IMG/VR virus record: IMGVR_UViG_3300043410_001471
Span: 126,001-190,000 of that record
Strand: one strand, 5' to 3'
DNA from: a virus
DNA length: 64,000 nt
Positions 1-64,000 of this stretch are shown piece by piece; the stretch's first letter is position 1, and each line of letters opens with the position of its first letter. A model generated the notes under the pieces. That model did no database searches, was not told the origin of the DNA, and saw nothing but the letters and a program-made list of their open reading frames with translations. The position numbers and the translations under genes are program-made.

Positions 1-1
1 T

Positions 2-61
2 TGGAACGATTCATCGATAATTGATAACGCAGTTGAAAAGGTAAAAAAAGATATAAAATAA
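2..61 (+). CDS. 3' end of an upstream gene, possibly portal protein
   Basis: An open frame enters from the left edge and ends at a TAA one base before the protease start. The last 19 residues read WNDSSIIDNAVEKVKKDIK. In T4-like phages the portal gene (gp20) lies upstream of the prohead protease, so a portal C-terminus is the natural guess. Nothing in this short tail proves it. Confidence 0.45.
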   Translation, partial: WNDSSIIDNAVEKVKKDIK

Positions 62-62
62 G

Positions 63-653
63 ATGAGTAAAGGATTATTGATAGAAACCCATTTATTTGA
101 AGCCAAACTTGTAGAACAAGATAATGGTACTTATTTAGTTAAGGGTATCCTACAAAGAGCAGGAGCTGCAAACCAAAATGGTAGAAGATATCCAAAAGAA
201 ATCTTAATGAGAGAGTGTGAGAAATACCAACAACTTATTAAAGAAAGAAGAGCATTGGGTGAATTAGACCATCCGGATTCTCCAGTTATCAACTTAAAAA
301 ATGTATCTCATAATATCAGAGAAATTTATTGGGAAGGTGATGATGTTTGTGGTGTAGTAGAAATTCTTTCAACTCCATCTGGTAATATCCTTAGAGAATT
401 ATTAAAGAACAATATTCGTTTAGGTATCTCTTCAAGAGGTTTAGGTTCAGTAAAAGAATTGAGAGATGGAACTGTAATGGTTCAGGAAGATTTTGAATTG
501 GTAGGTTGGGATTTTGTATCAAACCCATCAACGCATGGAGCATTTATGGCACCAATGAACGAATCTAAACAATGGGCAAAAATAGCAGAAGAATGTGGAA
601 AGTTCTGCAAAGCACAAGATTTAATGAGAGAAATTATAATTGAATTAAACTAA
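63..653 (+). CDS. gp21: Prohead core protease, gp21-like (peptidase S77)
   Basis: Serine protease that degrades the scaffold and trims the major capsid protein during head maturation. The 196-residue product is close to T4 gp21 (212). Residues 37-46 (NQNGRRYPKE) match the family's N-terminal block. The catalytic histidine is probably H70 in GELDHP, and the serine lies in LGISSRG (S123 or S124). A WDFVSNPSTHGAFM stretch follows, as usual in prohead proteases. It sits immediately upstream of two small genes and the scaffold, the conserved T4 order. The ATG is one base past the preceding stop. Confidence 0.93.
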   Translation: MSKGLLIETHLFEAKLVEQDNGTYLVKGILQRAGAANQNGRRYPKEILMRECEKYQQLIKERRALGELDHPDSPVINLKNVSHNIREIYWEGDDVCGVVEILSTPSGNILRELLKNNIRLGISSRGLGSVKELRDGTVMVQEDFELVGWDFVSNPSTHGAFMAPMNESKQWAKIAEECGKFCKAQDLMREIIIELN

Positions 654-658
654 AACAT

Positions 659-913
659 ATGGCAAAGTTAGTAAATCTAATACCAAAAAATAACATTGTA
701 GTTAAAGAATCTTTAGATGATATGGATACAACATTACCATCTCAAGTAGAAAGATTTTTAGACAAAGCAGTAAATGCAATAAAAGGATATAATTTAACAA
801 AGAAAAAAGAACAATTAGTAATTGCTAAGATTATAGATGCATTGAATTTAGATAAACAACAACTAATGACTGCTATTCAAAAAATTAAGAAAAACGATAT
901 TTTAAAAAAATAA
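659..913 (+). CDS. Small hypothetical protein in the prohead cluster
   Basis: 84 residues, lysine-rich and predicted mainly helical. There are no cysteines, no signal peptide and no recognisable domain. It is tightly packed: 5 bases after the protease stop and 1 base before the next gene. T4 has small prohead core genes (67, 68) in this neighbourhood, so a core or internal head role is plausible, but there is no sequence-level support. Function unknown. Confidence 0.6.
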   Translation: MAKLVNLIPKNNIVVKESLDDMDTTLPSQVERFLDKAVNAIKGYNLTKKKEQLVIAKIIDALNLDKQQLMTAIQKIKKNDILKK

Positions 914-914
914 T

Positions 915-1352
915 ATGATACGTCTAAAAGATTTATTAAGTGAAGCTGAAGAACTTCAACAACTTCCAACGGAATTAAAAAGACATTTCTTAGAAATCAT
1001 TTCTACATATGGACAACATAGAGAGGGAATGGCTAGAAAATCGGATATCAGACAGGTTGCGGAAACTTTGGGTGGAATCGCAGATGCAGCGCAAGAATAT
1101 ACTTTAAGAGAAGGTGGTGATTGGTTTGACAGAGTTACGATTAAGCGTAATATGGGTGAACTTAAAAAATTACAAGCTGCATTTGAAAAAGAAGCAGTTG
1201 AAGCAAAAGCACAAGAACAAAGATTAGAATCATTATATGAAGATATGGGGCATGTGTTAGGAAGATATTTTGAAATAGCAGATGTATCTGAAGATGTAAT
1301 GAAGCAAAGATTAGGATTACAAGAATGTAAAACTTGCAAAAAATTAAAATAA
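915..1352 (+). CDS. Hypothetical helical protein with C-terminal CxxC
   Basis: 145 residues. The N-terminus MIRLKDLLSEAEELQQL resembles the amphipathic start seen on several virion proteins of marine T4-like phages. The middle (about 95-115) is Glu/Lys/Ala/Gln-rich and could form a coiled coil. The C-terminus carries one CKTCKK motif, too little for a complete zinc site in a monomer. The stop abuts the next ATG, implying co-translation. I do not recognise a function; position suggests a head-assembly or internal virion protein. Confidence 0.6.
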   Translation: MIRLKDLLSEAEELQQLPTELKRHFLEIISTYGQHREGMARKSDIRQVAETLGGIADAAQEYTLREGGDWFDRVTIKRNMGELKKLQAAFEKEAVEAKAQEQRLESLYEDMGHVLGRYFEIADVSEDVMKQRLGLQECKTCKKLK

Positions 1353-1724
1353 ATGGAAGAATTAGCATCGTTATTATTACAAAGTAGAACTCAATCACAT
1401 TCATTTCATTTAGGAGTTAGGGGAGTTGGAGCACACTCTGCTCATTTGGCATTAGGTGATTACTATAATTCCATTGGTGATTTAATTGATGGATTGGTTG
1501 AAACATATCAAGGTAAAGAAGGATTGATTCAAATTTCAGGTATTGGAACATTGGATAAAAATAATGATATTAAAAACATTATTAAATATTTCGAAACACT
1601 TTGTGGTATGGTAGCTAGACTAAGACAGAATCCAAAATTACAAGATAGTTGGATTCAAAATGATATCGATACAGTTGTATCTTTATTATATAGAACAAAA
1701 TATAAGTTGGTAAATCACCAATAA
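1353..1724 (+). CDS. DUF5856-like protein
   Basis: 123 residues. The sequence SRTQSHSFHLGVRGVGAHSAHLALGDYY followed by DLIDGLVETYQGKEG resembles phage DUF5856 proteins, whose helical, histidine-bearing core recalls a ferritin/Dps-like bundle. Three histidines fall in the first 30 residues. It is the last gene of the head-protease operon: the ATG directly follows the previous stop and a strong terminator follows. The molecular role is not known. The family call is from memory. Confidence 0.6.
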   Translation: MEELASLLLQSRTQSHSFHLGVRGVGAHSAHLALGDYYNSIGDLIDGLVETYQGKEGLIQISGIGTLDKNNDIKNIIKYFETLCGMVARLRQNPKLQDSWIQNDIDTVVSLLYRTKYKLVNHQ

Positions 1725-1739
1725 AATAAAAAAAAATTA

Positions 1740-1770
1740 AAAACCTCAAAGAAATTTGGGGTTTTTCTTT
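1740..1770 (+). terminator. Intrinsic terminator with GAAA tetraloop
   Basis: An 11-bp stem (1740-1750 with 1755-1765, one G-U wobble) is capped by GAAA (1751-1754) and followed by a T-rich tail. It closes the protease operon before the scaffold gene. Confidence 0.85.
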
Positions 1771-1787
1771 AGTTTTCTAAAAAACTA

Positions 1788-1797
1788 TATATTTATT
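1788..1797 (+). promoter_or_regulatory. Late-type promoter motif (TATATTTATT)
   Basis: Matches 9 of 10 positions of the TATATTTATA motif found before most structural genes. It lies just after a terminator and about 145 bases upstream of the scaffold start, giving an unusually long leader. Confidence 0.5.
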
Positions 1798-1804
1798 CTC
1801 AAAT

Positions 1805-1895
1805 ATCCTTTCTCATAAAGGATTTAAAAACTAATAGTTGATTAATGAATACCCTTCTCTATAAGGTGTGACCGAACAATCAACATAATTCTATT
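1805..1895 (+). promoter_or_regulatory. Structured 5' leader of the scaffold gene
   Basis: Hairpin 1 is a perfect 7-bp stem, ATCCTTT (1805-1811) with AAAGGAT (1817-1823) and a 5-base loop. Stem 2 pairs GTTGATT (1837-1843) with AATCAAC (1878-1884), and may extend through AATAG/CTATT (1833-1837 and 1891-1895). A short CCTT/AAGG hairpin could sit inside its loop. It lies between the late-type motif and the scaffold ATG. Role unknown; mRNA stability or translational control is possible. Confidence 0.5.
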
Positions 1896-1928
1896 GGAGT
1901 TTCCTACAAATAACTTCACAATCAAAAC

Positions 1929-1934
1929 AAGGAG
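1929..1934 (+). promoter_or_regulatory. Strong Shine-Dalgarno AAGGAG
   Basis: AAGGAG lies 8 bases upstream of the scaffold ATG. It stands out because most genes here lack a clear Shine-Dalgarno, and it suits a highly expressed assembly protein. Confidence 0.7.
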
Positions 1935-1942
1935 AAAACAAG

Positions 1943-3166
1943 ATGGCAAATTCAAAATTATTGAAAGAAGCAATCGCTGATGCCAAAGCCGTTAAAGAAA
2001 CTGCTTTAGCAAACGCAAAGTTAGCTCTTGAAGAAGCATTTACACCAAGACTTCAATCTATCTTATCTCAAAAGATGAGAGCAGAAGCTGAAGAGCAGGA
2101 AGATGATGTTGAACAAGTAGCTGAAGAGTTAGATTCAGATGGTATCGGTTCTAAAGTAGAAGCTGGATACGCTGAAACTCCTGGTGCAACTCCAACTTTA
2201 GATGCAGACACTGATTTATCAGTAGGTGTAGCTAAGGATGCAGGAAAGCCAGAACAAGCTGGTACTGACTACACTAAAGTAGCAGATATCAACGAAGAAG
2301 AAGAAAATCCTTTCGCTGACCAAGAAGGTGACAAAGATGCAGAAATTGCAGAATTGAAAGCTAGATTAGCAGAATTAGAAGGAGAAGATTCTGAAGAAAA
2401 CCCAATGGCTGGTATGGATATGGGAACTGAAGAAGAAGACCCATTTGCAGCAGCTGGTGATGATATGGGTTCTATGGACATGGGTTCTGATGAAGAATCA
2501 GAAGATGATATGGACTTAGAAGCAATCATCAGAGAATTAGAAGCATCAATCAATGGTGATGAAGAAGGCGCTGAAGAAGCTCCAGAAGAAGAAAATCCAT
2601 TCGCAGCTAACGAAAATTTAGCAGATGGTTCTGAAGCTGGTACTGATAAAGGCGAAGACCCTAAGGTTGTTGTAACTAACGAAGAAGAAGAAAAAGAAGA
2701 TGACAAAGTTATCGACTTAGAAGAAATTCTTCGTGAAATGCAAGATGATATGGGTGGTGAAGAAGCAGAAGATGATTCAGCTACAAAAGCAGAATTAAAT
2801 GAAGCTTACAAAACTATCAAATCATTACAAAAAACTATTAACGAAGTAAACTTATTAAACGCTAAGTTATTATTCGCTAATAAATTATTCAGAGCACACA
2901 ACATGACTAACGAACAAAAAGTGAAAGTGATTGAAACTTTGGATAGAACAAAATCAGTTAGAGAAGTTAAATTGGTTTACTCTACATTAGCAGAGAATTT
3001 CAAATATACGACATCTTCTAACAAAACAGCTAAGAAATCAATTTCTGAAGGTATTGCTTCTAAAGCAGTTAAATCAACTGCACCAAAAGCAGCAGCTAAG
3101 CAAGTAATTGCAGAATCTGCACAAATTTCTGACAGATTTAAGAAATTAGCAGGTATTATTAAATAA
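1943..3166 (+). CDS. gp22: Prohead core scaffold protein, gp22-like
   Basis: Internal scaffold on which the capsid assembles; it is later cleaved by the gp21-like protease. 407 residues, longer than T4 gp22 (269). The N-terminal 60 residues are helical and Ala/Lys/Glu-rich. The centre (about 85-270) is extremely acidic with recurring ENPFA/ENPMA/EDPFA and MDMG motifs. The last 130 residues are coiled-coil-like and end in RFKKLAGIIK, similar to the C-termini of T4-like scaffolds. It lies between protease and major capsid genes, as in T4. The expanded acidic centre accounts for the extra length. Confidence 0.85.
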   Translation: MANSKLLKEAIADAKAVKETALANAKLALEEAFTPRLQSILSQKMRAEAEEQEDDVEQVAEELDSDGIGSKVEAGYAETPGATPTLDADTDLSVGVAKDAGKPEQAGTDYTKVADINEEEENPFADQEGDKDAEIAELKARLAELEGEDSEENPMAGMDMGTEEEDPFAAAGDDMGSMDMGSDEESEDDMDLEAIIRELEASINGDEEGAEEAPEEENPFAANENLADGSEAGTDKGEDPKVVVTNEEEEKEDDKVIDLEEILREMQDDMGGEEAEDDSATKAELNEAYKTIKSLQKTINEVNLLNAKLLFANKLFRAHNMTNEQKVKVIETLDRTKSVREVKLVYSTLAENFKYTTSSNKTAKKSISEGIASKAVKSTAPKAAAKQVIAESAQISDRFKKLAGIIK

Positions 3167-3197
3167 TTAACAAACAAAAAAAATAAATTCATTTAAA

Positions 3198-4808
3198 ATG
3201 GACTTAAAAAAATTAATGAACGGCGCTAACCCACAAAGCATTATGCTTGAGCAAACTAGAGGTTTGAAAGCAAAGTGGGAAAAAACTGGATTGTTAGAGA
3301 ACGCAGGTTCTGAAACATCTAAGCATGGTATGGCAGTAATGTTAGAAAACCAAGCTAAACAATTATTGGATGAGGCTACAAGAACAGGTACTTCTTCAGG
3401 TTCTGAAGAGTGGGCTGGTGTTGCGTTACCTTTAGTAAGAAGAATCTTCGGTTCTATCGCTTCTAAAGAGTTCGTTTCAGTACAACCTATGAACTTACCT
3501 TCAGGTCTTATTTTCTACATGGACTTCAAATATGGTTCAAACCCAGCTGGTAATCCAAACTTCACAGGTTCATCTTTATTTGGTGATGGTGGAACTTTTG
3601 GTAAAGATTCTCAATCTCCAGCAGGAAACAAATTAGGTTCTACTCAAGCTACAACAGGTGGTTTGTATGGAGCTGGTAGATTCGGATATACAATCAATAA
3701 CGCTACTGCTGCACAAGCTGCAACTGTTGCTTCAGCATCTTTAGCAGATATCGATTGGGATTTATCTGACGCTACTGTTTCTGCATCTTATGCAGCTAAC
3801 ACATTGAAGAAAGTAACTGTGGCTTTACCATCAGATGCTGACTTCCAAGGTGTAAGAGCATTCGAATTAACTTTATTATCAGGTTCTTCAACTTTCTTCC
3901 CTCAATACACTACTAAGAATGGTTCTAACGTGGAATTCGTTGCAACTGTGACTGGTACAGGTTCAGCAGGTGCAAATGGTTCATCTTTAGCATACCATGT
4001 ACAACCTACTGATATCTCTCGTGGAGATTTCGAAGATAGAGGAGCTGATTTAGCGATTCCTGAAATCGAATTAGAATTGAAATCTGAGCCTATCGTGGCT
4101 AAGACTCGTAAGTTGAAAGCAATCTGGACTCCAGAATTAGCGCAAGACTTAAATGCATACCACTCTGTTGATGCAGAAGCGGAATTAACACAAATGTTAA
4201 GTGAGTACATCTCTTTAGAAATCGACTTAGAAATCTTAGAAATGTTACAACAAAACGCTTTCACAACTGATTACTGGTCTGCAAAAGTTGGATACGATTG
4301 GAATGGTGCAGGTTTCTCTATTGATTCAGACGCTGCAGCAGCATCTGCTTACACTAAGAGCACTTGGTATCAAACTTTAGGTATCAAATTACAAAAGGTA
4401 TCTAACAAGATTCACCAATTAACAATGAGAGGTGGAGCTAACTTCTTAGTAGTTTCTCCAAATGTAGCAACTATCTTAGAATCTATGAATGGTTTCTCTG
4501 CAAATCCTGGTAAAGATGCTTTACAATTTGCTGCAGGTGTAACTAACATTGGTTCTATCTCAAATAGATACGATGTTTACAAAAACCCTTACATGACTGA
4601 GAATGTAATCTTATTAGGTTTCAAAGGTTCTAACTTCTTCGAAACAGGAGCAGTTTACGCACCATATGTACCATTGATTATGACTCCATTAGTTTATGAC
4701 CCAACTAACTTCACTCCAAGAAGAGGTGTTATGACTAGATACGCTAAGAAAATCGTAAGACCAGAATTTTACGGTAAGATTATCGTTGATGGTTTAAACA
4801 CTCTTTAA
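3198..4808 (+). CDS. gp23: Major capsid protein, gp23-like
   Basis: Forms the hexameric shell lattice of the head. 536 residues against 521 in T4. The N-terminal ~60 residues are a probable cleaved propeptide; LLDEA at 56-60 places a candidate cut after E59, comparable to the T4 cut after residue 65 (inferred). EWAGVALPLVRRIFGSIASKEFVSVQPM and the C-terminal block with YDPTNFTPRRGVMTRYAKK are hallmarks of T4-type capsid proteins. It follows the scaffold gene and is closed by a strong terminator. Codons are noticeably more C-ending than in the fibre genes, consistent with high expression. Confidence 0.96.
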   Translation: MDLKKLMNGANPQSIMLEQTRGLKAKWEKTGLLENAGSETSKHGMAVMLENQAKQLLDEATRTGTSSGSEEWAGVALPLVRRIFGSIASKEFVSVQPMNLPSGLIFYMDFKYGSNPAGNPNFTGSSLFGDGGTFGKDSQSPAGNKLGSTQATTGGLYGAGRFGYTINNATAAQAATVASASLADIDWDLSDATVSASYAANTLKKVTVALPSDADFQGVRAFELTLLSGSSTFFPQYTTKNGSNVEFVATVTGTGSAGANGSSLAYHVQPTDISRGDFEDRGADLAIPEIELELKSEPIVAKTRKLKAIWTPELAQDLNAYHSVDAEAELTQMLSEYISLEIDLEILEMLQQNAFTTDYWSAKVGYDWNGAGFSIDSDAAAASAYTKSTWYQTLGIKLQKVSNKIHQLTMRGGANFLVVSPNVATILESMNGFSANPGKDALQFAAGVTNIGSISNRYDVYKNPYMTENVILLGFKGSNFFETGAVYAPYVPLIMTPLVYDPTNFTPRRGVMTRYAKKIVRPEFYGKIIVDGLNTL

Positions 4809-4847
4809 TCTTTGAGTAGATTTTAGAATCTTAAACTAAAAAATAAA

Positions 4848-4878
4848 AAAAGGGGAAGTAGAAATACTTTCCCTTTTT
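4848..4878 (+). terminator. Intrinsic terminator after the capsid gene
   Basis: A 13-bp stem (4848-4860 with 4865-4877, one G-U wobble), loop GAAA (4861-4864), then a T-run. The apical GTAGAAATAC is identical to that of the terminator after the tail tube gene. Confidence 0.9.
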
Positions 4879-4882
4879 TATT

Positions 4883-4892
4883 TATATTTATA
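4883..4892 (+). promoter_or_regulatory. Late-type promoter motif TATATTTATA
   Basis: Perfect match to the motif, 30 bases upstream of the next ATG and directly downstream of the capsid terminator. Confidence 0.65.
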
Positions 4893-4922
4893 TGTAATTA
4901 ATCATCTAAAATTAAAAAATAA

Positions 4923-5159
4923 ATGGCATATCCAGAATCACAATATACAGTAAGTGGAACAGGTCCTACATTTTTGGCAACGGATAGTGAAGTATCTTCA
5001 TTAAGTGGAAGTATTGCAACTAAAATGGCAAATACATCATTCACATATATCACAGGTTCAGCATCAGCAGCTTGGAACGATGCATCTGCATCTGCAGCAG
5101 GAGTAGCAGTTGGTGGAATGTATCACTCACAAGGAATAGTTAAAGTTAGATTAGTATAA
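4923..5159 (+). CDS. Small capsid- or virion-associated protein candidate
   Basis: 78 residues rich in Ser, Ala, Gly and Thr, starting MAYPESQYTVSGTG and ending GGMYHSQGIVKVRLV. The N-terminus is nearly the same as that of the following gene (MSYPQSQY), suggesting a common docking tag. The stop overlaps the next start by one base (TAATG), so the two are translationally coupled. Position right after the major capsid gene and a late-type motif suggest a head decoration or head-fibre component; this is inference. Confidence 0.6.
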   Translation: MAYPESQYTVSGTGPTFLATDSEVSSLSGSIATKMANTSFTYITGSASAAWNDASASAAGVAVGGMYHSQGIVKVRLV

Positions 5160-5800
5160 TGTCTTATCCACAATCTCAATACGATAATTATCAAAAAGCA
5201 AAAACATTATCTATATACACATTAGATAATGCAGACCATATTCTTACAAAACAAGAAGATGGTATGATGGGATATATTGCCGTATCTGATATAACATCTT
5301 ATATCAATTTAAGAACTGCACAAAAATTAGGTTGGGCACGATATGATGATACATTATACACAACATCATCGGCATTCACCGCAAGTTATACTAATGGTGA
5401 ATATACTTTACCAAACAATGCAGGAAATACAATAGAAACACACTTACATTCTACTATTTCATTTTACAATAGTGGTTCTCAAAAAATCCAAGTTGAAAAT
5501 GAAGGTGATGTTTATATGTGCACTGTCGTATTCAAAGCAAAAACTCCAAATGCAAATTCTTGCGTTTTAAGGTTACAAATGGATAGTACGGGTGACACTC
5601 CATATCAAAGAGTTGGTAAAGATTTATTTTTTGGAAAAGGAAATGATGAGTGGCATGATTTTCACGAAGTTTTTCAATGGTATGCCGATGCAGATTTTGT
5701 AACAAACGGAAATAGATGGAAAATCGAAGCAGTTGGTGCAAACGCATACATATCCAATGTAATATTCTTCATACAACGAACTCAAAACCATTCGGTATAA
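5159..5800 (+). CDS. Virion protein candidate, possible head decoration
   Basis: 213 residues, mostly predicted beta structure, with the N-terminal MSYPQSQYDNYQKAKTL. The rest looks like a beta-sandwich (alternating hydrophobics, about 95-205), which would suit a decoration or carbohydrate-binding domain. No known domain is recognised. It is coupled to the preceding small gene through TAATG and closed by a perfect terminator, so the pair forms its own late transcription unit between capsid and neck genes. Confidence 0.55.
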   Translation: MSYPQSQYDNYQKAKTLSIYTLDNADHILTKQEDGMMGYIAVSDITSYINLRTAQKLGWARYDDTLYTTSSAFTASYTNGEYTLPNNAGNTIETHLHSTISFYNSGSQKIQVENEGDVYMCTVVFKAKTPNANSCVLRLQMDSTGDTPYQRVGKDLFFGKGNDEWHDFHEVFQWYADADFVTNGNRWKIEAVGANAYISNVIFFIQRTQNHSV

Positions 5801-5803
5801 ATT

Positions 5804-5835
5804 AAAAAGAGTAGTTTTATCTACTCTTTTTTTAT
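5804..5835 (+). terminator. Intrinsic terminator, perfect 11-bp stem
   Basis: AAAAAGAGTAG (5804-5814) pairs with CTACTCTTTTT (5821-5831) around a 6-base loop, followed by more T residues. It is also partly T/A-symmetric, so it may work in both directions. Confidence 0.88.
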
Positions 5836-5838
5836 TTC

Positions 5839-5848
5839 TATATTTATA
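5839..5848 (+). promoter_or_regulatory. Late-type promoter motif TATATTTATA
   Basis: Perfect match, 24 bases upstream of the gp13-like start and just past the preceding terminator. Confidence 0.65.
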
Positions 5849-5872
5849 GTAGTAAAACTATAAATTTTAGAT

Positions 5873-7102
5873 ATGTCTGTAAACACATACTGGTCAGGTT
5901 CAACCGCAGCAGCATTTTCATCATCGGTAGCACTATCTGAAGCAACTCCATTTGGGTTGTATGATAGTGATTCTGATTTTAGAAATGATGCACCTAAAAC
6001 TGCAACTTGGGTTGCAAAAAGATTGGGATATCCTATTGTAAATATAGAATTGGATAATCAGCAAATTTGGGCTTGTTTCGAGGAAGCTACTTCGGAATAT
6101 TCAGCTCAAGTAAATCAATTCAATCTTCGTAATAACTTAGATATTTTAAGAGGACAACCTAAAGGTAAAGTTGCAAACTATTCTCAAACACTTGTGGATG
6201 GTTCATTCTTACCAACGGCAATTCGTATGGCACAGCAATATGGAACTCAAGCCGGAGTAGGGGGTTCTACATCAATTAAAAAGGCATATATTGATTTAAC
6301 ACCGGGTCAGCAGAAATATGATATAATGAAATCTGCAATAGATGTTGAAATGTATGAAGCTAGTGGAAGCGCTTCGGCATCATTTGCTACATTATTTACA
6401 GGAAGTTCTACAATAGATGTAACCAGAGTATTTCACGAAGCAACTCCTGCAATTGCAAGATTCTTTGACCCATATTCGGTTGGTGCACAAGGAACTCTAA
6501 ATTTAATGAGTGAGTTAGGATTTGGAAACTTTTCACCTGCTGCACAATTCTTAATGATGCCTTTATATGAAGATGTATTGAGAATGCAACAAATTGAATT
6601 CAATGACCACATTCGTAAATCAGCGCATACATTTAATATTGTAGATAATAAATTAGAAATATTCCCAATACCAACTACTGGAACTGTTAGTAGAGTTTAT
6701 TTTGAATATATGAGTAGAGATGAATTTGAACATGATTCTCAAACTATTCAATCTGATTCACTTTCGGATTATTCTGATATTCCATACGATTTTATTCAGT
6801 ATTCCGATATTAACGATGTTGGTAAACAATGGATTAGAAAATATACATTAGCTCTTTCAAAAGAACTATTAGGTGCGATTAGAGAAAAATATAGTTCAGT
6901 ACCTATTCCAGATGGGGAAGTATCTTTGGATGGTGCGGCATTAAGAGCAGAAGCTCAAGTCGAAAAAGATATGTTGATGACTCAGTTGAGAGAAAATTTG
7001 GAAGAAATGAGTAGAAAAAATGTATTTGAAAAGCAAGCACACGAATCGACTCATCACCAAGAAATGTTGAGAAAAGTTCCTTTAAAAATATATGTAGGAT
7101 AA
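5873..7102 (+). CDS. gp13: Neck protein, gp13-like
   Basis: Probable head-completion/neck protein that closes the portal vertex for tail joining. 409 residues. The block TPFGLYDSDSDFRNDAPKTATWVAKRLGYPIVNIEL followed by CFEEATSEYSAQVNQF recalls the neck/structural proteins of marine T4-like phages. It is followed 1 base later by a gp14-like gene and then a gp15-like gene, the T4 13-14-15 order. A Ser/Ala-rich N-terminal tail (1-24) precedes the conserved part. T4 gp13 is 309 residues, so this is longer. The family call rests on pattern and gene order. Confidence 0.65.
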   Translation: MSVNTYWSGSTAAAFSSSVALSEATPFGLYDSDSDFRNDAPKTATWVAKRLGYPIVNIELDNQQIWACFEEATSEYSAQVNQFNLRNNLDILRGQPKGKVANYSQTLVDGSFLPTAIRMAQQYGTQAGVGGSTSIKKAYIDLTPGQQKYDIMKSAIDVEMYEASGSASASFATLFTGSSTIDVTRVFHEATPAIARFFDPYSVGAQGTLNLMSELGFGNFSPAAQFLMMPLYEDVLRMQQIEFNDHIRKSAHTFNIVDNKLEIFPIPTTGTVSRVYFEYMSRDEFEHDSQTIQSDSLSDYSDIPYDFIQYSDINDVGKQWIRKYTLALSKELLGAIREKYSSVPIPDGEVSLDGAALRAEAQVEKDMLMTQLRENLEEMSRKNVFEKQAHESTHHQEMLRKVPLKIYVG

Positions 7103-7103
7103 T

Positions 7104-7559
7104 ATGCCAAAATTTGTATTAGGTAGAGATATCGACTTTTTTAGAAGTATTAGTAGAGAATTGGTTGATACAGTCATCCAAACTGCTATTGTATTGTTTA
7201 AAATAAATACTTACGAAAGTAAAGTAAACATATATGGAGAATCAATTAATAAAACTTGGTATCCTGGGGTTGAAATGTATTGCATGATTGATAAGGAGCC
7301 GGAAAATGTGGTTTATGAAGGATTCGGCCCAGATAATTCACAAACAATTACTTTCAAATTGGATAAATTAACTTGTGAAGAGAAAGGAATATATCCTGAA
7401 ATTGGTGATATGATTTTCTTTGACCAATCTTATTATGAAATTGATAATACAAATGAAGTGCAATTCTTAGGAGGTCAGCCAGCAAATAATTATAGTATAG
7501 TTTGTACGGCATTTATGACTAGAAAATCCGATTTAAATATAGAAGAACGAGTAAAATAA
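7104..7559 (+). CDS. gp14: Neck protein, gp14-like
   Basis: Partner of gp13 in the neck. 151 residues, shorter than T4 gp14 (256). Typical features include RDIDFFRSISRELVDTVIQ near the N-terminus, KVNIYGES in the centre and GDMIFFDQSYYEIDNT in the last third. It sits between the gp13-like and gp15-like genes. The start ATG follows the preceding TAA by one base. Confidence 0.7.
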   Translation: MPKFVLGRDIDFFRSISRELVDTVIQTAIVLFKINTYESKVNIYGESINKTWYPGVEMYCMIDKEPENVVYEGFGPDNSQTITFKLDKLTCEEKGIYPEIGDMIFFDQSYYEIDNTNEVQFLGGQPANNYSIVCTAFMTRKSDLNIEERVK

Positions 7560-7565
7560 TAGATT

Positions 7566-8684
7566 ATGCCAGCATCGAATCCAATTAGACCGGAACTAAA
7601 TAGAGCCAATCAAATAAAATCAGAAAAAAACGAAGTAAGACATTCTGTATCTTTATTTGATATAGATTATGCTATGATGTCTTATTTAGAAGATGTTGCA
7701 TTACCCACTTTGGAAGAGGGAGATGGTAATGTTGTAAAAATACCTGTAATATATGGTAATTCCGAAAGATGGAATGGTGCAAGAAGAGAAGGTATTTTTA
7801 GAGATATAAAGGGAAAAATTCAACTACCTTTGATGATGATTAGAAGAACATCGATAGCAAAGGATGAATCTATGCCAATGTTAAATAATCACCTATCTTA
7901 TCAAACTATTACAAAATGGAATAAAAATAATAGATACGATAGGTTCACATTATTAGGAAACACAAAACCATCATATGAATTGTATAATGTAACTATGCCA
8001 GAATATGTAGAAATTAACTACGATTGTATGGCTTGGACATCATTTACAGAACATTTGAATAAAATAATTGAAAATCTTACATTTACTACCGATTATTGGG
8101 GTGATAAGAAGAAATATAAATTCAGAGCAACTATTGCGGATTATAATATTGTAAATGAAGTTGGTGAAGGGACTGAAAGAATCAATAGAGTTGAATTCAC
8201 ATTAAATGTAAAGGCTTATTTATTGCCAGAAAAATTCGATGGAGAAAATACAACTAAAAAATCATTTAGTGTAAAAAAAGTAGTTGTATCAACTGAAACC
8301 GATGTAACCGCTAATGGTAGGTTAGAAGGATTACTAACAACCCCATCTCCATATTATGATAATAAAGATTTAGTAGACTTTTTATCTTTAAATAACAGCG
8401 CAACTCAAAACCCAATAACAACAAATACTATAACATTTAGTAATATAAAATTAATAAAAACTCCTGACCAATTGGCTTCCGTAGTAACAAGTGGACTTAC
8501 AATTGCTGGAGTAAGTTATGATGTTAAAGTTTTTATAAATGGACAGAGAGTTTTACAAACCGATAATTTTACCGTATCAATTACATCAAATTCTATACAA
8601 ATAACATTTTTACCAGCAGGAATTGGATATAATGTTGATATTAACGATGAAGTAATAATAACAGGTAAATTTGTTGATTTATAA
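7566..8684 (+). CDS. gp15: Tail completion / sheath terminator, gp15-like
   Basis: Caps the top of the tail and joins it to the neck. 372 residues against 272 in T4. Blocks align by eye with T4 gp15: KIPVIYGNSERW, QLPLMMIRR, the YELYNVTMPEYVEINYDCMAW stretch, and RVEFTLNVKAYLLPE. The extra C-terminal ~120 residues include a beta module (about 322-372, FINGQRVLQTDNF ... DEVIITGKFV) that also appears in the next two genes. The stop overlaps the next start (TAATG). Confidence 0.75.
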   Translation: MPASNPIRPELNRANQIKSEKNEVRHSVSLFDIDYAMMSYLEDVALPTLEEGDGNVVKIPVIYGNSERWNGARREGIFRDIKGKIQLPLMMIRRTSIAKDESMPMLNNHLSYQTITKWNKNNRYDRFTLLGNTKPSYELYNVTMPEYVEINYDCMAWTSFTEHLNKIIENLTFTTDYWGDKKKYKFRATIADYNIVNEVGEGTERINRVEFTLNVKAYLLPEKFDGENTTKKSFSVKKVVVSTETDVTANGRLEGLLTTPSPYYDNKDLVDFLSLNNSATQNPITTNTITFSNIKLIKTPDQLASVVTSGLTIAGVSYDVKVFINGQRVLQTDNFTVSITSNSIQITFLPAGIGYNVDINDEVIITGKFVDL

Positions 8685-9013
8685 TGAAAAGAAGCTTATT
8701 AGATATAACAAAAAAAATAAATAGAACTCCAATCAAAGTACAATTAATTCCAAAAAATTTGGATGATTCTACTTATTGGATTTTTGAAGCAACTGGCTAT
8801 AAATTTGTTGATATCTTACGAGAAATTGAAATTAGAAATACACAAGATAGGGTAATCACATATATAAATACTCAAAATATATCAGCAAGAGATTATATAA
8901 TTGAACAAGGAGAAAAAGGATTATTAATTAAATTTATTAAAAATAATTTCGAATATCAATTGGATGATGAAGATTATATTGAAATTATAGGAGATATAGA
9001 ACAATATGCTTAA
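8684..9013 (+). CDS. Small hypothetical tail-region protein
   Basis: 109 residues with no recognised domain. The C-terminal half (about 62-107, ISARDYIIEQGEKGLLIKF ... DDEDYIEIIGDI) has the same beta-hairpin pattern as the ends of the gp15-like protein and the next gene. Overlap with both neighbours implies coupled translation. It could be an adaptor in the neck or fibre attachment; function unknown. Confidence 0.6.
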   Translation: MKRSLLDITKKINRTPIKVQLIPKNLDDSTYWIFEATGYKFVDILREIEIRNTQDRVITYINTQNISARDYIIEQGEKGLLIKFIKNNFEYQLDDEDYIEIIGDIEQYA

Positions 9014-9674
9014 CCAATTTTCATCAAATACACGAAAATTGAATAGAGTGATTTCAAAAATCAATCCAAATAATCTTGTCAACGCAGATTTAACAGCTAG
9101 TTTATTAAATATACAAATACCATCTACCACCAAATTTCAATCTAAAACTAGAAGTAGTGTAGTTAGTTCAATTGTAAATCCTAATAGTTTAAATATCCAA
9201 TCATATTTAACTGCAAGTTTGTTAAATATAGAATTACCATCATCTGCATCGGTTGTTTCTAATACTAAAACAAATCCAAATACTATATCAATTGTAAACA
9301 ATAAAAATAAAATTGAAGATTTCCAAAATGAAATTTTACAATATAGTGCAAGAAGTGTACAAAGAACAATTGATGCATTTGATAATGCAAATAATTCATT
9401 AATTATATACAATGCAAAATTAGGATATGGTACAGAAGAACCATCTCCATATAATTTTGAAATATTTTTATTTGGATTAAAAATTCCATCGGATTATACT
9501 ATAAAAGAAATAGATAATAATGTGGTTATAAAATTATTAGATGAATATATTGATTTTGAAAATACTCAAGCAAGCGATATTTATGTTATAGGTAAATTGG
9601 TAAATATTCAAATTACAACTGAAGAATTGGGTAATTTGATAACCGAAGATGATAACTTTGATATAATACTATAA
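9006..9674 (+). CDS. Hypothetical protein with duplicated N-terminal repeat
   Basis: 222 residues. Two copies of a LTASLLNIQIPS/LTASLLNIELPS repeat with a shared NPN(N/S)L spacer lie at about 27-80. The C-terminal half carries the beta module shared with the two genes upstream (EIFLFGLKIPSDYTI ... DIYVIGKLV). It overlaps the preceding gene by 8 bases and abuts the large fibre gene, so it may link tail and fibres. The function is inferred from position only. Confidence 0.55.
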   Translation: MLNQFSSNTRKLNRVISKINPNNLVNADLTASLLNIQIPSTTKFQSKTRSSVVSSIVNPNSLNIQSYLTASLLNIELPSSASVVSNTKTNPNTISIVNNKNKIEDFQNEILQYSARSVQRTIDAFDNANNSLIIYNAKLGYGTEEPSPYNFEIFLFGLKIPSDYTIKEIDNNVVIKLLDEYIDFENTQASDIYVIGKLVNIQITTEELGNLITEDDNFDIIL

Positions 9675-9675
9675 A

Positions 9676-12582
9676 ATGGCAATAAGACAAACTAAAAAAA
9701 TATCCGAATTAAATACGCTAACATCTGCTTCTTTAAACACTTATGTTTTGGGAGTAGATAATGGTTCTACTTACAAAATTACATTGGATGTTTTGGAAGA
9801 TGCCGTTGTAAATATGGTATCTCGTTCTACGGATTTGAGATTGGATGCATTGGAAAGTTATACATCATCTGCAAATGCTGCAAGTGATATATCTGCATTA
9901 AATTCATACACATCTTCGCAAACCACATTAAATACTGCGTTTACAAATGGTATAAATGCAAGATTACAAACATCTTCATTTAATGAGTTTTCGGCATCGG
10001 TACATAATGAAATATTAGCAGCAACTAACGAACAAGATTTAACTCCATATGTTACCGAATTGGTATATAATGTATTGAGTAGTAGTGTTGATGATAGGAT
10101 AGATAATTTGGAAGCAAATAGTGGTTCTTATTTAACATCCTTAAATGGTGCAATAAGTTCTTCATCTCAATTAACATCATCATACGATAGTAGATATGTA
10201 ATTAGCGGAAGTATTACACAAACGACTTGGGATAATATAGCAAACAAGCCATCTGGTATAGTTTCACAATCTACGGATTTAAGTTCTTTAAATACATTTA
10301 CTCAATCAATCGATAATAGAGTTGATAGTTTAGAAAGTTGGAGTTCATCATTGGATTCTACATTTGCTACGGATTTACAAGTTTCAATTGTAAGTAGTTC
10401 GGTAGCAGCAACAATTGGTGTAATATCACAAAACACAGGTTTAGTTTCTACTTCATCATTTAATGAATACACTGCATCACAATCAACTGGTAGTTTAGTA
10501 AATAGATTAAATGCAATTGAAAATGTAAGTGGTAGTTGGATTACCGAAAGTGAAACTGGTTCATTTTTGACAAATTTGAATGGTGCAATTAGTAGTTCAT
10601 CTCAATTGACATCATCGTTTGATGCAAGATATACAATAAGTGGTAGTGTGGGGGCAACTCCATTAGGAACTATTAGTGGTTCTGCTCAAATAACTGCATT
10701 TGGATTTATAAGTTCTTCGGACAGCACAACTGCATTAAATTCATATACTGCATCATTAAAAAATGCAATTGAATTAACAGGTTCAACTGTTTCGTTTTTA
10801 GGTAATATTGTTATCTACGGAACTCAATCTGTAATCAATTCACAAAATGTAGAAATTAGTGATAATATATTATATCTGTCTCCAACGGCATCTACGGATA
10901 ACGATTTGGGTATCGTAGGTCACTATAACGATGGAACTTACAGACACGCCGGTATCTTTATGGATGCAAGTGATGAACACAGTTGGAAGGTATTTAATGG
11001 ATTACAAACAGAAACCACTGCAACAGTTGATACAAATGGTACTGGATTTGCTCTTGCACCATTTAAAGCAGGAGTGATTACAGCTACATCATTTAATGGA
11101 ATAATAAATGCAACAAATGGTGTAATTAGTGGGTCATCTCAATTGCCAGCAGGATTAGTTAGTGGTAGTTCTCAAATATTAGGAGGTAGTGGTGTTGTTA
11201 GTGGTTCATATGAAACAACAGGTAGAGGAATTATATCTTCATCTGCAAATTTAGTAACTACATCATCTTTCAATTCTTATACTGCAAGTATTTCTACGGC
11301 AAGTTTAGTAACATCTATAAATAACTTAAATACTTACACTGCTTCGGTTTCGACTGCTAGTTTGGTTACCTCCATAGCACAATTGAATACATTTACAGCA
11401 AGTGTAAGTACCGCAAGTTTGGTTACTTCTATAATACAATTAAATACTTACACTGCGTCGGTTTCGACTGCAAGTTTAGTTACTTCAATTAATAATTTAA
11501 ATACATTTACTGCTTCACAATCTACGGCAAGTTTAGTAACATCAATTACAAACTTAAATACAGAAACGGCAAGTTTAGAAAGTAGATTGGCAACTATTGG
11601 AACTCAATCGGGTTCTTGGGGAGGTGCAGCATCTTTAACATCATTAAATACATTTAGTGCAAGTATTAATTCATACACCACATCTGCTGAAAGTAAATTT
11701 ACATCAATAGCAACTATAACCGGTTCATTGATACTTTCAGCATCAGCAGATGCTAGTAAATTTACTACATTAGGAACATATACATCTTCATTAAATACTT
11801 GGACAAGTTCCATAGCAACTACGGGTTCAAATTCATTTAATGGAGCACAAAATATTACGGGTTCATTGACCGTAAGTTCAATAGCAACTATAAGTTCATC
11901 GTTTACAGCAAATAGTTCGTCTTTGACTTTGAATAGTGGAAGTAATTTATATGTTCAAAATAATGGTATAGTAGAAATTACAGGTTCATTAAAAGTTAGT
12001 GGTTCAACAAATTTAATTGTTAATAATTTATTAATAGGAACAGGAAGTGGAGATGAAGGTGGTGAAATAAATTTAGCAAAAGCAGTAACAAACACAACTT
12101 TAACCGGCAGTGGTATTACAATAGATTCATATAGAGATAGATTACGAATTTTTGAACAAGGTGGTGATGCGAGGGGTGTTTATATTGATTTGGCAAAAAC
12201 ACCAGGTGGAGTTGCCGGTGAATTGATGTGGAAAGCAAGTGGAATAGTAAATGCAGGAACATTTGTAACTTTGGATAATATCAAAGCACAAGTTCCAGCA
12301 AGTGGTAATAAGGGATTAAGTTTAGCAACTGTGAGTGGAACTGTGACAGGATATATATCAGGTCATTATCAAGGTATATTGAGTTCTTCATCAGGAACTT
12401 CCAGTACTACGAGTTTATCAACAACTGCAACTTCTTCAATGTTTAGTTGGAACTTTGGTCAACAAGGTGATATGTCTACTTATATTTTAAGAGATGATAC
12501 AAATAATAGAGTATATAGAATTATTTTGATAATCGGTGCAGCTTATAACAACAACTTTATTTCAATAGAAAGATTATATTAA
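9676..12582 (+). CDS. Large repeat-rich tail fibre protein
   Basis: 968 residues of fibre-type sequence: Ser/Thr/Asn/Leu-rich, almost cysteine-free, with repeated SGSSQL and SLNxYTASxxT motifs typical of trimeric coiled-coil/beta fibres in Bacteroidota phages. Residues ~370-490 hold a globular module (YGTQSVINSQNVEISDNILYLSP ... HYNDGTYRHAGIF) that is repeated in the fibre gene starting at 20684. Five consecutive ~19-residue repeats (ASLVTSINNLNTYTASVST type) follow at about 536-635. The N-terminal KISELNTLTSASLNTYVLGVD is probably the attachment end, and the C-terminal ~150 residues look globular. It likely forms a long fibre segment. Confidence 0.8.
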   Translation: MAIRQTKKISELNTLTSASLNTYVLGVDNGSTYKITLDVLEDAVVNMVSRSTDLRLDALESYTSSANAASDISALNSYTSSQTTLNTAFTNGINARLQTSSFNEFSASVHNEILAATNEQDLTPYVTELVYNVLSSSVDDRIDNLEANSGSYLTSLNGAISSSSQLTSSYDSRYVISGSITQTTWDNIANKPSGIVSQSTDLSSLNTFTQSIDNRVDSLESWSSSLDSTFATDLQVSIVSSSVAATIGVISQNTGLVSTSSFNEYTASQSTGSLVNRLNAIENVSGSWITESETGSFLTNLNGAISSSSQLTSSFDARYTISGSVGATPLGTISGSAQITAFGFISSSDSTTALNSYTASLKNAIELTGSTVSFLGNIVIYGTQSVINSQNVEISDNILYLSPTASTDNDLGIVGHYNDGTYRHAGIFMDASDEHSWKVFNGLQTETTATVDTNGTGFALAPFKAGVITATSFNGIINATNGVISGSSQLPAGLVSGSSQILGGSGVVSGSYETTGRGIISSSANLVTTSSFNSYTASISTASLVTSINNLNTYTASVSTASLVTSIAQLNTFTASVSTASLVTSIIQLNTYTASVSTASLVTSINNLNTFTASQSTASLVTSITNLNTETASLESRLATIGTQSGSWGGAASLTSLNTFSASINSYTTSAESKFTSIATITGSLILSASADASKFTTLGTYTSSLNTWTSSIATTGSNSFNGAQNITGSLTVSSIATISSSFTANSSSLTLNSGSNLYVQNNGIVEITGSLKVSGSTNLIVNNLLIGTGSGDEGGEINLAKAVTNTTLTGSGITIDSYRDRLRIFEQGGDARGVYIDLAKTPGGVAGELMWKASGIVNAGTFVTLDNIKAQVPASGNKGLSLATVSGTVTGYISGHYQGILSSSSGTSSTTSLSTTATSSMFSWNFGQQGDMSTYILRDDTNNRVYRIILIIGAAYNNNFISIERLY
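11281..11580 (+). repeat. Five in-frame ~57-bp repeats in the fibre gene
   Basis: Tandem copies encode variants of ASLVTSI-NLNT-TAS-ST. Copies differ mainly at synonymous and loop positions. They are protein-coding repeats that could expand or contract by recombination. Confidence 0.75.
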
Positions 12583-12587
12583 AAGTT

Positions 12588-13691
12588 ATGGCAATAATAT
12601 TTCAAAATGGATTTACAATTGGGTCTTTAGCACTATATCCATTTACATCGTTTACATTTACAAGTGCAAGAGTAAGTGGTTCAACGGGCCCATTGGGAAC
12701 TACATTATTAGCTGCATATACCGGTTCATCCTCTGGAAGTTATTTTTCAAATCCATCATATTTCACAACGGGTTCATTTCAAGGTTATCAAATATGGACA
12801 GTCCCTGAAACTGCAACTTATGAAATTGAAACAGCAGGTGCGAGAGGTGGAACATCTACTGCATATTCTGGTTCTTTAAAATGGGGTAATGGTGCAATTA
12901 TTAAAGCAAGAGTCCCTTTAACACAAGGACAAAAACTAATGATGGTTGTTGGACAATATTCCGATGGTAATGGTGCACAAGCAAATAGTTGGGCAACTTA
13001 TCACGGATATGGTGGTGGAGGAGGTTCATTTGTAACACTTTCAGGTTCAGTTCCTACTCCATTGGTTGTTGCCGGAGGTGGTGGTGGAAGTGGACATTAT
13101 TCTTCATATTCGGGTGGTGCATATTTTACAGGTTCAAATGGTAAAACTACAACTAACGGAGGTGCTTCTATACAAGGTGCACCGGGTGGAACTGGAAGTT
13201 TAGGAGGTCGTTCTCATATCAATTCAGCATCAGTAGTATCAAACAATAACTACGATGGTGGTGGTGGAGGTGGTTTTAATGGCAATGGTGAAAATGGAAA
13301 TGGAACTTTAACAAAACCATACACCGGTAATCTAAATGCAGAAGGTGGTTATGCTTTCATAAGTGGAGCAATGGGTGGAAGGATGGCAACAACCTACACT
13401 ACAACATTATATGCAGGTTCTACCGGTGGATTTGGTGGAGGTGGAGGAGGTAATGGTATCATATGTGGTGGTGGTGGAGGAGGATACTCCGGTGGTGGTG
13501 GAACTTATACGCCATCTACACCGGGAGCCGATGCCGGCGGTGGTGGTGGTTCTTATATTATATCAACCGCAACATCGGTAGCAACATCTGATGGAAATTA
13601 TGATGGTTCATCATCATTTAGTGGAAGTGCAATTACAAATCTTTCTTCGTATAATAGTGGAAGTGGATATATACGAATAACTAAAATATAA
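12588..13691 (+). CDS. Glycine-rich adhesin (ALK-type Gly-rich domain)
   Basis: 367 residues. A short N-terminal part leads into a domain beginning near residue 65 (IWTVPETATYEIETAGARGG ... GAIIKARVPLTQGQKLMMVVGQ) that matches the glycine-rich receptor domain pattern. Long runs of 4-7 glycines recur between variable loops (about 145-150, 163-169, 223-229, 281-288, 293-300 and 318-323). Poly-glycine II sandwiches with exposed loops are known in the T4-like phage S16 gp38 fibre-tip adhesin. It follows the largest fibre gene, as adhesins do, so host-surface recognition is the likely role. No signal peptide. Confidence 0.7.
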   Translation: MAIIFQNGFTIGSLALYPFTSFTFTSARVSGSTGPLGTTLLAAYTGSSSGSYFSNPSYFTTGSFQGYQIWTVPETATYEIETAGARGGTSTAYSGSLKWGNGAIIKARVPLTQGQKLMMVVGQYSDGNGAQANSWATYHGYGGGGGSFVTLSGSVPTPLVVAGGGGGSGHYSSYSGGAYFTGSNGKTTTNGGASIQGAPGGTGSLGGRSHINSASVVSNNNYDGGGGGGFNGNGENGNGTLTKPYTGNLNAEGGYAFISGAMGGRMATTYTTTLYAGSTGGFGGGGGGNGIICGGGGGGYSGGGGTYTPSTPGADAGGGGGSYIISTATSVATSDGNYDGSSSFSGSAITNLSSYNSGSGYIRITKI

Positions 13692-13704
13692 GATATTTAT
13701 CAAT

Positions 13705-14151
13705 ATGGCAACATTTATAAGATTAAAACAAATAGAAAGTGGTTCAGCATTACAACAATCTGCAGCAGCAGGTACTGATTTTTCAGCATCTGTAACTTCC
13801 ATCGTTAGTCAATCATTGGAAACATCATTATCCCAATCGATAGTAAATATAATTGTAAATAATGTTCAAGCGGCATTGCCAGATGGAATTATATCATCAT
13901 CCGCACAAATAAATTTATCATTAGCATCGGGTAACATATCATCATCGCAAATAGTTGGAGAAATACTCGCAGATTCAATTGATTTTGCAGATATTATTAA
14001 CAAACCAACATTGGTATCAGGTTCACAACAAATTATAGGAATATTGGATTCGTTAAATACCTTTACTGCATCATTGGATAGTACATTTGCTACCGATGTT
14101 GAGTTAGCGGTTACTACTTCGAATTTGAATATCGATATGGGAGAATTTTAA
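13705..14151 (+). CDS. Short fibre-like protein
   Basis: 148 residues, fibre-type composition. It starts MATFIRLKQIESGSALQQ, has SSSAQI and SGSQQIIG motifs shared with the longer fibre genes, and contains SLDSTFATD, which also occurs in the fibre beginning at 9676. The C-terminus NLNIDMGEF resembles the ends of two other fibre genes (VIDGGSF, LIDAGQF). It may be a short fibre subunit or a connector. The only motif-like sequence upstream is 4 bases from the ATG and unlikely to be its promoter. Confidence 0.6.
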   Translation: MATFIRLKQIESGSALQQSAAAGTDFSASVTSIVSQSLETSLSQSIVNIIVNNVQAALPDGIISSSAQINLSLASGNISSSQIVGEILADSIDFADIINKPTLVSGSQQIIGILDSLNTFTASLDSTFATDVELAVTTSNLNIDMGEF

Positions 14152-14152
14152 A

Positions 14153-14170
14153 AAATGAGATATATCATTT
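14153..14170 (+). repeat. Short inverted repeat between fibre genes
   Basis: AAATGA (14153-14158) and TCATTT (14165-14170) flank a 6-base loop. There is no clear T-run, so it is a weak terminator candidate at best. Confidence 0.3.
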
Positions 14171-14196
14171 AATGTAATACGATTAGAAAAAAAAGT

Positions 14197-14206
14197 TATA
14201 TTTATA
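14197..14206 (+). promoter_or_regulatory. Late-type promoter motif TATATTTATA
   Basis: Perfect match, 43 bases upstream of the next fibre gene. Confidence 0.65.
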
Positions 14207-14249
14207 AGAAGTAAAAAGAGAAATTTCTTAAAAAGAGAATAACAAAAAT

Positions 14250-16295
14250 ATGGCACAAATCATTAAACACAGACGTGGTAGTTTAGAATCCCTATCAGCT
14301 GTAACCGGCTCATTACAAAAAGGTGAAATAGTAATAGCATCGGGTTCATCAAACCTAACCACAACCAATGGTTCATCTATTGTATTTACAGTACCATCCG
14401 ATGGACAGGTTCAAGCGGTAAATAGATTTCTTATTGGTAGTTCTGCACCTGCGACATTTGCGGCTAGTACTTACAATGGAATGGTTAATGGTGTTCCTTT
14501 CTACGATAGTGGAAGTGGTACATTATACTTATTAGGTAGTGGTGGAAATACTGCTATTAATTTAGTAGGTAACATTCAACCATTTAGTTCATCAGTTGCA
14601 ACATCAATAAATGCATTGAGTGCTTCTATTGGAAGTGGAACTATTGGTACATCTGTTACATTATTAAATGATTTTACAGGTTCTCAATTAACTCAAAATA
14701 GTACATTAGCAACTTATACAGGTTCAGTAGAAACAAGATTTACTGAAATCGGTGTTGTTAGTGGAAGTTTAATCGCTTCGGCATCAGCTGCAGCAATTGC
14801 AAACGCAAATCAAAATACATTTACTGCATCGGTAGCAACTAGATTAACGGAAGTTGGTGTAGTAACTGGCTCATTAATCAGTTCAGCATCAAATGCAGAA
14901 AGTAGATTAACTAATATTGAAGGATTTAGTTCATCATTTGATACCGCATTTAACATTAGTGGTTCTGATGTAACTATTGCTGGTAATTTGACTGTACAAG
15001 GTACTCAAACTATTGTAGATTCTACGACTGTTCAAATTGGCGATAATATACTTGAATTAAATGGAACAGGCGCAGCGAATGGTGGATTGTGGATTAAAGA
15101 CCCAACCGCACCAAATACGGCAACAGGTTCAATTGTTTGGGATTCTACTAACGATTATTGGAAAGCAGGTGTTAAAGGTTCTGAAATTAAAGTTCTTTTA
15201 GCAGGTGGTGATTCAATAGTTAGTGGTTCATCTCAAATTACTTTACAATCAACAACGGGATTCACAGCATACGATTCAGCATTAGCAACTATTACAGGTT
15301 CGTTAATCGCTTCAGCATCGGCTGCAAAAACAACCAATGATTCTCAAGCAGTTTCGATTAGTAATTTAAATAGTACATCTGCAAGTGTAAATGATTCAAT
15401 TGCAGCTTTAAATTCGTACACATCTTCTAACACATCAACAACTGCATTAAATAACTTTACTGCATCTGCTGAAACAAGATTTACTGAAATCGGTGTTGTT
15501 AGTGGTTCATTGATAGCATCAGCATCGACTGCAAAATCAACTAATGATTCACAAGGGGTTTCAATCACTAATTTAAATTCATTTAGTGGTTCTCAATTAA
15601 CTCAAAATAGTACATTAGCAACTTACACTTCTTCAGTAGAAACAAGATTGATAGAAGTTGGAGTAGTAAGTGGCTCATTAATAGCATCAGCATCAGCTGC
15701 AAAAACTAAAAATGACTCACAAGATGTAAGTATTTCAAACTTAAATTCTACAACTGCAAGTTTAAACACTTCAGTTTCAAATATTAATACATTCACCGCA
15801 TCTGCTGATAGTAGATTAGATACTTTAGAAGGAACTGGTACAATACAAGGTGTTGGTACATCTAACAATGTAACTTTCGCTAAGGTAACAACTTCAGGTG
15901 ATGTAGTAGTTGGTGGTGATTTGGTAGTGCAGGGTAATACTGTAACATTAAATACCGCACAATTAGTAGTAGAAGATAAATTAATAACATTAGCAAGTGG
16001 TTCAACATCATCAGCAACCGCAGATGGCGCAGGATTTGAAGTAGCAGGTGCTAGTGCAAATTTAGTTTATCAACATTCTACAACCGCATTCACATCATCA
16101 GTTCCATTAATCGCACCGGCTGTAACATCTTCTATCAATTTAGGTACGACAGCTGGAAGTTCTAAGAGAATCGCATTTAGAAACACAAATGGTAATTTGG
16201 ATTTAGTTCCTACTGCTAGTGTTGCGGGTGATTTACTACAATGGGATGGTTCTGATTTCGTAATGAGTAATGTAATCGATGGTGGTTCATTCTAA
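14250..16295 (+). CDS. Tail fibre protein
   Basis: 681 residues. The N-terminus MAQIIKHRRGSLESLSAVTGSLQKGEIVIA carries the basic-RRG...GSL...GE pattern shared by five fibre genes here, a probable virion-attachment segment. The middle has repeated TRFTEIGVVSGSLIASASAAK units. A globular module at about 247-332 (GTQTIVDSTTVQIGDNILELNG ... DYWKAGVKG ... LLAGGDSIVSGSSQ) recurs in the fibre gene starting at 17931. The C-terminal 120 residues hold a second GNTVTLNTAQLVVEDKLITL module and end VIDGGSF. A late-type motif precedes it and a GC-rich terminator follows. Confidence 0.78.
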   Translation: MAQIIKHRRGSLESLSAVTGSLQKGEIVIASGSSNLTTTNGSSIVFTVPSDGQVQAVNRFLIGSSAPATFAASTYNGMVNGVPFYDSGSGTLYLLGSGGNTAINLVGNIQPFSSSVATSINALSASIGSGTIGTSVTLLNDFTGSQLTQNSTLATYTGSVETRFTEIGVVSGSLIASASAAAIANANQNTFTASVATRLTEVGVVTGSLISSASNAESRLTNIEGFSSSFDTAFNISGSDVTIAGNLTVQGTQTIVDSTTVQIGDNILELNGTGAANGGLWIKDPTAPNTATGSIVWDSTNDYWKAGVKGSEIKVLLAGGDSIVSGSSQITLQSTTGFTAYDSALATITGSLIASASAAKTTNDSQAVSISNLNSTSASVNDSIAALNSYTSSNTSTTALNNFTASAETRFTEIGVVSGSLIASASTAKSTNDSQGVSITNLNSFSGSQLTQNSTLATYTSSVETRLIEVGVVSGSLIASASAAKTKNDSQDVSISNLNSTTASLNTSVSNINTFTASADSRLDTLEGTGTIQGVGTSNNVTFAKVTTSGDVVVGGDLVVQGNTVTLNTAQLVVEDKLITLASGSTSSATADGAGFEVAGASANLVYQHSTTAFTSSVPLIAPAVTSSINLGTTAGSSKRIAFRNTNGNLDLVPTASVAGDLLQWDGSDFVMSNVIDGGSF

Positions 16296-16305
16296 AATAT
16301 TAACT

Positions 16306-16329
16306 CCCCCCTAATCGGGGGGATTTTTT
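16306..16329 (+). terminator. GC-rich intrinsic terminator
   Basis: TCCCCC (16306-16311) pairs with GGGGGA (16318-16323) around a 6-base loop, followed by six T residues. It is notable as a pure G/C stem in an AT-rich genome. Confidence 0.85.
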
Positions 16330-16362
16330 AAATTATTAATGAATCAAAAAATACCAACTTAA

Positions 16363-17010
16363 ATGGCTCAAAAAATATTACAAAAAAGGTCACTAACATC
16401 GGGAAAAGTTCCTGATACCGGCTCTTTATTGGTTGGTGAATTGGGTATAAATGTTTACGATGGTAAAGTTTATATACATAAATCCGGTTCATCGCAATCC
16501 ATTGAAACATTAGTTAGTACAAATTCAACTACAACTGGTTCTATTGTATTAACTGGCACAGGTTCATTTGGGGAAGTAAATGTAACAAATGATGCCAATA
16601 TTGGTGGTGGTGTTTATGTAACGGGTGATATTGTTGGAAATGGTGATATTGATATAGCCGGAGCAGTTTCAGCATCAATAGTATCCGCATCTTTATTTGT
16701 AGGTAATGGTAGTGGTTTAACAAACATTACTGCTTCAATGAGACCGGATGATTTTGATTTCAATTCAGAACCATTTGCAGGAACAATTGGATACATACAA
16801 GGTAGTGGTTCTCTTTATAAAGTAGCAACTACAAATGATGCAGTTGAATTCAGATACAATGAACAAATAAAAGGAACTTTTACTAATACTAATGGGTTTA
16901 GTGGTTCTCTTTATGGTATTGGTGATGTATTATCATTTAGTGGTTCGGTAGCAACAAGATTAGCAAATTTAGAAATATCAGCATCATTAATCGATGCAGG
17001 TCAATTTTAA
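16363..17010 (+). CDS. Short tail fibre protein, paralogue of the next gene
   Basis: 215 residues. The N-terminal 75 residues (MAQKILQKRSLTSGKVPDTGSLLVGELGINVYDGKVYI...) are clearly homologous to those of the next gene, and both continue with TNSTTTGSI-LT-TGSFGE and DANxG. It ends SASLIDAGQF, a C-terminal motif seen in other fibres. It probably forms a short fibre or an alternative tip using the common attachment segment. It stands alone between two terminators, with no late-type motif directly upstream, so its transcription may depend on read-through. Confidence 0.7.
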   Translation: MAQKILQKRSLTSGKVPDTGSLLVGELGINVYDGKVYIHKSGSSQSIETLVSTNSTTTGSIVLTGTGSFGEVNVTNDANIGGGVYVTGDIVGNGDIDIAGAVSASIVSASLFVGNGSGLTNITASMRPDDFDFNSEPFAGTIGYIQGSGSLYKVATTNDAVEFRYNEQIKGTFTNTNGFSGSLYGIGDVLSFSGSVATRLANLEISASLIDAGQF

Positions 17011-17030
17011 TTACTATTATAAAAATATTC

Positions 17031-17040
17031 TATATTTATA
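17031..17040 (+). promoter_or_regulatory. Late-type promoter motif TATATTTATA abutting a terminator
   Basis: Perfect match 59 bases upstream of the next fibre gene. Its final A is also the first base of the terminator stem, so a transcript started here would begin inside the hairpin. Confidence 0.6.
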
Positions 17041-17066
17041 AAGGTACTACATAGTACCTTTTTTTT
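17040..17066 (+). terminator. Intrinsic terminator with near-perfect palindrome
   Basis: AAAGGTACT (17040-17048) pairs with AGTACCTTT (17053-17061) around ACAT, followed by a long T-run. Confidence 0.85.
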
Positions 17067-17099
17067 GTTATATAACTCTAAAACATTTAGTCCATACAT

Positions 17100-17900
17100 A
17101 TGGCACAAAGTATTATACTAAAGCGTTCCTCGCTTCCTGGCAAAGTACCAGATACGGGCTCATTGAATGTCGGTGAAATTGCAATAAATACCTACGATGG
17201 TAAATTATTTATCAAGCGTTCTGGTAATATAGATTCAATTGAAGGAATTGTAGCAACGAATTCAACTACAACCGGCTCAATAACTTTAACAAAAACAGGT
17301 TCTTTTGGGGAATTGGTAGTAATACAAGATGCTAATGTTGGTAGAGATTTATATGTAACAAATCATATTATAGGTGCTGGGGATATTGATATAAGTGGAG
17401 ATATCACAGGTAGTTCTGCATTATTAAGTGGTAGTTTAATTCTAAGTGGTTCTCAAACCATTACAAATAACTTAGTTGTTTTAGGTGAAGTTAATGCTAG
17501 ACAATTTAATATTTCGGTAATTTCATCATCCGTATTATTTCAAAGTGGTTCAACAAAATTTGGAGATACATTAGATGATATACATTCATTCACAGGCTCA
17601 GTATCGGTAACAGGTTCGTTTTTGGTTAATGGAACTGAAGTCGGTGTAGCAGCAGGACCAAATACATTTGATTTTAATTTAGACCCGGATGCTGCTGGAA
17701 CTGTAAATTTTGTAGAAGATTCTACCGGAAATACTCAAGCCGTAGCAAGAACGGGTTCATTTGATGTTCTAATTGCTGGAAATACCCATTTATCGATTAG
17801 TGCATCTTCTATGAATGTAACGACCGGAAGTATAACGGCAAACTACATGCATTTGGCAAAATACATAACAACAGCAGGAGATTTGGATTTTAATATTTAA
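17100..17900 (+). CDS. Short tail fibre protein, paralogue of the previous gene
   Basis: 266 residues. Shares the N-terminal KRSSLPGKVPDTGSLNVGEIAINTYDGKLFI segment with the gene upstream, then diverges through Ser/Gly-rich shaft sequence (LSGSLILSGSQTITNNLVV). Both paralogues contain a PxxFDFN element before the C-terminal part. It ends in LDFNI, comparable to HIDFNV at the end of the next fibre gene. A role as a short or side fibre is inferred. Confidence 0.7.
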   Translation: MAQSIILKRSSLPGKVPDTGSLNVGEIAINTYDGKLFIKRSGNIDSIEGIVATNSTTTGSITLTKTGSFGELVVIQDANVGRDLYVTNHIIGAGDIDISGDITGSSALLSGSLILSGSQTITNNLVVLGEVNARQFNISVISSSVLFQSGSTKFGDTLDDIHSFTGSVSVTGSFLVNGTEVGVAAGPNTFDFNLDPDAAGTVNFVEDSTGNTQAVARTGSFDVLIAGNTHLSISASSMNVTTGSITANYMHLAKYITTAGDLDFNI

Positions 17901-17901
17901 A

Positions 17902-17911
17902 CATATTTATA
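17902..17911 (+). promoter_or_regulatory. Late-type promoter motif (CATATTTATA)
   Basis: Matches 9 of 10 positions, 19 bases upstream of the next ATG. Confidence 0.55.
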
Positions 17912-17930
17912 AGAAACATAAAAGTATTAG

Positions 17931-20615
17931 ATGGCAGCAATATTTCAATTAAGAAGAGGTTCGGGTTCGGTATCTTTATCAGATGGCGAATTATATTTAC
18001 ATAAAACTTCGGGTTCACTTCAAGTTTCATTAGGAGATGCAAATCCGATAACTTTAGCTAGATTAGACCAACCAAACTCTGGCTCACTACATATAGCGGG
18101 CAATATTACCGCATCTAATGCATATTTTAGTGGAGATGTTGCAATTTCCGGTAATTTATTTTTAGGAAATACATCAGGAGATAACATTAGTGTTCCAGGT
18201 GTGTTTACAACTAATTTAGTTCCAGGTACAAACGGAACTTTGGATTTAGGAACAAGTGGTGCAAAATGGAGAACATTATGGGCAAATAGTGTTACGGCAT
18301 CTTTATCAGGTAGTGTAAATGGTATTGATGTTACATCTTTGAATCAAAGAGTAGGTTCTTTAGAAAGTGAAAGTAGTAGTTTAGAAACAAGAGCAGCTTC
18401 TTTAGCAATAATTTCTGGCTCATTGATATCAACCGCATCATCTCACGAAGAAAGAAATGCAAGTTTAGCAACAATAACTGGTTCTTTAATTTCAACTGCA
18501 TCATCCCATGAAACGAGAAATGCAAGTTTAGCAACGATAACAGGTTCGTTGATTCTAACCGCATCATCACATGAAGAAAGAAATGCAAGTTTAGCAACAA
18601 TTAGTGGTTCTTTAATTTCAACTGCTTCTAATCACGAACAAAGATTAACTAATTTTGAAATCGAAAGTGGTTCATATGCTAGAATAAATACAGCAAACTC
18701 ATTTGTAGGAAATCAAACTATCACAGGTTCATTAATAGTAAGTGGTTCAAATGTTGAATTAAATATTATATGGCCTGATTCTGGAAGTGAAAAGCATATA
18801 ATTAAAACAGATGGATTTACAGTTGATAATAGAGAATATGCTTATTCGGCAGTTGCGTTAGAACATTATGAAGATGGGCAAGGCGCTTTACATAACGCAT
18901 TGGCTATGTATATGTTTGACCCAACGGATACATATGGTTCATTGTTATCAGTTGGACCATACAGAGCACAAATGCAAATGTATCCATCCGGTTCTGGTGG
19001 AAATGTTGCAAATATATCGGTACAAGATTTAAAAGATGGAACGACTCAAGCATTAGTATATGCTGATTTTGTACAAATTGGAGCATTTCATGCTGAATCT
19101 ATTATTATAGGTAATAGTGGTTCGGTAATTGAAATATCCGGAAGTATTAAAAATTCACAATTAAATGCAATTGGTGTTATAACCGGTTCATTAATTAGTT
19201 CCGCATCATCACATGATGTACGATTTGCAAGTTTGGCAATCACTACCGGCTCATTAATTGAAACTGCTTCTAATCACGAACAAAGAATTGGAAGTATAGA
19301 ATCATACACATCATCTTTAAAAACAGCAATTGAATTAACTGGTTCATCTGTAACCATTTTAGGTAATTTAGTTGTTAAAGGTACACAAACTACAATCGAT
19401 TCAACAACTATTCAAATTGGTGATAATGTAATTGAATTGAATGGTTCAGCAAATACAAATGGTGGATTAATAGTTAAAGACCCTACGGGTGGTTCGATTG
19501 TATCTGGTTCATTACTATGGGATGCAACCAATGATTATTGGAAAGGTGGAATTAAAGATGGTGAATCAAAAATATTATTAGCAGGTGGAGATGATGTGGT
19601 TTCGGGTTCATCCCAAATTACATTGGAATCCATAAGTGGATTTGATACATATAATTCAGCATTAAGAGCTATCACAGGCTCATTAATTAGTTCTGCTAGT
19701 TCATTTGAAGATAGAAATTCAAATTTAGCAACTATTACGGGTTCATTAATTAATTCAGCATCTTCTTTTGAAAGTAGAAATGCAAATTTAGCAAATATTA
19801 GTGGTTCATTAATATTAACTGCATCTGCAAATACAATCTCTATATCAAATTTAAATGTAGAAACAGCAAGTTTAGAAGATAGAGCAATAGCATTAGCAAC
19901 AATTAGTGGTTCATTAATATCAACTGCTTCTTTAAATACAATCGCTATTTCAAACTTAAATAGTGAAACGGCTAGTTTAGAAGATAGAGCAGTTGCATTG
20001 GCAACAATTAGTGGTTCATTGATATTAACTGCATCTGCGAATGTAATTTCAATAACTAATTTAAATTCACTATCGGCATCGATTCTTACTCAATTACAAA
20101 CATTAGCAACTGAAACGGCTAGTTTAGAAACAAGAGCAATAGAGATTGGTATAGTAACGGCTAGTTTAATTAGTTCAGCTAGTTCATTTGAAAATAGATT
20201 TACTAATTTAGCAACTGAAACGGCTAGTTTAGAAACAAGAGCAACTCAAATAGGAATTGTATCAGCATCATTGATAGGTTCGGCATCTTCATTTGAAAAT
20301 AGATTTGCCGATTTAGCAATTGAAACTGGAAGTTTAGAAACAAGAGCAACTACTTTAGCACAAGTAACCTCATCTTTAATAAACGCTACGGCTAGTTTAT
20401 TTTGGACAGGTTCAGACCACGAGAGTAGAATTGATTTATTAGAATATACAGCATCTATTTCAGTAGGAGCTGGATTAGCAGCTGAATTTACTAAGATAAA
20501 TCAATGGACTGCATCGACTGATACGAGAATAGATGCATTGGAAGCATATTCAGCATCATACGCACAATACTTTACTTATAGTGGAAGTGAATTCCATATA
20601 GATTTTAATGTGTAA
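17931..20615 (+). CDS. Large repeat-rich tail fibre protein
   Basis: 894 residues. The N-terminus MAAIFQLRRGSGSVSLSDGELYLHKTSG is a variant of the shared attachment segment. Four 21-residue repeats of ASLATITGSLISTASSHEERN type occupy about 155-238, and more repeats of GSLI-SASSFE-R and TASLETRA occur at 575-820. A globular domain lies at about 270-400 (VELNIIWPDSGSEKHIIKTDGF ...), followed by the GTQTTIDSTTIQIGDNVIELNG module shared with the fibre at 14250. A long trimeric coiled-coil shaft is the likely architecture. It ends HIDFNV. Confidence 0.78.
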   Translation: MAAIFQLRRGSGSVSLSDGELYLHKTSGSLQVSLGDANPITLARLDQPNSGSLHIAGNITASNAYFSGDVAISGNLFLGNTSGDNISVPGVFTTNLVPGTNGTLDLGTSGAKWRTLWANSVTASLSGSVNGIDVTSLNQRVGSLESESSSLETRAASLAIISGSLISTASSHEERNASLATITGSLISTASSHETRNASLATITGSLILTASSHEERNASLATISGSLISTASNHEQRLTNFEIESGSYARINTANSFVGNQTITGSLIVSGSNVELNIIWPDSGSEKHIIKTDGFTVDNREYAYSAVALEHYEDGQGALHNALAMYMFDPTDTYGSLLSVGPYRAQMQMYPSGSGGNVANISVQDLKDGTTQALVYADFVQIGAFHAESIIIGNSGSVIEISGSIKNSQLNAIGVITGSLISSASSHDVRFASLAITTGSLIETASNHEQRIGSIESYTSSLKTAIELTGSSVTILGNLVVKGTQTTIDSTTIQIGDNVIELNGSANTNGGLIVKDPTGGSIVSGSLLWDATNDYWKGGIKDGESKILLAGGDDVVSGSSQITLESISGFDTYNSALRAITGSLISSASSFEDRNSNLATITGSLINSASSFESRNANLANISGSLILTASANTISISNLNVETASLEDRAIALATISGSLISTASLNTIAISNLNSETASLEDRAVALATISGSLILTASANVISITNLNSLSASILTQLQTLATETASLETRAIEIGIVTASLISSASSFENRFTNLATETASLETRATQIGIVSASLIGSASSFENRFADLAIETGSLETRATTLAQVTSSLINATASLFWTGSDHESRIDLLEYTASISVGAGLAAEFTKINQWTASTDTRIDALEAYSASYAQYFTYSGSEFHIDFNV
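18395..18646 (+). repeat. Four in-frame 63-bp repeats in the fibre gene
   Basis: Each copy encodes 21 residues of the ASLATITGSLISTASSHEERN type. These are coding shaft repeats, not a CRISPR array. Confidence 0.75.
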
Positions 20616-20631
20616 TTTTCATAAAAAAATA

Positions 20632-20641
20632 GATATTTATA
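20632..20641 (+). promoter_or_regulatory. Late-type promoter motif (GATATTTATA)
   Basis: Matches 9 of 10 positions, 42 bases upstream of the next fibre gene. Confidence 0.6.
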
Positions 20642-20683
20642 AACATATAATTAATTAATCGTACTAAAAAAAAGGTAAACTAG

Positions 20684-22378
20684 ATGGCACTTAAATTTAG
20701 ACGTGGGACAACCGCACAAAAATCAGGTTCGTTAGCATTCGGAGAACCATATGTGAACACCACATTGGGGACATTACAAATCGGACTTGATACCGGAGAT
20801 GTAACACTTGCATCTTCAAATGGTTTAATTTCCGGCTCATCTCAATTGACAAGTTCTTATGATGAAAGATACGAAACACAGGGTAGAGGTATCATCTCAT
20901 CATCTGCGCAAATCGATTTATTGTTCGATATAGATGGTTTAGTTAGTGGTTCATCTCAAATCACTTTACAATCTACCACTGGATTTACTACATACGATTC
21001 AGCATTATCTACTATTACAGGTTCATTGATTAGTTCAGCTTCCGCTAATACTATATCAATAAATAATTTAAATTCATTTAGTGGGTCACAATTAACTCAA
21101 AATGCAAGTTTAGCAACGATTAGTGGTTCATTGATTAGTTCAGCATCAACTGCAAAAACTACAAATGATTCTCAAGATACTTCGATAGCAAATCTAAATT
21201 CATATACCTCTTCTTTACAAGCGGGTATTCAAATGACAGGTTCGACAGTTTCTTTCTTAGGAAATATCATAGTATATGGTACACAATCTGTAATCAATTC
21301 ACAAAATGTTTCGATTTCGGATAATATTCTTTATCTATCACCAACTGCATCTATTGATAATGATTTGGGTATTGTAGGACATTACAATGATGGAACATAT
21401 AGACACGCTGGTATCTTTATGGATGCTAGTGATGGTCATACTTGGAAAGTGTTTAATGGTTTAACTGATGAGACATCTGCGCAAGTAGATGTTAATGGTA
21501 ATGGATTTACATTAGCAGATTTCAAAGCAGGTGCAATTACAGGTACTTCATTCAATGGTACAATAAACGCAACAAATGGTGTAGTTTCCGGCTCATCTCA
21601 ATTAATTGGAATATTAGGTTCATTGAACACATATACAGGTTCAAATGATACTACTAATACGACACAAAATACAAGATTAACGGCATTAGAAGCATCAGCA
21701 TCTACTGCATTATCTACAAATAATACACAAGATACTTCAATTACAAATATAAATTCATTCACTTCTTCAATCAATACAACGATTAAGAATAAATTGAATA
21801 CCGAAACTGTAATTAGTGGTTCTTCGCAAGTTCAATTGGGTTCAGCAAGTGGTAATATCGCTTTAGCAACTCAAACAACAGGTGATTATGTTGCAAGTTT
21901 AGTAGCTGGTACGGGTGTAACAATTACAAATAATAGTGGAGAAAATGCAACTCCGACAATTGCAATTGGACAAGCGGTAGCAACTACATCAACACCAACA
22001 TTTGGTAATTTAACAATTAACGGAACTATCACGGCAACGGGTGATATTACCGCATACTATACTTCAGATAAAAGACATAAGAATAACATTCAAACTATAC
22101 CAAACGCTTTAGAGAAAGTATCTAAATTAAACGGTGTAACTTGGGAATGGAATGAAGATGTAAATGAAGTAACTAAATCAACACCTAAGACTGGTTTAAT
22201 CGCACAAGAAGTTCAGGAAGTTTTACCTGAAGTAGTTGTTGAAAGAGAAAATGGTTTCTTAGGATTAGACTATTCAAAAATGATGGGTCTAATGGTTGAG
22301 GCAATTAAAGAACAACAAACGCAAATACACAATTTAACTTTACAAATAGAAGAGTTAAAGAAGCAAAAAGGGTTATAA
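20684..22378 (+). CDS. Tail fibre with C-terminal S74 self-cleaving chaperone
   Basis: 564 residues. The N-terminus MALKFRRGTTAQKSGSLAFGEPYV is the shared attachment type. Residues ~185-300 repeat the YGTQSVINSQNVSISDNILYLSP ... HYNDGTYRHAGIF module of the fibre at 9676. The last 105 residues are an intramolecular chaperone of peptidase family S74, beginning TSDKRHKNNI; S461 and K463 are the probable catalytic dyad, with GLIAQEVQEVLPEVV and LDYSKMMGLMVEAIKEQ as further hallmarks. The chaperone trimerises the fibre and then cuts itself off before S461. It is the only fibre here with this domain. Confidence 0.85.
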   Translation: MALKFRRGTTAQKSGSLAFGEPYVNTTLGTLQIGLDTGDVTLASSNGLISGSSQLTSSYDERYETQGRGIISSSAQIDLLFDIDGLVSGSSQITLQSTTGFTTYDSALSTITGSLISSASANTISINNLNSFSGSQLTQNASLATISGSLISSASTAKTTNDSQDTSIANLNSYTSSLQAGIQMTGSTVSFLGNIIVYGTQSVINSQNVSISDNILYLSPTASIDNDLGIVGHYNDGTYRHAGIFMDASDGHTWKVFNGLTDETSAQVDVNGNGFTLADFKAGAITGTSFNGTINATNGVVSGSSQLIGILGSLNTYTGSNDTTNTTQNTRLTALEASASTALSTNNTQDTSITNINSFTSSINTTIKNKLNTETVISGSSQVQLGSASGNIALATQTTGDYVASLVAGTGVTITNNSGENATPTIAIGQAVATTSTPTFGNLTINGTITATGDITAYYTSDKRHKNNIQTIPNALEKVSKLNGVTWEWNEDVNEVTKSTPKTGLIAQEVQEVLPEVVVERENGFLGLDYSKMMGLMVEAIKEQQTQIHNLTLQIEELKKQKGL

Positions 22379-22381
22379 TTA

Positions 22382-23380
22382 ATGTATGATGTTTACTACA
22401 CCACCGCTGGAGGACCTTGGTTCAACAGCGGTGCTGATATATGGGTAACTAATTGGATAAAAGAAGTGGCACCTCATTTAGAAGTGAAGCCACTTCTTCT
22501 TTTCCATAGACATAAACCCCAAAACTACGAAGAATTTCCAATCGATATTGACCATATTTGGGAAACATCGGAAGATGAAATAATAAAAATATTAGATAGT
22601 GCTAGAAGGATACACATACTACATGGTCATTATACTCCAACCAGAGCTATTCATCAAAATTTGGAAAAGATTGATTCAATCGTTTTTCACAATTTAACAA
22701 AAGTGTCTTTGATGGCACAAATACAAAAAGATGAATACCTACATTGGTATGGTAATTGGGAATATGAATCTGAATTAATAGATAAGATTAAACATAAAGT
22801 TTGGGTAGGATTATATCATTTTCCATATAAAACGGAAAACTTACATCACATTCCAAATAACTACGAATTTATACAAAACAACGAACTTTCGAAATCCACA
22901 CAAATTGGATATGCGGCAAGAGTTGAAGGTAGAAAAAATGTAGAATATATGGATGGGTTAGGTGGATATATTTCAACTAATTCAGAAACATTTAACAAAT
23001 ACTACAAAAAGAAGTATGGTTTCAAATTCGAAAAAGCCAAAGTTTACAAATTTGATTACAAATTTAAAGAAAGGTTCTATGGACTTGATTGGGGAATCTC
23101 TCATTCTTGCTTTCAGCACGAACCCTTCGGATACGGAATATTTGAGGCAGTTGATTTCGGAAAGCTTCCCATACTACATGAGAATTGGCATGTTCCACTT
23201 GACTACAAATACAAAGCTAGTGATGCGGAATCATTTAAAAAGACCTACCAAACGATTTGTGAGGATGATTACGAAACCCGTAAAAAGGAATTCGAAAAAC
23301 TTAAAAATTGGATGATAGACCACTTCGGAAATAAAGATGTGTGGAAAGAAAAACTTTTAGATATTTATAACGGAGAATAA
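22382..23380 (+). CDS. GT-B type glycosyltransferase (GT4-like)
   Basis: 332 residues. Starts MYDVYYTTAGGPWFNSGADIW, like an N-terminal GT-B glycine loop, and has a C-terminal nucleotide-sugar-binding motif HEPFGYGIFEAVDFGKLPIL (E-x7-E pattern). It begins 3 bases after the S74 fibre gene stop and is followed by the Hint-LamG gene. Position in the fibre cluster suggests it glycosylates fibres or another virion protein; it could also modify host surface glycans. A GC-rich hairpin lies within its first 18 codons. No membrane segment. Confidence 0.7.
   Translation: MYDVYYTTAGGPWFNSGADIWVTNWIKEVAPHLEVKPLLLFHRHKPQNYEEFPIDIDHIWETSEDEIIKILDSARRIHILHGHYTPTRAIHQNLEKIDSIVFHNLTKVSLMAQIQKDEYLHWYGNWEYESELIDKIKHKVWVGLYHFPYKTENLHHIPNNYEFIQNNELSKSTQIGYAARVEGRKNVEYMDGLGGYISTNSETFNKYYKKKYGFKFEKAKVYKFDYKFKERFYGLDWGISHSCFQHEPFGYGIFEAVDFGKLPILHENWHVPLDYKYKASDAESFKKTYQTICEDDYETRKKEFEKLKNWMIDHFGNKDVWKEKLLDIYNGE
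22402..22433 (+). repeat. GC-rich hairpin inside the glycosyltransferase start
   Basis: CACCGCTG (22402-22409) is perfectly complementary to CAGCGGTG (22426-22433), with a further short inner stem. It begins 20 bases after the start codon's first base and could affect translation initiation or termination of upstream transcripts. Confidence 0.5.
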
Positions 23381-23390
23381 TACTTAACAA

Positions 23391-25118
23391 ATGGCAAGAA
23401 CAAATTTATCATTAGGTAACTTATATAGAGCAGTAAGTGGTTCAGTTAGAGCTGGGGCAGTTTCATTGGGTGGTTTATCCGGTGGAACATCAAATAGTTC
23501 TATGATTGGATTCGCAACTGATGCAATTAGTATAAGTTTACCAACATATACATACATCGTAGAAAGTACTACGGAAAATGCACAATTTTCATTTTCAACA
23601 ACAGGCTCATTGTTCTATTCTAAAGTACAAGGTGTAGCAAACAATTTTACTTGTTCATTTAATAATGCAAACTTTTCAGTAGGTTCACAAACTAAAACTT
23701 CTGGACCATCGGTATTTCCAATCACACCGGCAGCAATTAACGCTTCAAACTATTCCGAAGCATCCGCTACTTTAACTATGGCATACGCTGATGGGTATAA
23801 CACTGCGGCAACAAATTACAATACACCATCTACAAAAGTATTATATGCAGTAGATGTTTATAATACAATTAACCAACCTGATTTTTGTTTATTATTTGGT
23901 ACACAAATTCAATTAGAAGATGGTACATCGGTAAATGTTGAAGATTTGAATGTGGGTGATGTGATTAAGGCGTGGGTGCCAGCAGGATTGCCTGATGAAA
24001 CTCAAGACCCTGAATCGGACCAAGTTGATTGGAGATTCTATCATACATCTATTTTATCAGGTTCTGCACAAACTGTAACTGTAAAAGATGTTACATTTAA
24101 TTTTGCCGAAGGATATTTCTCTATTAATAATGGATTGATTAAAGCAACCGAAACCCATCCTCTGTATGTTTGGGATAATGAGATTGAAAAATACAAATTC
24201 AAAAATATAGGAGATATATTGCCTGGTGATAGATTGGTAATGGAAGATGAAACTGAAATAGATGTAACGAATATAGAAGTTGTCATTGAAGATGTTGAAA
24301 TTGTAACTGTGAATGTTGAAAATGCCGATGTGTATATTTCAAATGGTTTAATTTCTCATAATAAGGGAACAACGGCACAACCATTTATCCCATCTTCGGG
24401 TTTGAGAATGTACTTAGACCCATCGAAGGCAGCATCTACATCAGGAACCGATACAGCAGACTGGTTAGATTTGGGTGGATATGGAACAGGTGTTAGACCT
24501 GCAGCCGTAAGTAACGCAGCCGGAATTAGTGGTGGAAATCCAACTTATAATAATGGTGCAACTAGAATTGATAAATATTGGTCTTTATCTACTAATAAGT
24601 TTTGGTACAAAGATGGTACAACCAACATTAATGGTGGATATACACAATTTAATACATCAGCATATTCGGTGATAGCTTGGGTAAGATTTACATCGCATCC
24701 TTCAAATGGATATTATCAAATATTTAATAAACAAACTACATCTGGAACTGCAAATAGAATCATATCACTTTATTTAAATTCAAATGGTAGTGGTACTTAT
24801 TTTATACATGATGGAACAAATGTTCAATATAGTAGTAGTACATTTACATTGAGTTTGAACACTTGGTATATGATTTCGTATACTGCGGCATTAAATGGTA
24901 CGAATGTAGGATATACCGATAAAACATCGAGAGGAACTATATCAAATGGTTCACAAGATTATACTACATCGGCATTGATTCAAGTTGGTGGTAACTTTGC
25001 AGAAAATGGTTATTACTTTAATGGACAAATGGGGCCTGTATTATTCTACAATAGACAATTAAGTGGAACTGAAATAGGACAAGTATATGATTATTTCCAA
25101 CCAACATATCGACCTTAA
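23391..25118 (+). CDS. Tail protein with Hint (intein-like) and LamG domains
   Basis: 575 residues in three parts. Residues 1-165 are a Ser/Ala/Thr-rich tail-type domain. Residues 166-324 are a Hint domain: it starts at C166 (CLLFGTQIQLEDGTSVNVEDLNVGDVI), has the block-B TETH motif (T253, H256) and ends VYISNGLISHN (H323, N324). Residue 325 is Lys, not Cys/Ser/Thr, so canonical splicing is not expected; cleavage as in bacterial intein-like domains is more likely. The C-terminal ~240 residues (GLRMYLDPSKAAS ... DWLDLGG) look like a LamG/concanavalin lectin fold. No homing endonuclease is inserted. It is the last gene before the sheath. Confidence 0.8.
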   Translation: MARTNLSLGNLYRAVSGSVRAGAVSLGGLSGGTSNSSMIGFATDAISISLPTYTYIVESTTENAQFSFSTTGSLFYSKVQGVANNFTCSFNNANFSVGSQTKTSGPSVFPITPAAINASNYSEASATLTMAYADGYNTAATNYNTPSTKVLYAVDVYNTINQPDFCLLFGTQIQLEDGTSVNVEDLNVGDVIKAWVPAGLPDETQDPESDQVDWRFYHTSILSGSAQTVTVKDVTFNFAEGYFSINNGLIKATETHPLYVWDNEIEKYKFKNIGDILPGDRLVMEDETEIDVTNIEVVIEDVEIVTVNVENADVYISNGLISHNKGTTAQPFIPSSGLRMYLDPSKAASTSGTDTADWLDLGGYGTGVRPAAVSNAAGISGGNPTYNNGATRIDKYWSLSTNKFWYKDGTTNINGGYTQFNTSAYSVIAWVRFTSHPSNGYYQIFNKQTTSGTANRIISLYLNSNGSGTYFIHDGTNVQYSSSTFTLSLNTWYMISYTAALNGTNVGYTDKTSRGTISNGSQDYTTSALIQVGGNFAENGYYFNGQMGPVLFYNRQLSGTEIGQVYDYFQPTYRP

Positions 25119-25140
25119 TTGATGTTTTGGAAATAAATTT

Positions 25141-25150
25141 TATATTTATA
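25141..25150 (+). promoter_or_regulatory. Late-type promoter motif TATATTTATA
   Basis: Perfect match, 36 bases upstream of the tail sheath gene. Confidence 0.65.
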
Positions 25151-25186
25151 TTGAGATAATAAAAATTTTTAAAATAAGCATATAAA

Positions 25187-27418
25187 ATGGCAGAAAAAAT
25201 AGTATCACCGGGAGTTTTTACAAAAGAAAACGACCTTTCATTTTTACAGCAAGGTGTAGCTGAAATCGGTGCAGCATTTATTGGTCCTTTTAAAGAAGGT
25301 CCGTTAGTTCCAACAATTGTTAATTCTCAAGCAGAATTCGAAACATTGTTTGGTTCGGTTGATGACACTTATTATACTCCTTTAGCAGTACAATCATATT
25401 TAAGAGAAGCAGGAACTGCAACAATTTGTAGAGTAGCAGGTATTGGTGGTTATACCGAAACCGCTCCTTTATTATTAACTGCAACTTCTGGTTCAGTAAG
25501 TGCATCTTTAGGTATTTTATTTAATACTTCAGGAAGTGCAAATGGTGGGTTTGCAACTGCATCTGTAACATCTTCAGCAGCAGGTGATTTCGTAATACAT
25601 GATGGATATGGTTCGCATATTTCAGCATCATTGGATGTAGCTGATACAAACGATATTGAAGCAGTATTTGGAACATCGGCATTTGGAGCTAAGAAAGCAT
25701 ATTCATATGGATTCTTTAAAAATTCATCTATAACTTTTGATTCAGCAGTTTCAGCATCTGTAACTGTATTAGGAAATCAATTGTTCACATTTGATGCACA
25801 AGAAGCATTGACACCAATGATTAAATCACAAACGATTAGTGGTGATAGATACGATTTATTCCAATTAGAAACTTTAGGAGCAGGTAATGCAGCAAATACT
25901 AAAGTTAAAATTGGTATTACAAATATTAAAGCAGCAGGTAGTGTAAATGGTACTGATTATGGTACATTCACTATTGTTGTAAGAGATTACGCTGATACAA
26001 ACAAAAAGAAAGCAGTATTAGAAACTTGGTCAAATGTTAATTTAGACCCTAACTCTCCTAACTTTATTAGTAGAGTAATCGGTGATAGAAAATTAACAAT
26101 TGATTCTGAAGGTAAAATAAGTGAAACAGGTGATTGGGTAAATAACTCAAAATATGTTAGAGTTGCAAACTTAAATGTAGCAGCTCCGGTACAAGCAGTT
26201 CCATTCGGACACGCAGCTTATACATTGCCAGTATCTGCATCAGCAGGTGTTGGGGCATTAATTCCATCTGTAACATTTGTAACTTCATCAGCAACACAAT
26301 ATGGTGGTATTGATTTAGATAACAATACTGACAACGCAATTTACTTAAAGCCAATTCCGACTGGAGCTGGTGTGGGTTCTAACTCCGTATTTGGATTAGA
26401 TGCATCAAATGGTGGTTCGTTATCAGTAGGTTCTACTTTAGCACAATTTGTTGTAGCATTCCAAGAAGGTTTTGATGGTGTAAATCCAGCAACTCCAATC
26501 TACAAAGGAAGTGATATATCAGCTGGAAACTCACAAGGTTTCAACTTATCTTCTTCAACTGCAAGTGGTTCAGTTGCATACGCTAAACATATCGCAGCAT
26601 TATCAAACGCAGATGAGTGGGATATTAATATGGTTGTAACTCCAGGTGTTATCAGAAGATTACACTCTTCAGTAGCAACTTCAGTATTGGATATGGTTGA
26701 AGCAAGAAATGATTGTTTCTACATTATGGACCAAACAGCGGCTGGTGATTCAATCTCACAAGCTACTACTCAATCTGACGCTGTAGATTCAAATATGGCA
26801 GCAACTTATTATCCTTGGATTAAGACTGTTGATACAAATACTAACAAATTAATTTCAGTTCCACCATCAGTATTATTACCTGGCGTATTCGCTTCTAACG
26901 ATAGAGTAGCAGCAGAATGGTTCGCACCAGCCGGTTTAAATAGAGGTGGTTTGACAGGAGCAGTTAGTGTATTGAATAGATTAACTCAATCTGAAAAAGA
27001 TACATTATATGAAGGAAAGGTAAACCCAATCGTTCAGTTCCCAGGACAAGGTATCGTAGTGTTCGGACAAAAAACATTACAAGATAAACCATCGGCATTG
27101 GATAGAATCAATGTAAGAAGATTATTATTAACTGTTAGAAAATACATCGCATCTACTTCGAGATATTTAGTGTTCGAACAAAACACATCAACTACTAGAA
27201 ATAGATTCTTAAATATTGTAAACCCTTATTTGGAATCAATCCAACAAAGACAAGGTTTATACGCATTTAGAGTTGTGATGGATGATTCAAACAACACACC
27301 GGATGTAATTGATAGAAACATTATGAAAGGGGCTATCTACTTACAACCAACTAAGACAGCTGAATTCATTCAAATCGATTTCAACATCTTACCAACTGGT
27401 GCAAGTTTTAACGGATAA
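25187..27418 (+). CDS. gp18: Tail sheath protein, gp18-like
   Basis: Contractile sheath subunit that drives injection. 743 residues (T4 gp18: 659). The N-terminal VSPGVFTKENDLSF and AAFIGPFKEGP, and the C-terminal block QGIVVFGQKTL ... DRINVRRLLLTVRKYI ... FEQNTSTTRNRF, are diagnostic of sheath proteins. The protease-resistant middle (about 90-330) is variable, as in the family. A late-type motif precedes it and the tube gene follows 47 bases later, the T4 18-19 order. Confidence 0.96.
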   Translation: MAEKIVSPGVFTKENDLSFLQQGVAEIGAAFIGPFKEGPLVPTIVNSQAEFETLFGSVDDTYYTPLAVQSYLREAGTATICRVAGIGGYTETAPLLLTATSGSVSASLGILFNTSGSANGGFATASVTSSAAGDFVIHDGYGSHISASLDVADTNDIEAVFGTSAFGAKKAYSYGFFKNSSITFDSAVSASVTVLGNQLFTFDAQEALTPMIKSQTISGDRYDLFQLETLGAGNAANTKVKIGITNIKAAGSVNGTDYGTFTIVVRDYADTNKKKAVLETWSNVNLDPNSPNFISRVIGDRKLTIDSEGKISETGDWVNNSKYVRVANLNVAAPVQAVPFGHAAYTLPVSASAGVGALIPSVTFVTSSATQYGGIDLDNNTDNAIYLKPIPTGAGVGSNSVFGLDASNGGSLSVGSTLAQFVVAFQEGFDGVNPATPIYKGSDISAGNSQGFNLSSSTASGSVAYAKHIAALSNADEWDINMVVTPGVIRRLHSSVATSVLDMVEARNDCFYIMDQTAAGDSISQATTQSDAVDSNMAATYYPWIKTVDTNTNKLISVPPSVLLPGVFASNDRVAAEWFAPAGLNRGGLTGAVSVLNRLTQSEKDTLYEGKVNPIVQFPGQGIVVFGQKTLQDKPSALDRINVRRLLLTVRKYIASTSRYLVFEQNTSTTRNRFLNIVNPYLESIQQRQGLYAFRVVMDDSNNTPDVIDRNIMKGAIYLQPTKTAEFIQIDFNILPTGASFNG

Positions 27419-27429
27419 TTTGAAAAACA

Positions 27430-27439
27430 AATATTTATA
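27430..27439 (+). promoter_or_regulatory. Late-type promoter motif (AATATTTATA)
   Basis: Matches 9 of 10 positions, 26 bases upstream of the tube gene, giving it a transcript separate from the sheath. Confidence 0.6.
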
Positions 27440-27465
27440 ATAGAAACAACTAAATAGAGAATAAA

Positions 27466-27954
27466 ATGCCAGAAGTATTAGAATTCGACAAAATGTTTTA
27501 TACAAACTTCGAACCAAAGTTGGGAAACCGCTTTATTATGGAAATCGATGGTATAGAATCATATATGATAAAAACAGCTAATAGACCAACTTTCACATCA
27601 GAAATTGTTGAATTAGACCATATTAATGTAAAGAGAAAGATTAAAGGAAAATCCAATTGGGATGATTTAGAAATCACTCTTTATGACCCAATCGTTCCAT
27701 CGGGAGCACAGCAAGTGATGGAGTGGGTAAGACAATCACACGAATCTATCACAGGTAGAGATGGATACGCTTCTTTCTATAAGAAGGATATCACATTCTA
27801 TTTGTTAGGACCAGTAGGTGATAAAGTTGAACAATGGACTCTTAAAGGAGCATTCATTTCTTCAGCAAACTTTGGTGAATTGGATTGGGCTTCAAATGAC
27901 CCACTTTCAATATCTTTAACTTTAACATTTGATTACGCAATTCTTGAGTACTAA
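27466..27954 (+). CDS. gp19: Tail tube protein, gp19-like
   Basis: Subunit of the inner tail tube. 162 residues, the same size as T4 gp19 (163). GNRFIMEIDGIESYMIKTANRPTF, the DITFYLLGPVGDKVEQWTLKGAF stretch and LSISLTLTFDYAIL at the C-terminus fit the tube fold. Placed after the sheath and before a terminator. Confidence 0.93.
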   Translation: MPEVLEFDKMFYTNFEPKLGNRFIMEIDGIESYMIKTANRPTFTSEIVELDHINVKRKIKGKSNWDDLEITLYDPIVPSGAQQVMEWVRQSHESITGRDGYASFYKKDITFYLLGPVGDKVEQWTLKGAFISSANFGELDWASNDPLSISLTLTFDYAILEY

Positions 27955-27981
27955 TCTTTAATTGTAAAACTTAAAATAATT

Positions 27982-28010
27982 AAGGGGTGTAGAAATACAT
28001 CCCTTTTTTT
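27982..28010 (+). terminator. Intrinsic terminator with GAAA tetraloop
   Basis: AAGGGGTGTA (27982-27991) pairs with TACATCCCTT (27996-28005, one G-U wobble), loop GAAA, followed by T residues. Same apical GTAGAAATAC as the capsid terminator. Confidence 0.88.
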
Positions 28011-28024
28011 ATGTCTTATTTAGA

Positions 28025-28063
28025 ATGATTCCAAATTTTAAAAATATTTTAAAAAAGACTTGA
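28025..28063 (+). pseudogene. Possible 12-codon gene remnant (MIPNFKNILKKT)
   Basis: A short frame starts with 18 bases identical to the start of the 687-residue gene at 40107 (MIPNFK) and then stops. The stop overlaps the -33 box of the promoter just downstream. It may be the stub of a gene interrupted when the small inset arrived, or a leader peptide. Confidence 0.35.
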
Positions 28064-28090
28064 CTTTTGTCGTGAAATGTGTTACCTTTA
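28060..28090 (+). promoter_or_regulatory. Host-type promoter (TTGAC-N-TACCTTTA)
   Basis: TTG (28060-28062), a 20-base gap, then TACCTTTA (28083-28090). The downstream stretch TACCTTTACTATGTAATAA is repeated exactly at the next promoter. Confidence 0.7.
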
Positions 28091-28127
28091 CTATGTAATA
28101 AGAGTTAAACATAAATCAATAATCATT

Positions 28128-28424
28128 ATGAACATTTCAGAATTAAATTTGACCGAATTAGAATCTAAAACCTTAACTGCTTTCACCGATTGTTTATACG
28201 CTGAACCTGGTTTCTCCGATGTGGATGTAAGTGATATTAGTGAGTGTACTGGTATTTCTACTAAAAGTATCAGAGGTGCTTTGGGTTCTTTGGTTAAAAA
28301 GGGAGTAGTTACCATTAACAAAAACGATGGTGGTTACGATATTATTGACCTTAATGTTCGTTACTGGCATTTAGTGAACGAAAGTTGGGCAGAAGAAGCT
28401 GAATATATTTTGAAAAATAATTAA
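28128..28424 (+). CDS. Winged-helix DNA-binding protein
   Basis: 98 residues from the ATG at 28128. The open frame extends 17 codons upstream, but that part lies inside the promoter and would not be transcribed. LESKTLTAFTDCLYAEPGF, VDVSDISECTGISTKSIRGALGSLVKKGVVTI and a wing GGYDIIDL give a winged helix-turn-helix, with the recognition helix around STKSIRGALGSLVKKG. It could regulate phage or host genes early in infection. It carries its own host-type promoter although it lies within the late tail cluster. Confidence 0.7.
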   Translation: MNISELNLTELESKTLTAFTDCLYAEPGFSDVDVSDISECTGISTKSIRGALGSLVKKGVVTINKNDGGYDIIDLNVRYWHLVNESWAEEAEYILKNN

Positions 28425-28432
28425 GAAAAAGC

Positions 28433-28463
28433 TTGACTTTTTGCTTCGAATTGTGTACCTTTA
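28433..28463 (+). promoter_or_regulatory. Host-type promoter, copy 2
   Basis: TTG (28433-28435), 20-base gap, TACCTTTA (28456-28463), in the same TTGACTTTT context as the promoter upstream of the winged-helix gene. Confidence 0.7.
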
Positions 28464-28477
28464 CTATGTAATAAAAA

Positions 28478-28696
28478 ATGAGAGATATGAATGACTTAAT
28501 CGATGTTAGAGGAATGAGTGTTAATGAGTATTGTAACTTTTTGGAGAGTAGAGCTCTTCATTTGGGAATTCCTCCCCATGAGTTGAATATGGATATTTTC
28601 TTTGAGAGAATGTTGATTTCCGATGAGATGTATGAGAGAGCAAAGTGGGAGTTGGTACAGCGTAAGCAGTATATGGAAGAAGAATGTGAGTTTTAA
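28478..28696 (+). CDS. Small hypothetical protein in the early-type inset
   Basis: 72 residues, acidic and helical (MRDMNDLIDVRGMSVNEYCNFLESRALHLGIPP...). No domain recognised and no membrane segment. It lies 15 bases after a host-type promoter, so it is probably expressed early despite its late-region location. Small early proteins of this kind often target host functions, but nothing here identifies one. Confidence 0.6.
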   Translation: MRDMNDLIDVRGMSVNEYCNFLESRALHLGIPPHELNMDIFFERMLISDEMYERAKWELVQRKQYMEEECEF

Positions 28697-28715
28697 ACCT
28701 TAAAATATAAAAGTT

Positions 28716-28961
28716 ATGTCAAATTTTGAATTTACATTTAAAACAAATGCTGAATATATTGCAGCAAAAATTACGGGGTACATTGATGAATACAAATGTG
28801 TTAGAGTAGATACCATTTCATCGGAAGGTTGGAATATAGATTTTCCACTACATACCGAAGAGGAGTATAATGATTACTTATCAAATCATTCAAAAAATGG
28901 GGATAGAATTCTTAAAACCTATCCATCTACTACCTTTTACGAATCAAAGTGGAATTATTAA
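28716..28961 (+). CDS. Small hypothetical protein
   Basis: 81 residues, with no recognised domain; composition is Asn/Tyr/Glu-rich and soluble. Preceded by the usual AAGTTATG start context, co-transcribed with the 72-residue gene, and closed by a strong terminator. Function unknown. Confidence 0.6.
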   Translation: MSNFEFTFKTNAEYIAAKITGYIDEYKCVRVDTISSEGWNIDFPLHTEEEYNDYLSNHSKNGDRILKTYPSTTFYESKWNY

Positions 28962-28983
28962 AATTTTCATAATGTTTAAAAAT

Positions 28984-29016
28984 AAAGCAGTGGGGATATT
29001 CCTCACTGCTTTTTTG
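28984..29016 (+). terminator. Intrinsic terminator closing the inset
   Basis: A 13-bp stem (28984-28996 with 29000-29012, one G-U wobble) and a 3-base loop, followed by T residues. Confidence 0.88.
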
Positions 29017-29023
29017 TTTTATA

Positions 29024-29033
29024 TATACTTATA
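29024..29033 (+). promoter_or_regulatory. Late-type promoter motif (TATACTTATA)
   Basis: Matches 9 of 10 positions, 22 bases upstream of the gp26-like start, following the terminator. Confidence 0.5.
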
Positions 29034-29055
29034 TATAAACATTAAGTTATTATTT

Positions 29056-29865
29056 ATGGAAGAAAATATCGAACAACAAGTTACAAGAGGATTGGGTTCT
29101 CAAAATTCACAAAGAACTTTCCCATTTCCAACAGAGGTTATTAGTTTACCATCAAAAGGTTTATGTTACCCAGAATCATCCCCACTATCTAAAGGAGAAA
29201 TTACAATCAAATTAATGACAGCTAAAGAAGAAGATATTCTTACTTCAGCAAATTTAATTAAAAAGGGTATCCATTTGGATAAATTATTGGAATCGGTAGT
29301 AGTTGAACCTGGTGTTAATATTAATGATTTATTAATTGGTGATAAAAACGCCATTTTAATAACATCTAGAATATTGGCATTTGGACCTGAATATACAGTA
29401 ACAGTATCAGACCCTGAAAGTGGACAACCAACCGAAGTTAATGTCGATTTATCTAAAATAAAAATAAAAGAAGTAGATGAATCATTGTTAAATAGACAAA
29501 ACGAATATAGTTTTGTACTACCTATTTCAAAAACGCCTATTAAGTTTAAGTTATTAACTCATAATGATGAAATCATAATCAATAAAGATATTGAAGCATC
29601 TGAAAAAGCATTAAAGCAAAGTAATGAGATAACTACAAGATATAGACGTATAATTATTGAAGTAGATGGTAATAGAGAAGTAGGTACTATTAGTAATTTC
29701 GTAGCAAATCGTTTATTAGCAGGTGATTCAAAAGCATTGAGAAAATACATAGCTTCAATTACACCTGATTTGGATTTAAAGTTTGATTATGAATCCCCAT
29801 TGACCGGTGAGAAGGAGGCTCTCCGAATCCCATTTGGGGTAGACTTTTTTTACCCTGCCGAATAA
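29056..29865 (+). CDS. gp26: Baseplate hub assembly protein, gp26-like
   Basis: 269 residues from the ATG at 29056; a longer open frame upstream runs through the terminator and is not real. The conserved core resembles the T4 gp26/baseplate family: SLPSKGLCYPESSPLSKGEITIKLMTAKEEDIL, then LLIGDKNAILITSRILAFGPEY. It lies between tube and tape measure, where tail-assembly chaperones sit in other phages. The last codons contain TTTTTTT (29845-29851), followed in the +1 frame by a 74-codon extension that opens immediately before the run. A fraction of ribosomes may therefore make a longer product. Confidence 0.8.
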   Translation: MEENIEQQVTRGLGSQNSQRTFPFPTEVISLPSKGLCYPESSPLSKGEITIKLMTAKEEDILTSANLIKKGIHLDKLLESVVVEPGVNINDLLIGDKNAILITSRILAFGPEYTVTVSDPESGQPTEVNVDLSKIKIKEVDESLLNRQNEYSFVLPISKTPIKFKLLTHNDEIIINKDIEASEKALKQSNEITTRYRRIIIEVDGNREVGTISNFVANRLLAGDSKALRKYIASITPDLDLKFDYESPLTGEKEALRIPFGVDFFYPAE

Positions 29866-29899
29866 CTACTCTGTAATATTACATCAGAAAATTTTTCAG

Positions 29900-30070
29900 A
29901 TGATTTACTTTGCTAATGGTGGATTTAATTGGCATGATTTATATTATATGCCTATTAAATTACGAGATTTTTATTGGAGAGAACTTCTTAAAACAAAAGA
30001 AGAAGAAAACGAAACAATTGAAGCTGCAAAATCTAAATCAAATAATTCTTCTAAAACGAGAAGAAGATGA
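29900..30070 (+). CDS. Short tail-assembly protein or frameshift extension of gp26
   Basis: 56 residues from ATG 29900 (MIYFANGGFNWHDLYYMPIKLRDFYWRELLKTKEEE...). Its frame is open upstream back to 29843, overlapping the gp26 end and the TTTTTTT run, giving TLPNNYSVILHQKIFQ ahead of the ATG. The WHDLYYMPIKLRDFYW stretch looks like a conserved chaperone-type segment. It may be a separate gene 34 bases after gp26 or the +1-frameshifted tail of gp26, like the G/GT pair of lambda. There is no obvious ribosome-binding site at the internal ATG. Confidence 0.6.
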   Translation: MIYFANGGFNWHDLYYMPIKLRDFYWRELLKTKEEENETIEAAKSKSNNSSKTRRR

Positions 30071-30078
30071 TATTTATA
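30070..30078 (+). promoter_or_regulatory. Late-type promoter motif (ATATTTATA)
   Basis: Nine-base core match starting at the final base of the preceding stop, 24 bases upstream of the next ATG. Confidence 0.55.
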
Positions 30079-30102
30079 ATAGTATTATAATATAAAAAAA
30101 TT

Positions 30103-30357
30103 ATGTCTAAACGAATATTAGTAAAAGAAGCCGGTTTAATGAATTTTTTCAAAAGCTTTTTTAAAGCAAAAGCTGATGGAAATGAAAGTGAATGGCTTCA
30201 AAAATTAAGAAAAGCTGACCCTAAGTTAGCAGATATATGGCATGATTATGATAAATCATTATCTAATGATATGAAGGTACAAAAAGCAGCTATGGATAGA
30301 TTGGGGTTAGATTCCAGTCATATAGATGATTTTACTAAACAATATGGTATAAAGTAA
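30103..30357 (+). CDS. Small hypothetical protein before the tape measure
   Basis: 84 residues. FFKSFFKAKADGNESEWLQKLRKADPKLADIWHDYDKS is helical and charged, without membrane segments. Its place directly ahead of the tape measure suggests a tail-assembly or virion role, but I recognise no family with certainty. Confidence 0.6.
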   Translation: MSKRILVKEAGLMNFFKSFFKAKADGNESEWLQKLRKADPKLADIWHDYDKSLSNDMKVQKAAMDRLGLDSSHIDDFTKQYGIK

Positions 30358-30369
30358 TCATTTTCTTAG

Positions 30370-33255
30370 ATGGCTAAACAAACACCCAAAGGTAAAGCAG
30401 GAGTTCCTAGACAGATAAGAGGTCTTGCACAAGATTCTGCAGCAGACTATAATTCATTAAGTCAGCAAGCCGATATATGGGATAAAATAAACAAAGCAAA
30501 AAAAGAAGGGCAAAAATACGATGAACGCGCATTAAAATATTTTGAAGAACAATATGGTTCTTTAAAAAATTTAAAAGATAAAGCGGATGATGTATTTAAA
30601 AAGTGGGAAAAATTTACCGATAAAATTGAAGATTCAAACGATACTATTAAAAAAGTATTAAATAATTTCGATGATATCGATGATACCATAGCAAGTATTG
30701 GAAATCAAATTGGTAAAAACAATAAATTATACGATACTTTTGCCACTCAATTAAAATCTACAAAAACATCAATGCAAAGTGTTTCCAACATTTTGCAAAA
30801 TTCATCAGATTTAACGGAAGGACAGGTAGAATCCGCTACAAATGCTGCTAAATCTTATAAAGATATGGGCATTTCCATTGCCAATGCTAGTAAAGAATTG
30901 CAAAATGGAAAAATAACTCAATCGGAATTTAATGATATTGTAAAAAAATCATATGAAAATTTTGAAGAATTATCTTCAAAAATTGATGATTCTACTGAAT
31001 CGGGTAAAGCATTATTAGAAATATTTGCAAGTGGTAAAGCAAAAGTAGATGCATTTAATGAATCGGCTAAAAAAAGTGCAGAATATTTAGATTCTATAAA
31101 TCAAACATTAGATACATTTGGAGGTTCGGGGATACCATTAGCTGGTCAAATGTCTGATGTGTTTAAGAAGATGGCAAATAAGGATGTGCCAGGACTTAAA
31201 GCAGGATTAGTTGCATTAGGGGCAGCAGCTGGTGCATTAGCAGCAAGTTATTTTGGCGCACCTATGCAAGTTGCAATTGAAACCTATTATGATAAACAAC
31301 AAAACATAATAGATGGAGCAAAAGAACTTGTAAAAATAAATAATGAGAGAGGATTCATACCACAAAAAATTGGATTAGAACTTTCTCAATCTCAAATTGA
31401 TAATCAGAACGAATTAAATAGATTAGGAGTAGAAAGAGAATTTGCAGCACAAAAAGCAGCAAATCAATTCAGTGCTACTATGAAATCTAATACGGCTGAA
31501 TTCCAAGCAGCATCAAAAACTGCATTATTTGGCAATTCTATTGGAAGTGTTTCATATGCAGCAGGTCAATTACAATTGGCAGGAGTTGGCGCAGAGCAAA
31601 TCGCAAGTTCTATGACAGCAGCTGCCGATGCTACTGGTAGAATGCCAACGGCTAAAATTGGGTCTGATATGGCTGTTTTACAAAGTAGAACAGGCGCTTC
31701 GGCTGAAAGTATAGCATCAATCAATGAGGCATACATGCGTATGGATGGGTTGAGTGCAGGAACGGCACTCAATATGCAAGAAGGATTGAGAGCAATGTCT
31801 GACCAAGCTAAAGTTAATTTAGGTGGGGTAATGGAGGAAATGGCAACCGCATCTAAAGATATGCTTGGATATCAAATCAAAAGCGCATCTGCATTATCAA
31901 AGCAAGTTATTTTTGCTAAATCAATGGGAGTTAGTTTTAATGATATAGCAAAGGCTGGGCAAGGTATGGTATTGAACTACAAAGATAGTATCAAATCAGA
32001 AATGCAGTTATCAGCTATGTTGGGTAAAAATGTAGACCTTTCAGAAGTAAGAGCTAAATTTGCAAGTGGTGATACATCCGGAGCAATAAGTGCATTAAAA
32101 GCGCAAGGTTTAGACCCTGCTAATATGGACATGTTCCAACAACAAATGTTGCAACAAGCGACTGGTATGGATTTAACTACTTTATCAAAGATAAATCAAA
32201 ATACAGGTAAATCGGTTAGTGCAGTAAGTGGAAATGTAAAAGCTGGTAATCAATCATTTTTAAGTAGAACTCAATCCGCTCAACAAACATTAGCTTCTCA
32301 ACAAGCTATAATATCAGCCGACCAAGCTATTGTAGATGCTAAATTATCTCAAAAAATTACCGAAGCATATTTAAAATCACCTGGATACCTTGCATATCAA
32401 AATTCATTGGCAGACCAACAAGCTAAGCAGGCTCAATTAAATACTCTTATTGAAGAAGCATTACTTAACAGTCCTCAAATGCAGGCTTTAAAAGCTCAAG
32501 AAAAGCAATTGAGTACTCAAAGAACTATTGGTGAAAATGTATTACCAACTGTAGGTGGAATTGCTGGTGGATTACTTACAAATAAACTTTTACCAAAAGC
32601 CGCTGGGGCAGGTGGAGGTCTTTTAAGTAAAGCCGGTGGATTTTTAGGAAAAGCTGGTGGTGGTATATTGGGAAAAGCTGGTGGATTATTGGGCAAAGTT
32701 GCAGCACCATTGATGATTGCAAAAGGACTTTATGATGGTTTTCAAGGATTTACAGCAGATAAAGATGCATCAACTGGTGATAAATTTCTTAATGCCGGTA
32801 GTAGTATATTAAGTGGATTGACATTTGGTTTACTTGGAAAGGATTCGGATACAATAAAAGCAGAAGCTGAAGCTAGAAAGAAAGGTAGTACTCCAGGAAC
32901 ATCTCCTGCTCCAACTGCTACTCAAGTAGCAGCTGCGACACCCGCTAATACTTCGGTTGCCGTTACGGATAAGTGGATGCAAGATAAACTTACCAAAATG
33001 AGTGGTAATTTGGAAAGAGTGGTTGATAGGACTCATAAAACTATGATGAATACTGCTCAATCTACCAAAGAATTACAAACTTTGAATGCAAATACAAAAG
33101 CAATGCTTACATTAACGAAAACAATCGAAGCATTGACTGTTGCAACCTATACAGGTACTGATAAAGCAGTTGTATTATCATTAGATGGTAAGCATATTGC
33201 AGCATCTTATACTAAGTACAAAGGAAATACTGAAGGTACTACACCTAAGAAATAA
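30370..33255 (+). CDS. Tail tape measure protein (gp29-like role)
   Basis: Sets tail length and enters the cell wall on infection. 961 residues, with long helical stretches (about 30-240 and 330-690) rich in Gln, Ala, Ser and Lys. A Gly/Ala/Leu-rich hydrophobic region at about 722-800 (GGIAGGLLTNKLL ... GGFLGKAGGGILGKAGGLLGK) is typical of tape measures. The C-terminal domain is compact and may bind the hub. Gene order tube - gp26-like - tape measure - baseplate supports the call. Little direct similarity to T4 gp29 (590 residues) is visible. Confidence 0.85.
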   Translation: MAKQTPKGKAGVPRQIRGLAQDSAADYNSLSQQADIWDKINKAKKEGQKYDERALKYFEEQYGSLKNLKDKADDVFKKWEKFTDKIEDSNDTIKKVLNNFDDIDDTIASIGNQIGKNNKLYDTFATQLKSTKTSMQSVSNILQNSSDLTEGQVESATNAAKSYKDMGISIANASKELQNGKITQSEFNDIVKKSYENFEELSSKIDDSTESGKALLEIFASGKAKVDAFNESAKKSAEYLDSINQTLDTFGGSGIPLAGQMSDVFKKMANKDVPGLKAGLVALGAAAGALAASYFGAPMQVAIETYYDKQQNIIDGAKELVKINNERGFIPQKIGLELSQSQIDNQNELNRLGVEREFAAQKAANQFSATMKSNTAEFQAASKTALFGNSIGSVSYAAGQLQLAGVGAEQIASSMTAAADATGRMPTAKIGSDMAVLQSRTGASAESIASINEAYMRMDGLSAGTALNMQEGLRAMSDQAKVNLGGVMEEMATASKDMLGYQIKSASALSKQVIFAKSMGVSFNDIAKAGQGMVLNYKDSIKSEMQLSAMLGKNVDLSEVRAKFASGDTSGAISALKAQGLDPANMDMFQQQMLQQATGMDLTTLSKINQNTGKSVSAVSGNVKAGNQSFLSRTQSAQQTLASQQAIISADQAIVDAKLSQKITEAYLKSPGYLAYQNSLADQQAKQAQLNTLIEEALLNSPQMQALKAQEKQLSTQRTIGENVLPTVGGIAGGLLTNKLLPKAAGAGGGLLSKAGGFLGKAGGGILGKAGGLLGKVAAPLMIAKGLYDGFQGFTADKDASTGDKFLNAGSSILSGLTFGLLGKDSDTIKAEAEARKKGSTPGTSPAPTATQVAAATPANTSVAVTDKWMQDKLTKMSGNLERVVDRTHKTMMNTAQSTKELQTLNANTKAMLTLTKTIEALTVATYTGTDKAVVLSLDGKHIAASYTKYKGNTEGTTPKK

Positions 33256-33276
33256 TTCAATAAATTTTCTTAAAGG

Positions 33277-33285
33277 ATATTTATA
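33277..33285 (+). promoter_or_regulatory. Late-type promoter motif (ATATTTATA)
   Basis: Core match within GGATATTTATAG, 20 bases upstream of the next gene. Confidence 0.55.
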
Positions 33286-33305
33286 GTAAATAGAATATAC
33301 TATCA

Positions 33306-34895
33306 ATGCCAACAATCTTAGATTTATTTAAAAACGCAAATGGTAATAAAGATGTTACCACTTGGAATGGAGGACATAAAGATAAAGGAATAATCGGTGG
33401 TGCGATGGATTTTGTTCAAGCTGAATTGAATCCAAACGGACCAAGAATTACTTTTTATAAAAAATTGGTAACTCCTCCATTATTGTATGGTACTGAAACA
33501 CCTAGAATATCTCTTAAAGGTACAGTAGACCCTCCAAGAAGTTTAGCAACTACATCGGCCAGATATAACGAAGACCCGACAAAAAAACCACCTTTATTAA
33601 ATTTAGGTTCTTTATTGGGTGGTTCTGCTAATAGACCTTCTGATACAATTTTTGAAACAAAAACAGGAGCACCTGTTACAAAGGGAACATTACCAGCATC
33701 TGTTGGTGACCATTCTGCTGAAAGATATGCAATTGAAGGTGGTAAAACGGAATATTTTATAAGTAAAGCTCCAATAGGAACTAATGCACTTTCTGGTGTA
33801 TTAAAAGGTGATATGAATCAAATGGCTGGTAAAGCTATTGGCGCAGGTATTGGTGCAGCTAAAAAAGCAATTGGTAAAGCGGTTACGGGATTAGTAACTA
33901 AAAAAAGAAAAAAGGGACAAAAGCCACAACCGGAAAATAATAATAAAAATTTAGCCGGTAAACTATATAATAATAAACAAACAAATTCAGATTATTTTAC
34001 AAATTATACAGGAAAAACTCCTACTAAATTAGTTGAAAGAAAATCGGATGAATATATTAGTTTAGATAAATTTAATAAAATTTTATTGAGTAATGGTGAT
34101 TTTGATACTGATTCCCAATTCGATGATGCGATAAAAGCTAATAAAAAATTAGGACAGACTTATATTAAAATAAAACCATATGGTAAACAATATTCATTGG
34201 TATTTCCAGCATCAATTAGTGGATTAAGTGAAGATATTACACCTGAATGGAGTGATTTTAAATACTTGGGTTCTCCATATAAAATAAAAAAATATGGTGG
34301 AGTTGAAAGAAGCTTGAAGTTTGAATTTAAATTATATTATTTAGATGAGATAACAAAATATAGAATGATATCGAATTTAAATTCTTTGAAAGAATTGGTA
34401 TTTCCATATAATGAGATATCTCATATAAAATATTCGGATAGAGATACCGCATTATCTTACTCTCCAAATTTAATAGAACTTACACTTGGTAATTTGTATA
34501 AAAATGTTTTAGGAGTGATAGATTCATTATCATTTTCAATAGATGATAATGTATCTTGGGCAACTACTGACCCAAATCAAGCAAGCTCCGCTGAATTTAA
34601 TAGTAGAATATACCCAACAGTTATAAATGTTAGTTTTGGTATGAAAATTATAGAACGACATGTAGTTGATGATAGTGCAACTAATACGGGTACTAAAGTT
34701 ATAAGATATAGATTTGATGGATATGATAATTACACAATATCTGAAAGAGCTGAAGTTGAACGTGATATGGACAAACTAGCCAAAGATATACAAAGTAGTA
34801 TTATACAAAAGCAAACTAAAAATGCTGAAGATGAAATGGAGAATGGATTACAAACTCCTCCAGATGAAAACCCTTCAGCCGTAGAACCTAAATAA
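33306..34895 (+). CDS. Baseplate tail-tube initiator (gp54/gp48-like)
   Basis: 529 residues. The N-terminal ~200 residues are basic, glycine-containing and low in complexity (GAGIGAAKKAIGKAVTGLVTKKRKKGQK). The C-terminal part (about 285-470) resembles a tube-like baseplate protein: LVFPASISGLSEDITPEWSDFKYLGSP, KYGGVERSLKFEFKLYYL, then YPTVINVSFGMKIIE. In T4, gp48 and gp54 cap the hub and start tube assembly. It precedes the gp53-like gene. The exact T4 counterpart cannot be chosen by eye. Confidence 0.65.
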   Translation: MPTILDLFKNANGNKDVTTWNGGHKDKGIIGGAMDFVQAELNPNGPRITFYKKLVTPPLLYGTETPRISLKGTVDPPRSLATTSARYNEDPTKKPPLLNLGSLLGGSANRPSDTIFETKTGAPVTKGTLPASVGDHSAERYAIEGGKTEYFISKAPIGTNALSGVLKGDMNQMAGKAIGAGIGAAKKAIGKAVTGLVTKKRKKGQKPQPENNNKNLAGKLYNNKQTNSDYFTNYTGKTPTKLVERKSDEYISLDKFNKILLSNGDFDTDSQFDDAIKANKKLGQTYIKIKPYGKQYSLVFPASISGLSEDITPEWSDFKYLGSPYKIKKYGGVERSLKFEFKLYYLDEITKYRMISNLNSLKELVFPYNEISHIKYSDRDTALSYSPNLIELTLGNLYKNVLGVIDSLSFSIDDNVSWATTDPNQASSAEFNSRIYPTVINVSFGMKIIERHVVDDSATNTGTKVIRYRFDGYDNYTISERAEVERDMDKLAKDIQSSIIQKQTKNAEDEMENGLQTPPDENPSAVEPK

Positions 34896-34904
34896 ACTTA
34901 AATT

Positions 34905-35207
34905 ATGGCGAGTAGATATACATACAGTGAAGTTTTAAAAACAAAAGAAACCAAAAAAGAATATTTGGAATCTACTCTATATCCCATCGTTAAACCAAAT
35001 GATAAGGATATGTATATTATTTCTGAAGCTGGTGATAGATTGGATTTATTGGCACATAAATACTATGGTGATACATCTATGTGGTGGATTATAGCAACTG
35101 CTAACAATATAAATGATGCAACATTTTATGTAGAAGCTGGTAGACAATTGAGAATACCATTTGATACAAATACTATATTGAATGATTTAAGAAAAATAAA
35201 TAAATAA
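34905..35207 (+). CDS. gp53: Baseplate wedge protein, gp53-like with LysM fold
   Basis: 100 residues, shorter than T4 gp53 (196). The core GDRLDLLAHKYYGDTSMWWIIATANNINDATFYVEAGRQLRIP is a LysM-like domain as found in gp53 and the tail proteins of many myophages. LysM usually binds peptidoglycan; in gp53 it appears structural. It sits between two baseplate genes with gaps of 9 and 3 bases. Confidence 0.8.
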   Translation: MASRYTYSEVLKTKETKKEYLESTLYPIVKPNDKDMYIISEAGDRLDLLAHKYYGDTSMWWIIATANNINDATFYVEAGRQLRIPFDTNTILNDLRKINK

Positions 35208-35210
35208 GTT

Positions 35211-37520
35211 ATGGGATTTCCGTATTTAGCGCCTCTTAAAGGTTGGGTGGTGGATGTACTAAAAGATAGAGAAGCATCTTATTCGGTTGGTGGTGATACC
35301 AATCCAATCAATAATCACTTAAAAATGCCTTGGGCAACATTAGTATCTGCTGCAAAAGTAACGCAAGTTAATGGTTTGAAGAAATTAGATGCAAAGGCTA
35401 GAGGTGAGGAATTGCAAAAAATAGTTTCTAGTAATTCATCCAATAGTAAAGATTTTTTTGGATGTATAATTAGAAATGATATAAATTCTACCGATTTATC
35501 ATATCAACAAACTGAAACAATAGTTGGTATAGATTTCAAAGGTGACCCAATCAAAGTAGTTGGAGAAAAAAATAAAAGAGTATCTACACCAATAATAGAA
35601 TCAATCGAAGTTGATACTGATGGTGCAAATAATACATTAAAAACAGCCAGAGTAAATGTTAAATGTTTTTCATTAAAACAATTTGAAATGTTTGAATTGT
35701 TTTTTTGTAAACCTGGCATGAATGTGTTGGTAGAATATGGTGATAATACTTTGGATGTGTATAGAGGTAATAAAAAGCCAAAAGATGCATATTCCAATTC
35801 AGCATATGTTTCGGGTCAATTATTTGATAAAACGAATTACAACGATTTTATAGAAAAATTTTCGGATTATTATAGATTTAATACCGCATCATTAAAAGTA
35901 TTTCAAAAGCATGTTGAAAAAGCATTGGGTTCATACGATTTGGTTGCTGGAAAAGTGACAGATTACTCATTTTCAATTGCGGAAGATGGTACATATAATG
36001 TTATGGTAGAAGTATCTCAAGGTAATCAAATGTCTTTAGCTATACCAATCAATATAGGTAATGAAAAATCAAAATTAGCTACTCAATCCGAAAAATCTAC
36101 ATTACAATGGGAACAATGGGTATCCCAATTGGTAGCAGATTTAAATATGGAAGCTGATAAATTCAAATCGAATGTTTCCAAAGAAGAAATAGAAAAGGAA
36201 TTTTTTAACTGGGGTAAGGTAAATGTTAAAAAGGAAGATGAAGTAGCATCAAATAATTCATATGTTAGTTTACGATTTATTTTAAAAAAATTAATGAATT
36301 ATTCATTGGATGAAAAGACGGGTGCATATAACCCTGATGATTTTCATTTTAGTATTCCAAAATATGATGTGGATGGTTCTCCCAAAGAATACATACCAAT
36401 TCGTTCTCATAAAAATATTATATCCACAAGTGAAGATGTAATTTTTCCAAACAAAGAAATGGTTAAATTCAGAGCACCGATAAAAGGGGATAAAGAGCAA
36501 GATAGTATTCAGATATCAAAAGATACCATAGATGGTTCTATAAATGGATATTCTATCAATGAAGGTAAAAGTGTAAAAAGTCCATTTGGTGGAATAATAA
36601 ATCCTAAATCCGATAAAGGGGATGTATGTGGAAATGCTTTGAATATTTTTGTAAATTATAAAATAATAGTACAAGCTTGGAAAGCATCATACAGTAGGAA
36701 AGATTTTTTATTGGCAATATTGAATACCATAAATGGCACATCTTTGGGTAAATTTAGACTTACATTGAATTCATATGTGGAAGGTTCAACTGCCACTGTT
36801 ATGGATTACACATCTATGCATGATACTAAAATAGAGCAGGAGAAAATATATAAATTTAAAATTAATACATTGGAATCGAATGTAAGAAATTTTAGTTTTA
36901 ATTTTGAAATGAGTAATTTAGTAGCAGGTAGAACTGTATTCAATTCTCAAAGGTTTTTAGTAAATGCATTAAAAAAATTGGATAAAAATAAAGAAGTATC
37001 CAATATATCACTACCACCCGAAGTTTATCAGGAATTTGATAATTCATTAATGAGTAATGCAGATGGATTCTTTTCAGTAAATATGATTGAATTAAAAGCA
37101 TTAGAAAAAAATTATAAAGAAGCTGTTGAAAAAAAGAGAGCACCTGGGGAAGATAAAAAGGATGAAGAATCAAATGAAGCTAAAAACTATACCGAAATAG
37201 TTGAACAAAAATCGATTAAATTTAAAAAAACGAAAAATGGTGATATTAAACCATTAATATTTACGGATGTAGATTTAATTAAAAAATATGTTGCTTCACC
37301 GGAAGAGGATAAAAAAAGTATATTGACTCCAATTGATATTACAATTACTATCGATGGTATGAGTGGATTTAGTTGTGGTGAGTATTTTTGTGTGAATGGT
37401 GTGCCTGAAATATACAATCAAATAGGTGTGTTTCAAATTACAAATGTTAAACATAATGTTTCAAACGATGGGTGGACAACCACAATTGAAGCTGGATTTA
37501 GAATAACTCCATTAAATTAA
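35211..37520 (+). CDS. Large baseplate hub-type protein
   Basis: 769 residues. The C-terminus (GEYFCVNGVPEIYNQIGVFQITNVKHNVSNDGWTTTIEAGFRI) has the pattern of hub proteins of the gp27/gpD type, which end in a W-x-T-x-(I/V)-x-A-x-x-R strand. The N-terminal half contains ESIEVDTDG, a KQFEMFELFF segment and NVLVEYGDN, consistent with a phage tail hub. No lysozyme motif is visible. It lies in the baseplate operon after gp53. The T4 equivalent is uncertain; central (hub) rather than wedge position is inferred. Confidence 0.6.
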   Translation: MGFPYLAPLKGWVVDVLKDREASYSVGGDTNPINNHLKMPWATLVSAAKVTQVNGLKKLDAKARGEELQKIVSSNSSNSKDFFGCIIRNDINSTDLSYQQTETIVGIDFKGDPIKVVGEKNKRVSTPIIESIEVDTDGANNTLKTARVNVKCFSLKQFEMFELFFCKPGMNVLVEYGDNTLDVYRGNKKPKDAYSNSAYVSGQLFDKTNYNDFIEKFSDYYRFNTASLKVFQKHVEKALGSYDLVAGKVTDYSFSIAEDGTYNVMVEVSQGNQMSLAIPINIGNEKSKLATQSEKSTLQWEQWVSQLVADLNMEADKFKSNVSKEEIEKEFFNWGKVNVKKEDEVASNNSYVSLRFILKKLMNYSLDEKTGAYNPDDFHFSIPKYDVDGSPKEYIPIRSHKNIISTSEDVIFPNKEMVKFRAPIKGDKEQDSIQISKDTIDGSINGYSINEGKSVKSPFGGIINPKSDKGDVCGNALNIFVNYKIIVQAWKASYSRKDFLLAILNTINGTSLGKFRLTLNSYVEGSTATVMDYTSMHDTKIEQEKIYKFKINTLESNVRNFSFNFEMSNLVAGRTVFNSQRFLVNALKKLDKNKEVSNISLPPEVYQEFDNSLMSNADGFFSVNMIELKALEKNYKEAVEKKRAPGEDKKDEESNEAKNYTEIVEQKSIKFKKTKNGDIKPLIFTDVDLIKKYVASPEEDKKSILTPIDITITIDGMSGFSCGEYFCVNGVPEIYNQIGVFQITNVKHNVSNDGWTTTIEAGFRITPLN

Positions 37521-37524
37521 TTTT

Positions 37525-37899
37525 ATGTATAAAGATGTAGCAAATAATTTGAATTTATTTAAAATAGAAATTCCAAAAACAATAGTACCATCACCATCAT
37601 CCGATGATTATGAATTAGGATTTATAAGAAGGTACTTTGCACAAAAAGCAAATGATATTTACGGACACATATATGAAATAGATGAGGAAGTTTATTCGGA
37701 ACTATCCGAATCACCATTTTGGAAAGTAGCTGATATGAAATGGAGAATATCAGGTCCATTGAATGTAGTATACAATGATGATGGTGGATTATATGATATA
37801 GGAGTTAGTTCTTCTAATAACGCATCGATACGATTAGTTGGTAAACAATTGAATAATATAGGATTATATTTACCCAATCTTTTACAATTTTATAAATGA
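37525..37899 (+). CDS. Small baseplate-region protein
   Basis: 124 residues. The segment LGFIRRYFAQKANDIYGHIYEID followed by a WKVADMKWRISGPL element resembles a small structural protein that accompanies gp53 in marine T4-like phages. It is the last gene of the baseplate unit, 4 bases after the hub gene. Role unknown; virion location inferred. Confidence 0.6.
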   Translation: MYKDVANNLNLFKIEIPKTIVPSPSSDDYELGFIRRYFAQKANDIYGHIYEIDEEVYSELSESPFWKVADMKWRISGPLNVVYNDDGGLYDIGVSSSNNASIRLVGKQLNNIGLYLPNLLQFYK

Positions 37900-37943
37900 T
37901 AAGAATCATTTAAGATTTCTTTCTTTTGGTAAAAAATCTTATA

Positions 37944-37953
37944 TATATTTATA
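37944..37953 (+). promoter_or_regulatory. Late-type promoter motif TATATTTATA
   Basis: Perfect match in an extended TA-rich palindromic stretch, 17 bases upstream of the dioxygenase ATG. Confidence 0.6.
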
Positions 37954-37970
37954 TATAAATTAATTAAGTT

Positions 37971-38747
37971 ATGGCACAATACAAACATCTTACAACAGAA
38001 GAACTTCAACAAATGTCATTTGATTGGAGATACAGAGGATTCACTGTTTTGGAATTATTAACCGAAACTGAAGTGGATGAAATCAACGCAGAATTAGATA
38101 GATTACGATTGGAACGCAATGAAAGAGAGCCGGGAAAATGGCAAGAATTCGAACCAATTATGTATCCACATAGAGAATCTGCTTTAATTGAAAAATTATT
38201 CGCACATCCAAAAATTATGGAAGCATGTGAATTCCTAATGGAAGGAAATGTTGTTGGATTACAAACTTGGGGTTATTATAAACCAAAAGGTGAATTAGGA
38301 AGAGACCAACATCAAAATGCATTCTATACTGGTTGTGGACATAACGAAATCATCAACACTGCATTGGCATTGGATAATCACGACCCTGAAAACGGAGCAG
38401 TGTGGAATTATGAAGGTTCACATAGATTACCGGTTTTACCAATTGAAGATAACGAAGAAAGAAAAGCAACAAATACTGATAACTGGAGAAGTGAAAGAGG
38501 TAAAAGTTGTGTAATGCCAGAAGGACATGATTTCCGTAAAGTAGAAGGTTATTTGAAAAAAGGACAAGTTGCATTATTACACTCCCATGTTGTACATGGT
38601 TCAGAACCAAATAGAGACCCAAATAGAATGAGAAGAAATTTCTTAGGTGGGTATTTAAAAGAAGGTGCATATTTTAATCCAGGTAACCAAATGAAACGTG
38701 AACCAATTAATATGTACGAACTTCGTGCAAAACATTGGGGAGAGTAA
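37971..38747 (+). CDS. Phytanoyl-CoA dioxygenase (PhyH)-like protein
   Basis: 258 residues. Member of the Fe(II)/2-oxoglutarate oxygenase superfamily by pattern. The metal-site region reads GRDQHQNAFYTGCGHNEI (about 110-127), then LALDNHDPENGAVWNYEGSHR, and the distal site is HSHVVHGSEPNRDPNRMRR (204-222; H209 probable ligand, Arg downstream for 2-oxoglutarate). In most relatives the first motif is H-x-D; here it is H114-x-N116, so metal binding or chemistry may be altered. The substrate is unknown: lipid, sugar, protein and nucleotide are all possible. It has a late-type motif upstream, unusual for metabolic genes. Confidence 0.75.
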   Translation: MAQYKHLTTEELQQMSFDWRYRGFTVLELLTETEVDEINAELDRLRLERNEREPGKWQEFEPIMYPHRESALIEKLFAHPKIMEACEFLMEGNVVGLQTWGYYKPKGELGRDQHQNAFYTGCGHNEIINTALALDNHDPENGAVWNYEGSHRLPVLPIEDNEERKATNTDNWRSERGKSCVMPEGHDFRKVEGYLKKGQVALLHSHVVHGSEPNRDPNRMRRNFLGGYLKEGAYFNPGNQMKREPINMYELRAKHWGE

Positions 38748-38748
38748 T

Positions 38749-38779
38749 TTGGATAATTAAAATATTTTTCGTATATTTG
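38749..38779 (+). promoter_or_regulatory. Host-type promoter TTG-N20-TATATTTG
   Basis: TTG (38749-38751), 20 bases, TATATTTG (38772-38779). The ATG follows 6 bases after the -7 box, so the transcript may be nearly leaderless. First host-type promoter of the replication side. Confidence 0.75.
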
Positions 38780-38785
38780 TAGGGT

Positions 38786-40054
38786 ATGAATTTAATAGAA
38801 ACTAAATCTGCCCTACATTTTTTTGTCAAATCAAATCCAACAATCGATTTGATAGTACCAGTATGGAGTTCTCACAAAGCACATCCATTTATGAATCGTA
38901 TATCGTTTATCTATTATAGATTGAACGATAATAGTGATGGTATAATAAACATCAATCACATCGATGCAAAGAAGATTGAAAAGTTTCCAATAGATGGACT
39001 GGTTGGTGAAAATACAATCGTATATGGAAGTAGATATGTAGCAACAAAAGGACTTGATTATGAGTGGGTATACTTTGAACAATATGGTAAACCCTTCATA
39101 TTCAGCGAGTTCGCTGAATCGGTTTATAAGGGGTATAGAATCGATTATAAAGAGTTGAATGATTGTATTCCTCTAATGAAGTGGTATGAGGTGTTAAAAG
39201 CAATGCCTGTACCAAATACGATTACTCAATCATCAATCACATATTCTTCAGCTATCCGAACACTTGGGAGGCTGGAGGGGGCTGGGGTGAAAGTCGAAGA
39301 AGAAAAATTTATTGATAGTTTTAGCCTTTCTAAAGATTACATCAAAAGAGGATTGGTGTTCACACAATACAATCCATATACAACAACGGGTAGACCTTCC
39401 AATAGACACTTAAACATTAACTACTCTGCCTTAAACAAATCGGATGGGAGTAGGGGGTGCTTCGTTAGTAGGAATCCAAAGGGAACTCTCTTACAATTTG
39501 ATTACGAATCTTATCACATACGATTGATTGCCAAATTGGTTGGATATGAATTTCCTAAAGGGGTTACCGCTCACCAACACCTTGCCGACTTATATGGATG
39601 TGATTACGAAACTGCGAAGAAGGTAACCTTTACATATTTGTATGGGGGGTTAGATGATAACGCTCGAAGAATTCCGTTCTTTCAAAAGGTAGAGGGGTAC
39701 ATTAGGGAACTATACCAAAAGTTCGTAATTTCGGGTCGTTTAACGACTCCTCTCTATAAGAGGGAAATCCATTTCTCAAAAATTGAAGGAGCGACTGAAC
39801 AAAAGGTATTCAACTATTTGTTACAGGCGTTAGAAACTGAAGTGAACTATATGAAGATTGAGAAGGTGTTGGATTTACTGAATGGTAAAATGAGTAAAAT
39901 GATTTTGTACACCTACGATGCGTTTCTTATAGATGTTCATCCTGTTGAAAGGGATTGGGTTTTGAGTGAAGTGAAAAGGATTATGGAGGTAGGTGGATTC
40001 CCTGTCAAAGTTGAAGAGGGAAGTAATTATGATAATTTAGTTGGAATAGAATAA
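38786..40054 (+). CDS. Short family-A DNA polymerase-like protein
   Basis: 422 residues. It has the TTTGRPSNRHLNIN block (199-212), motif A FDYESYHIRLIA (238-249; D239 metal ligand), motif B AKKVTFTYLYGG (277-288) and motif C YTYDAFLID (375-383; D378). No 3'-5' exonuclease domain is evident, and the N-terminal 150 residues look unlike Pol I. Usual motif residues are altered: the motif-A Glu position is His, and the HDE of motif C is YDA. It could be a specialised or inactive polymerase. A separate family-B polymerase in this window is the likely replicase. Confidence 0.75.
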   Translation: MNLIETKSALHFFVKSNPTIDLIVPVWSSHKAHPFMNRISFIYYRLNDNSDGIININHIDAKKIEKFPIDGLVGENTIVYGSRYVATKGLDYEWVYFEQYGKPFIFSEFAESVYKGYRIDYKELNDCIPLMKWYEVLKAMPVPNTITQSSITYSSAIRTLGRLEGAGVKVEEEKFIDSFSLSKDYIKRGLVFTQYNPYTTTGRPSNRHLNINYSALNKSDGSRGCFVSRNPKGTLLQFDYESYHIRLIAKLVGYEFPKGVTAHQHLADLYGCDYETAKKVTFTYLYGGLDDNARRIPFFQKVEGYIRELYQKFVISGRLTTPLYKREIHFSKIEGATEQKVFNYLLQALETEVNYMKIEKVLDLLNGKMSKMILYTYDAFLIDVHPVERDWVLSEVKRIMEVGGFPVKVEEGSNYDNLVGIE

Positions 40055-40059
40055 AAAAT

Positions 40060-40069
40060 TATATTTATA
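40060..40069 (+). promoter_or_regulatory. Late-type promoter motif TATATTTATA
   Basis: Perfect match, 37 bases upstream of the next gene; the last such motif seen in the window. Confidence 0.6.
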
Positions 40070-40106
40070 TCATATAATTATATAGGAATAAACACGCAAA
40101 AAAATA

Positions 40107-42170
40107 ATGATTCCAAATTTTAAAGAAATCTTATTAGAATTAAGTTACAGAGTAGAGGGTGGAATACCCGATTTAAACAAAGAATCTCATGTTAATCATT
40201 TAATCGATATTTTAAGAGAGAATGGCATATCAGATGCTGCACAACTTGCACAAAAAGCAAGAGTGTATTTTAGTTTTCTTAATGAAGATGAGGTAGTTAA
40301 AAATAAAAAATCTGGCAATGTATATGTTGTTAAGAAGTTAGACCCGACATATCATACTAAACCAACTCCAGCTGAAATTGCTAAAGCAAAGCAAAAGAAT
40401 GGTGGGGTAATACCAAAGGAAACTCCATCACAACAAAAAGTAGGGAAGCAAAAAGTTGCACCAAAAGCTGATATTGGAGTAAGTAGTGCTGAAAAACGAA
40501 ATGATAAAAAACAACAACCTACATCCAAAGAAGTAGATGTTAATAAAGGAGTAGTTGTTGCCGCTCCAAAGCAAAAATATGGTACTAAGGGTTCTAAAAC
40601 AGTTGACCAAAAAAGAGCAGCAAATAGATTAAAAGCATTACCACCTTCAGGCATTTCAACTGAAAAGGCTATTTCTAACTTTAAAAAAACATATCCGCAA
40701 GGTATTACTACAAAATACGAATACCCAAAAGAATCGGATGCAATGTTAAGGAGTAAATTACCTCCAGCTGGATATGATGCTTTAAAAAGTATTTTAAAAA
40801 TGTCTAAGCAAGGTGATTTCGAACCACCTATTAGTATGATTACCGACCAATATGGCGCAGGTAAAATTTCGGCACAAGCTAATGAATTGGCATTGCAAGC
40901 TGTATATTCATTTCCAAATACACCAAAGGGTATTCAATTAAGAAATCAATTTATCGATTCATTAGTGCAAAACGCTGATGCAATTGAAAAAGCTGGTGGA
41001 ACACCTATTTTAGATAAAACTTGGATTAAAGAATTTTCAGGTGCACATGATGCGTTCATTAAAAATATGAACAGACAATATGGTAACGGAAATTGGGAAG
41101 TTACAGGTATGACTTGGGATGTTAGACAGCAACAAGAGGCATTAGGTGCAAACTATGATGATAAAGGTGATTCAACCGATATCAATGCTCAAGTTAAAAT
41201 AAAAGGACAAATTGAAAATATTGAAATCAGTTGTAAAAAGAATTGGGAGATATTTTTATTAAATGCAGGTTTAGGTGAAGCTAAAAACTGGTTCTATACA
41301 TTGGGGCCTGAAAAAGAGAGTAGAGCTAATGATTTGCAAAATATGAAAGATGCAAAAGACCCTCGTTTTGGTAAAAATGAAGATGCGGAATTAAGAGAGT
41401 ATTCAAAAGCTGCATTATCAAAAGCACCTATTAAAAATAAAGAATTACAAGATGCACAATTACAAAGTGCACAAAGAGGATTTGAATTAATTAGAGAAAT
41501 ACCTAACAAAGATTTCAATAAAGTAATTACCGATTGTACAAGTCGTAAGAAAAACGACCCATTAGCTATGGATAAAAATGAAGCTCAATTAGCTATGAGA
41601 GTTCAGAAGTATTTAAATAGCGTTAAGCAAATGGATATGGAAGATTTTGCAAAAAATATTGGTGGAGGTGCAAAAGATTTCAAAAAAGCAGTAATGGTTT
41701 ATCATAAAATGTTGGGCGTATATTCTGGTAAAACTGATTGGTTAGAATCTCACAAAGAAATAACATATGGATTTATGCAAGAAGCCGCTAAAAAGATGGC
41801 AACTAATAAGGAATTCCAAGGTATGTTATTGAGAAAGTTACAAGAGGCAATTCCTGTAAAAACAATGGTTGAAGGAGTTGAAACAATGCAAATTGATAGT
41901 ATGTATATCACACAAAAACATATGCAAGAAATGTTTGGAACTGATAAGTGGGATAATATCAAAGAATTTTTAAGTATTAAAGTTACAAATGGTGTAGCAT
42001 CATTAACATATTCAGCAAAGGGTAATAATGTAAAACCATTGAAAATAGCTAATATTCAAATGAGAGAAAAAGGAGTTGGATATAATGGGGCTGTTTCTTT
42101 AGAATGTTTACCATCAAAAGAATTTCAGATGGCTTGTAAGGAAATAGACAATAAAATAAATCAAGCATAA
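40107..42170 (+). CDS. Large protein of unknown function, possible internal virion protein
   Basis: 687 residues. The N-terminal MIPNFKEILLELSYRVEGGIPDLNKESHVNHLIDIL segment is followed by a Lys/Gln/Pro-rich linker (about 85-185). The middle has STDINAQVKIKGQIENIEISCKKNW (about 371-395), a D...ExSxK arrangement resembling PD-(D/E)xK nucleases; this is a pattern only. The C-terminal third is helical and charged. A late-type promoter suggests it is made with virion proteins, so packaging and injection is conceivable. The stop overlaps the next start (TAATG). Its first six codons match the stub at 28025. Confidence 0.55.
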   Translation: MIPNFKEILLELSYRVEGGIPDLNKESHVNHLIDILRENGISDAAQLAQKARVYFSFLNEDEVVKNKKSGNVYVVKKLDPTYHTKPTPAEIAKAKQKNGGVIPKETPSQQKVGKQKVAPKADIGVSSAEKRNDKKQQPTSKEVDVNKGVVVAAPKQKYGTKGSKTVDQKRAANRLKALPPSGISTEKAISNFKKTYPQGITTKYEYPKESDAMLRSKLPPAGYDALKSILKMSKQGDFEPPISMITDQYGAGKISAQANELALQAVYSFPNTPKGIQLRNQFIDSLVQNADAIEKAGGTPILDKTWIKEFSGAHDAFIKNMNRQYGNGNWEVTGMTWDVRQQQEALGANYDDKGDSTDINAQVKIKGQIENIEISCKKNWEIFLLNAGLGEAKNWFYTLGPEKESRANDLQNMKDAKDPRFGKNEDAELREYSKAALSKAPIKNKELQDAQLQSAQRGFELIREIPNKDFNKVITDCTSRKKNDPLAMDKNEAQLAMRVQKYLNSVKQMDMEDFAKNIGGGAKDFKKAVMVYHKMLGVYSGKTDWLESHKEITYGFMQEAAKKMATNKEFQGMLLRKLQEAIPVKTMVEGVETMQIDSMYITQKHMQEMFGTDKWDNIKEFLSIKVTNGVASLTYSAKGNNVKPLKIANIQMREKGVGYNGAVSLECLPSKEFQMACKEIDNKINQA

Positions 42171-42577
42171 TGAATACACAATTACTTTGCCTATTTACGA
42201 CAAAGGAAGAGTTAGATAAATCAGTTAGTTTCATACTAACAAACTATACTTTAACAAATCCAAATGTTTTCATTTTGGAAAGCAAAATGAAACCAGAAGA
42301 AGCATTTATCACATTTAATGTTGGTAAAGGTTCTTCAGCGATTACATCCGAATGGAAAACTATATTAGTTCATAGAAAGAAACAATCAAATACAATATAT
42401 ACAATTAACGCTTTGAATGAGGTAGTTAAATCTAAAACAGGTGGTATGTTGGATAATTCCTATATGATTGAATGGGACGAATTCAAAAATTGTATAATTA
42501 CTACATCAAGTATAGGATACAAAAAAATACCTACAAAAGTTTTCAAAAGTTTTAATACGAATGATTTGGAATTCTAA
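42170..42577 (+). CDS. Hypothetical protein coupled to the 687-residue gene
   Basis: 135 residues. NTIYTINALNEVVKSKTGG, and MIEWDEFKNCIITT, are the most distinctive parts. No catalytic motif or membrane segment seen. The one-base overlap with the upstream stop argues that it works with, or at the level of, the 687-residue protein. Function unknown. Confidence 0.6.
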   Translation: MNTQLLCLFTTKEELDKSVSFILTNYTLTNPNVFILESKMKPEEAFITFNVGKGSSAITSEWKTILVHRKKQSNTIYTINALNEVVKSKTGGMLDNSYMIEWDEFKNCIITTSSIGYKKIPTKVFKSFNTNDLEF

Positions 42578-42596
42578 TTTATTTTTCATATATTTG
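42566..42596 (+). promoter_or_regulatory. Host-type promoter TTG-N20-TATATTTG
   Basis: TTG (42566-42568), 20 bases, TATATTTG (42589-42596), 4 bases upstream of the next ATG. Confidence 0.75.
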
Positions 42597-42600
42597 TAAT

Positions 42601-42942
42601 ATGAAAAAAAATAGATTCAAACCTATCGAAATACAAGCCAACGACCCTTCTGATATTTTCGAAACACATCGAATGGAAATATCGAAATCGATTATTAATG
42701 GTATAGAGTTTGGATTAAGGAATAAGAAGAGAAAGGTAGATTTTGCCCGAGTTATTGTAAAAGGGCTTATTGTAATTACACTATCAATCGATAGTAAGGA
42801 ATTCTTAGATTTATTAGATGAAAATGTACAAATCCTTGTTGATTATGAGGAGTATGAAACATGCGCACTTGCTATGAAACTTAAAAACAAAATAAATAAA
42901 TCAAATGAAAAAGTTACTAAAAAAAATCGAATTTTGGATTGA
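42601..42942 (+). CDS. Hypothetical protein
   Basis: 113 residues, basic at both ends (MKKNRFKP ... NEKVTKKNRILD). RKVDFARVIVKGLIVITLSIDSKEFLDLLDENVQILVDYEEYETCALAMKL looks like an alpha/beta fold. No family recognised. It opens the gp32 neighbourhood and overlaps a 41-codon frame. Confidence 0.55.
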   Translation: MKKNRFKPIEIQANDPSDIFETHRMEISKSIINGIEFGLRNKKRKVDFARVIVKGLIVITLSIDSKEFLDLLDENVQILVDYEEYETCALAMKLKNKINKSNEKVTKKNRILD

Positions 42943-43030
42943 TATCCATTTAGTGTACTTTCTTTACAATGGTAGGAAGCACAAAGAGTATTATGATTAT
43001 TTAAATAAAAAATGGAATATAAAAAAGTAG
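42905..43030 (+). CDS. Possible 41-residue protein
   Basis: ATG 42905 opens MKKLLKKIEFWIDIHLVYFLYNGRKHKEYYDYLNKKWNIKK, ending two bases before the next likely ATG. It overlaps the previous gene by 38 bases. Positive residues flank an aromatic and hydrophobic stretch, so membrane association is possible. The evidence is tight spacing and plausible composition only. Confidence 0.4.
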   Translation: MKKLLKKIEFWIDIHLVYFLYNGRKHKEYYDYLNKKWNIKK

Positions 43031-43032
43031 TT

Positions 43033-43386
43033 ATGCCAGAAATCAAAGAAGAAACAGCAAGAGAACATTGCGAAAGGGTGTACCCAGAAATGATGGAAGA
43101 ATTCAAAAAGATTCAAGCCGAAATGTATGAAACCTTTTGTAAGAAACAAAGGAATTACGGACCAGGTAACATTTCAGTAGGAACATCATTACAATCCAAA
43201 GAAGATATCAAATTATCACTCACAGGTCTTTGGTTCAGAATCAATGATAAGATTCAAAGATTGAAGCAATTGGTGGTTTTGGGACAGCCTGATGAGGTTG
43301 GTGAATCCATTCAAGATACATATGAAGATTTATCTGTATATGGTATTATTGCTCAATTGGTTCAAAGAGGAAAATGGGCAAAATAA
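43033..43386 (+). CDS. Nucleotide-modification-associated domain protein (DUF1599-like)
   Basis: 117 residues from ATG 43033, chosen over the in-frame ATG at 43012 because it avoids overlap and has the common AGTTATG context. FCKKQRNYGPGNISVGTS ... LTGLWFRINDKIQRLKQLV ... ESIQDTYEDLSVYGIIAQL matches the DUF1599 pattern, an all-helical family associated with nucleotide modification. It may act in nucleotide pool housekeeping next to the replication genes. Family assignment is from memory. Confidence 0.65.
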   Translation: MPEIKEETAREHCERVYPEMMEEFKKIQAEMYETFCKKQRNYGPGNISVGTSLQSKEDIKLSLTGLWFRINDKIQRLKQLVVLGQPDEVGESIQDTYEDLSVYGIIAQLVQRGKWAK

Positions 43387-43387
43387 T

Positions 43388-43418
43388 TTGGAAAATTCAA
43401 AAAAACTTCGTATATTTG
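43388..43418 (+). promoter_or_regulatory. Host-type promoter TTG-N20-TATATTTG
   Basis: TTG (43388-43390), 20 bases, TATATTTG (43411-43418). It drives gp32 and probably UvsX after a leader of about 95 bases. Confidence 0.78.
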
Positions 43419-43434
43419 TGTAACAAAAGACGAA

Positions 43435-43476
43435 AAGGTTATATTTAGATATAGGTAAGTATCGATATAAAACCTT
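43435..43476 (+). promoter_or_regulatory. Possible structured leader of the ssDNA-binding protein gene
   Basis: AAGGTT (43435-43440) pairs with AACCTT (43471-43476), and a GATA/TATC stem can form inside. The remainder up to the ATG is A-rich and unstructured. In T4, gp32 represses its own mRNA through a leader structure and an unstructured operator; a similar control is inferred. Confidence 0.35.
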
Positions 43477-43519
43477 AAAACTTAAAACAATTTAATAACT
43501 TTTAAAACTTAAAAAAGCA

Positions 43520-44374
43520 ATGGACATTTCATTAGCACTAAAGAGATTTAGCTCTCTTCAAAACAACACAAAGAAGTCGGATTCAATCTGGAAACCGGCA
43601 AACGGAAAATCTCAAATCCGTTTAGTACCTTACAAATTCAACAAAGACAATCCTTTTATTGAATTGTATTTTCACTACAACATCAATAACAAAACTTATT
43701 TATCTCCAATGTCATTTGGTAGACCTGACCCTATCGTAGAGTTTGCAGAAAAACTTAAACGAACAGGCGATACAGATGATTGGAAAGCAGGTAAGAAAAT
43801 GGAGCCAAAATTAAGAACTTTCGCACCAGTTATCGTAAGAGGTAAAGAAAACGAAGGTGTTAAATTTTGGGGATTTGGTAAGACTGTTTATCAGGACATT
43901 TTAGGTTACATCGCTGACCCGGATTACGGAGATATTACTGACCCAATTACAGGTAGAGATATCGTATTGGAAGTAGTATCAGCTGAAGAATCAAATGCAG
44001 CTTATCCAACAACTACAATTAGAGTTAAACCAGCAACATCAAAAATCTTAGATGATGCAGCTCAGGTTCAACAATTATTAGATTCTCAAAAAGAAATTAC
44101 GGAATTATATTCTGAATTATCTTATGATGAATTAAAAGGTGTATTAGAAAATTGGTTAAATCCAACAGCAAATGCAAACGGCGCAGGTAATCCTGTAAAC
44201 GAAGCATTAGAAGCTCCTAAAGCAGCACCAACACAACCATCGGCTGATATGGGTGGTACACAAGAATTTGGTGATTTACCTTGGGAAACTCCGGCTCCAA
44301 AAGCTGAAGCACCAAAGGTAGCAGCACCAAAAGATGATGTAGCATCAGCATTCGATGATTTATTCAACAACTAA
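43520..44374 (+). CDS. gp32: Single-stranded DNA-binding protein, gp32-like
   Basis: Coats ssDNA during replication and recombination. 284 residues (T4: 301). The N-terminus MDISLALKRFSSLQN is a LAST-type cooperative segment, followed by SIWKPANGKSQIRLVPYKFNKDNPFIELYFHYNI and KFWGFGKTVYQDI. The C-terminus is Pro/Ala/Asp-rich and acidic, ending DDLFNN, the usual partner-binding tail. No cysteine occurs anywhere, so the T4 gp32 zinc site (three Cys and one His) is missing. It is followed 15 bases later by uvsX. Confidence 0.88.
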   Translation: MDISLALKRFSSLQNNTKKSDSIWKPANGKSQIRLVPYKFNKDNPFIELYFHYNINNKTYLSPMSFGRPDPIVEFAEKLKRTGDTDDWKAGKKMEPKLRTFAPVIVRGKENEGVKFWGFGKTVYQDILGYIADPDYGDITDPITGRDIVLEVVSAEESNAAYPTTTIRVKPATSKILDDAAQVQQLLDSQKEITELYSELSYDELKGVLENWLNPTANANGAGNPVNEALEAPKAAPTQPSADMGGTQEFGDLPWETPAPKAEAPKVAAPKDDVASAFDDLFNN

Positions 44375-44389
44375 AATTAAAAAGTTACA

Positions 44390-45493
44390 ATGGCAAAAAG
44401 AGAAGAAGATTTAGCAGGTGTACTTGCCGATTCTCTAAACAAACAAAATAAGGATGGTAAGATTGCATACTTCCTGACAGATGAAGGAGGCGATGCCCCT
44501 ACAAATGTTAAAGATTGGTTATCTACTGGTAACGCAATGTTGGATGTAGCAATATCAAACCGACCTTATGGTGGATTGCCAGTAGGACGTATTAGTGAGA
44601 TTACGGGTTTAGAGCAGAGTGGAAAATCTCTGCTCTCCGCCCATCTCCTTGCTGAAACACAACGCAAAGGTGGTGTCGCAGTATTGATTGATACGGAAAC
44701 CGCAGTTAGTAGAGAATTCTTAGAAGCAATTGGAGTAGATATCTCAAAACTCCTATATGTTTCAGTTGATACTGTTGAAGGTATCTTTGAAGCATGTGAA
44801 ACAATTATTGAGCAAGTTCGTAAAGGTGATAAGGATAGATTGGTTACAATCGTAGTCGATTCAGTAGCAGCCGCTTCAACTAAAAAAGAGTTAGAAGCTG
44901 ATTATGATAAAGATGGTTACGCAACTGATAAAGCAATCATTATCTCCAAAGCAATGAGAAAGATTACCAATATGATTGGTAGACAATCAATTGCTTTAGT
45001 ATTCACAAACCAATTAAGACAAAAGATGAACGCAATGTTTGGTGACCCTTGGACAACATCGGGTGGTAAAGCACTTGCATTCCATGCTTCTGTTAGAGTT
45101 CGTTTAAAGAATATGGGACAGCTAAAAGCAGGTGATAGAATCGTAGGTATTAAGGTTCGTTGCCAGGTTATTAAGAATAGAATGGGACCACCATTAAGAC
45201 ACGCAGATTTCGATATCTTCTTTGATAGAGGTATTGATAACTACGGAGGTTGGTTATCGGTTATGAAGGATGGTAAATTAGTAAAGCAAGCAGGTGCTTG
45301 GTACGAATATACTGATATCGATACCGGTGAGATTATGAAGTTTCAATCCAAAGATTTTCCAAAAATGTTGGAGAATGAAGAATTGAAAGACCAAATCTAT
45401 CGTAGGATTTGTGAAGCAACTATATTACAATACAAAACATCAGCATCAGAGGAAGTTGAAATAACAACGGATGAAGGCAATGAGTCAGATTAA
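44390..45493 (+). CDS. uvsX: RecA-like recombinase UvsX
   Basis: Strand-exchange protein for recombination-dependent replication. 367 residues (T4: 391). Walker A GLEQSGKS at 73-80, a VAVLIDTE strand with a conserved acid, a Walker B VTIVVDSVAA, and the FTNQLRQKMNAMFGDPWTTSGGKALAFHAS stretch similar to RecA loop L2. The C-terminal ~60 residues are acidic. It lies between gp32 and RNase H. Confidence 0.93.
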   Translation: MAKREEDLAGVLADSLNKQNKDGKIAYFLTDEGGDAPTNVKDWLSTGNAMLDVAISNRPYGGLPVGRISEITGLEQSGKSLLSAHLLAETQRKGGVAVLIDTETAVSREFLEAIGVDISKLLYVSVDTVEGIFEACETIIEQVRKGDKDRLVTIVVDSVAAASTKKELEADYDKDGYATDKAIIISKAMRKITNMIGRQSIALVFTNQLRQKMNAMFGDPWTTSGGKALAFHASVRVRLKNMGQLKAGDRIVGIKVRCQVIKNRMGPPLRHADFDIFFDRGIDNYGGWLSVMKDGKLVKQAGAWYEYTDIDTGEIMKFQSKDFPKMLENEELKDQIYRRICEATILQYKTSASEEVEITTDEGNESD

Positions 45494-46538
45494 CAAAAAG
45501 TATTTAGATATACTAAAACAAATAGATGAGGAACATAAGGGATTCGGTGATTTACAACGCAATTCCAAAACTTTAGTAATAGATGGATTAAATACATTTA
45601 TTCGTTCCTGGTCAACCGCACCAAATCTTAATGATAATGGTGACCATATTGGAGGAATAGTCGGTACTTTAAAAAGTATCGGCTACGCCATCCGTACATT
45701 AAACCCTACAAGAGTAATCGTAGTATTCGATGGTAAAGGGGGTTCACAAAGCAGAAAGGATATATATTCGGGTTACAAATCTGAAAGAGGTAAGAATAAA
45801 ATCAAAATGAGATTGAATCGTGCCGCTTCGGTTGAGATGAACCCTGAAGAGGAAAGCGCATCTATGAAACGCCAAATGGCTGGATTAGGTGAGTTACTTT
45901 CAGCTCTACCCGTTTCCATTATGATTTACGATGGAATTGAAGCCGATGATGTTATCGCATACATCGCTACTCAATTAAAGCAGGAAAATGAGAAGGTTAT
46001 TATAATGAGTACCGATAAAGACTTCTTACAATTGGTAAACAAAGATGTGAGTGTATATTCACCATCTAAAAAGAAAGTTTACAATATTGATGAGGTTGTA
46101 GAAGAATTCGGAATCCATCCACATAATTTTATCAATTTCAGAATGATTGATGGTGATAAATCCGATAATGTAGAAGGTATTACGGGATTAGGATTGAAAA
46201 CGATTATTAAATCATTTCCTATATTAGCAAATGAAGAAGTGCAAACTACGGAATCTTTATTGGAATATATTAAAGAGCAACCAAAGAAAACAAAAGCACA
46301 TGATTTATTTGAGAATAATTTAGAAATATTAAAGAGAAATCGTAAATTAATGCAATTATCCGAACCGACATTTAGTGGCAATCTTCGTATGAAAATTATG
46401 GATAGATACAATGAACCAACGGATAAATTCAGTAAGCAAGAATTTTTAAAAATCGGATTGAAAACGCGTGTATTGGATTCATTTCCAAATGTTACGGACT
46501 GGTTGCAATCCACATTTTCTCACATAGCAAAATTTTAA
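45480..46538 (+). CDS. rnh: RNase H / 5'-3' exonuclease (FEN-like)
   Basis: Removes RNA primers and flaps during lagging-strand synthesis. About 352 residues from ATG 45480 (an ATG three codons upstream is also possible). TLVIDGLNTFIRSW, RVIVVFDGKGGSQSRKDIYSGYKSERG, DGIEADDVIAYIA, MSTDKDFLQLV and the H3TH-type GDKSDNVEGITGLGLKT carry the conserved acids of the FEN superfamily. Overlaps the uvsX end by 14 bases. Confidence 0.9.
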   Translation: MSQINKKYLDILKQIDEEHKGFGDLQRNSKTLVIDGLNTFIRSWSTAPNLNDNGDHIGGIVGTLKSIGYAIRTLNPTRVIVVFDGKGGSQSRKDIYSGYKSERGKNKIKMRLNRAASVEMNPEEESASMKRQMAGLGELLSALPVSIMIYDGIEADDVIAYIATQLKQENEKVIIMSTDKDFLQLVNKDVSVYSPSKKKVYNIDEVVEEFGIHPHNFINFRMIDGDKSDNVEGITGLGLKTIIKSFPILANEEVQTTESLLEYIKEQPKKTKAHDLFENNLEILKRNRKLMQLSEPTFSGNLRMKIMDRYNEPTDKFSKQEFLKIGLKTRVLDSFPNVTDWLQSTFSHIAKF

Positions 46539-46543
46539 TAAAA

Positions 46544-47368
46544 TTGAAAACTAATCAAAAATTATGGATTTTTGGCGATAGTTTTGCAACTATAAGACAT
46601 GGTGATGTGTCTTGGCAACTTTTATTAAAAAATAAATTTGTAGGAAAAGAATTAATTGTAAGTGGTAGAGGTGGTAGAGATATACAAACTATTGTTGATA
46701 TTTTTTTAAAATGTTTGCATTTAATAAACGATGATGATTTGGTTATTATAGTATTGCCAACATCATCAAGAGTTAGATATCCAATTAAAGAATCTCAACT
46801 TAATTTGGAAATAAATGATAGAACATTTGATAATACTTTAAAAGAATATATTTCAGATGGATTTATCGCATATCATCCTAATTCTACTTTTCATACAAAT
46901 ATCAAATCTAAATTGATATTCCCATTTGATGTGATTGATGATAGTATGATTGAAGATATTTCTGAAAATTTAGAAAATCAAAATAGAGAAAGGTATTATA
47001 ATATTGTAGAAACTAATAAGATTATAAATAAAAAAGAAAGATTAAGTTATACGCAAATATCTACATTTATAAACACATCTGAACCAGTTATACAAAATTA
47101 TAATGACCAATTTTATTCCTTCTCAAAGGCATTTAAATTTAAAACAATGTTTTTAAGTTGGTGTAATGAATTTAATGTTTTTGATAAAAGTGTTGTATTT
47201 ACAAATTCTAAAATTGAAAATGAAATAGGTAAATTGGAAACTGAAAATGATTTATACATTAAAACAAATGGTAAATTTGGTAAATATGGCGATTGGCATT
47301 GGAGTGAAGAAAGTGATGCAAAAATTAGTGAGTATATTATAAAAAAGAATTCAGAATATTTTAATTAA
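46544..47368 (+). CDS. SGNH/GDSL hydrolase-like protein 1
   Basis: 274 residues. LWIFGDSFATIRHGDVSW contains block I (GDS), and GDWHWSEESDAKISEYI near the C-terminus fits block V (D-x-H). ELIVSGRGGRDI could be the glycine block. Such enzymes typically add or remove acyl groups on sugars. The frame lacks an ATG in the right place; TTG at 46544 is the likely start because the in-sequence ATG at 46564 is out of frame. It is more AT-rich than its core-gene neighbours, suggesting later acquisition. Substrate unknown. Confidence 0.6.
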   Translation: MKTNQKLWIFGDSFATIRHGDVSWQLLLKNKFVGKELIVSGRGGRDIQTIVDIFLKCLHLINDDDLVIIVLPTSSRVRYPIKESQLNLEINDRTFDNTLKEYISDGFIAYHPNSTFHTNIKSKLIFPFDVIDDSMIEDISENLENQNRERYYNIVETNKIINKKERLSYTQISTFINTSEPVIQNYNDQFYSFSKAFKFKTMFLSWCNEFNVFDKSVVFTNSKIENEIGKLETENDLYIKTNGKFGKYGDWHWSEESDAKISEYIIKKNSEYFN

Positions 47369-47369
47369 T

Positions 47370-47400
47370 TTGTTAAATAATAAAATATTTCGTATATTTG
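47370..47400 (+). promoter_or_regulatory. Host-type promoter TTG-N20-TATATTTG
   Basis: TTG (47370-47372), 20 bases, TATATTTG (47393-47400), 19 bases upstream of the groES-like start. Confidence 0.78.
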
Positions 47401-47419
47401 TAAAACAAAAAAATAAATT

Positions 47420-47725
47420 ATGGCAGAAAGATTAGCAAAACCATTAGGAGATAGAGTACTCCTAACAGAATTAGAACCAGAGGTTACACAAACCGCAGGT
47501 GGAATTATTATTCCAGACTCGGTTAGAAATGAAGATGTAAAAAGAGCAATTGTAGAATCGGTAGGACCTGGTATTTACACACAAAGTGGAACATTGATTC
47601 CAATGAATGTTGAACCAGGAGATGAAGTGATTCTCCCACCATATCATCAGGGTGTAGAAATTAAAATTGGTGGTAACAAATACATCCTATTAAGAGAATC
47701 GGAAATCTTAATGATAGTAAAATAA
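47420..47725 (+). CDS. groES: GroES-family co-chaperonin
   Basis: 101 residues, the usual size for Cpn10. KPLGDRVLLTELEPEVTQTAGGIIIPDS contains the mobile loop that binds GroEL, followed by GDEVILPPYHQGVEIKIGGNKYILLRESEILMIV. T4 uses gp31 in place of host GroES to fold its capsid protein; this one is a recognisable GroES, presumably doing that job with host GroEL. No GroEL gene is present in the window. Confidence 0.93.
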   Translation: MAERLAKPLGDRVLLTELEPEVTQTAGGIIIPDSVRNEDVKRAIVESVGPGIYTQSGTLIPMNVEPGDEVILPPYHQGVEIKIGGNKYILLRESEILMIVK

Positions 47726-47753
47726 TTTTTAAATTAAAACATGGACAAAAAGT

Positions 47754-47990
47754 ATGAAGTGTATTAAAGTAGTAAAAGAAACAAAGGATAATAAAATCGG
47801 TACAATCCGTAGAGTAGCTGATACTGAAGCGGATGTAAAAGTAAGTACCGGTGTGTGGGCATTTTGCCCGAAATCGGAATGGAAATTGGCAACTCGTAAA
47901 CCAAAGAACGACCAACCTACCGACCAAGCTACCGACCAAGTAAAGGTTAAATCAAAAAAACAATTAAAGAAAGAAAAAGCTGAAGCATAA
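47754..47990 (+). CDS. Small basic hypothetical protein
   Basis: 78 residues. TIRRVADTEADVKVSTGVWAFCPKSEWK forms a compact N-terminal part; the C-terminus has a small PTDQATDQ repeat and a Lys-rich tail. No function recognised. The stop overlaps the helicase start by one base (TAATG), so expression is coupled to gp41. Confidence 0.6.
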   Translation: MKCIKVVKETKDNKIGTIRRVADTEADVKVSTGVWAFCPKSEWKLATRKPKNDQPTDQATDQVKVKSKKQLKKEKAEA

Positions 47991-49345
47991 TGGAAGCAGT
48001 AGATACATTGGTTAAATATGGACAATCGTATCAATCTAAAGTTGTTGCTTCACTTATAACGGATGTTAAGTTTCTTGAGCAGGTAACTGAAATCACCAAA
48101 CCGGCATTTTTTGAATCACAAGCAAATCAATGGATTGTAGATGAAGTACAAAATTACTTCTCCGAATTCCGTGCAGTTCCTACAATGGAAGTGTTCAAAA
48201 TTAAAGTTGGAACGATTGAAGATAAAGCATTAAAGCAGACCGTAGTTGACCAATTAAAAAATGTTTACCTACAAATTGATGCAAATGATATACCTTATGT
48301 TAAGAAAGAATATCTAACATTCGCTAAAAATCAGAAAGTTAAAGATGCCCTTCTAAAATCCGTAGACCTTCTTAAAGCAGGTAACTATGATAAGATTATA
48401 GATACAATGATGGCAGCATCCAAAGTCGGTGTAGAAAACGATTTAGGATTGGATTACATCGATGAATTTGAATTGATTATGGAAGATGTCAAACGAAATT
48501 CAGTATCAACAGGATGGGAGGTTATCGATGAATTGATGGATGGTGGTTTAGGACCAGGTGAATTGGGAGTTGTAATGGCACCATCGGGTATTGGTAAGAG
48601 TTGGTTCTTATCAAAGATAGCTTGTTCGGCATTACAAAAAGGTAAGAATGTTTTACACTACTCTTTGGAGTTGTCCGAAAGTTATGTAGGACAAAGATAT
48701 ACTACAATTTTGACTGGAATTCAAACATCGGAACATAAAGAACGAAAGGATGAGATTATCAGAAAGATTAAAGGTACTCCAGGCAGAGTTCGTATTAAAT
48801 ACTATCCACCACAGTTTGCAACTTCTAAAACTCTTTCAGCTCATATTGAAAAGTTAAAACAAATTGGATTCGCACCGGATTTAATCATTATTGACTACGC
48901 CGATTTATTAAAGAGTGGTAGTGGTAGAGATGGTTTATACGCTGAGTTAGGAGGAATCTATGAGGAATTGAGGGGATTAAGTGGTGAAACAGGTATTCCA
49001 ATTTGGACAGCAACTCAAACAAATAGAGCAGCTATTGAACATGAAGTTATCCAAGCCGATTCGGTTGGTGATTCATATAAGAAAGTTCAAACGGCAGATT
49101 TTATTATGAGTGTGAGTAGAAAAACAAAGGATAAGTTATCAAACACAGGTCGTATTCACATCGTTAAAAATCGATTTGGACCAGATGGAATGACTTTTCC
49201 AGCAAAGATTGATACCTTTCATGGTATTATGGATGTGTTCGCAGCAACATCGCAAGATGGTATGAACGCAACCAAAGACTCTAAAAACGGAGAGAATTTA
49301 GAGAAAAAATTATTACACAAAAAGTATGTTGAAAATATGGGATAA
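47990..49345 (+). CDS. gp41: Replicative DNA helicase, gp41-like (DnaB family)
   Basis: Hexameric 5'-3' helicase of the replisome. 451 residues (T4: 475). Walker A APSGIGKS at 197-204; Walker B APDLIIIDYADLL near 295-307; TATQTNR sensor region; a GRIHIVKNRFGPDG element like the DnaB arginine-finger region. The N-terminal 160 residues form the helical domain. No primase gene is visible nearby. Confidence 0.92.
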   Translation: MEAVDTLVKYGQSYQSKVVASLITDVKFLEQVTEITKPAFFESQANQWIVDEVQNYFSEFRAVPTMEVFKIKVGTIEDKALKQTVVDQLKNVYLQIDANDIPYVKKEYLTFAKNQKVKDALLKSVDLLKAGNYDKIIDTMMAASKVGVENDLGLDYIDEFELIMEDVKRNSVSTGWEVIDELMDGGLGPGELGVVMAPSGIGKSWFLSKIACSALQKGKNVLHYSLELSESYVGQRYTTILTGIQTSEHKERKDEIIRKIKGTPGRVRIKYYPPQFATSKTLSAHIEKLKQIGFAPDLIIIDYADLLKSGSGRDGLYAELGGIYEELRGLSGETGIPIWTATQTNRAAIEHEVIQADSVGDSYKKVQTADFIMSVSRKTKDKLSNTGRIHIVKNRFGPDGMTFPAKIDTFHGIMDVFAATSQDGMNATKDSKNGENLEKKLLHKKYVENMG

Positions 49346-49348
49346 TTG

Positions 49349-49382
49349 TATAAAATTTTCTAAAGAAAAAAGAAAATTTATA
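49349..49382 (+). repeat. Inverted repeat before nrdB
   Basis: TATAAAATTTTCT (49349-49361) and AGAAAATTTATA (49371-49382) are complementary except for one bulged A, around a 9-base A-rich loop. There is no T-run on the plus strand. It may be an operator or leader structure of the ribonucleotide reductase genes. Confidence 0.45.
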
Positions 49383-49432
49383 AATTCGGAAGATAGTTAT
49401 ACCTACACTTCAAACATAAACAAATTAAAAAT

Positions 49433-50446
49433 ATGAGCAAATTATTTACGGAACGAGTTCCTTTTAAACCCTTTGAATATCCGGATTATTACAATGAGGG
49501 TTGGTTGAAACAAATGCAAGCATTCTGGTTACATACGGAGATACCAATGCAGGGTGATGTTAAGGATTGGAATGAGAATTTAAGTGAATCAGAAAAGCAT
49601 TTGGTTGGTAATATTTTATTAGGATTTGCTCAAACCGAATGTGCCGTAAGTGATTATTGGACAGGTATGGTCACTAAGTGGTTTCCAAAGCATGAAATCA
49701 GACAGATGGCAATGGCATTTGGTTCACAAGAAACAATTCACTCTATTGCATATTCATATCTAAATGAAACATTGGGATTAGATGACTTCGAAGGATTCTT
49801 ACACGATGAAGCAATGAAAGAAAGATTTGAATTATTAACAAACACAACCGCCGATTGGACTCCAAAAGATTTGGATACTAATCCAAAAGCTAGAGTTGAA
49901 GTTGCTCGTTCACTTGCTATCTTTTCGGCATTCGCTGAGGGGGTAGCATTATATTCCTCATTCGCTGTATTGTATTCATTCCAAATGAGAAACCTTCTAA
50001 AAGGTATTGGACAACAAATGAAGTGGAGTGTTAGAGATGAATCTTTACATTCTAAAATGGGTTGTCAATTATTCAGACATATGTGTGAAGAATTCCCAGA
50101 ATTATTAGAAGAAGCAAAAGAAGATATTTACAAAGCAGCCAAAATCATTATTGATTTAGAACATAAATTCATTGATAAGATTTTTGAGATGGGTGATTTG
50201 GAGAATCTTAAAAAAGATGACCTAAAAGAATTCATTACAAAAAGAGTTAATGAAAAATTAGGCGAATTGGGATACAATCCAATTCCAGGCGGCGATGATT
50301 ACTTTGAATTTGATGAAGTAAAAGCATCAGAATTAGATTGGTTTTATCATTTAACAGGAGGAGTAACTCACACCGATTTCTTCGCAATGAGACCAACGGA
50401 TTATTCAAAAGCGGGTGAGGGTGAAAATTGGGATGATATATTTTAA
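49433..50446 (+). CDS. nrdB: Ribonucleotide reductase small subunit NrdB
   Basis: Radical-bearing beta subunit of class I reductase. 337 residues. Metal ligands fit the order E (in AQTECAV), E and H (SQETIHS), E (AEGVALY), E and H (RDESLHS). The tyrosine in ETIHSIAYSY aligns with the radical tyrosine. The first ligand position, Asp in E. coli, is Glu here. Followed 10 bases later by nrdA, the reverse of the T4 nrdA-nrdB order. Confidence 0.92.
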   Translation: MSKLFTERVPFKPFEYPDYYNEGWLKQMQAFWLHTEIPMQGDVKDWNENLSESEKHLVGNILLGFAQTECAVSDYWTGMVTKWFPKHEIRQMAMAFGSQETIHSIAYSYLNETLGLDDFEGFLHDEAMKERFELLTNTTADWTPKDLDTNPKARVEVARSLAIFSAFAEGVALYSSFAVLYSFQMRNLLKGIGQQMKWSVRDESLHSKMGCQLFRHMCEEFPELLEEAKEDIYKAAKIIIDLEHKFIDKIFEMGDLENLKKDDLKEFITKRVNEKLGELGYNPIPGGDDYFEFDEVKASELDWFYHLTGGVTHTDFFAMRPTDYSKAGEGENWDDIF

Positions 50447-50456
50447 ATTATAAGTT

Positions 50457-52238
50457 ATGAAAAATTACGGAGAAGAATACGGATGGGAAGTAGATGTAGA
50501 TTTCCCACATTGGGGAAATAATGAGATATATGTAAAAACTATATCCAAAACATATCTACAAGCTGGCGAAAAGCCAAAGGATGCATATTGGAGAGTTGCT
50601 ACGGCAGTTGCTAAAAGATTGGAAAAACCACAATTAGCAACAAAATTCTTTGATTACATTTGGAAAGGTTGGTTGTGTTTAGCAACACCTGTATTATCAA
50701 ACACAGGTACCGATAGAGGTTTACCAATCAGTTGTTTTGGTATTGATGTTGGTGATAGCGTATATGAGATTGGTTCTAAGAACTTAGAATTGATGTTGTT
50801 AGCAAAACATGGTGGTGGTGTTGGTATTGGAATCAATATGATACGACCTGCAGGTTCGAAAATCACCGGCAACGGAACAAGTGATGGTATTGTACCATTT
50901 GCTAAAATCTACGATTCTACGATACTTGCAACGAATCAGGGAAGTGTTCGTAGAGGAGCAGCATCGGTAAACATTAAAATCGAACATAAGGATTTTGAAG
51001 ATTTCTTAGAGATTAGAGAACCAAAAGGTGATGTTAATCGTCAATCACTTAACTTACATCAATGTGTTGTAGTTAGTGATAGATTTATGAAGAAGGTTGA
51101 AGAAGGTGATAGTGAAGCAAGAAGAAAGTGGGGTAAGTTACTTCAGAAGCGTAAAGCAACGGGTGAACCATACATTATGTATAAGGGTAATGTGAACAAA
51201 CAAAACCCTGAAATGTACAAAAAGAATGGATTGAAAGTTCATATGACTAATATTTGTTCTGAAATTGTGTTACATACTGATGAACAACACTCTTTTGTTT
51301 GTTGTTTGAGTTCTTTAAACTTAGCAAAATATGATGAATGGAAAGATACGGATTTAGTTTATACATCAACAATCTTTTTAGATGGGGTGTTAGAAGAATT
51401 TATCCAAAGAGCCAAAAATATGAAAGGGTTCGAAAATTCAGTTCGTTCAGCAGAAAGAGGTAGAGCATTGGGATTGGGTGTATTAGGATGGCACACATAT
51501 TTACAACAAAAAGGATTACCATTTGAAGGTTTACAAGCTCAATTTGAAACTCGTAAGATTTTCTCTCAAATGAAGATTGAATCTGAAAGAGCAAGTAGAG
51601 ATTTGGCATCTGAATATGGTGAACCATTATGGTGTAAAGAAAGTGGTATGAGAAATACCCACCTAAGAGCAGTAGCACCAACTGTTTCAAACTCTAAATT
51701 GAGTGGAAATGTGAGTAGTGGTATCGAACCTTGGGCAGCTAATGTATTTACGGAACAAACGGCTAAAGGAACATTCATTAGAAAGAATCCAGAATTAGAA
51801 AGAGTGTTTAAGAAAATTGGTAAAAACACAAAAGAAGTTTGGGATAAGATTTTAGCAGATGGTGGTTCAGTACAAGATTTGGCATTCTTAGATGATTGGT
51901 GTTTTTTAGATGGTAAATTAGTTGAATGTAATGAAGTAACTGAAGAATCGCACAAAGGTAGATGTTATTCAGTTAAAGATGTATTCAAAACATTTAAAGA
52001 AATCAATCAGTTAGATTTAGTAAGACAAGCCGGTGTAAGACAACAATATATTGACCAAGCAGTTTCTCTAAACTTAGCATTCCCTGCAACTGCAGAACCA
52101 AAGTGGATTAATCAAATTCATATGGAAGCTTGGAAGCAAGGTGTTAAAACTCTTTATTATATGAGAACCGAATCAGTATTGAGAGGTGATATAGCAGCAA
52201 GAGCAATGGATGAGACTTGTGTAAGTTGTGAAGGTTAA
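50457..52238 (+). CDS. nrdA: Ribonucleotide reductase large subunit NrdA, lacking ATP cone
   Basis: Reduces ribonucleotides to deoxyribonucleotides. 593 residues, against about 754 in T4. The catalytic NICSE motif, paired cysteines in PISCFGID and SFVCCLSS, the TLYYMRTE radical-transfer tyrosines and a C-terminal ETCVSCEG pair are present. The N-terminus starts directly in the catalytic barrel; the ~90-residue allosteric activity (ATP-cone) domain is missing, so dATP inhibition is not expected. Confidence 0.93.
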   Translation: MKNYGEEYGWEVDVDFPHWGNNEIYVKTISKTYLQAGEKPKDAYWRVATAVAKRLEKPQLATKFFDYIWKGWLCLATPVLSNTGTDRGLPISCFGIDVGDSVYEIGSKNLELMLLAKHGGGVGIGINMIRPAGSKITGNGTSDGIVPFAKIYDSTILATNQGSVRRGAASVNIKIEHKDFEDFLEIREPKGDVNRQSLNLHQCVVVSDRFMKKVEEGDSEARRKWGKLLQKRKATGEPYIMYKGNVNKQNPEMYKKNGLKVHMTNICSEIVLHTDEQHSFVCCLSSLNLAKYDEWKDTDLVYTSTIFLDGVLEEFIQRAKNMKGFENSVRSAERGRALGLGVLGWHTYLQQKGLPFEGLQAQFETRKIFSQMKIESERASRDLASEYGEPLWCKESGMRNTHLRAVAPTVSNSKLSGNVSSGIEPWAANVFTEQTAKGTFIRKNPELERVFKKIGKNTKEVWDKILADGGSVQDLAFLDDWCFLDGKLVECNEVTEESHKGRCYSVKDVFKTFKEINQLDLVRQAGVRQQYIDQAVSLNLAFPATAEPKWINQIHMEAWKQGVKTLYYMRTESVLRGDIAARAMDETCVSCEG

Positions 52239-52248
52239 TTTTAAATAA

Positions 52249-53289
52249 ATGGATAATTTTAAAGAATATATTGTAATAGATGATTCGGCTAAAGCTTTAT
52301 TAATAAATCGACCAATTCTTGTATTTTTTTCAAATGAAGAAATTGATGAATTATTAAAGTTTTATGAACAAAATTATAGAGAGTATAAGTTGATTTATTG
52401 TGAACGCGGTGAACCACTTACACACTCATCTATATTGCATTTGTATAGAATACATGAATTCTTTTTAGAAAACAAAATCAATACTAAAAAGTTTCATATT
52501 CTATATGAAAATAGAAGTAAAGAATATGAAAGTTTATTGGGATTTTTTCAATTTAATTTTTATTATTATCCATTTCATTTAAATTTTGTAACGCCGCCTA
52601 CATATTTTAATTCCGGTGAATATCCATTTCCATTGGATAGAAATTTTGAAAAACATTTTTTAATGTTAAATAGAACCGGAAAAGAACATAAGTTAAAATT
52701 TAAAACATTTTTTGATTCTAATAATTTAAAAGATGTATCGTATTATTCATTTTTATGGTTGAATGAACGCAATTTTGAAGAAAATTATATCCAATCTACA
52801 CACGCTAATCATGATGAATTGATTGACATATATAAAAATACGGCAATTAATGTACTGAATGAATCAAAATATTCATCGGAATTATTATCAATACCATATA
52901 CATTTATATCAGAAAAGACTTTTAGAGCATTGGCATTTCCTAGACCATTTATTGTAATAGGACAAAGACATACTTTAAAAAATTTACAAAAAATGGGATT
53001 TAGAACATTTTCTGATATAATAGATGAAAGTTATGATGAAATGAATGATTCGGAAAGAATGGATAAAATACAGGAAATAATTTTAGATTTATCGAAAAAA
53101 TCAAAAGAAGAAATTTATACAATGTGGGAGAAATGTATAGATAATTACGAACATAATAGAAAATCAATATTCTATCATGCAAGGCAAATGAATGAAAATT
53201 TTAAAACAATATTCCCAAATGAATATAAGATGATGAATATGCATTATTTATCATCAATTGAAAGAACTAAAAATTTAAAAGAATGGTAA
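52249..53289 (+). CDS. Glycosyltransferase-like protein of a marine-phage family
   Basis: 346 residues. FLMLNRTGKEHKLKFKTFFDSNNL and later TFISEKTFRALAFPRPFIVIGQRHTLKNLQKMGFRTFSDIIDESYD are typical of a phage and giant-virus family whose C-terminus resembles GT10/exostosin-type nucleotide-sugar binding (SEKTFR-A-PFIV). Substrate unknown; a modified DNA base or a virion glycan are possible. Strongly AT-rich relative to nrdA. Overlaps the thioredoxin start by 7 bases. Confidence 0.5.
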   Translation: MDNFKEYIVIDDSAKALLINRPILVFFSNEEIDELLKFYEQNYREYKLIYCERGEPLTHSSILHLYRIHEFFLENKINTKKFHILYENRSKEYESLLGFFQFNFYYYPFHLNFVTPPTYFNSGEYPFPLDRNFEKHFLMLNRTGKEHKLKFKTFFDSNNLKDVSYYSFLWLNERNFEENYIQSTHANHDELIDIYKNTAINVLNESKYSSELLSIPYTFISEKTFRALAFPRPFIVIGQRHTLKNLQKMGFRTFSDIIDESYDEMNDSERMDKIQEIILDLSKKSKEEIYTMWEKCIDNYEHNRKSIFYHARQMNENFKTIFPNEYKMMNMHYLSSIERTKNLKEW

Positions 53290-53546
53290 CAGTAAAGAAA
53301 TTTTCCGCAGCATGGTGTGGTCCATGTAGAGCATTAGCTCCAGTTATGAATGAAGTAAAATCTCAATTTTCAAATGTAGTATTTGAAGATTACGATGTAG
53401 ATGTTGCATATGATGAAGCAACAAAATACGGCATCCGTTCAGTACCAACAGTTGTTATTGAAAAAGATGGTAAAGAAGTTGAAAGATTTGCGGGAGCAGC
53501 AGCAAAGATGACTTATGTAAATGCATTGAATGAACATTTAAAGTAA
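53283..53546 (+). CDS. trxA: Thioredoxin
   Basis: 87 residues, a minimal thioredoxin. The active site WCGPC is at 11-15 and the cis-proline motif SVPT near 57-60; EVERFAGA matches the usual C-terminal turn. Probably the electron donor for the ribonucleotide reductase encoded just upstream. Confidence 0.93.
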   Translation: MVTVKKFSAAWCGPCRALAPVMNEVKSQFSNVVFEDYDVDVAYDEATKYGIRSVPTVVIEKDGKEVERFAGAAAKMTYVNALNEHLK

Positions 53547-53556
53547 AATAAATTTG
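53526..53556 (+). promoter_or_regulatory. Host-type promoter TTG-N20-TAAATTTG
   Basis: TTG (53526-53528), 20 bases, TAAATTTG (53549-53556). It lies at the end of the thioredoxin gene and points into the HTH/Mom-like unit. Confidence 0.6.
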
Positions 53557-53588
53557 TGATTATCAAAAAAATTGGTTATATTAGACAT

Positions 53589-53789
53589 ATGTTAAGAGGA
53601 GAATCGCATCCAATGCATAAATTGACTGAAGAGCAGATAATGCAAATCAGAGAATTATACAAAGTGGGTCATAGAAATATCAAAGTTATTGCTAGGAACT
53701 ACAAAGTATCTCCTGCTAACATTAAGAAAATAGTTACAAACCAAACGTGGACACACATGATAAAGTGGCCGTATGAAAGAACTAAATAA
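53589..53789 (+). CDS. Orphan helix-turn-helix protein, homing-endonuclease-tail type
   Basis: 66 residues from ATG 53589; a GTG at 53556 would fall inside the promoter. RGESHPMHKLTEEQIMQIRELYKVGHRNIKVIARNYKVSPANIKKIVTNQTWTHM matches the HTH commonly found at the C-terminus of phage HNH endonucleases, but no HNH motif is present. It may be the remnant of a homing endonuclease or a small regulator. It overlaps the first Mom-like gene by 17 bases. Confidence 0.6.
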   Translation: MLRGESHPMHKLTEEQIMQIRELYKVGHRNIKVIARNYKVSPANIKKIVTNQTWTHMIKWPYERTK

Positions 53790-54537
53790 GTTATATTGTG
53801 ATACATCGAAATTAATCGTAAGAGTAGTAAACAAAAATGTAGCAAAGGATATCATCGTTAATAACCATTATAGTGGGATATGGACGAAGGTATCCTATGC
53901 TATTGGATTGTTTTATGTTTCCAATGATGAACACAAATTCTTTGGTGGAGTAAACGAACAACTTATTGGAGTAGCGTGTTATGGTGACCCGGTGGGTAGA
54001 CACTCCGGCGCATCTATATCCGGAAATTTGGATAGAACGGAAGTTTTAGAACTTACCCGTTTATTTGTATTTGATGGTTATGGTAGTAATATTGAAAGTT
54101 GGTTCGTTGGACAAACTTTTGAGTGGTTAAGAAAAAACGCACCACACATCAAAGCATTGGTATCGTATTCAGACCCAAAAGCAGGACATTTAGGAACTGT
54201 ATATCAAGCAACTAATTGGATTTATCAGGGTAATAAGATTCGACCTAACGATAGTTGGTCTTTTAAATGGAGTGAAATAGATGAATGGCATCATAGTAGA
54301 ACTTCATATGTAAAGTATGGTACTAATGACCCAAAGATAATTCAAACAATGGTAGCATCGCCATTTTGGATTAAAAAAGAACCCCGAAAACATCGATATG
54401 TTTATATACTTTTGAATGGTAGAGAACGAAAAAAATTATTGAAATCGTTAAAGTATCCATCATTACCATATCCAAAAGCAAACGAAGAATTTATTGAAGA
54501 AATACATAAATTAGAACCAATTGAAAGTAGAAAATAA
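53773..54537 (+). CDS. Mom-like DNA-modification protein 1 (GNAT-type fold)
   Basis: 254 residues. VLELTRLFVFDGYGSNIESWFVGQTFEWLRKNAPHIKALVSYSDPKAGHLGTVYQATNWIYQG (about 91-153) carries the SY(S/A)D...GH-G-YQA-NW-Y-G signature of the phage Mu Mom family, which adds a carbamoylmethyl group to adenine. The C-terminal KHRYVYILL ... PYPK block is shared with the next gene. It may modify phage DNA against host restriction, but the chemistry need not be identical to Mom. Upstream lies the HTH gene; downstream is a paralogue. Confidence 0.65.
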   Translation: MKELNKLYCDTSKLIVRVVNKNVAKDIIVNNHYSGIWTKVSYAIGLFYVSNDEHKFFGGVNEQLIGVACYGDPVGRHSGASISGNLDRTEVLELTRLFVFDGYGSNIESWFVGQTFEWLRKNAPHIKALVSYSDPKAGHLGTVYQATNWIYQGNKIRPNDSWSFKWSEIDEWHHSRTSYVKYGTNDPKIIQTMVASPFWIKKEPRKHRYVYILLNGRERKKLLKSLKYPSLPYPKANEEFIEEIHKLEPIESRK

Positions 54538-55324
54538 GTTATATTGTGATACCAGTAGAGTATCCATTAGAGAAATCAATAGTAATGTAGCCAAAGAGAT
54601 TATTGTTAAAAAGCACTACACTCACGCTTGGACTGCTTGTAGATATGCGTTAGGTATATTCTATAAAACTGATAATGAAAATGTAATCGGTGATGATGAA
54701 ATTCTAATCGGTTGTATGGTTTATGGATTTCCCGTAGGAGCAAGAGCATCCACATCCGTTTGTGAGGGATTAACCAAAGATAACATTTTGGAATTGACTC
54801 GTTTATATTGCGATGATGGGTATGGTTCGAATATTGAATCATACGCATTGGGACAATCGTTTAAATGGTTCAGAGAAAATGATAAAGATATCAAAGTACT
54901 CATTTCTTATGCAGATAACGGACAAGAACATTTAGGTGGTATTTACCAAGCAACTAATTGGATTTATCAGGGATTAAATACAGATATCGCCCTAATGCCA
55001 AACTATGGTATTTCATTATCAAATGACCCATTTAAATGGATTCATAGTAGGACTGTATTTACAAAATGGGGTAGTGGTAATCTGGAACATCTTCGTAGAG
55101 AAATTGGTAAGGATGGTTACAAAGAATTTTGGAGAAGGGAAGAACCACCAAAGCATAGATACATACAAATCATAGGAGCAGATAAAAAGGAGAAAAAGGA
55201 TTTAATTAAGAGATTAAAACATGAGGTTAGACCTTATCCTAAAAATGCTAGAGAATACAATAAAGGTGTTCAGCACCACACTACAATTGAACCAGATACC
55301 GAAATTTCGGTTAAATTCTGGTAA
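54521..55324 (+). CDS. Mom-like DNA-modification protein 2, paralogue
   Basis: 267 residues, probably starting at TTG 54521 (MKVENKLYCDTS), which aligns with the ATG start of the first copy (MKELNKLYCDTS). It shares ILELTRLYCDDGYGSNIESY, SYADNGQEHLGGIYQATNWIYQG and the KHRYIQII ... PYPK end. The GH of the signature is EH (136-137) here, so specificity or activity may differ. A 20-base stretch around the starts and one of more than 20 bases encoding QATNWIYQG are identical between the two copies, pointing to duplication or gene conversion. Confidence 0.62.
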   Translation: MKVENKLYCDTSRVSIREINSNVAKEIIVKKHYTHAWTACRYALGIFYKTDNENVIGDDEILIGCMVYGFPVGARASTSVCEGLTKDNILELTRLYCDDGYGSNIESYALGQSFKWFRENDKDIKVLISYADNGQEHLGGIYQATNWIYQGLNTDIALMPNYGISLSNDPFKWIHSRTVFTKWGSGNLEHLRREIGKDGYKEFWRREEPPKHRYIQIIGADKKEKKDLIKRLKHEVRPYPKNAREYNKGVQHHTTIEPDTEISVKFW

Positions 55325-55340
55325 ATATACCCCAAAATAT

Positions 55341-55371
55341 TTGGTAATATCAAATAATATTCGTATATTTG
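55341..55371 (+). promoter_or_regulatory. Host-type promoter TTG-N20-TATATTTG
   Basis: TTG (55341-55343), 20 bases, TATATTTG (55364-55371), 37 bases upstream of the 584-residue gene. Confidence 0.78.
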
Positions 55372-55408
55372 AGTATATCAAAAGAGTTAAAATTTAAAAT
55401 TTAAAGTT

Positions 55409-57163
55409 ATGGCATTAAAACTTAGTTATGATGATTTTATTAAAGAAGTTGCTTATTTAAGAGCTGAGAAACTTCCGTATTGTGTATCAACAATGAACAC
55501 ATATTTTACAGCATATGTTATCAAATGGTCTGATTTAAAGTTCTATCCTAAAAATTATAAAGGCGAACTTCAACCACATGATATTCAAAATTCTCAATCA
55601 AATAGAAATCCATCAATTAATGTTAATTCGAAAAAGTTACCTAAGAAATTAGCATATGGAATTCGTATTATGGGAGGTAATTCATCTTTTAATTATTTAC
55701 CATTGGGTATTTTAGATGATACAATTGCACTTCAAGCTGAAGATAGAGGACATGAGGGTGGTGTATTATTCTTTAATTATGATACTAAATGGCCTATTAA
55801 AATTTGGAAAAGAGCTTTACAAATTTTAGAAACGGAAGTTATGGAATCCGAACAAACTTCCAATACAAAATTAATTATAAAATCTTTGAAATCATTGATG
55901 AATGATAAGAAAGTAAAGGAATTATCATTTGCGGAAATTGTTCCATTAGATATAAAGAAAGAAAAAGATAACGCTTATATTCCAATAGAATTGAAAGTAT
56001 ATCCTAATAGAACATTTCATAGAAGAGAAATTTTAGGAATTAATAATAATGAAGATACTTGGCAAACTCACCAAAAAGCAGTAGCTGAAGCTGAAATTGT
56101 TTTAGATGCAATTTATGGTGTGGGTAACGATTATTTTGATAAAATATATACACCAGTTGAAGGTAAAGCACTTTTTCAAGGTGAATTAACTATGTTAGCA
56201 AAACATGCAGCAGCTGGTCACAAAATGGAAAGATATGAAGAAGAACCAATTATGCTATGGTTAAGTTCTAGACAATATAGAAAAGATTCTTTGGACATTT
56301 ATAGAGGATTTGATTGTTCAACATTAAATACTCGCATTGCTCAATATAAAAAATTAGTTGAATCCATTTCTAAAGATAAAAAATTAGATGAATTAGTTAA
56401 AACGGAAGTAGATTTTTTAACTTACATATCAGAATGTGTTAATATAGACTCATTTGAAACAACGATTGATAATGTTGTTGCTAAATATAAAGGAAAATCT
56501 ACAACCAACATCAATGACCTTTCTATGACAAAAATGGATTCGGCTCTTATGATGGCTCAAATTATTAGAGATTATTTAGATACACGAACTGCTAGATTAA
56601 CAAAAGATGTTGTAATTACAGTTGGTAATAAAGTATTGAAAATGGCTTCTGAATTATTGGAGAATGAAAATGTTCAATCCGAATTAATTTCATCATCTAC
56701 CGGTGCTAATGGAAGATATAAGCAATTTTATATGAACTTAGAGGAGGAATTAAATGAATTACCATATGAAGAGGTTAGTGATGTTAAAGAAACATTGATT
56801 TCAAAAGCTAAACAGCAAATGGATTCATCTTTAAATCCAAATGGAGATATTCCAATGATTGATAGAGATGAAAATGCAAAATCGGTTTTTAAAATTGTTA
56901 TTGTAAATATTAACAAAGGTATCGGATTTGAAAAAGGGCATAAGAATGCTGGAATAGATAGTAAAGATATCGATAACTTTTTCTTACAATTTACAGGAGA
57001 TAATGGATTCTGGTCTAATAAAAGAGATTTTGAACCAAACACATATTCAGCTGAATATTTAAATTCAATAAAAGAATTTATGAAAACTAATGAGTTGAAT
57101 GATAATGATGAGTGGCAAGATGCATATCAAAATACTCGTAAATTTGTAACATCTGTTTGGTAA
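55409..57163 (+). CDS. Large protein of unknown function
   Basis: 584 residues with no motif I recognise. MALKLSYDDFIKEVAYLRAEKLPYCVSTMNTYF opens a mixed alpha/beta N-terminal part; about 300-480 is helical and charged (RIAQYKKLVESISKDKKLDELVKTE...). There is no Walker box, zinc cluster or membrane segment. It has its own host-type promoter and is the largest unexplained gene on the replication side, lying between the Mom-like pair and a glycosyltransferase. Confidence 0.6.
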   Translation: MALKLSYDDFIKEVAYLRAEKLPYCVSTMNTYFTAYVIKWSDLKFYPKNYKGELQPHDIQNSQSNRNPSINVNSKKLPKKLAYGIRIMGGNSSFNYLPLGILDDTIALQAEDRGHEGGVLFFNYDTKWPIKIWKRALQILETEVMESEQTSNTKLIIKSLKSLMNDKKVKELSFAEIVPLDIKKEKDNAYIPIELKVYPNRTFHRREILGINNNEDTWQTHQKAVAEAEIVLDAIYGVGNDYFDKIYTPVEGKALFQGELTMLAKHAAAGHKMERYEEEPIMLWLSSRQYRKDSLDIYRGFDCSTLNTRIAQYKKLVESISKDKKLDELVKTEVDFLTYISECVNIDSFETTIDNVVAKYKGKSTTNINDLSMTKMDSALMMAQIIRDYLDTRTARLTKDVVITVGNKVLKMASELLENENVQSELISSSTGANGRYKQFYMNLEEELNELPYEEVSDVKETLISKAKQQMDSSLNPNGDIPMIDRDENAKSVFKIVIVNINKGIGFEKGHKNAGIDSKDIDNFFLQFTGDNGFWSNKRDFEPNTYSAEYLNSIKEFMKTNELNDNDEWQDAYQNTRKFVTSVW

Positions 57164-57181
57164 TATAATAGTAAAATTAAT

Positions 57182-58285
57182 ATGAATAAATTTTGGGATT
57201 CCGAAATAGGTAATTTTGATAAGAAGGTATTAGTAGTACCCAATTATACTCACTTTGGTGAAGGTAAAAATATAAACGCAGATTCGTTTGTGTTAGTTAT
57301 GAAATCATTTTTAGATAACACTAATTATGATAATTTACAATTTATAATTCCATATCCAAATGGATATATGCCAACGGATTTTATGAAGTATAAAAATGTA
57401 AAACTTATTAATATGGGGAATGTTTCTACATTTCCCCCATTAATGAGAATTCAATTCCCCGATTCTGCATTTAAAAAGATATTTTCTGAAGAAGGAATTG
57501 ATATCATTTGGTCACATTTGCCGGAATGGACTAATCAATTATTAATCGTTCGTAGATACAACACAGTAACTCAACCTGTTTTGGGTTATTGCCATTGGTG
57601 GGAGATTCCTGAAAATGGTGCATATAATCATAATTCCTTTTGGGCAAATGTGCAAGGTATGTTGAAAATGAGTGTATGTGGGGTAAACTCACAATGGGTT
57701 AAGAATTTAGTATTAAAAAGAGCAAGTGGGTTTTTGAATAAAGAACAATTAGAAAAATTAGATACAATCATTCAGCCTTGGTATTTAGGATGCGATGAGT
57801 GGCAAGAAGGAATTGTAAAACCAAAAACTATTTTATTCAATCATAGAGCAGATGGGTATACCGGTGCTGATTGGTTTTTTGAAGAGATGGATAAGTTGTG
57901 GGAACAAAGACAAGATTTTAAAGTTCTTACATCCATAGCTAGTGTTTCAAAACCATATACGGAATCAATCCGACATCCTAATAGAGAACATTATAAACAA
58001 AATGTAGGAAGCGCTGATATTGGTGTTGGATGTTTTACAAAATATTCAGCATGGAGTATGAGTACAACTGATGGGTTGAGTATGAATGTACCATATATTT
58101 TACCAAAAGGATTGTGCTATGAAGAAATGGTTGGAGAAGATTATCCATTACTTTATAATGGTAAAAAGGAATTTGTAAAAATGTTAGTAGATTACTTAGA
58201 TGGTAAAATAGAAAGACCTAACACAAAAAAAATGGCTGAGAAGTTATATTGGAAACATAGTTTAGAAAATTGGAAAATTATATAA
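57182..58285 (+). CDS. GT-B glycosyltransferase-like protein
   Basis: 367 residues. VLVVPNYTHFGEGKNINADSF resembles an N-terminal GT-B loop; CHWWEIPENG and VNSQWVKNLVLK are typical of GT4-like enzymes, and TTDGLSMNVPYILPKG sits where the nucleotide-sugar site would be. The usual EPFG motif is not obvious, so acceptor and donor are unknown. It shares the MNKFWD/MKFWDT start style with the next gene, which begins 1 base after its stop. Confidence 0.6.
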   Translation: MNKFWDSEIGNFDKKVLVVPNYTHFGEGKNINADSFVLVMKSFLDNTNYDNLQFIIPYPNGYMPTDFMKYKNVKLINMGNVSTFPPLMRIQFPDSAFKKIFSEEGIDIIWSHLPEWTNQLLIVRRYNTVTQPVLGYCHWWEIPENGAYNHNSFWANVQGMLKMSVCGVNSQWVKNLVLKRASGFLNKEQLEKLDTIIQPWYLGCDEWQEGIVKPKTILFNHRADGYTGADWFFEEMDKLWEQRQDFKVLTSIASVSKPYTESIRHPNREHYKQNVGSADIGVGCFTKYSAWSMSTTDGLSMNVPYILPKGLCYEEMVGEDYPLLYNGKKEFVKMLVDYLDGKIERPNTKKMAEKLYWKHSLENWKII

Positions 58286-58286
58286 T

Positions 58287-59513
58287 ATGAAATTTTGGGA
58301 TACAGGTGAACAAACCAACACAGAAGTATTTGACTACGATGAGATGAAAAAGAAGTTCATTGAGAACTTGGATTATCTTAAAGAAATGTCAGTAGAAGAG
58401 CAAACTCTATACAAAAAATGGATGGAGTGGAATGAAGATTTAATTGGTAATATGCGAAAATTACCTGCTTTACAACAACATTATGATTCGTTGTGGAAAC
58501 CGACTGATATTATGGATAAGGAATTAACGATAAAAGAAATCGAAGGATTGCAACCATATATTGAAGTTGTAGAAGATAATCCAAAAGAATCTACTCGTTG
58601 GACTGAAATCCGTAGATTAATTCATACTATGGAGTTTCAGGCAAATCCAGGTCGTAATGTAAAGTGCTATGTTAAAGATAGAACAAGCGGAAAGATATTA
58701 GGACAAGTTTGTTTAGGTTCAGACATTACATCATTGGGTGTGAGAGATGCATACATTGGTTGGCAGAAAGAAGATAAGTTTCAAAATGGTAAATTGAATT
58801 GTACTACTATTGCAACTACAATCGTATCAACCCAACCATTTGGATATAATTTCTTAGGTGGTAAGTTAATTGCAGCATTGGCAACTGCACCTGAAGTTAG
58901 AGATTACTGGCAAAAGAAATACAACAATCCATTGATTGGAGTAGGTACAACATCATTGTATGGTATTCACTCACAATACAATGGTATTCCTCATTTCAAA
59001 ACATTGGGAGAATCTAAAGGTAAGATTTCTACAAAGCCAGATGATAAGGTATACGACCCATGGCATCAATGGTTGAAAGAAAATCGTTCTGAATGGTATA
59101 AGCAACACATTATGGATGAGAGAGAACGAAATGGTGCTAATATGGGATACGATAGAAACGGACCTGTAAGTGGAATCAAACAAAAGATTATTCAGGCAAT
59201 TTTTAAAGAGTTGGGAATCAAAGGAAACGCTTATGACCACGGATTCCAAAGAGGTGTGTATTTCGCACAAATGTATGAGAATGGTAATGAGTTCCTTTGT
59301 TCTAAAATCGAAGAGAAGGATTTAGTTCTTAAAAAGAAATTCGCTGATGGTAATGATTATACTATCAAATGGTGGAAAGATAAAGCAATTAAGAGATATA
59401 CTAAATTGCATGAAGAAGGTAAAATTAAACCCGAAGTTTTATTCTATATTGATGCAATTGGAATGACTTGGGAACAAATGAAAGAACATTACTTAAAAGA
59501 AGTGGGAAGATAA
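58287..59513 (+). CDS. DUF4338/DruA-like protein
   Basis: 408 residues. NPGRNVKCYVKDRTSGKILGQVCLGSDI, RDAYIGWQKEDKFQNGKLNCTTIATTIVSTQPFGYNFLGGKLIAALATAPEVRDYWQKKYNNPLIGVGTTSLYG resemble DUF4338, the family of DruA from the Druantia defence system and of proteins found in T4-like phages. The GKLIAALATAPEVRDYW and GTTSLYG stretches are the most telling. Catalytic activity is unknown. It ends 3 bases before the replicative polymerase gene, so a link to DNA modification or replication is plausible. Confidence 0.55.
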   Translation: MKFWDTGEQTNTEVFDYDEMKKKFIENLDYLKEMSVEEQTLYKKWMEWNEDLIGNMRKLPALQQHYDSLWKPTDIMDKELTIKEIEGLQPYIEVVEDNPKESTRWTEIRRLIHTMEFQANPGRNVKCYVKDRTSGKILGQVCLGSDITSLGVRDAYIGWQKEDKFQNGKLNCTTIATTIVSTQPFGYNFLGGKLIAALATAPEVRDYWQKKYNNPLIGVGTTSLYGIHSQYNGIPHFKTLGESKGKISTKPDDKVYDPWHQWLKENRSEWYKQHIMDERERNGANMGYDRNGPVSGIKQKIIQAIFKELGIKGNAYDHGFQRGVYFAQMYENGNEFLCSKIEEKDLVLKKKFADGNDYTIKWWKDKAIKRYTKLHEEGKIKPEVLFYIDAIGMTWEQMKEHYLKEVGR

Positions 59514-59516
59514 AAT

Positions 59517-62078
59517 ATGTATCAAAATATATACTACGAAAGAAGCAAGAATTTAATTCATCTATGGGATGATACCAATGGATACCAAACATTTCCATAC
59601 CGAAAATATGCCTACAAAAAAGACCCATATGGACAGCATCGTTCAATGTATGGGGATAAGTTATCTCGTATTTCAAAGTGGGAAAAGGATGAGGCCGAAG
59701 ATTTATTCGAATCGGATGTACCAGAAACAACGAGAGTATTGGTAGATATCTATGATAATGATTTACCATCAAAAGGACATACAGTATTAACATTTGACAT
59801 TGAGGTAGAAATGATATCAGGTCTACCAAACACACGAGAAGCTCAAAACGAAATCACAGCAATCGCAGCACACGATTCTATTACAAAAGAATATGAAGTG
59901 TTCGTATTAGATAAAGAAAGAAAAGTTAAAAACAATGCTACTAATTTTAGTAAAAACGGCAGAGAGGTTAAAGTACACATATTTGACAACGAAAGGAATT
60001 TATTATTTGCATTTCTTAATTATTACCAACAAGTTGACCCGACTATTCTAACGGGTTGGAACATTGATTTTTTCGATATTCCATATCTTTACAATCGTAT
60101 TAAGAATGTTTGTGGAGAGGGACATGCTAAGAGATTATCTCGTATCGGAGAAGCATTCTGGTCACCATATAGAGAGAAGTTTAGTTTTGGTGGTGTGAGT
60201 GTATTGGATTACATCAATTTGTATAAAACATACACATATACATTGGAAGCATCTTATACATTGAACTACATCGCTACCAAAGAATTGGGTAGAGGTAAGG
60301 TGGAGTATGAGGGAAGTTTGGATGATTTATTTGTAAACGATTTGGAGAAATTCATTGAGTATAACATTGTCGATGTGGAGTTGGTTGTAGCAATGGATGC
60401 CAAATTACAATTCATTGAATTATGTAGAGCCGTTTGTCACGCTGGATTTGTTCCATATGAAGATTACATATTTTCATCAAAGTGGTTAGAAGGAGCTTGT
60501 TTAGGATATCTTAAAAAGAAAGGATTGGTAGCAACCAATAAACCAAAAGATAGAAAGGAAAGAATGCAAGCTCTTAGAGATAATAACGAAGAGAAATTCA
60601 TTGGAGCATATGTAAAAGAACCTATCGTTGGTAAGTATGATTGGATTTATGATTTGGACTTAACATCTCTATATCCATCAATCATTATGACTTTGAATAT
60701 CAGTCCCGAAACAAAGATTGGTAAGATTCAGAATTGGGATGCTGAAGCAAATATCAGAGGGTTAGATACTACATACAAAGTAGTTGGTAAAGATGGTGAT
60801 ACTTATGAATATACGACTCAGGAACTAAAGGAAGTTATTAAGGATAGTAATTTAGGTGTTGCGGCAAATGGAGTTCTCTATTCACAAGATTCACCGGGTT
60901 TGATTGCCGATATCTTAAATGATTGGTTTCAAAAGCGTGTTGAGTTCCGTAAATTAGAAAAGAAATATGGTACGGAAGGTGATACTGAAAAGTATGAATT
61001 CTATGCTAAAAGACAGCTAGTACAAAAGATTCTTTTGAACTCAATGTATGGTGTATTGGGTTTACCAGCATTTCGATTCTATGATGTGGATAACGCTGAA
61101 GCAGTAACCCTAACAGGTCAAACTGTTATTAAGAAAACAGCAGAGATGGCAAACATCAAATATTGGAAAGAACTCGGAACTAAAGAGGATTATAATGTGT
61201 ACATCGATACTGATTCCATTTATATGATGGCAGAACCTTTGGTAAAACATAGATACCCTGAATATAAAACATTTGACCAAAATCGAATGGCTGAAGAGGT
61301 AAATACTATTGCCGAAGAAACTCAAACATTTTTGAACACATTCTATGATATGTTGGCTGAAAAGTTCTTCTTTATTCCAAAAGAGAAACATAGATTTGAG
61401 ATTAAGAAAGAATACATTAGTAAAGCAGGATTTTGGGTAGCAAAGAAGAGATATGCACAATGGATGATTCTAAAAAATGGTGTACCTTGTGATAAGTTGG
61501 ATGTTAAAGGATTGGATGTGGTTCGTTCATCATTTCCTAAAGCATTTCAGGACTTTATGGCTAAAATGTTGAAAGATATTTTAATGGGTAAGGATAACGC
61601 ATTTATGGATGAATCTTTATTGGATTTCAAAAAGAATATGATTAATCTACCTGTAAACAAAATAGCAAAGGGTGGAGCAATTAAGGAGTTAAGTAAGTAT
61701 GATAATGGTAGTTGGAGAAAAGATGGTGGAGAAGCTATCGCATCATTTGAAAAGGGAACACCTGCACACGTTAAAGCTGGAATCACTTACAATCGATTAT
61801 TAAAATTCTTCAATTGTCCATTTAAGCATGAACCAATTAGAGATGGTGATAAAGTAAAGTGGGTATATCTTAAAACAAATCCATTGGGATTAGATACTGT
61901 TGCATTTAAGGATTATAATGACCCAAAAGAGATTATGGATTTCGTAGAACAATATGTTGATAGAGATATGATTTATAAAGCAGAGTTGGAAAACAAAGTA
62001 GATGATTTCTATAACGCCTTAAAATGGAGTAAAGCATCAACCGAAGCACAAACCGCTAAAAAGTTTTTTAGTTTTTAA
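59517..62078 (+). CDS. gp43: Replicative DNA polymerase, gp43-like (family B)
   Basis: 853 residues (T4: 898). Proofreading exonuclease: Exo I TFDIEVE (D94, E96), Exo II TGWNIDFFDIPYL, Exo III YNIVDVELV. Polymerase: motif A DLDLTSLYPSIIMTLN (about 377-392), motif B KILLNSMYGVLGLPAFRFYD, motif C YIDTDS (562-567). All catalytic carboxylates are present. The C-terminal AKKFFSF could be the clamp-binding tail, fitting the clamp gene downstream. Confidence 0.96.
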   Translation: MYQNIYYERSKNLIHLWDDTNGYQTFPYRKYAYKKDPYGQHRSMYGDKLSRISKWEKDEAEDLFESDVPETTRVLVDIYDNDLPSKGHTVLTFDIEVEMISGLPNTREAQNEITAIAAHDSITKEYEVFVLDKERKVKNNATNFSKNGREVKVHIFDNERNLLFAFLNYYQQVDPTILTGWNIDFFDIPYLYNRIKNVCGEGHAKRLSRIGEAFWSPYREKFSFGGVSVLDYINLYKTYTYTLEASYTLNYIATKELGRGKVEYEGSLDDLFVNDLEKFIEYNIVDVELVVAMDAKLQFIELCRAVCHAGFVPYEDYIFSSKWLEGACLGYLKKKGLVATNKPKDRKERMQALRDNNEEKFIGAYVKEPIVGKYDWIYDLDLTSLYPSIIMTLNISPETKIGKIQNWDAEANIRGLDTTYKVVGKDGDTYEYTTQELKEVIKDSNLGVAANGVLYSQDSPGLIADILNDWFQKRVEFRKLEKKYGTEGDTEKYEFYAKRQLVQKILLNSMYGVLGLPAFRFYDVDNAEAVTLTGQTVIKKTAEMANIKYWKELGTKEDYNVYIDTDSIYMMAEPLVKHRYPEYKTFDQNRMAEEVNTIAEETQTFLNTFYDMLAEKFFFIPKEKHRFEIKKEYISKAGFWVAKKRYAQWMILKNGVPCDKLDVKGLDVVRSSFPKAFQDFMAKMLKDILMGKDNAFMDESLLDFKKNMINLPVNKIAKGGAIKELSKYDNGSWRKDGGEAIASFEKGTPAHVKAGITYNRLLKFFNCPFKHEPIRDGDKVKWVYLKTNPLGLDTVAFKDYNDPKEIMDFVEQYVDRDMIYKAELENKVDDFYNALKWSKASTEAQTAKKFFSF

Positions 62079-62079
62079 T

Positions 62080-62838
62080 ATGAAAGGATTAAAATTTTGG
62101 AAACCCATATCATTTGATGTTACATCATTTAGATGGAAATTGAATGAGAGAAAAGGAAGGAGATTTCAAGGTTCAGGTTCAGATAATTCAAATAAGAATG
62201 TATACACTTACAACGAACTTGGATTTAGAGGTGATTCATTTTTAAAAACTGGTTATAAAATTATGAGTGTGGGATGTTCTCACACCGAAGGTATAGGTGT
62301 AAATGATGATGAAACTTGGTCGCATTATTTATCAGAAATGATAGATAGTGGAGTAGATTTAAATTTCGGGCATAGTGGTAGAAGTAATGATTATATAGCA
62401 AGAACTATATTAACATTTACTGATAAAGTAAAACCGGATTTAGTATTGGCGATGTATAGTTATCCATCTCGACGAGAATATTATAAATCAGATGGTGGTA
62501 TTGAACCATTTGCTTTAAATCCTTGGGGATATTATAAAGAACATCCGGATGGTATAGGTGAATTTCAAATGTTAGAAAAATTATCAAATGAAGAAGATGA
62601 TTATATCAATTGGTACAAAAATCATTTGCTAATAACATATTATTTGAAATCAAAAAATATTCCATTTATTTGGAATGGGACATTTGTGAACACCGAATAT
62701 ACAGATGATAATCGATTTGATGGGGAATATAAACAATATAGTGATACACATCAGCATGCTACATCGGAAGAAAATAAAAATTATGCAGAAAATTTATATA
62801 ATCACATAAAAAGACTTGGTATTATCAAAAATTTATAG
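62080..62838 (+). CDS. SGNH/GDSL hydrolase-like protein 2
   Basis: 252 residues. VGCSHTEGIGVNDDETW contains the block-I serine (GCSH), NFGHSGRSNDYIAR the glycine block, and DTHQHATSEENKNYAENLYNHI a block-V-like D-x-H. SGNH proteins of this subtype are common in marine phages and are thought to handle acylated glycans, but targets are unknown. It lies between polymerase and clamp, interrupting the core replisome order, and is AT-rich. Confidence 0.6.
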   Translation: MKGLKFWKPISFDVTSFRWKLNERKGRRFQGSGSDNSNKNVYTYNELGFRGDSFLKTGYKIMSVGCSHTEGIGVNDDETWSHYLSEMIDSGVDLNFGHSGRSNDYIARTILTFTDKVKPDLVLAMYSYPSRREYYKSDGGIEPFALNPWGYYKEHPDGIGEFQMLEKLSNEEDDYINWYKNHLLITYYLKSKNIPFIWNGTFVNTEYTDDNRFDGEYKQYSDTHQHATSEENKNYAENLYNHIKRLGIIKNL

Positions 62839-62846
62839 TATATTTG
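62816..62846 (+). promoter_or_regulatory. Host-type promoter TTG-N20-TATATTTG
   Basis: TTG (62816-62818), 20 bases, TATATTTG (62839-62846), 35 bases upstream of the clamp gene. Confidence 0.78.
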
Positions 62847-62881
62847 TAAAACAAAATTAAAATTTAAATAAAACAACAATT

Positions 62882-63595
62882 ATGAACAAAAACAATCTAT
62901 TACGATTTATCCAAAAGTATTCATTAGGTGGGGTAATCGAATCGGTAGCATGGAACGCTGAAGGTAATAAGTTATCAGTTCGTTTCATTTCGGATGACAA
63001 GACTATGTTAGGTGAAGTGGATTTTGATGGTTTCACATCAACACCATTTAACATCGGTATTTACACAACTTCTTTATTAAAGAATTTAGTGGGAATTTTA
63101 GACAGTGATATCAATTTAAAAGTAGATTCAGTTGGAGATAAGGCGACTGTATTAAAGTTATCTTCAGATGAAACTGAAACATCTTATCAATTAGCAGATT
63201 TGGGAGTTATTCCATCTGTACCTGATTTGAAACAAATGCCTGAATTTGGTATTGGTATTGAAATGGCATCTAATATGATTGATAAATTTATCAAAGCAAA
63301 AGGTGCATTATCCGATATCGATACATTCACTGTATTTACTGAAGGTGGTGATTTGAAAATGGCTATTGGTTATTCTTCAATCTCTACAAATAGAGTAACA
63401 TTTACGGCAACTAAAGGGTTCGATGGTGAAGTAAAACCAATTTCATTCTCAGCGAAGTATTTGAAAGAAATCTTAACAGCAAACAAAGAAGCAACTACTG
63501 CAAAGTTAAAAGTTTCAACTGATGGTTTAGCGCATGTTGAATTTAAGATTGATGAATTTACTTGTAAATATTATTTAGTTGAAATCTCAAATTAA
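62882..63595 (+). CDS. gp45: Sliding clamp, gp45-like
   Basis: Processivity clamp; in T4 it also links replication to late transcription. 237 residues (T4: 228). Beta-rich with two similar halves; LLRFIQKYSLGGVIESVAWN, PFNIGIYTTSLLKNLVGIL and the end EFTCKYYLVEISN fit T4-type clamps. The clamp-loader genes are not visible in the window. Confidence 0.85.
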   Translation: MNKNNLLRFIQKYSLGGVIESVAWNAEGNKLSVRFISDDKTMLGEVDFDGFTSTPFNIGIYTTSLLKNLVGILDSDINLKVDSVGDKATVLKLSSDETETSYQLADLGVIPSVPDLKQMPEFGIGIEMASNMIDKFIKAKGALSDIDTFTVFTEGGDLKMAIGYSSISTNRVTFTATKGFDGEVKPISFSAKYLKEILTANKEATTAKLKVSTDGLAHVEFKIDEFTCKYYLVEISN

Positions 63596-63599
63596 TAGT

Positions 63600-63860
63600 A
63601 TGGAAGAGAAATTAGAACAACCTGTTGATATTGTAGATGCGGAGTGGTGTTTTCAATTCTTTGATAACGAACCAGTTGTATTTGCATATTCTAACGAAGG
63701 GCAAGAAGAAGCTTCCCCATTAGTTCTACAAATTCAATCGGTAGAGGGGCAGGGACTGCACTTCAAACACAATGGTATGGAATTTAAAATATTCCCAAGA
63801 CCAGTTAGTGAAGAAACAAAATTAGAAAGAGTAAAATCAAAAGAAAATGACATTCGATAA
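63600..63860 (+). CDS. Small hypothetical protein after the clamp
   Basis: 86 residues from ATG 63600; an in-frame TTG at 63579 would overlap the clamp gene. MEEKLEQPVDIVDAEWCFQFFDNEPVVFAYSNEG is followed by a beta-type segment. No domain recognised. It overlaps the next gene by 14 bases. Confidence 0.6.
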   Translation: MEEKLEQPVDIVDAEWCFQFFDNEPVVFAYSNEGQEEASPLVLQIQSVEGQGLHFKHNGMEFKIFPRPVSEETKLERVKSKENDIR

Positions 63861-64000
63861 TTTAATAGAAAATGTATCTCAATGGGCATCTGATAAAGAT
63901 ATCCTAAAGAAAGAAAACGCACCTAAACAATTGTTAAAGGTGTTAGAAGAAGTTGGCGAAACCGCAGGTGCTTTATTGAAATCCAAAGATGAGGAAATTA
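63847..64000 (+). CDS. mazG: 5' end of a MazG-like nucleotide pyrophosphohydrolase
   Basis: The frame runs off the right edge. The 51 visible residues include QLLKVLEEVGETAGALLKSKDEE, matching the first helix pair of MazG-type enzymes (EExGE metal ligands). Phage MazG homologues hydrolyse nucleotides such as dNTPs or alter (p)ppGpp; the substrate is unknown here. Confidence 0.65.
   Translation, partial: MTFDNLIENVSQWASDKDILKKENAPKQLLKVLEEVGETAGALLKSKDEEI

Follow-up and report, generated by a model that had tools for sequence, protein, structure and literature searches.

A conserved, class-diverged pair of Mom-family genes, one of them in a variable slot, in the replication region of a large T4-type phage

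The window analysed here is a stretch of 64 kb, bases 126001-190000 of a 245,436-base IMG/VR virus record. It carries two overlapping genes of the Mom family, termed momA and momB, preceded by a small helix-turn-helix gene, HTH77. The features of the locus in window coordinates are as follows:

53283-53546, plus strand: thioredoxin-like gene (phrog_22, 3.3e-12), a syntenic and conserved neighbour
53556-53789, plus strand: HTH77, small helix-turn-helix protein; its end overlaps the momA start; constant left border of the slot
53773-54537, plus strand: momA, 254 aa, ATG start, first class of the Mom family, SYSD-GH motif
53774-53804, plus strand: left copy of a 31-nt direct repeat at the HTH77/momA joint, 28 of 31 nt identical to 54522-54552
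54205-54230, plus strand: first copy of a 26-nt identical stretch, QATNWIYQG codons of momA
54521-55324, plus strand: momB, 267 aa, TTG start, second class of the Mom family, SYAD motif; overlaps the momA end
54522-54552, plus strand: right copy of the 31-nt direct repeat at the momA/momB joint
54947-54972, plus strand: second copy of the 26-nt stretch, identical to 54205-54230
58287-59513, plus strand: DruA-family gene (PF14236, 4e-20), downstream of the pair, a syntenic and conserved neighbour
59517-62078, plus strand: family B DNA polymerase (PF00136, phrog_262), syntenic, right flank of the region

HTH77 (PF02796, 4.3e-5) is found in synteny among the relatives with 69-92% identity. It overlaps momA by 17 nt, and momA overlaps momB by 17 nt as well. 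A profile search of the whole 245,436-base record gives exactly two Mom matches. Two further reading frames, 52249-53289 and 57182-58285, look glycosyltransferase-like by eye; they have no Pfam match and are variable between relatives.

The record encodes a major capsid protein, tail sheath, tail fibres, UvsX, DnaB, ribonucleotide reductase and a family B polymerase and is that of a T4-type contractile-tailed phage. Since its nearest cultured capsid relatives are the Microcystis phage Mel-JY01 (53.8%) and the Flavobacterium phage immuto (53.5%) and the closest cultured Mom is that of the Polaribacter phage P12002L (45% identity to momA, 43% to momB), the host is likely to belong to the Bacteroidota, as judged from these sequence relationships. 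A scan of bacterial genomes with A1 found no relatives, which is a weak negative with just two usable peptide patterns. No N6/N4 methyltransferase was found in the record with a PF01555 search. A thymidylate synthase gene (G000:222008-223054) was considered as a hint of a hydroxymethyl base. Its product carries LPFNIASY, which we take to be the form of ordinary thymidylate synthases, and gives no such sign.

Both proteins match the Mom family PF25680 with 9e-44 (momA, 150 bits) and 6.7e-44 (momB, 150.4 bits), the curated cut-off being 27.1 bits and the matches spanning positions 2-202 and 3-202 of the 202 in the profile. Both also match phrog_1384, 'Mom-like DNA modification protein' (momA 3.5e-52, momB 4e-48). 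An earlier sequence-only reading had placed two overlapping Mom-family genes at 53773-55324, and the open reading frames together with PF25680 and phrog_1384 bear this out. A two-row profile retrieves the Mu Mom structure 8bv8 from the PDB by sequence (1.8e-10). AlphaFold models of momA (pLDDT 90) and momB (pLDDT 88) both have 8bv8 as the top structural match, with 3.4e-13 and 6.9e-14, and other GNAT proteins follow only from about 2e-4 and 3e-4, some nine orders of magnitude worse; the global rmsd to 8bv8 is 8-9 Å, so that the match holds at the level of the fold and not in fine detail. The sequence-only reading had proposed to compare predicted structures with Mom, and in this comparison both models lie nearest to 8bv8 and not to ordinary acetyltransferases. 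That the two genes encode ordinary protein or small-molecule acetyltransferases is in our view highly improbable: the GNAT fold and the annotation of several homologues simply as 'acetyltransferase' would suit such a function, but the best matches in Pfam, PHROG and the structure search are all Mom, and the genes are located in the replication region.

The title of 8bv8 names an 'inactive mutant S124A', and its chain has alanine at the position that reads S114 in the Mu genome record, which points to an offset of ten between the two numberings. This serine is invariant in both classes, in 82 distinct contigs each, as are the residues corresponding in the alignment to Mu H48, Y49, R101, D139 and Y149. 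Most of these positions are invariant or nearly so also across 56 diverse Moms. Both Mom-family enzymes are apparently intact. Mu Mom converts adenine to a carbamoylmethyl derivative and has been reported to bind iron and acyl-CoA, and by homology each of the two proteins is expected to modify adenine. Mom activity has been described as an acyl transfer to the N6 of adenine (PMC7824862).

With Mu Mom (PF25680; 8bv8) the pair shares the family, the fold and the conserved residues including the mutated serine, and in both phages mom overlaps a small upstream gene. However, Mu has one mom and the window phage two copies. The upstream overlapping gene encodes the zinc-finger protein Com in Mu, whereas HTH77 is a helix-turn-helix protein without cysteines. 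The mom gene of Mu is expressed late and lies at the end of the genome, whereas the pair is situated among replication genes. The Mom of P12002L is different again, being a single copy in a small phage, adjoining a DNA methylase in another gene order.

The two proteins are 43% identical over 260 columns (E 8e-72), and the synonymous divergence of the genes is high (dS about 1.9). Median dN/dS values of 0.077 in the momA class and 0.057 in the momB class indicate purifying selection on both. In a maximum-likelihood tree of 82 rows momA and momB each form a clade (100/100), and momB joins a set of Moms from other phages (L225-L246), with momA left outside (99/95); a 54-row tree likewise unites momB with Moms of other large phages (98/94). 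The sequence-only reading had suggested a duplication; a recent one is not supported, given this dS value and the 98-99% support for the grouping of momB with the Moms of other phages. An AU test of momA and momB as one clade gave p 0.089, which is no formal rejection, so that an old duplication is a possible origin of the two sequences.

The stretches of identical DNA at the gene starts and at the NWIY motif, on which that suggestion was based, are indeed present. The longest exact runs common to both genes are 26 nt (54205, 54947) and 21 nt (53784, 54532). We rejected a conversion tract as the explanation of the 26-nt run, since the run largely follows from shared codon use: identity in this region is on average 23.9 of 27 nt between genes of the same contig and 23.1 of 27 nt in the all-versus-all comparison. 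Along the whole genes the synonymous identity within contigs shows no excess (0.519 vs 0.512). Over the first 12 codons it is 0.77 vs 0.71, a value reached in 0 of 2000 permutations, in which the shuffling ignores kinship. The proposed gene conversion therefore fails along the genes and holds at most locally, in the first codons.

The sequence-only reading had noted GH in the motif of the first gene and EH in that of the second. EH proved not to be a signature of the second gene: the residue preceding the histidine is G in all 82 momA sequences, and in the momB class it is E in 51, A in 22, D in 4 and other residues in the rest. Mu Mom has G-R at this position. What is fixed by class in this motif is SYSD (82 of 82, momA) versus SYAD (82 of 82, momB). 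Altogether there are 22-24 class-fixed differences, the lower figure being that for non-gap columns. Seven lie near the conserved active-site positions where 3.4 would be expected (p 0.035), a weak enrichment measured as distance along the sequence and not in space. The purifying selection in both classes together with the more than 20 class-fixed differences makes a functional divergence of the two sequences plausible.

Such a divergence might concern the chemistry, one enzyme adding another acyl-derived group or acting on another base. Class-fixed residues directly beside conserved ones (S/A before the aspartate, F/A two positions after the serine, V-S/C-R) speak for this, but every aligned Mu active-site residue is identical in both classes, and we know of no related enzyme with a different product. 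We therefore consider a difference in chemistry quite improbable, and prefer a difference in target contexts between two Mom enzymes.

Comparison of the gene order in the IMG/VR relatives shows HTH77, momA and momB followed by more genes, usually with druA among them, and after these by polB and the clamp. The pair is present in 13 of 14 large related contigs, and the 238-kb record G004 has momB only. Between HTH77 and momB the relatives are variable. Here momA overlaps or abuts momB or is separated from it by 69-2433 nt. In L047 the insert between momA and momB (4100-5603) comprises two genes, one of which encodes an N6/N4 DNA methyltransferase, and other contigs have a NUMOD3 homing-type gene (L067), a RimK ATP-grasp gene (L070) or small unknown genes at this place. 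In 11 distinct contigs momA is absent and HTH77 overlaps momB directly. In two further contigs (L138:5274-6029 and L102:5273-6001) a second DruA-family gene of 242-251 aa, shorter than the downstream one, replaces momA. Mom and DruA were compared as possible homologues, and no homology was detected (hhalign probability 0.5%). In L107, L112, L114, L118, L120, L130, L146 and L156 there is also a third Mom-like gene, only distantly related, which precedes the pair or momB by some 3-5 kb.

The 31-nt repeat, whose exact core is 21 nt, lies at both joints of momA, and the HTH77/momB joints of phages without momA have a closely similar sequence. The identical start DNA is therefore best read as a joint at which momA can be gained or lost, presumably by recombination. 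The start codon of momB is TTG where it overlaps momA and ATG, at the same aligned start, where it follows HTH77. The momB tree needs at least two changes in the presence of momA. That momA is absent, kept or replaced at one and the same spot suggests a swappable shield against DNA-cutting defences of the host. A more specific proposal, which we put forward tentatively, is that the gap between HTH77 and momB might serve as a slot for modification genes, into which momA, a DruA-family gene or nothing would be loaded by recombination at the repeated joint, altering the adenine contexts or marks as host restriction changes.

Wherever momB could be seen, momA was accompanied by it (118 of 118), and momB occurs without momA in 10 of 119 cases; the loci were picked by similarity to momA or momB and near-identical contigs are included, so that these counts do not represent independent events. 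The constant company of momB and the overlapping layout, which suggests coupled translation, would be explained if MomA were a partner of MomB, in a heterodimer or as a subunit changing its specificity, and not an independent enzyme. All aligned active-site residues are, however, kept in MomA, up to 2.4 kb separate the two genes in many phages, and at least two lineages have momB but no momA, by which the heterodimer considered in the sequence-only reading is disfavoured as an obligate state of MomB. On balance a partner role of MomA seems improbable.

Rather unlikely, too, is a redundant pair setting the same mark in the same contexts, as an extra dose or as a back-up under several simultaneous defences. 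Its strong points are the active site common to both classes and the fact that some phages manage with momB alone. There is also a published precedent for a gain from two similar enzymes in the alpha- and beta-glucosyltransferases of T4, where the second enzyme helps against combined defences (PMC13216743). These are likewise two DNA-modifying enzymes of similar purpose, but their chemistry and base differ from those of Mom and the analogy is one of purpose only. A dose effect would not need a divergence so old, in which both classes have held on to more than 20 class-fixed residues.

The genomes of these phages also avoid particular sites. In the 64-kb window GATC occurs 0 times where 238 are expected, and there is one occurrence in 239 kb of the genome, where GTTAAC, CTATAG, CTTAAG and GGTACC are almost completely missing as well. 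Mel-JY01, in which no Mom match was found, avoids GATC equally and also CTAG, so that the avoidance of GATC does not come from Mom. The near-total loss of GATC and other adenine-containing sites implies that a good many adenines lack effective protection, which argues against a global protection of adenine; it seems that the phage relies on both avoidance of sites and modification. Among palindromes the SAS contexts known from Mu showed no clear difference. The avoidance of GTAC was tried as a readout of MomA specificity and rejected, since phages with both genes and those with momB only differ (p 1e-5), yet close relatives with both genes share the avoidance, which may follow kinship. Among the related genomes (G000, G002, G003 and G004) GATC is missing in almost all, and GTTAAC, CTATAG, CTTAAG and GGTACC are nearly absent there as well.

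We propose, with a probability of roughly 0.55, that the locus is an operon whose upstream slot is exchangeable and that it encodes two Mom enzymes differing in their target contexts; both are predicted to mark adenine as in Mu and to act against restriction. MomA and MomB would each use the Mom active site and a cofactor of the acyl-CoA type and would attach a Mu-like carbamoylmethyl group to adenines in the DNA of the phage itself. Two contexts are most simply suggested by two enzymes with differing class-fixed residues, and MomA and MomB may thus target different sequences and together block more host restriction enzymes than either alone. MomB would be the core enzyme, and momA could be gained, lost or replaced through the direct repeat made up of the overlapping gene joints. 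Given the gene overlaps and the location between nucleotide-reduction and DNA-polymerase genes, co-translation of HTH77, momA and momB at about the time of replication is probable.

What is known of the chemistry and target rules of Mom comes, to our knowledge, mainly from a single enzyme, Mu Mom. With the natural diverged pair, and with the momB-only relatives as controls, one can test what determines the target choice of Mom and also why a phage would keep two of them. The slot further connects Mom with DruA: a gene of the Druantia DruA family (PF14236) lies downstream of the pair in the window, and another DruA-family gene can fill the place of momA. No publication on a conserved, class-diverged Mom pair with an exchangeable slot was found in a literature search of partial coverage. 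Several Moms per phage have already been reported, for the jumbo phage PA5oct. The published passage on PA5oct mentions five momylating enzymes, and thus more than one Mom-type gene per phage as here, and describes no conserved adjacent pair (PMC7824862). In our search PA5oct (L308, 122505-122912) had one PF25680 match only, weak and below the cut-off. Of 50,697 phage records none had two places matching either the momA or the momB protein, and with Mu Mom as query the phage records gave one place more than there were matching records. Two or three Mom matches were found in 6 of the 16 other environmental contigs searched. The P12002L-like contig L197 has an adjacent divergent Mom pair (211-942 and 944-1738) unrelated to that of the window, and also a third Mom.
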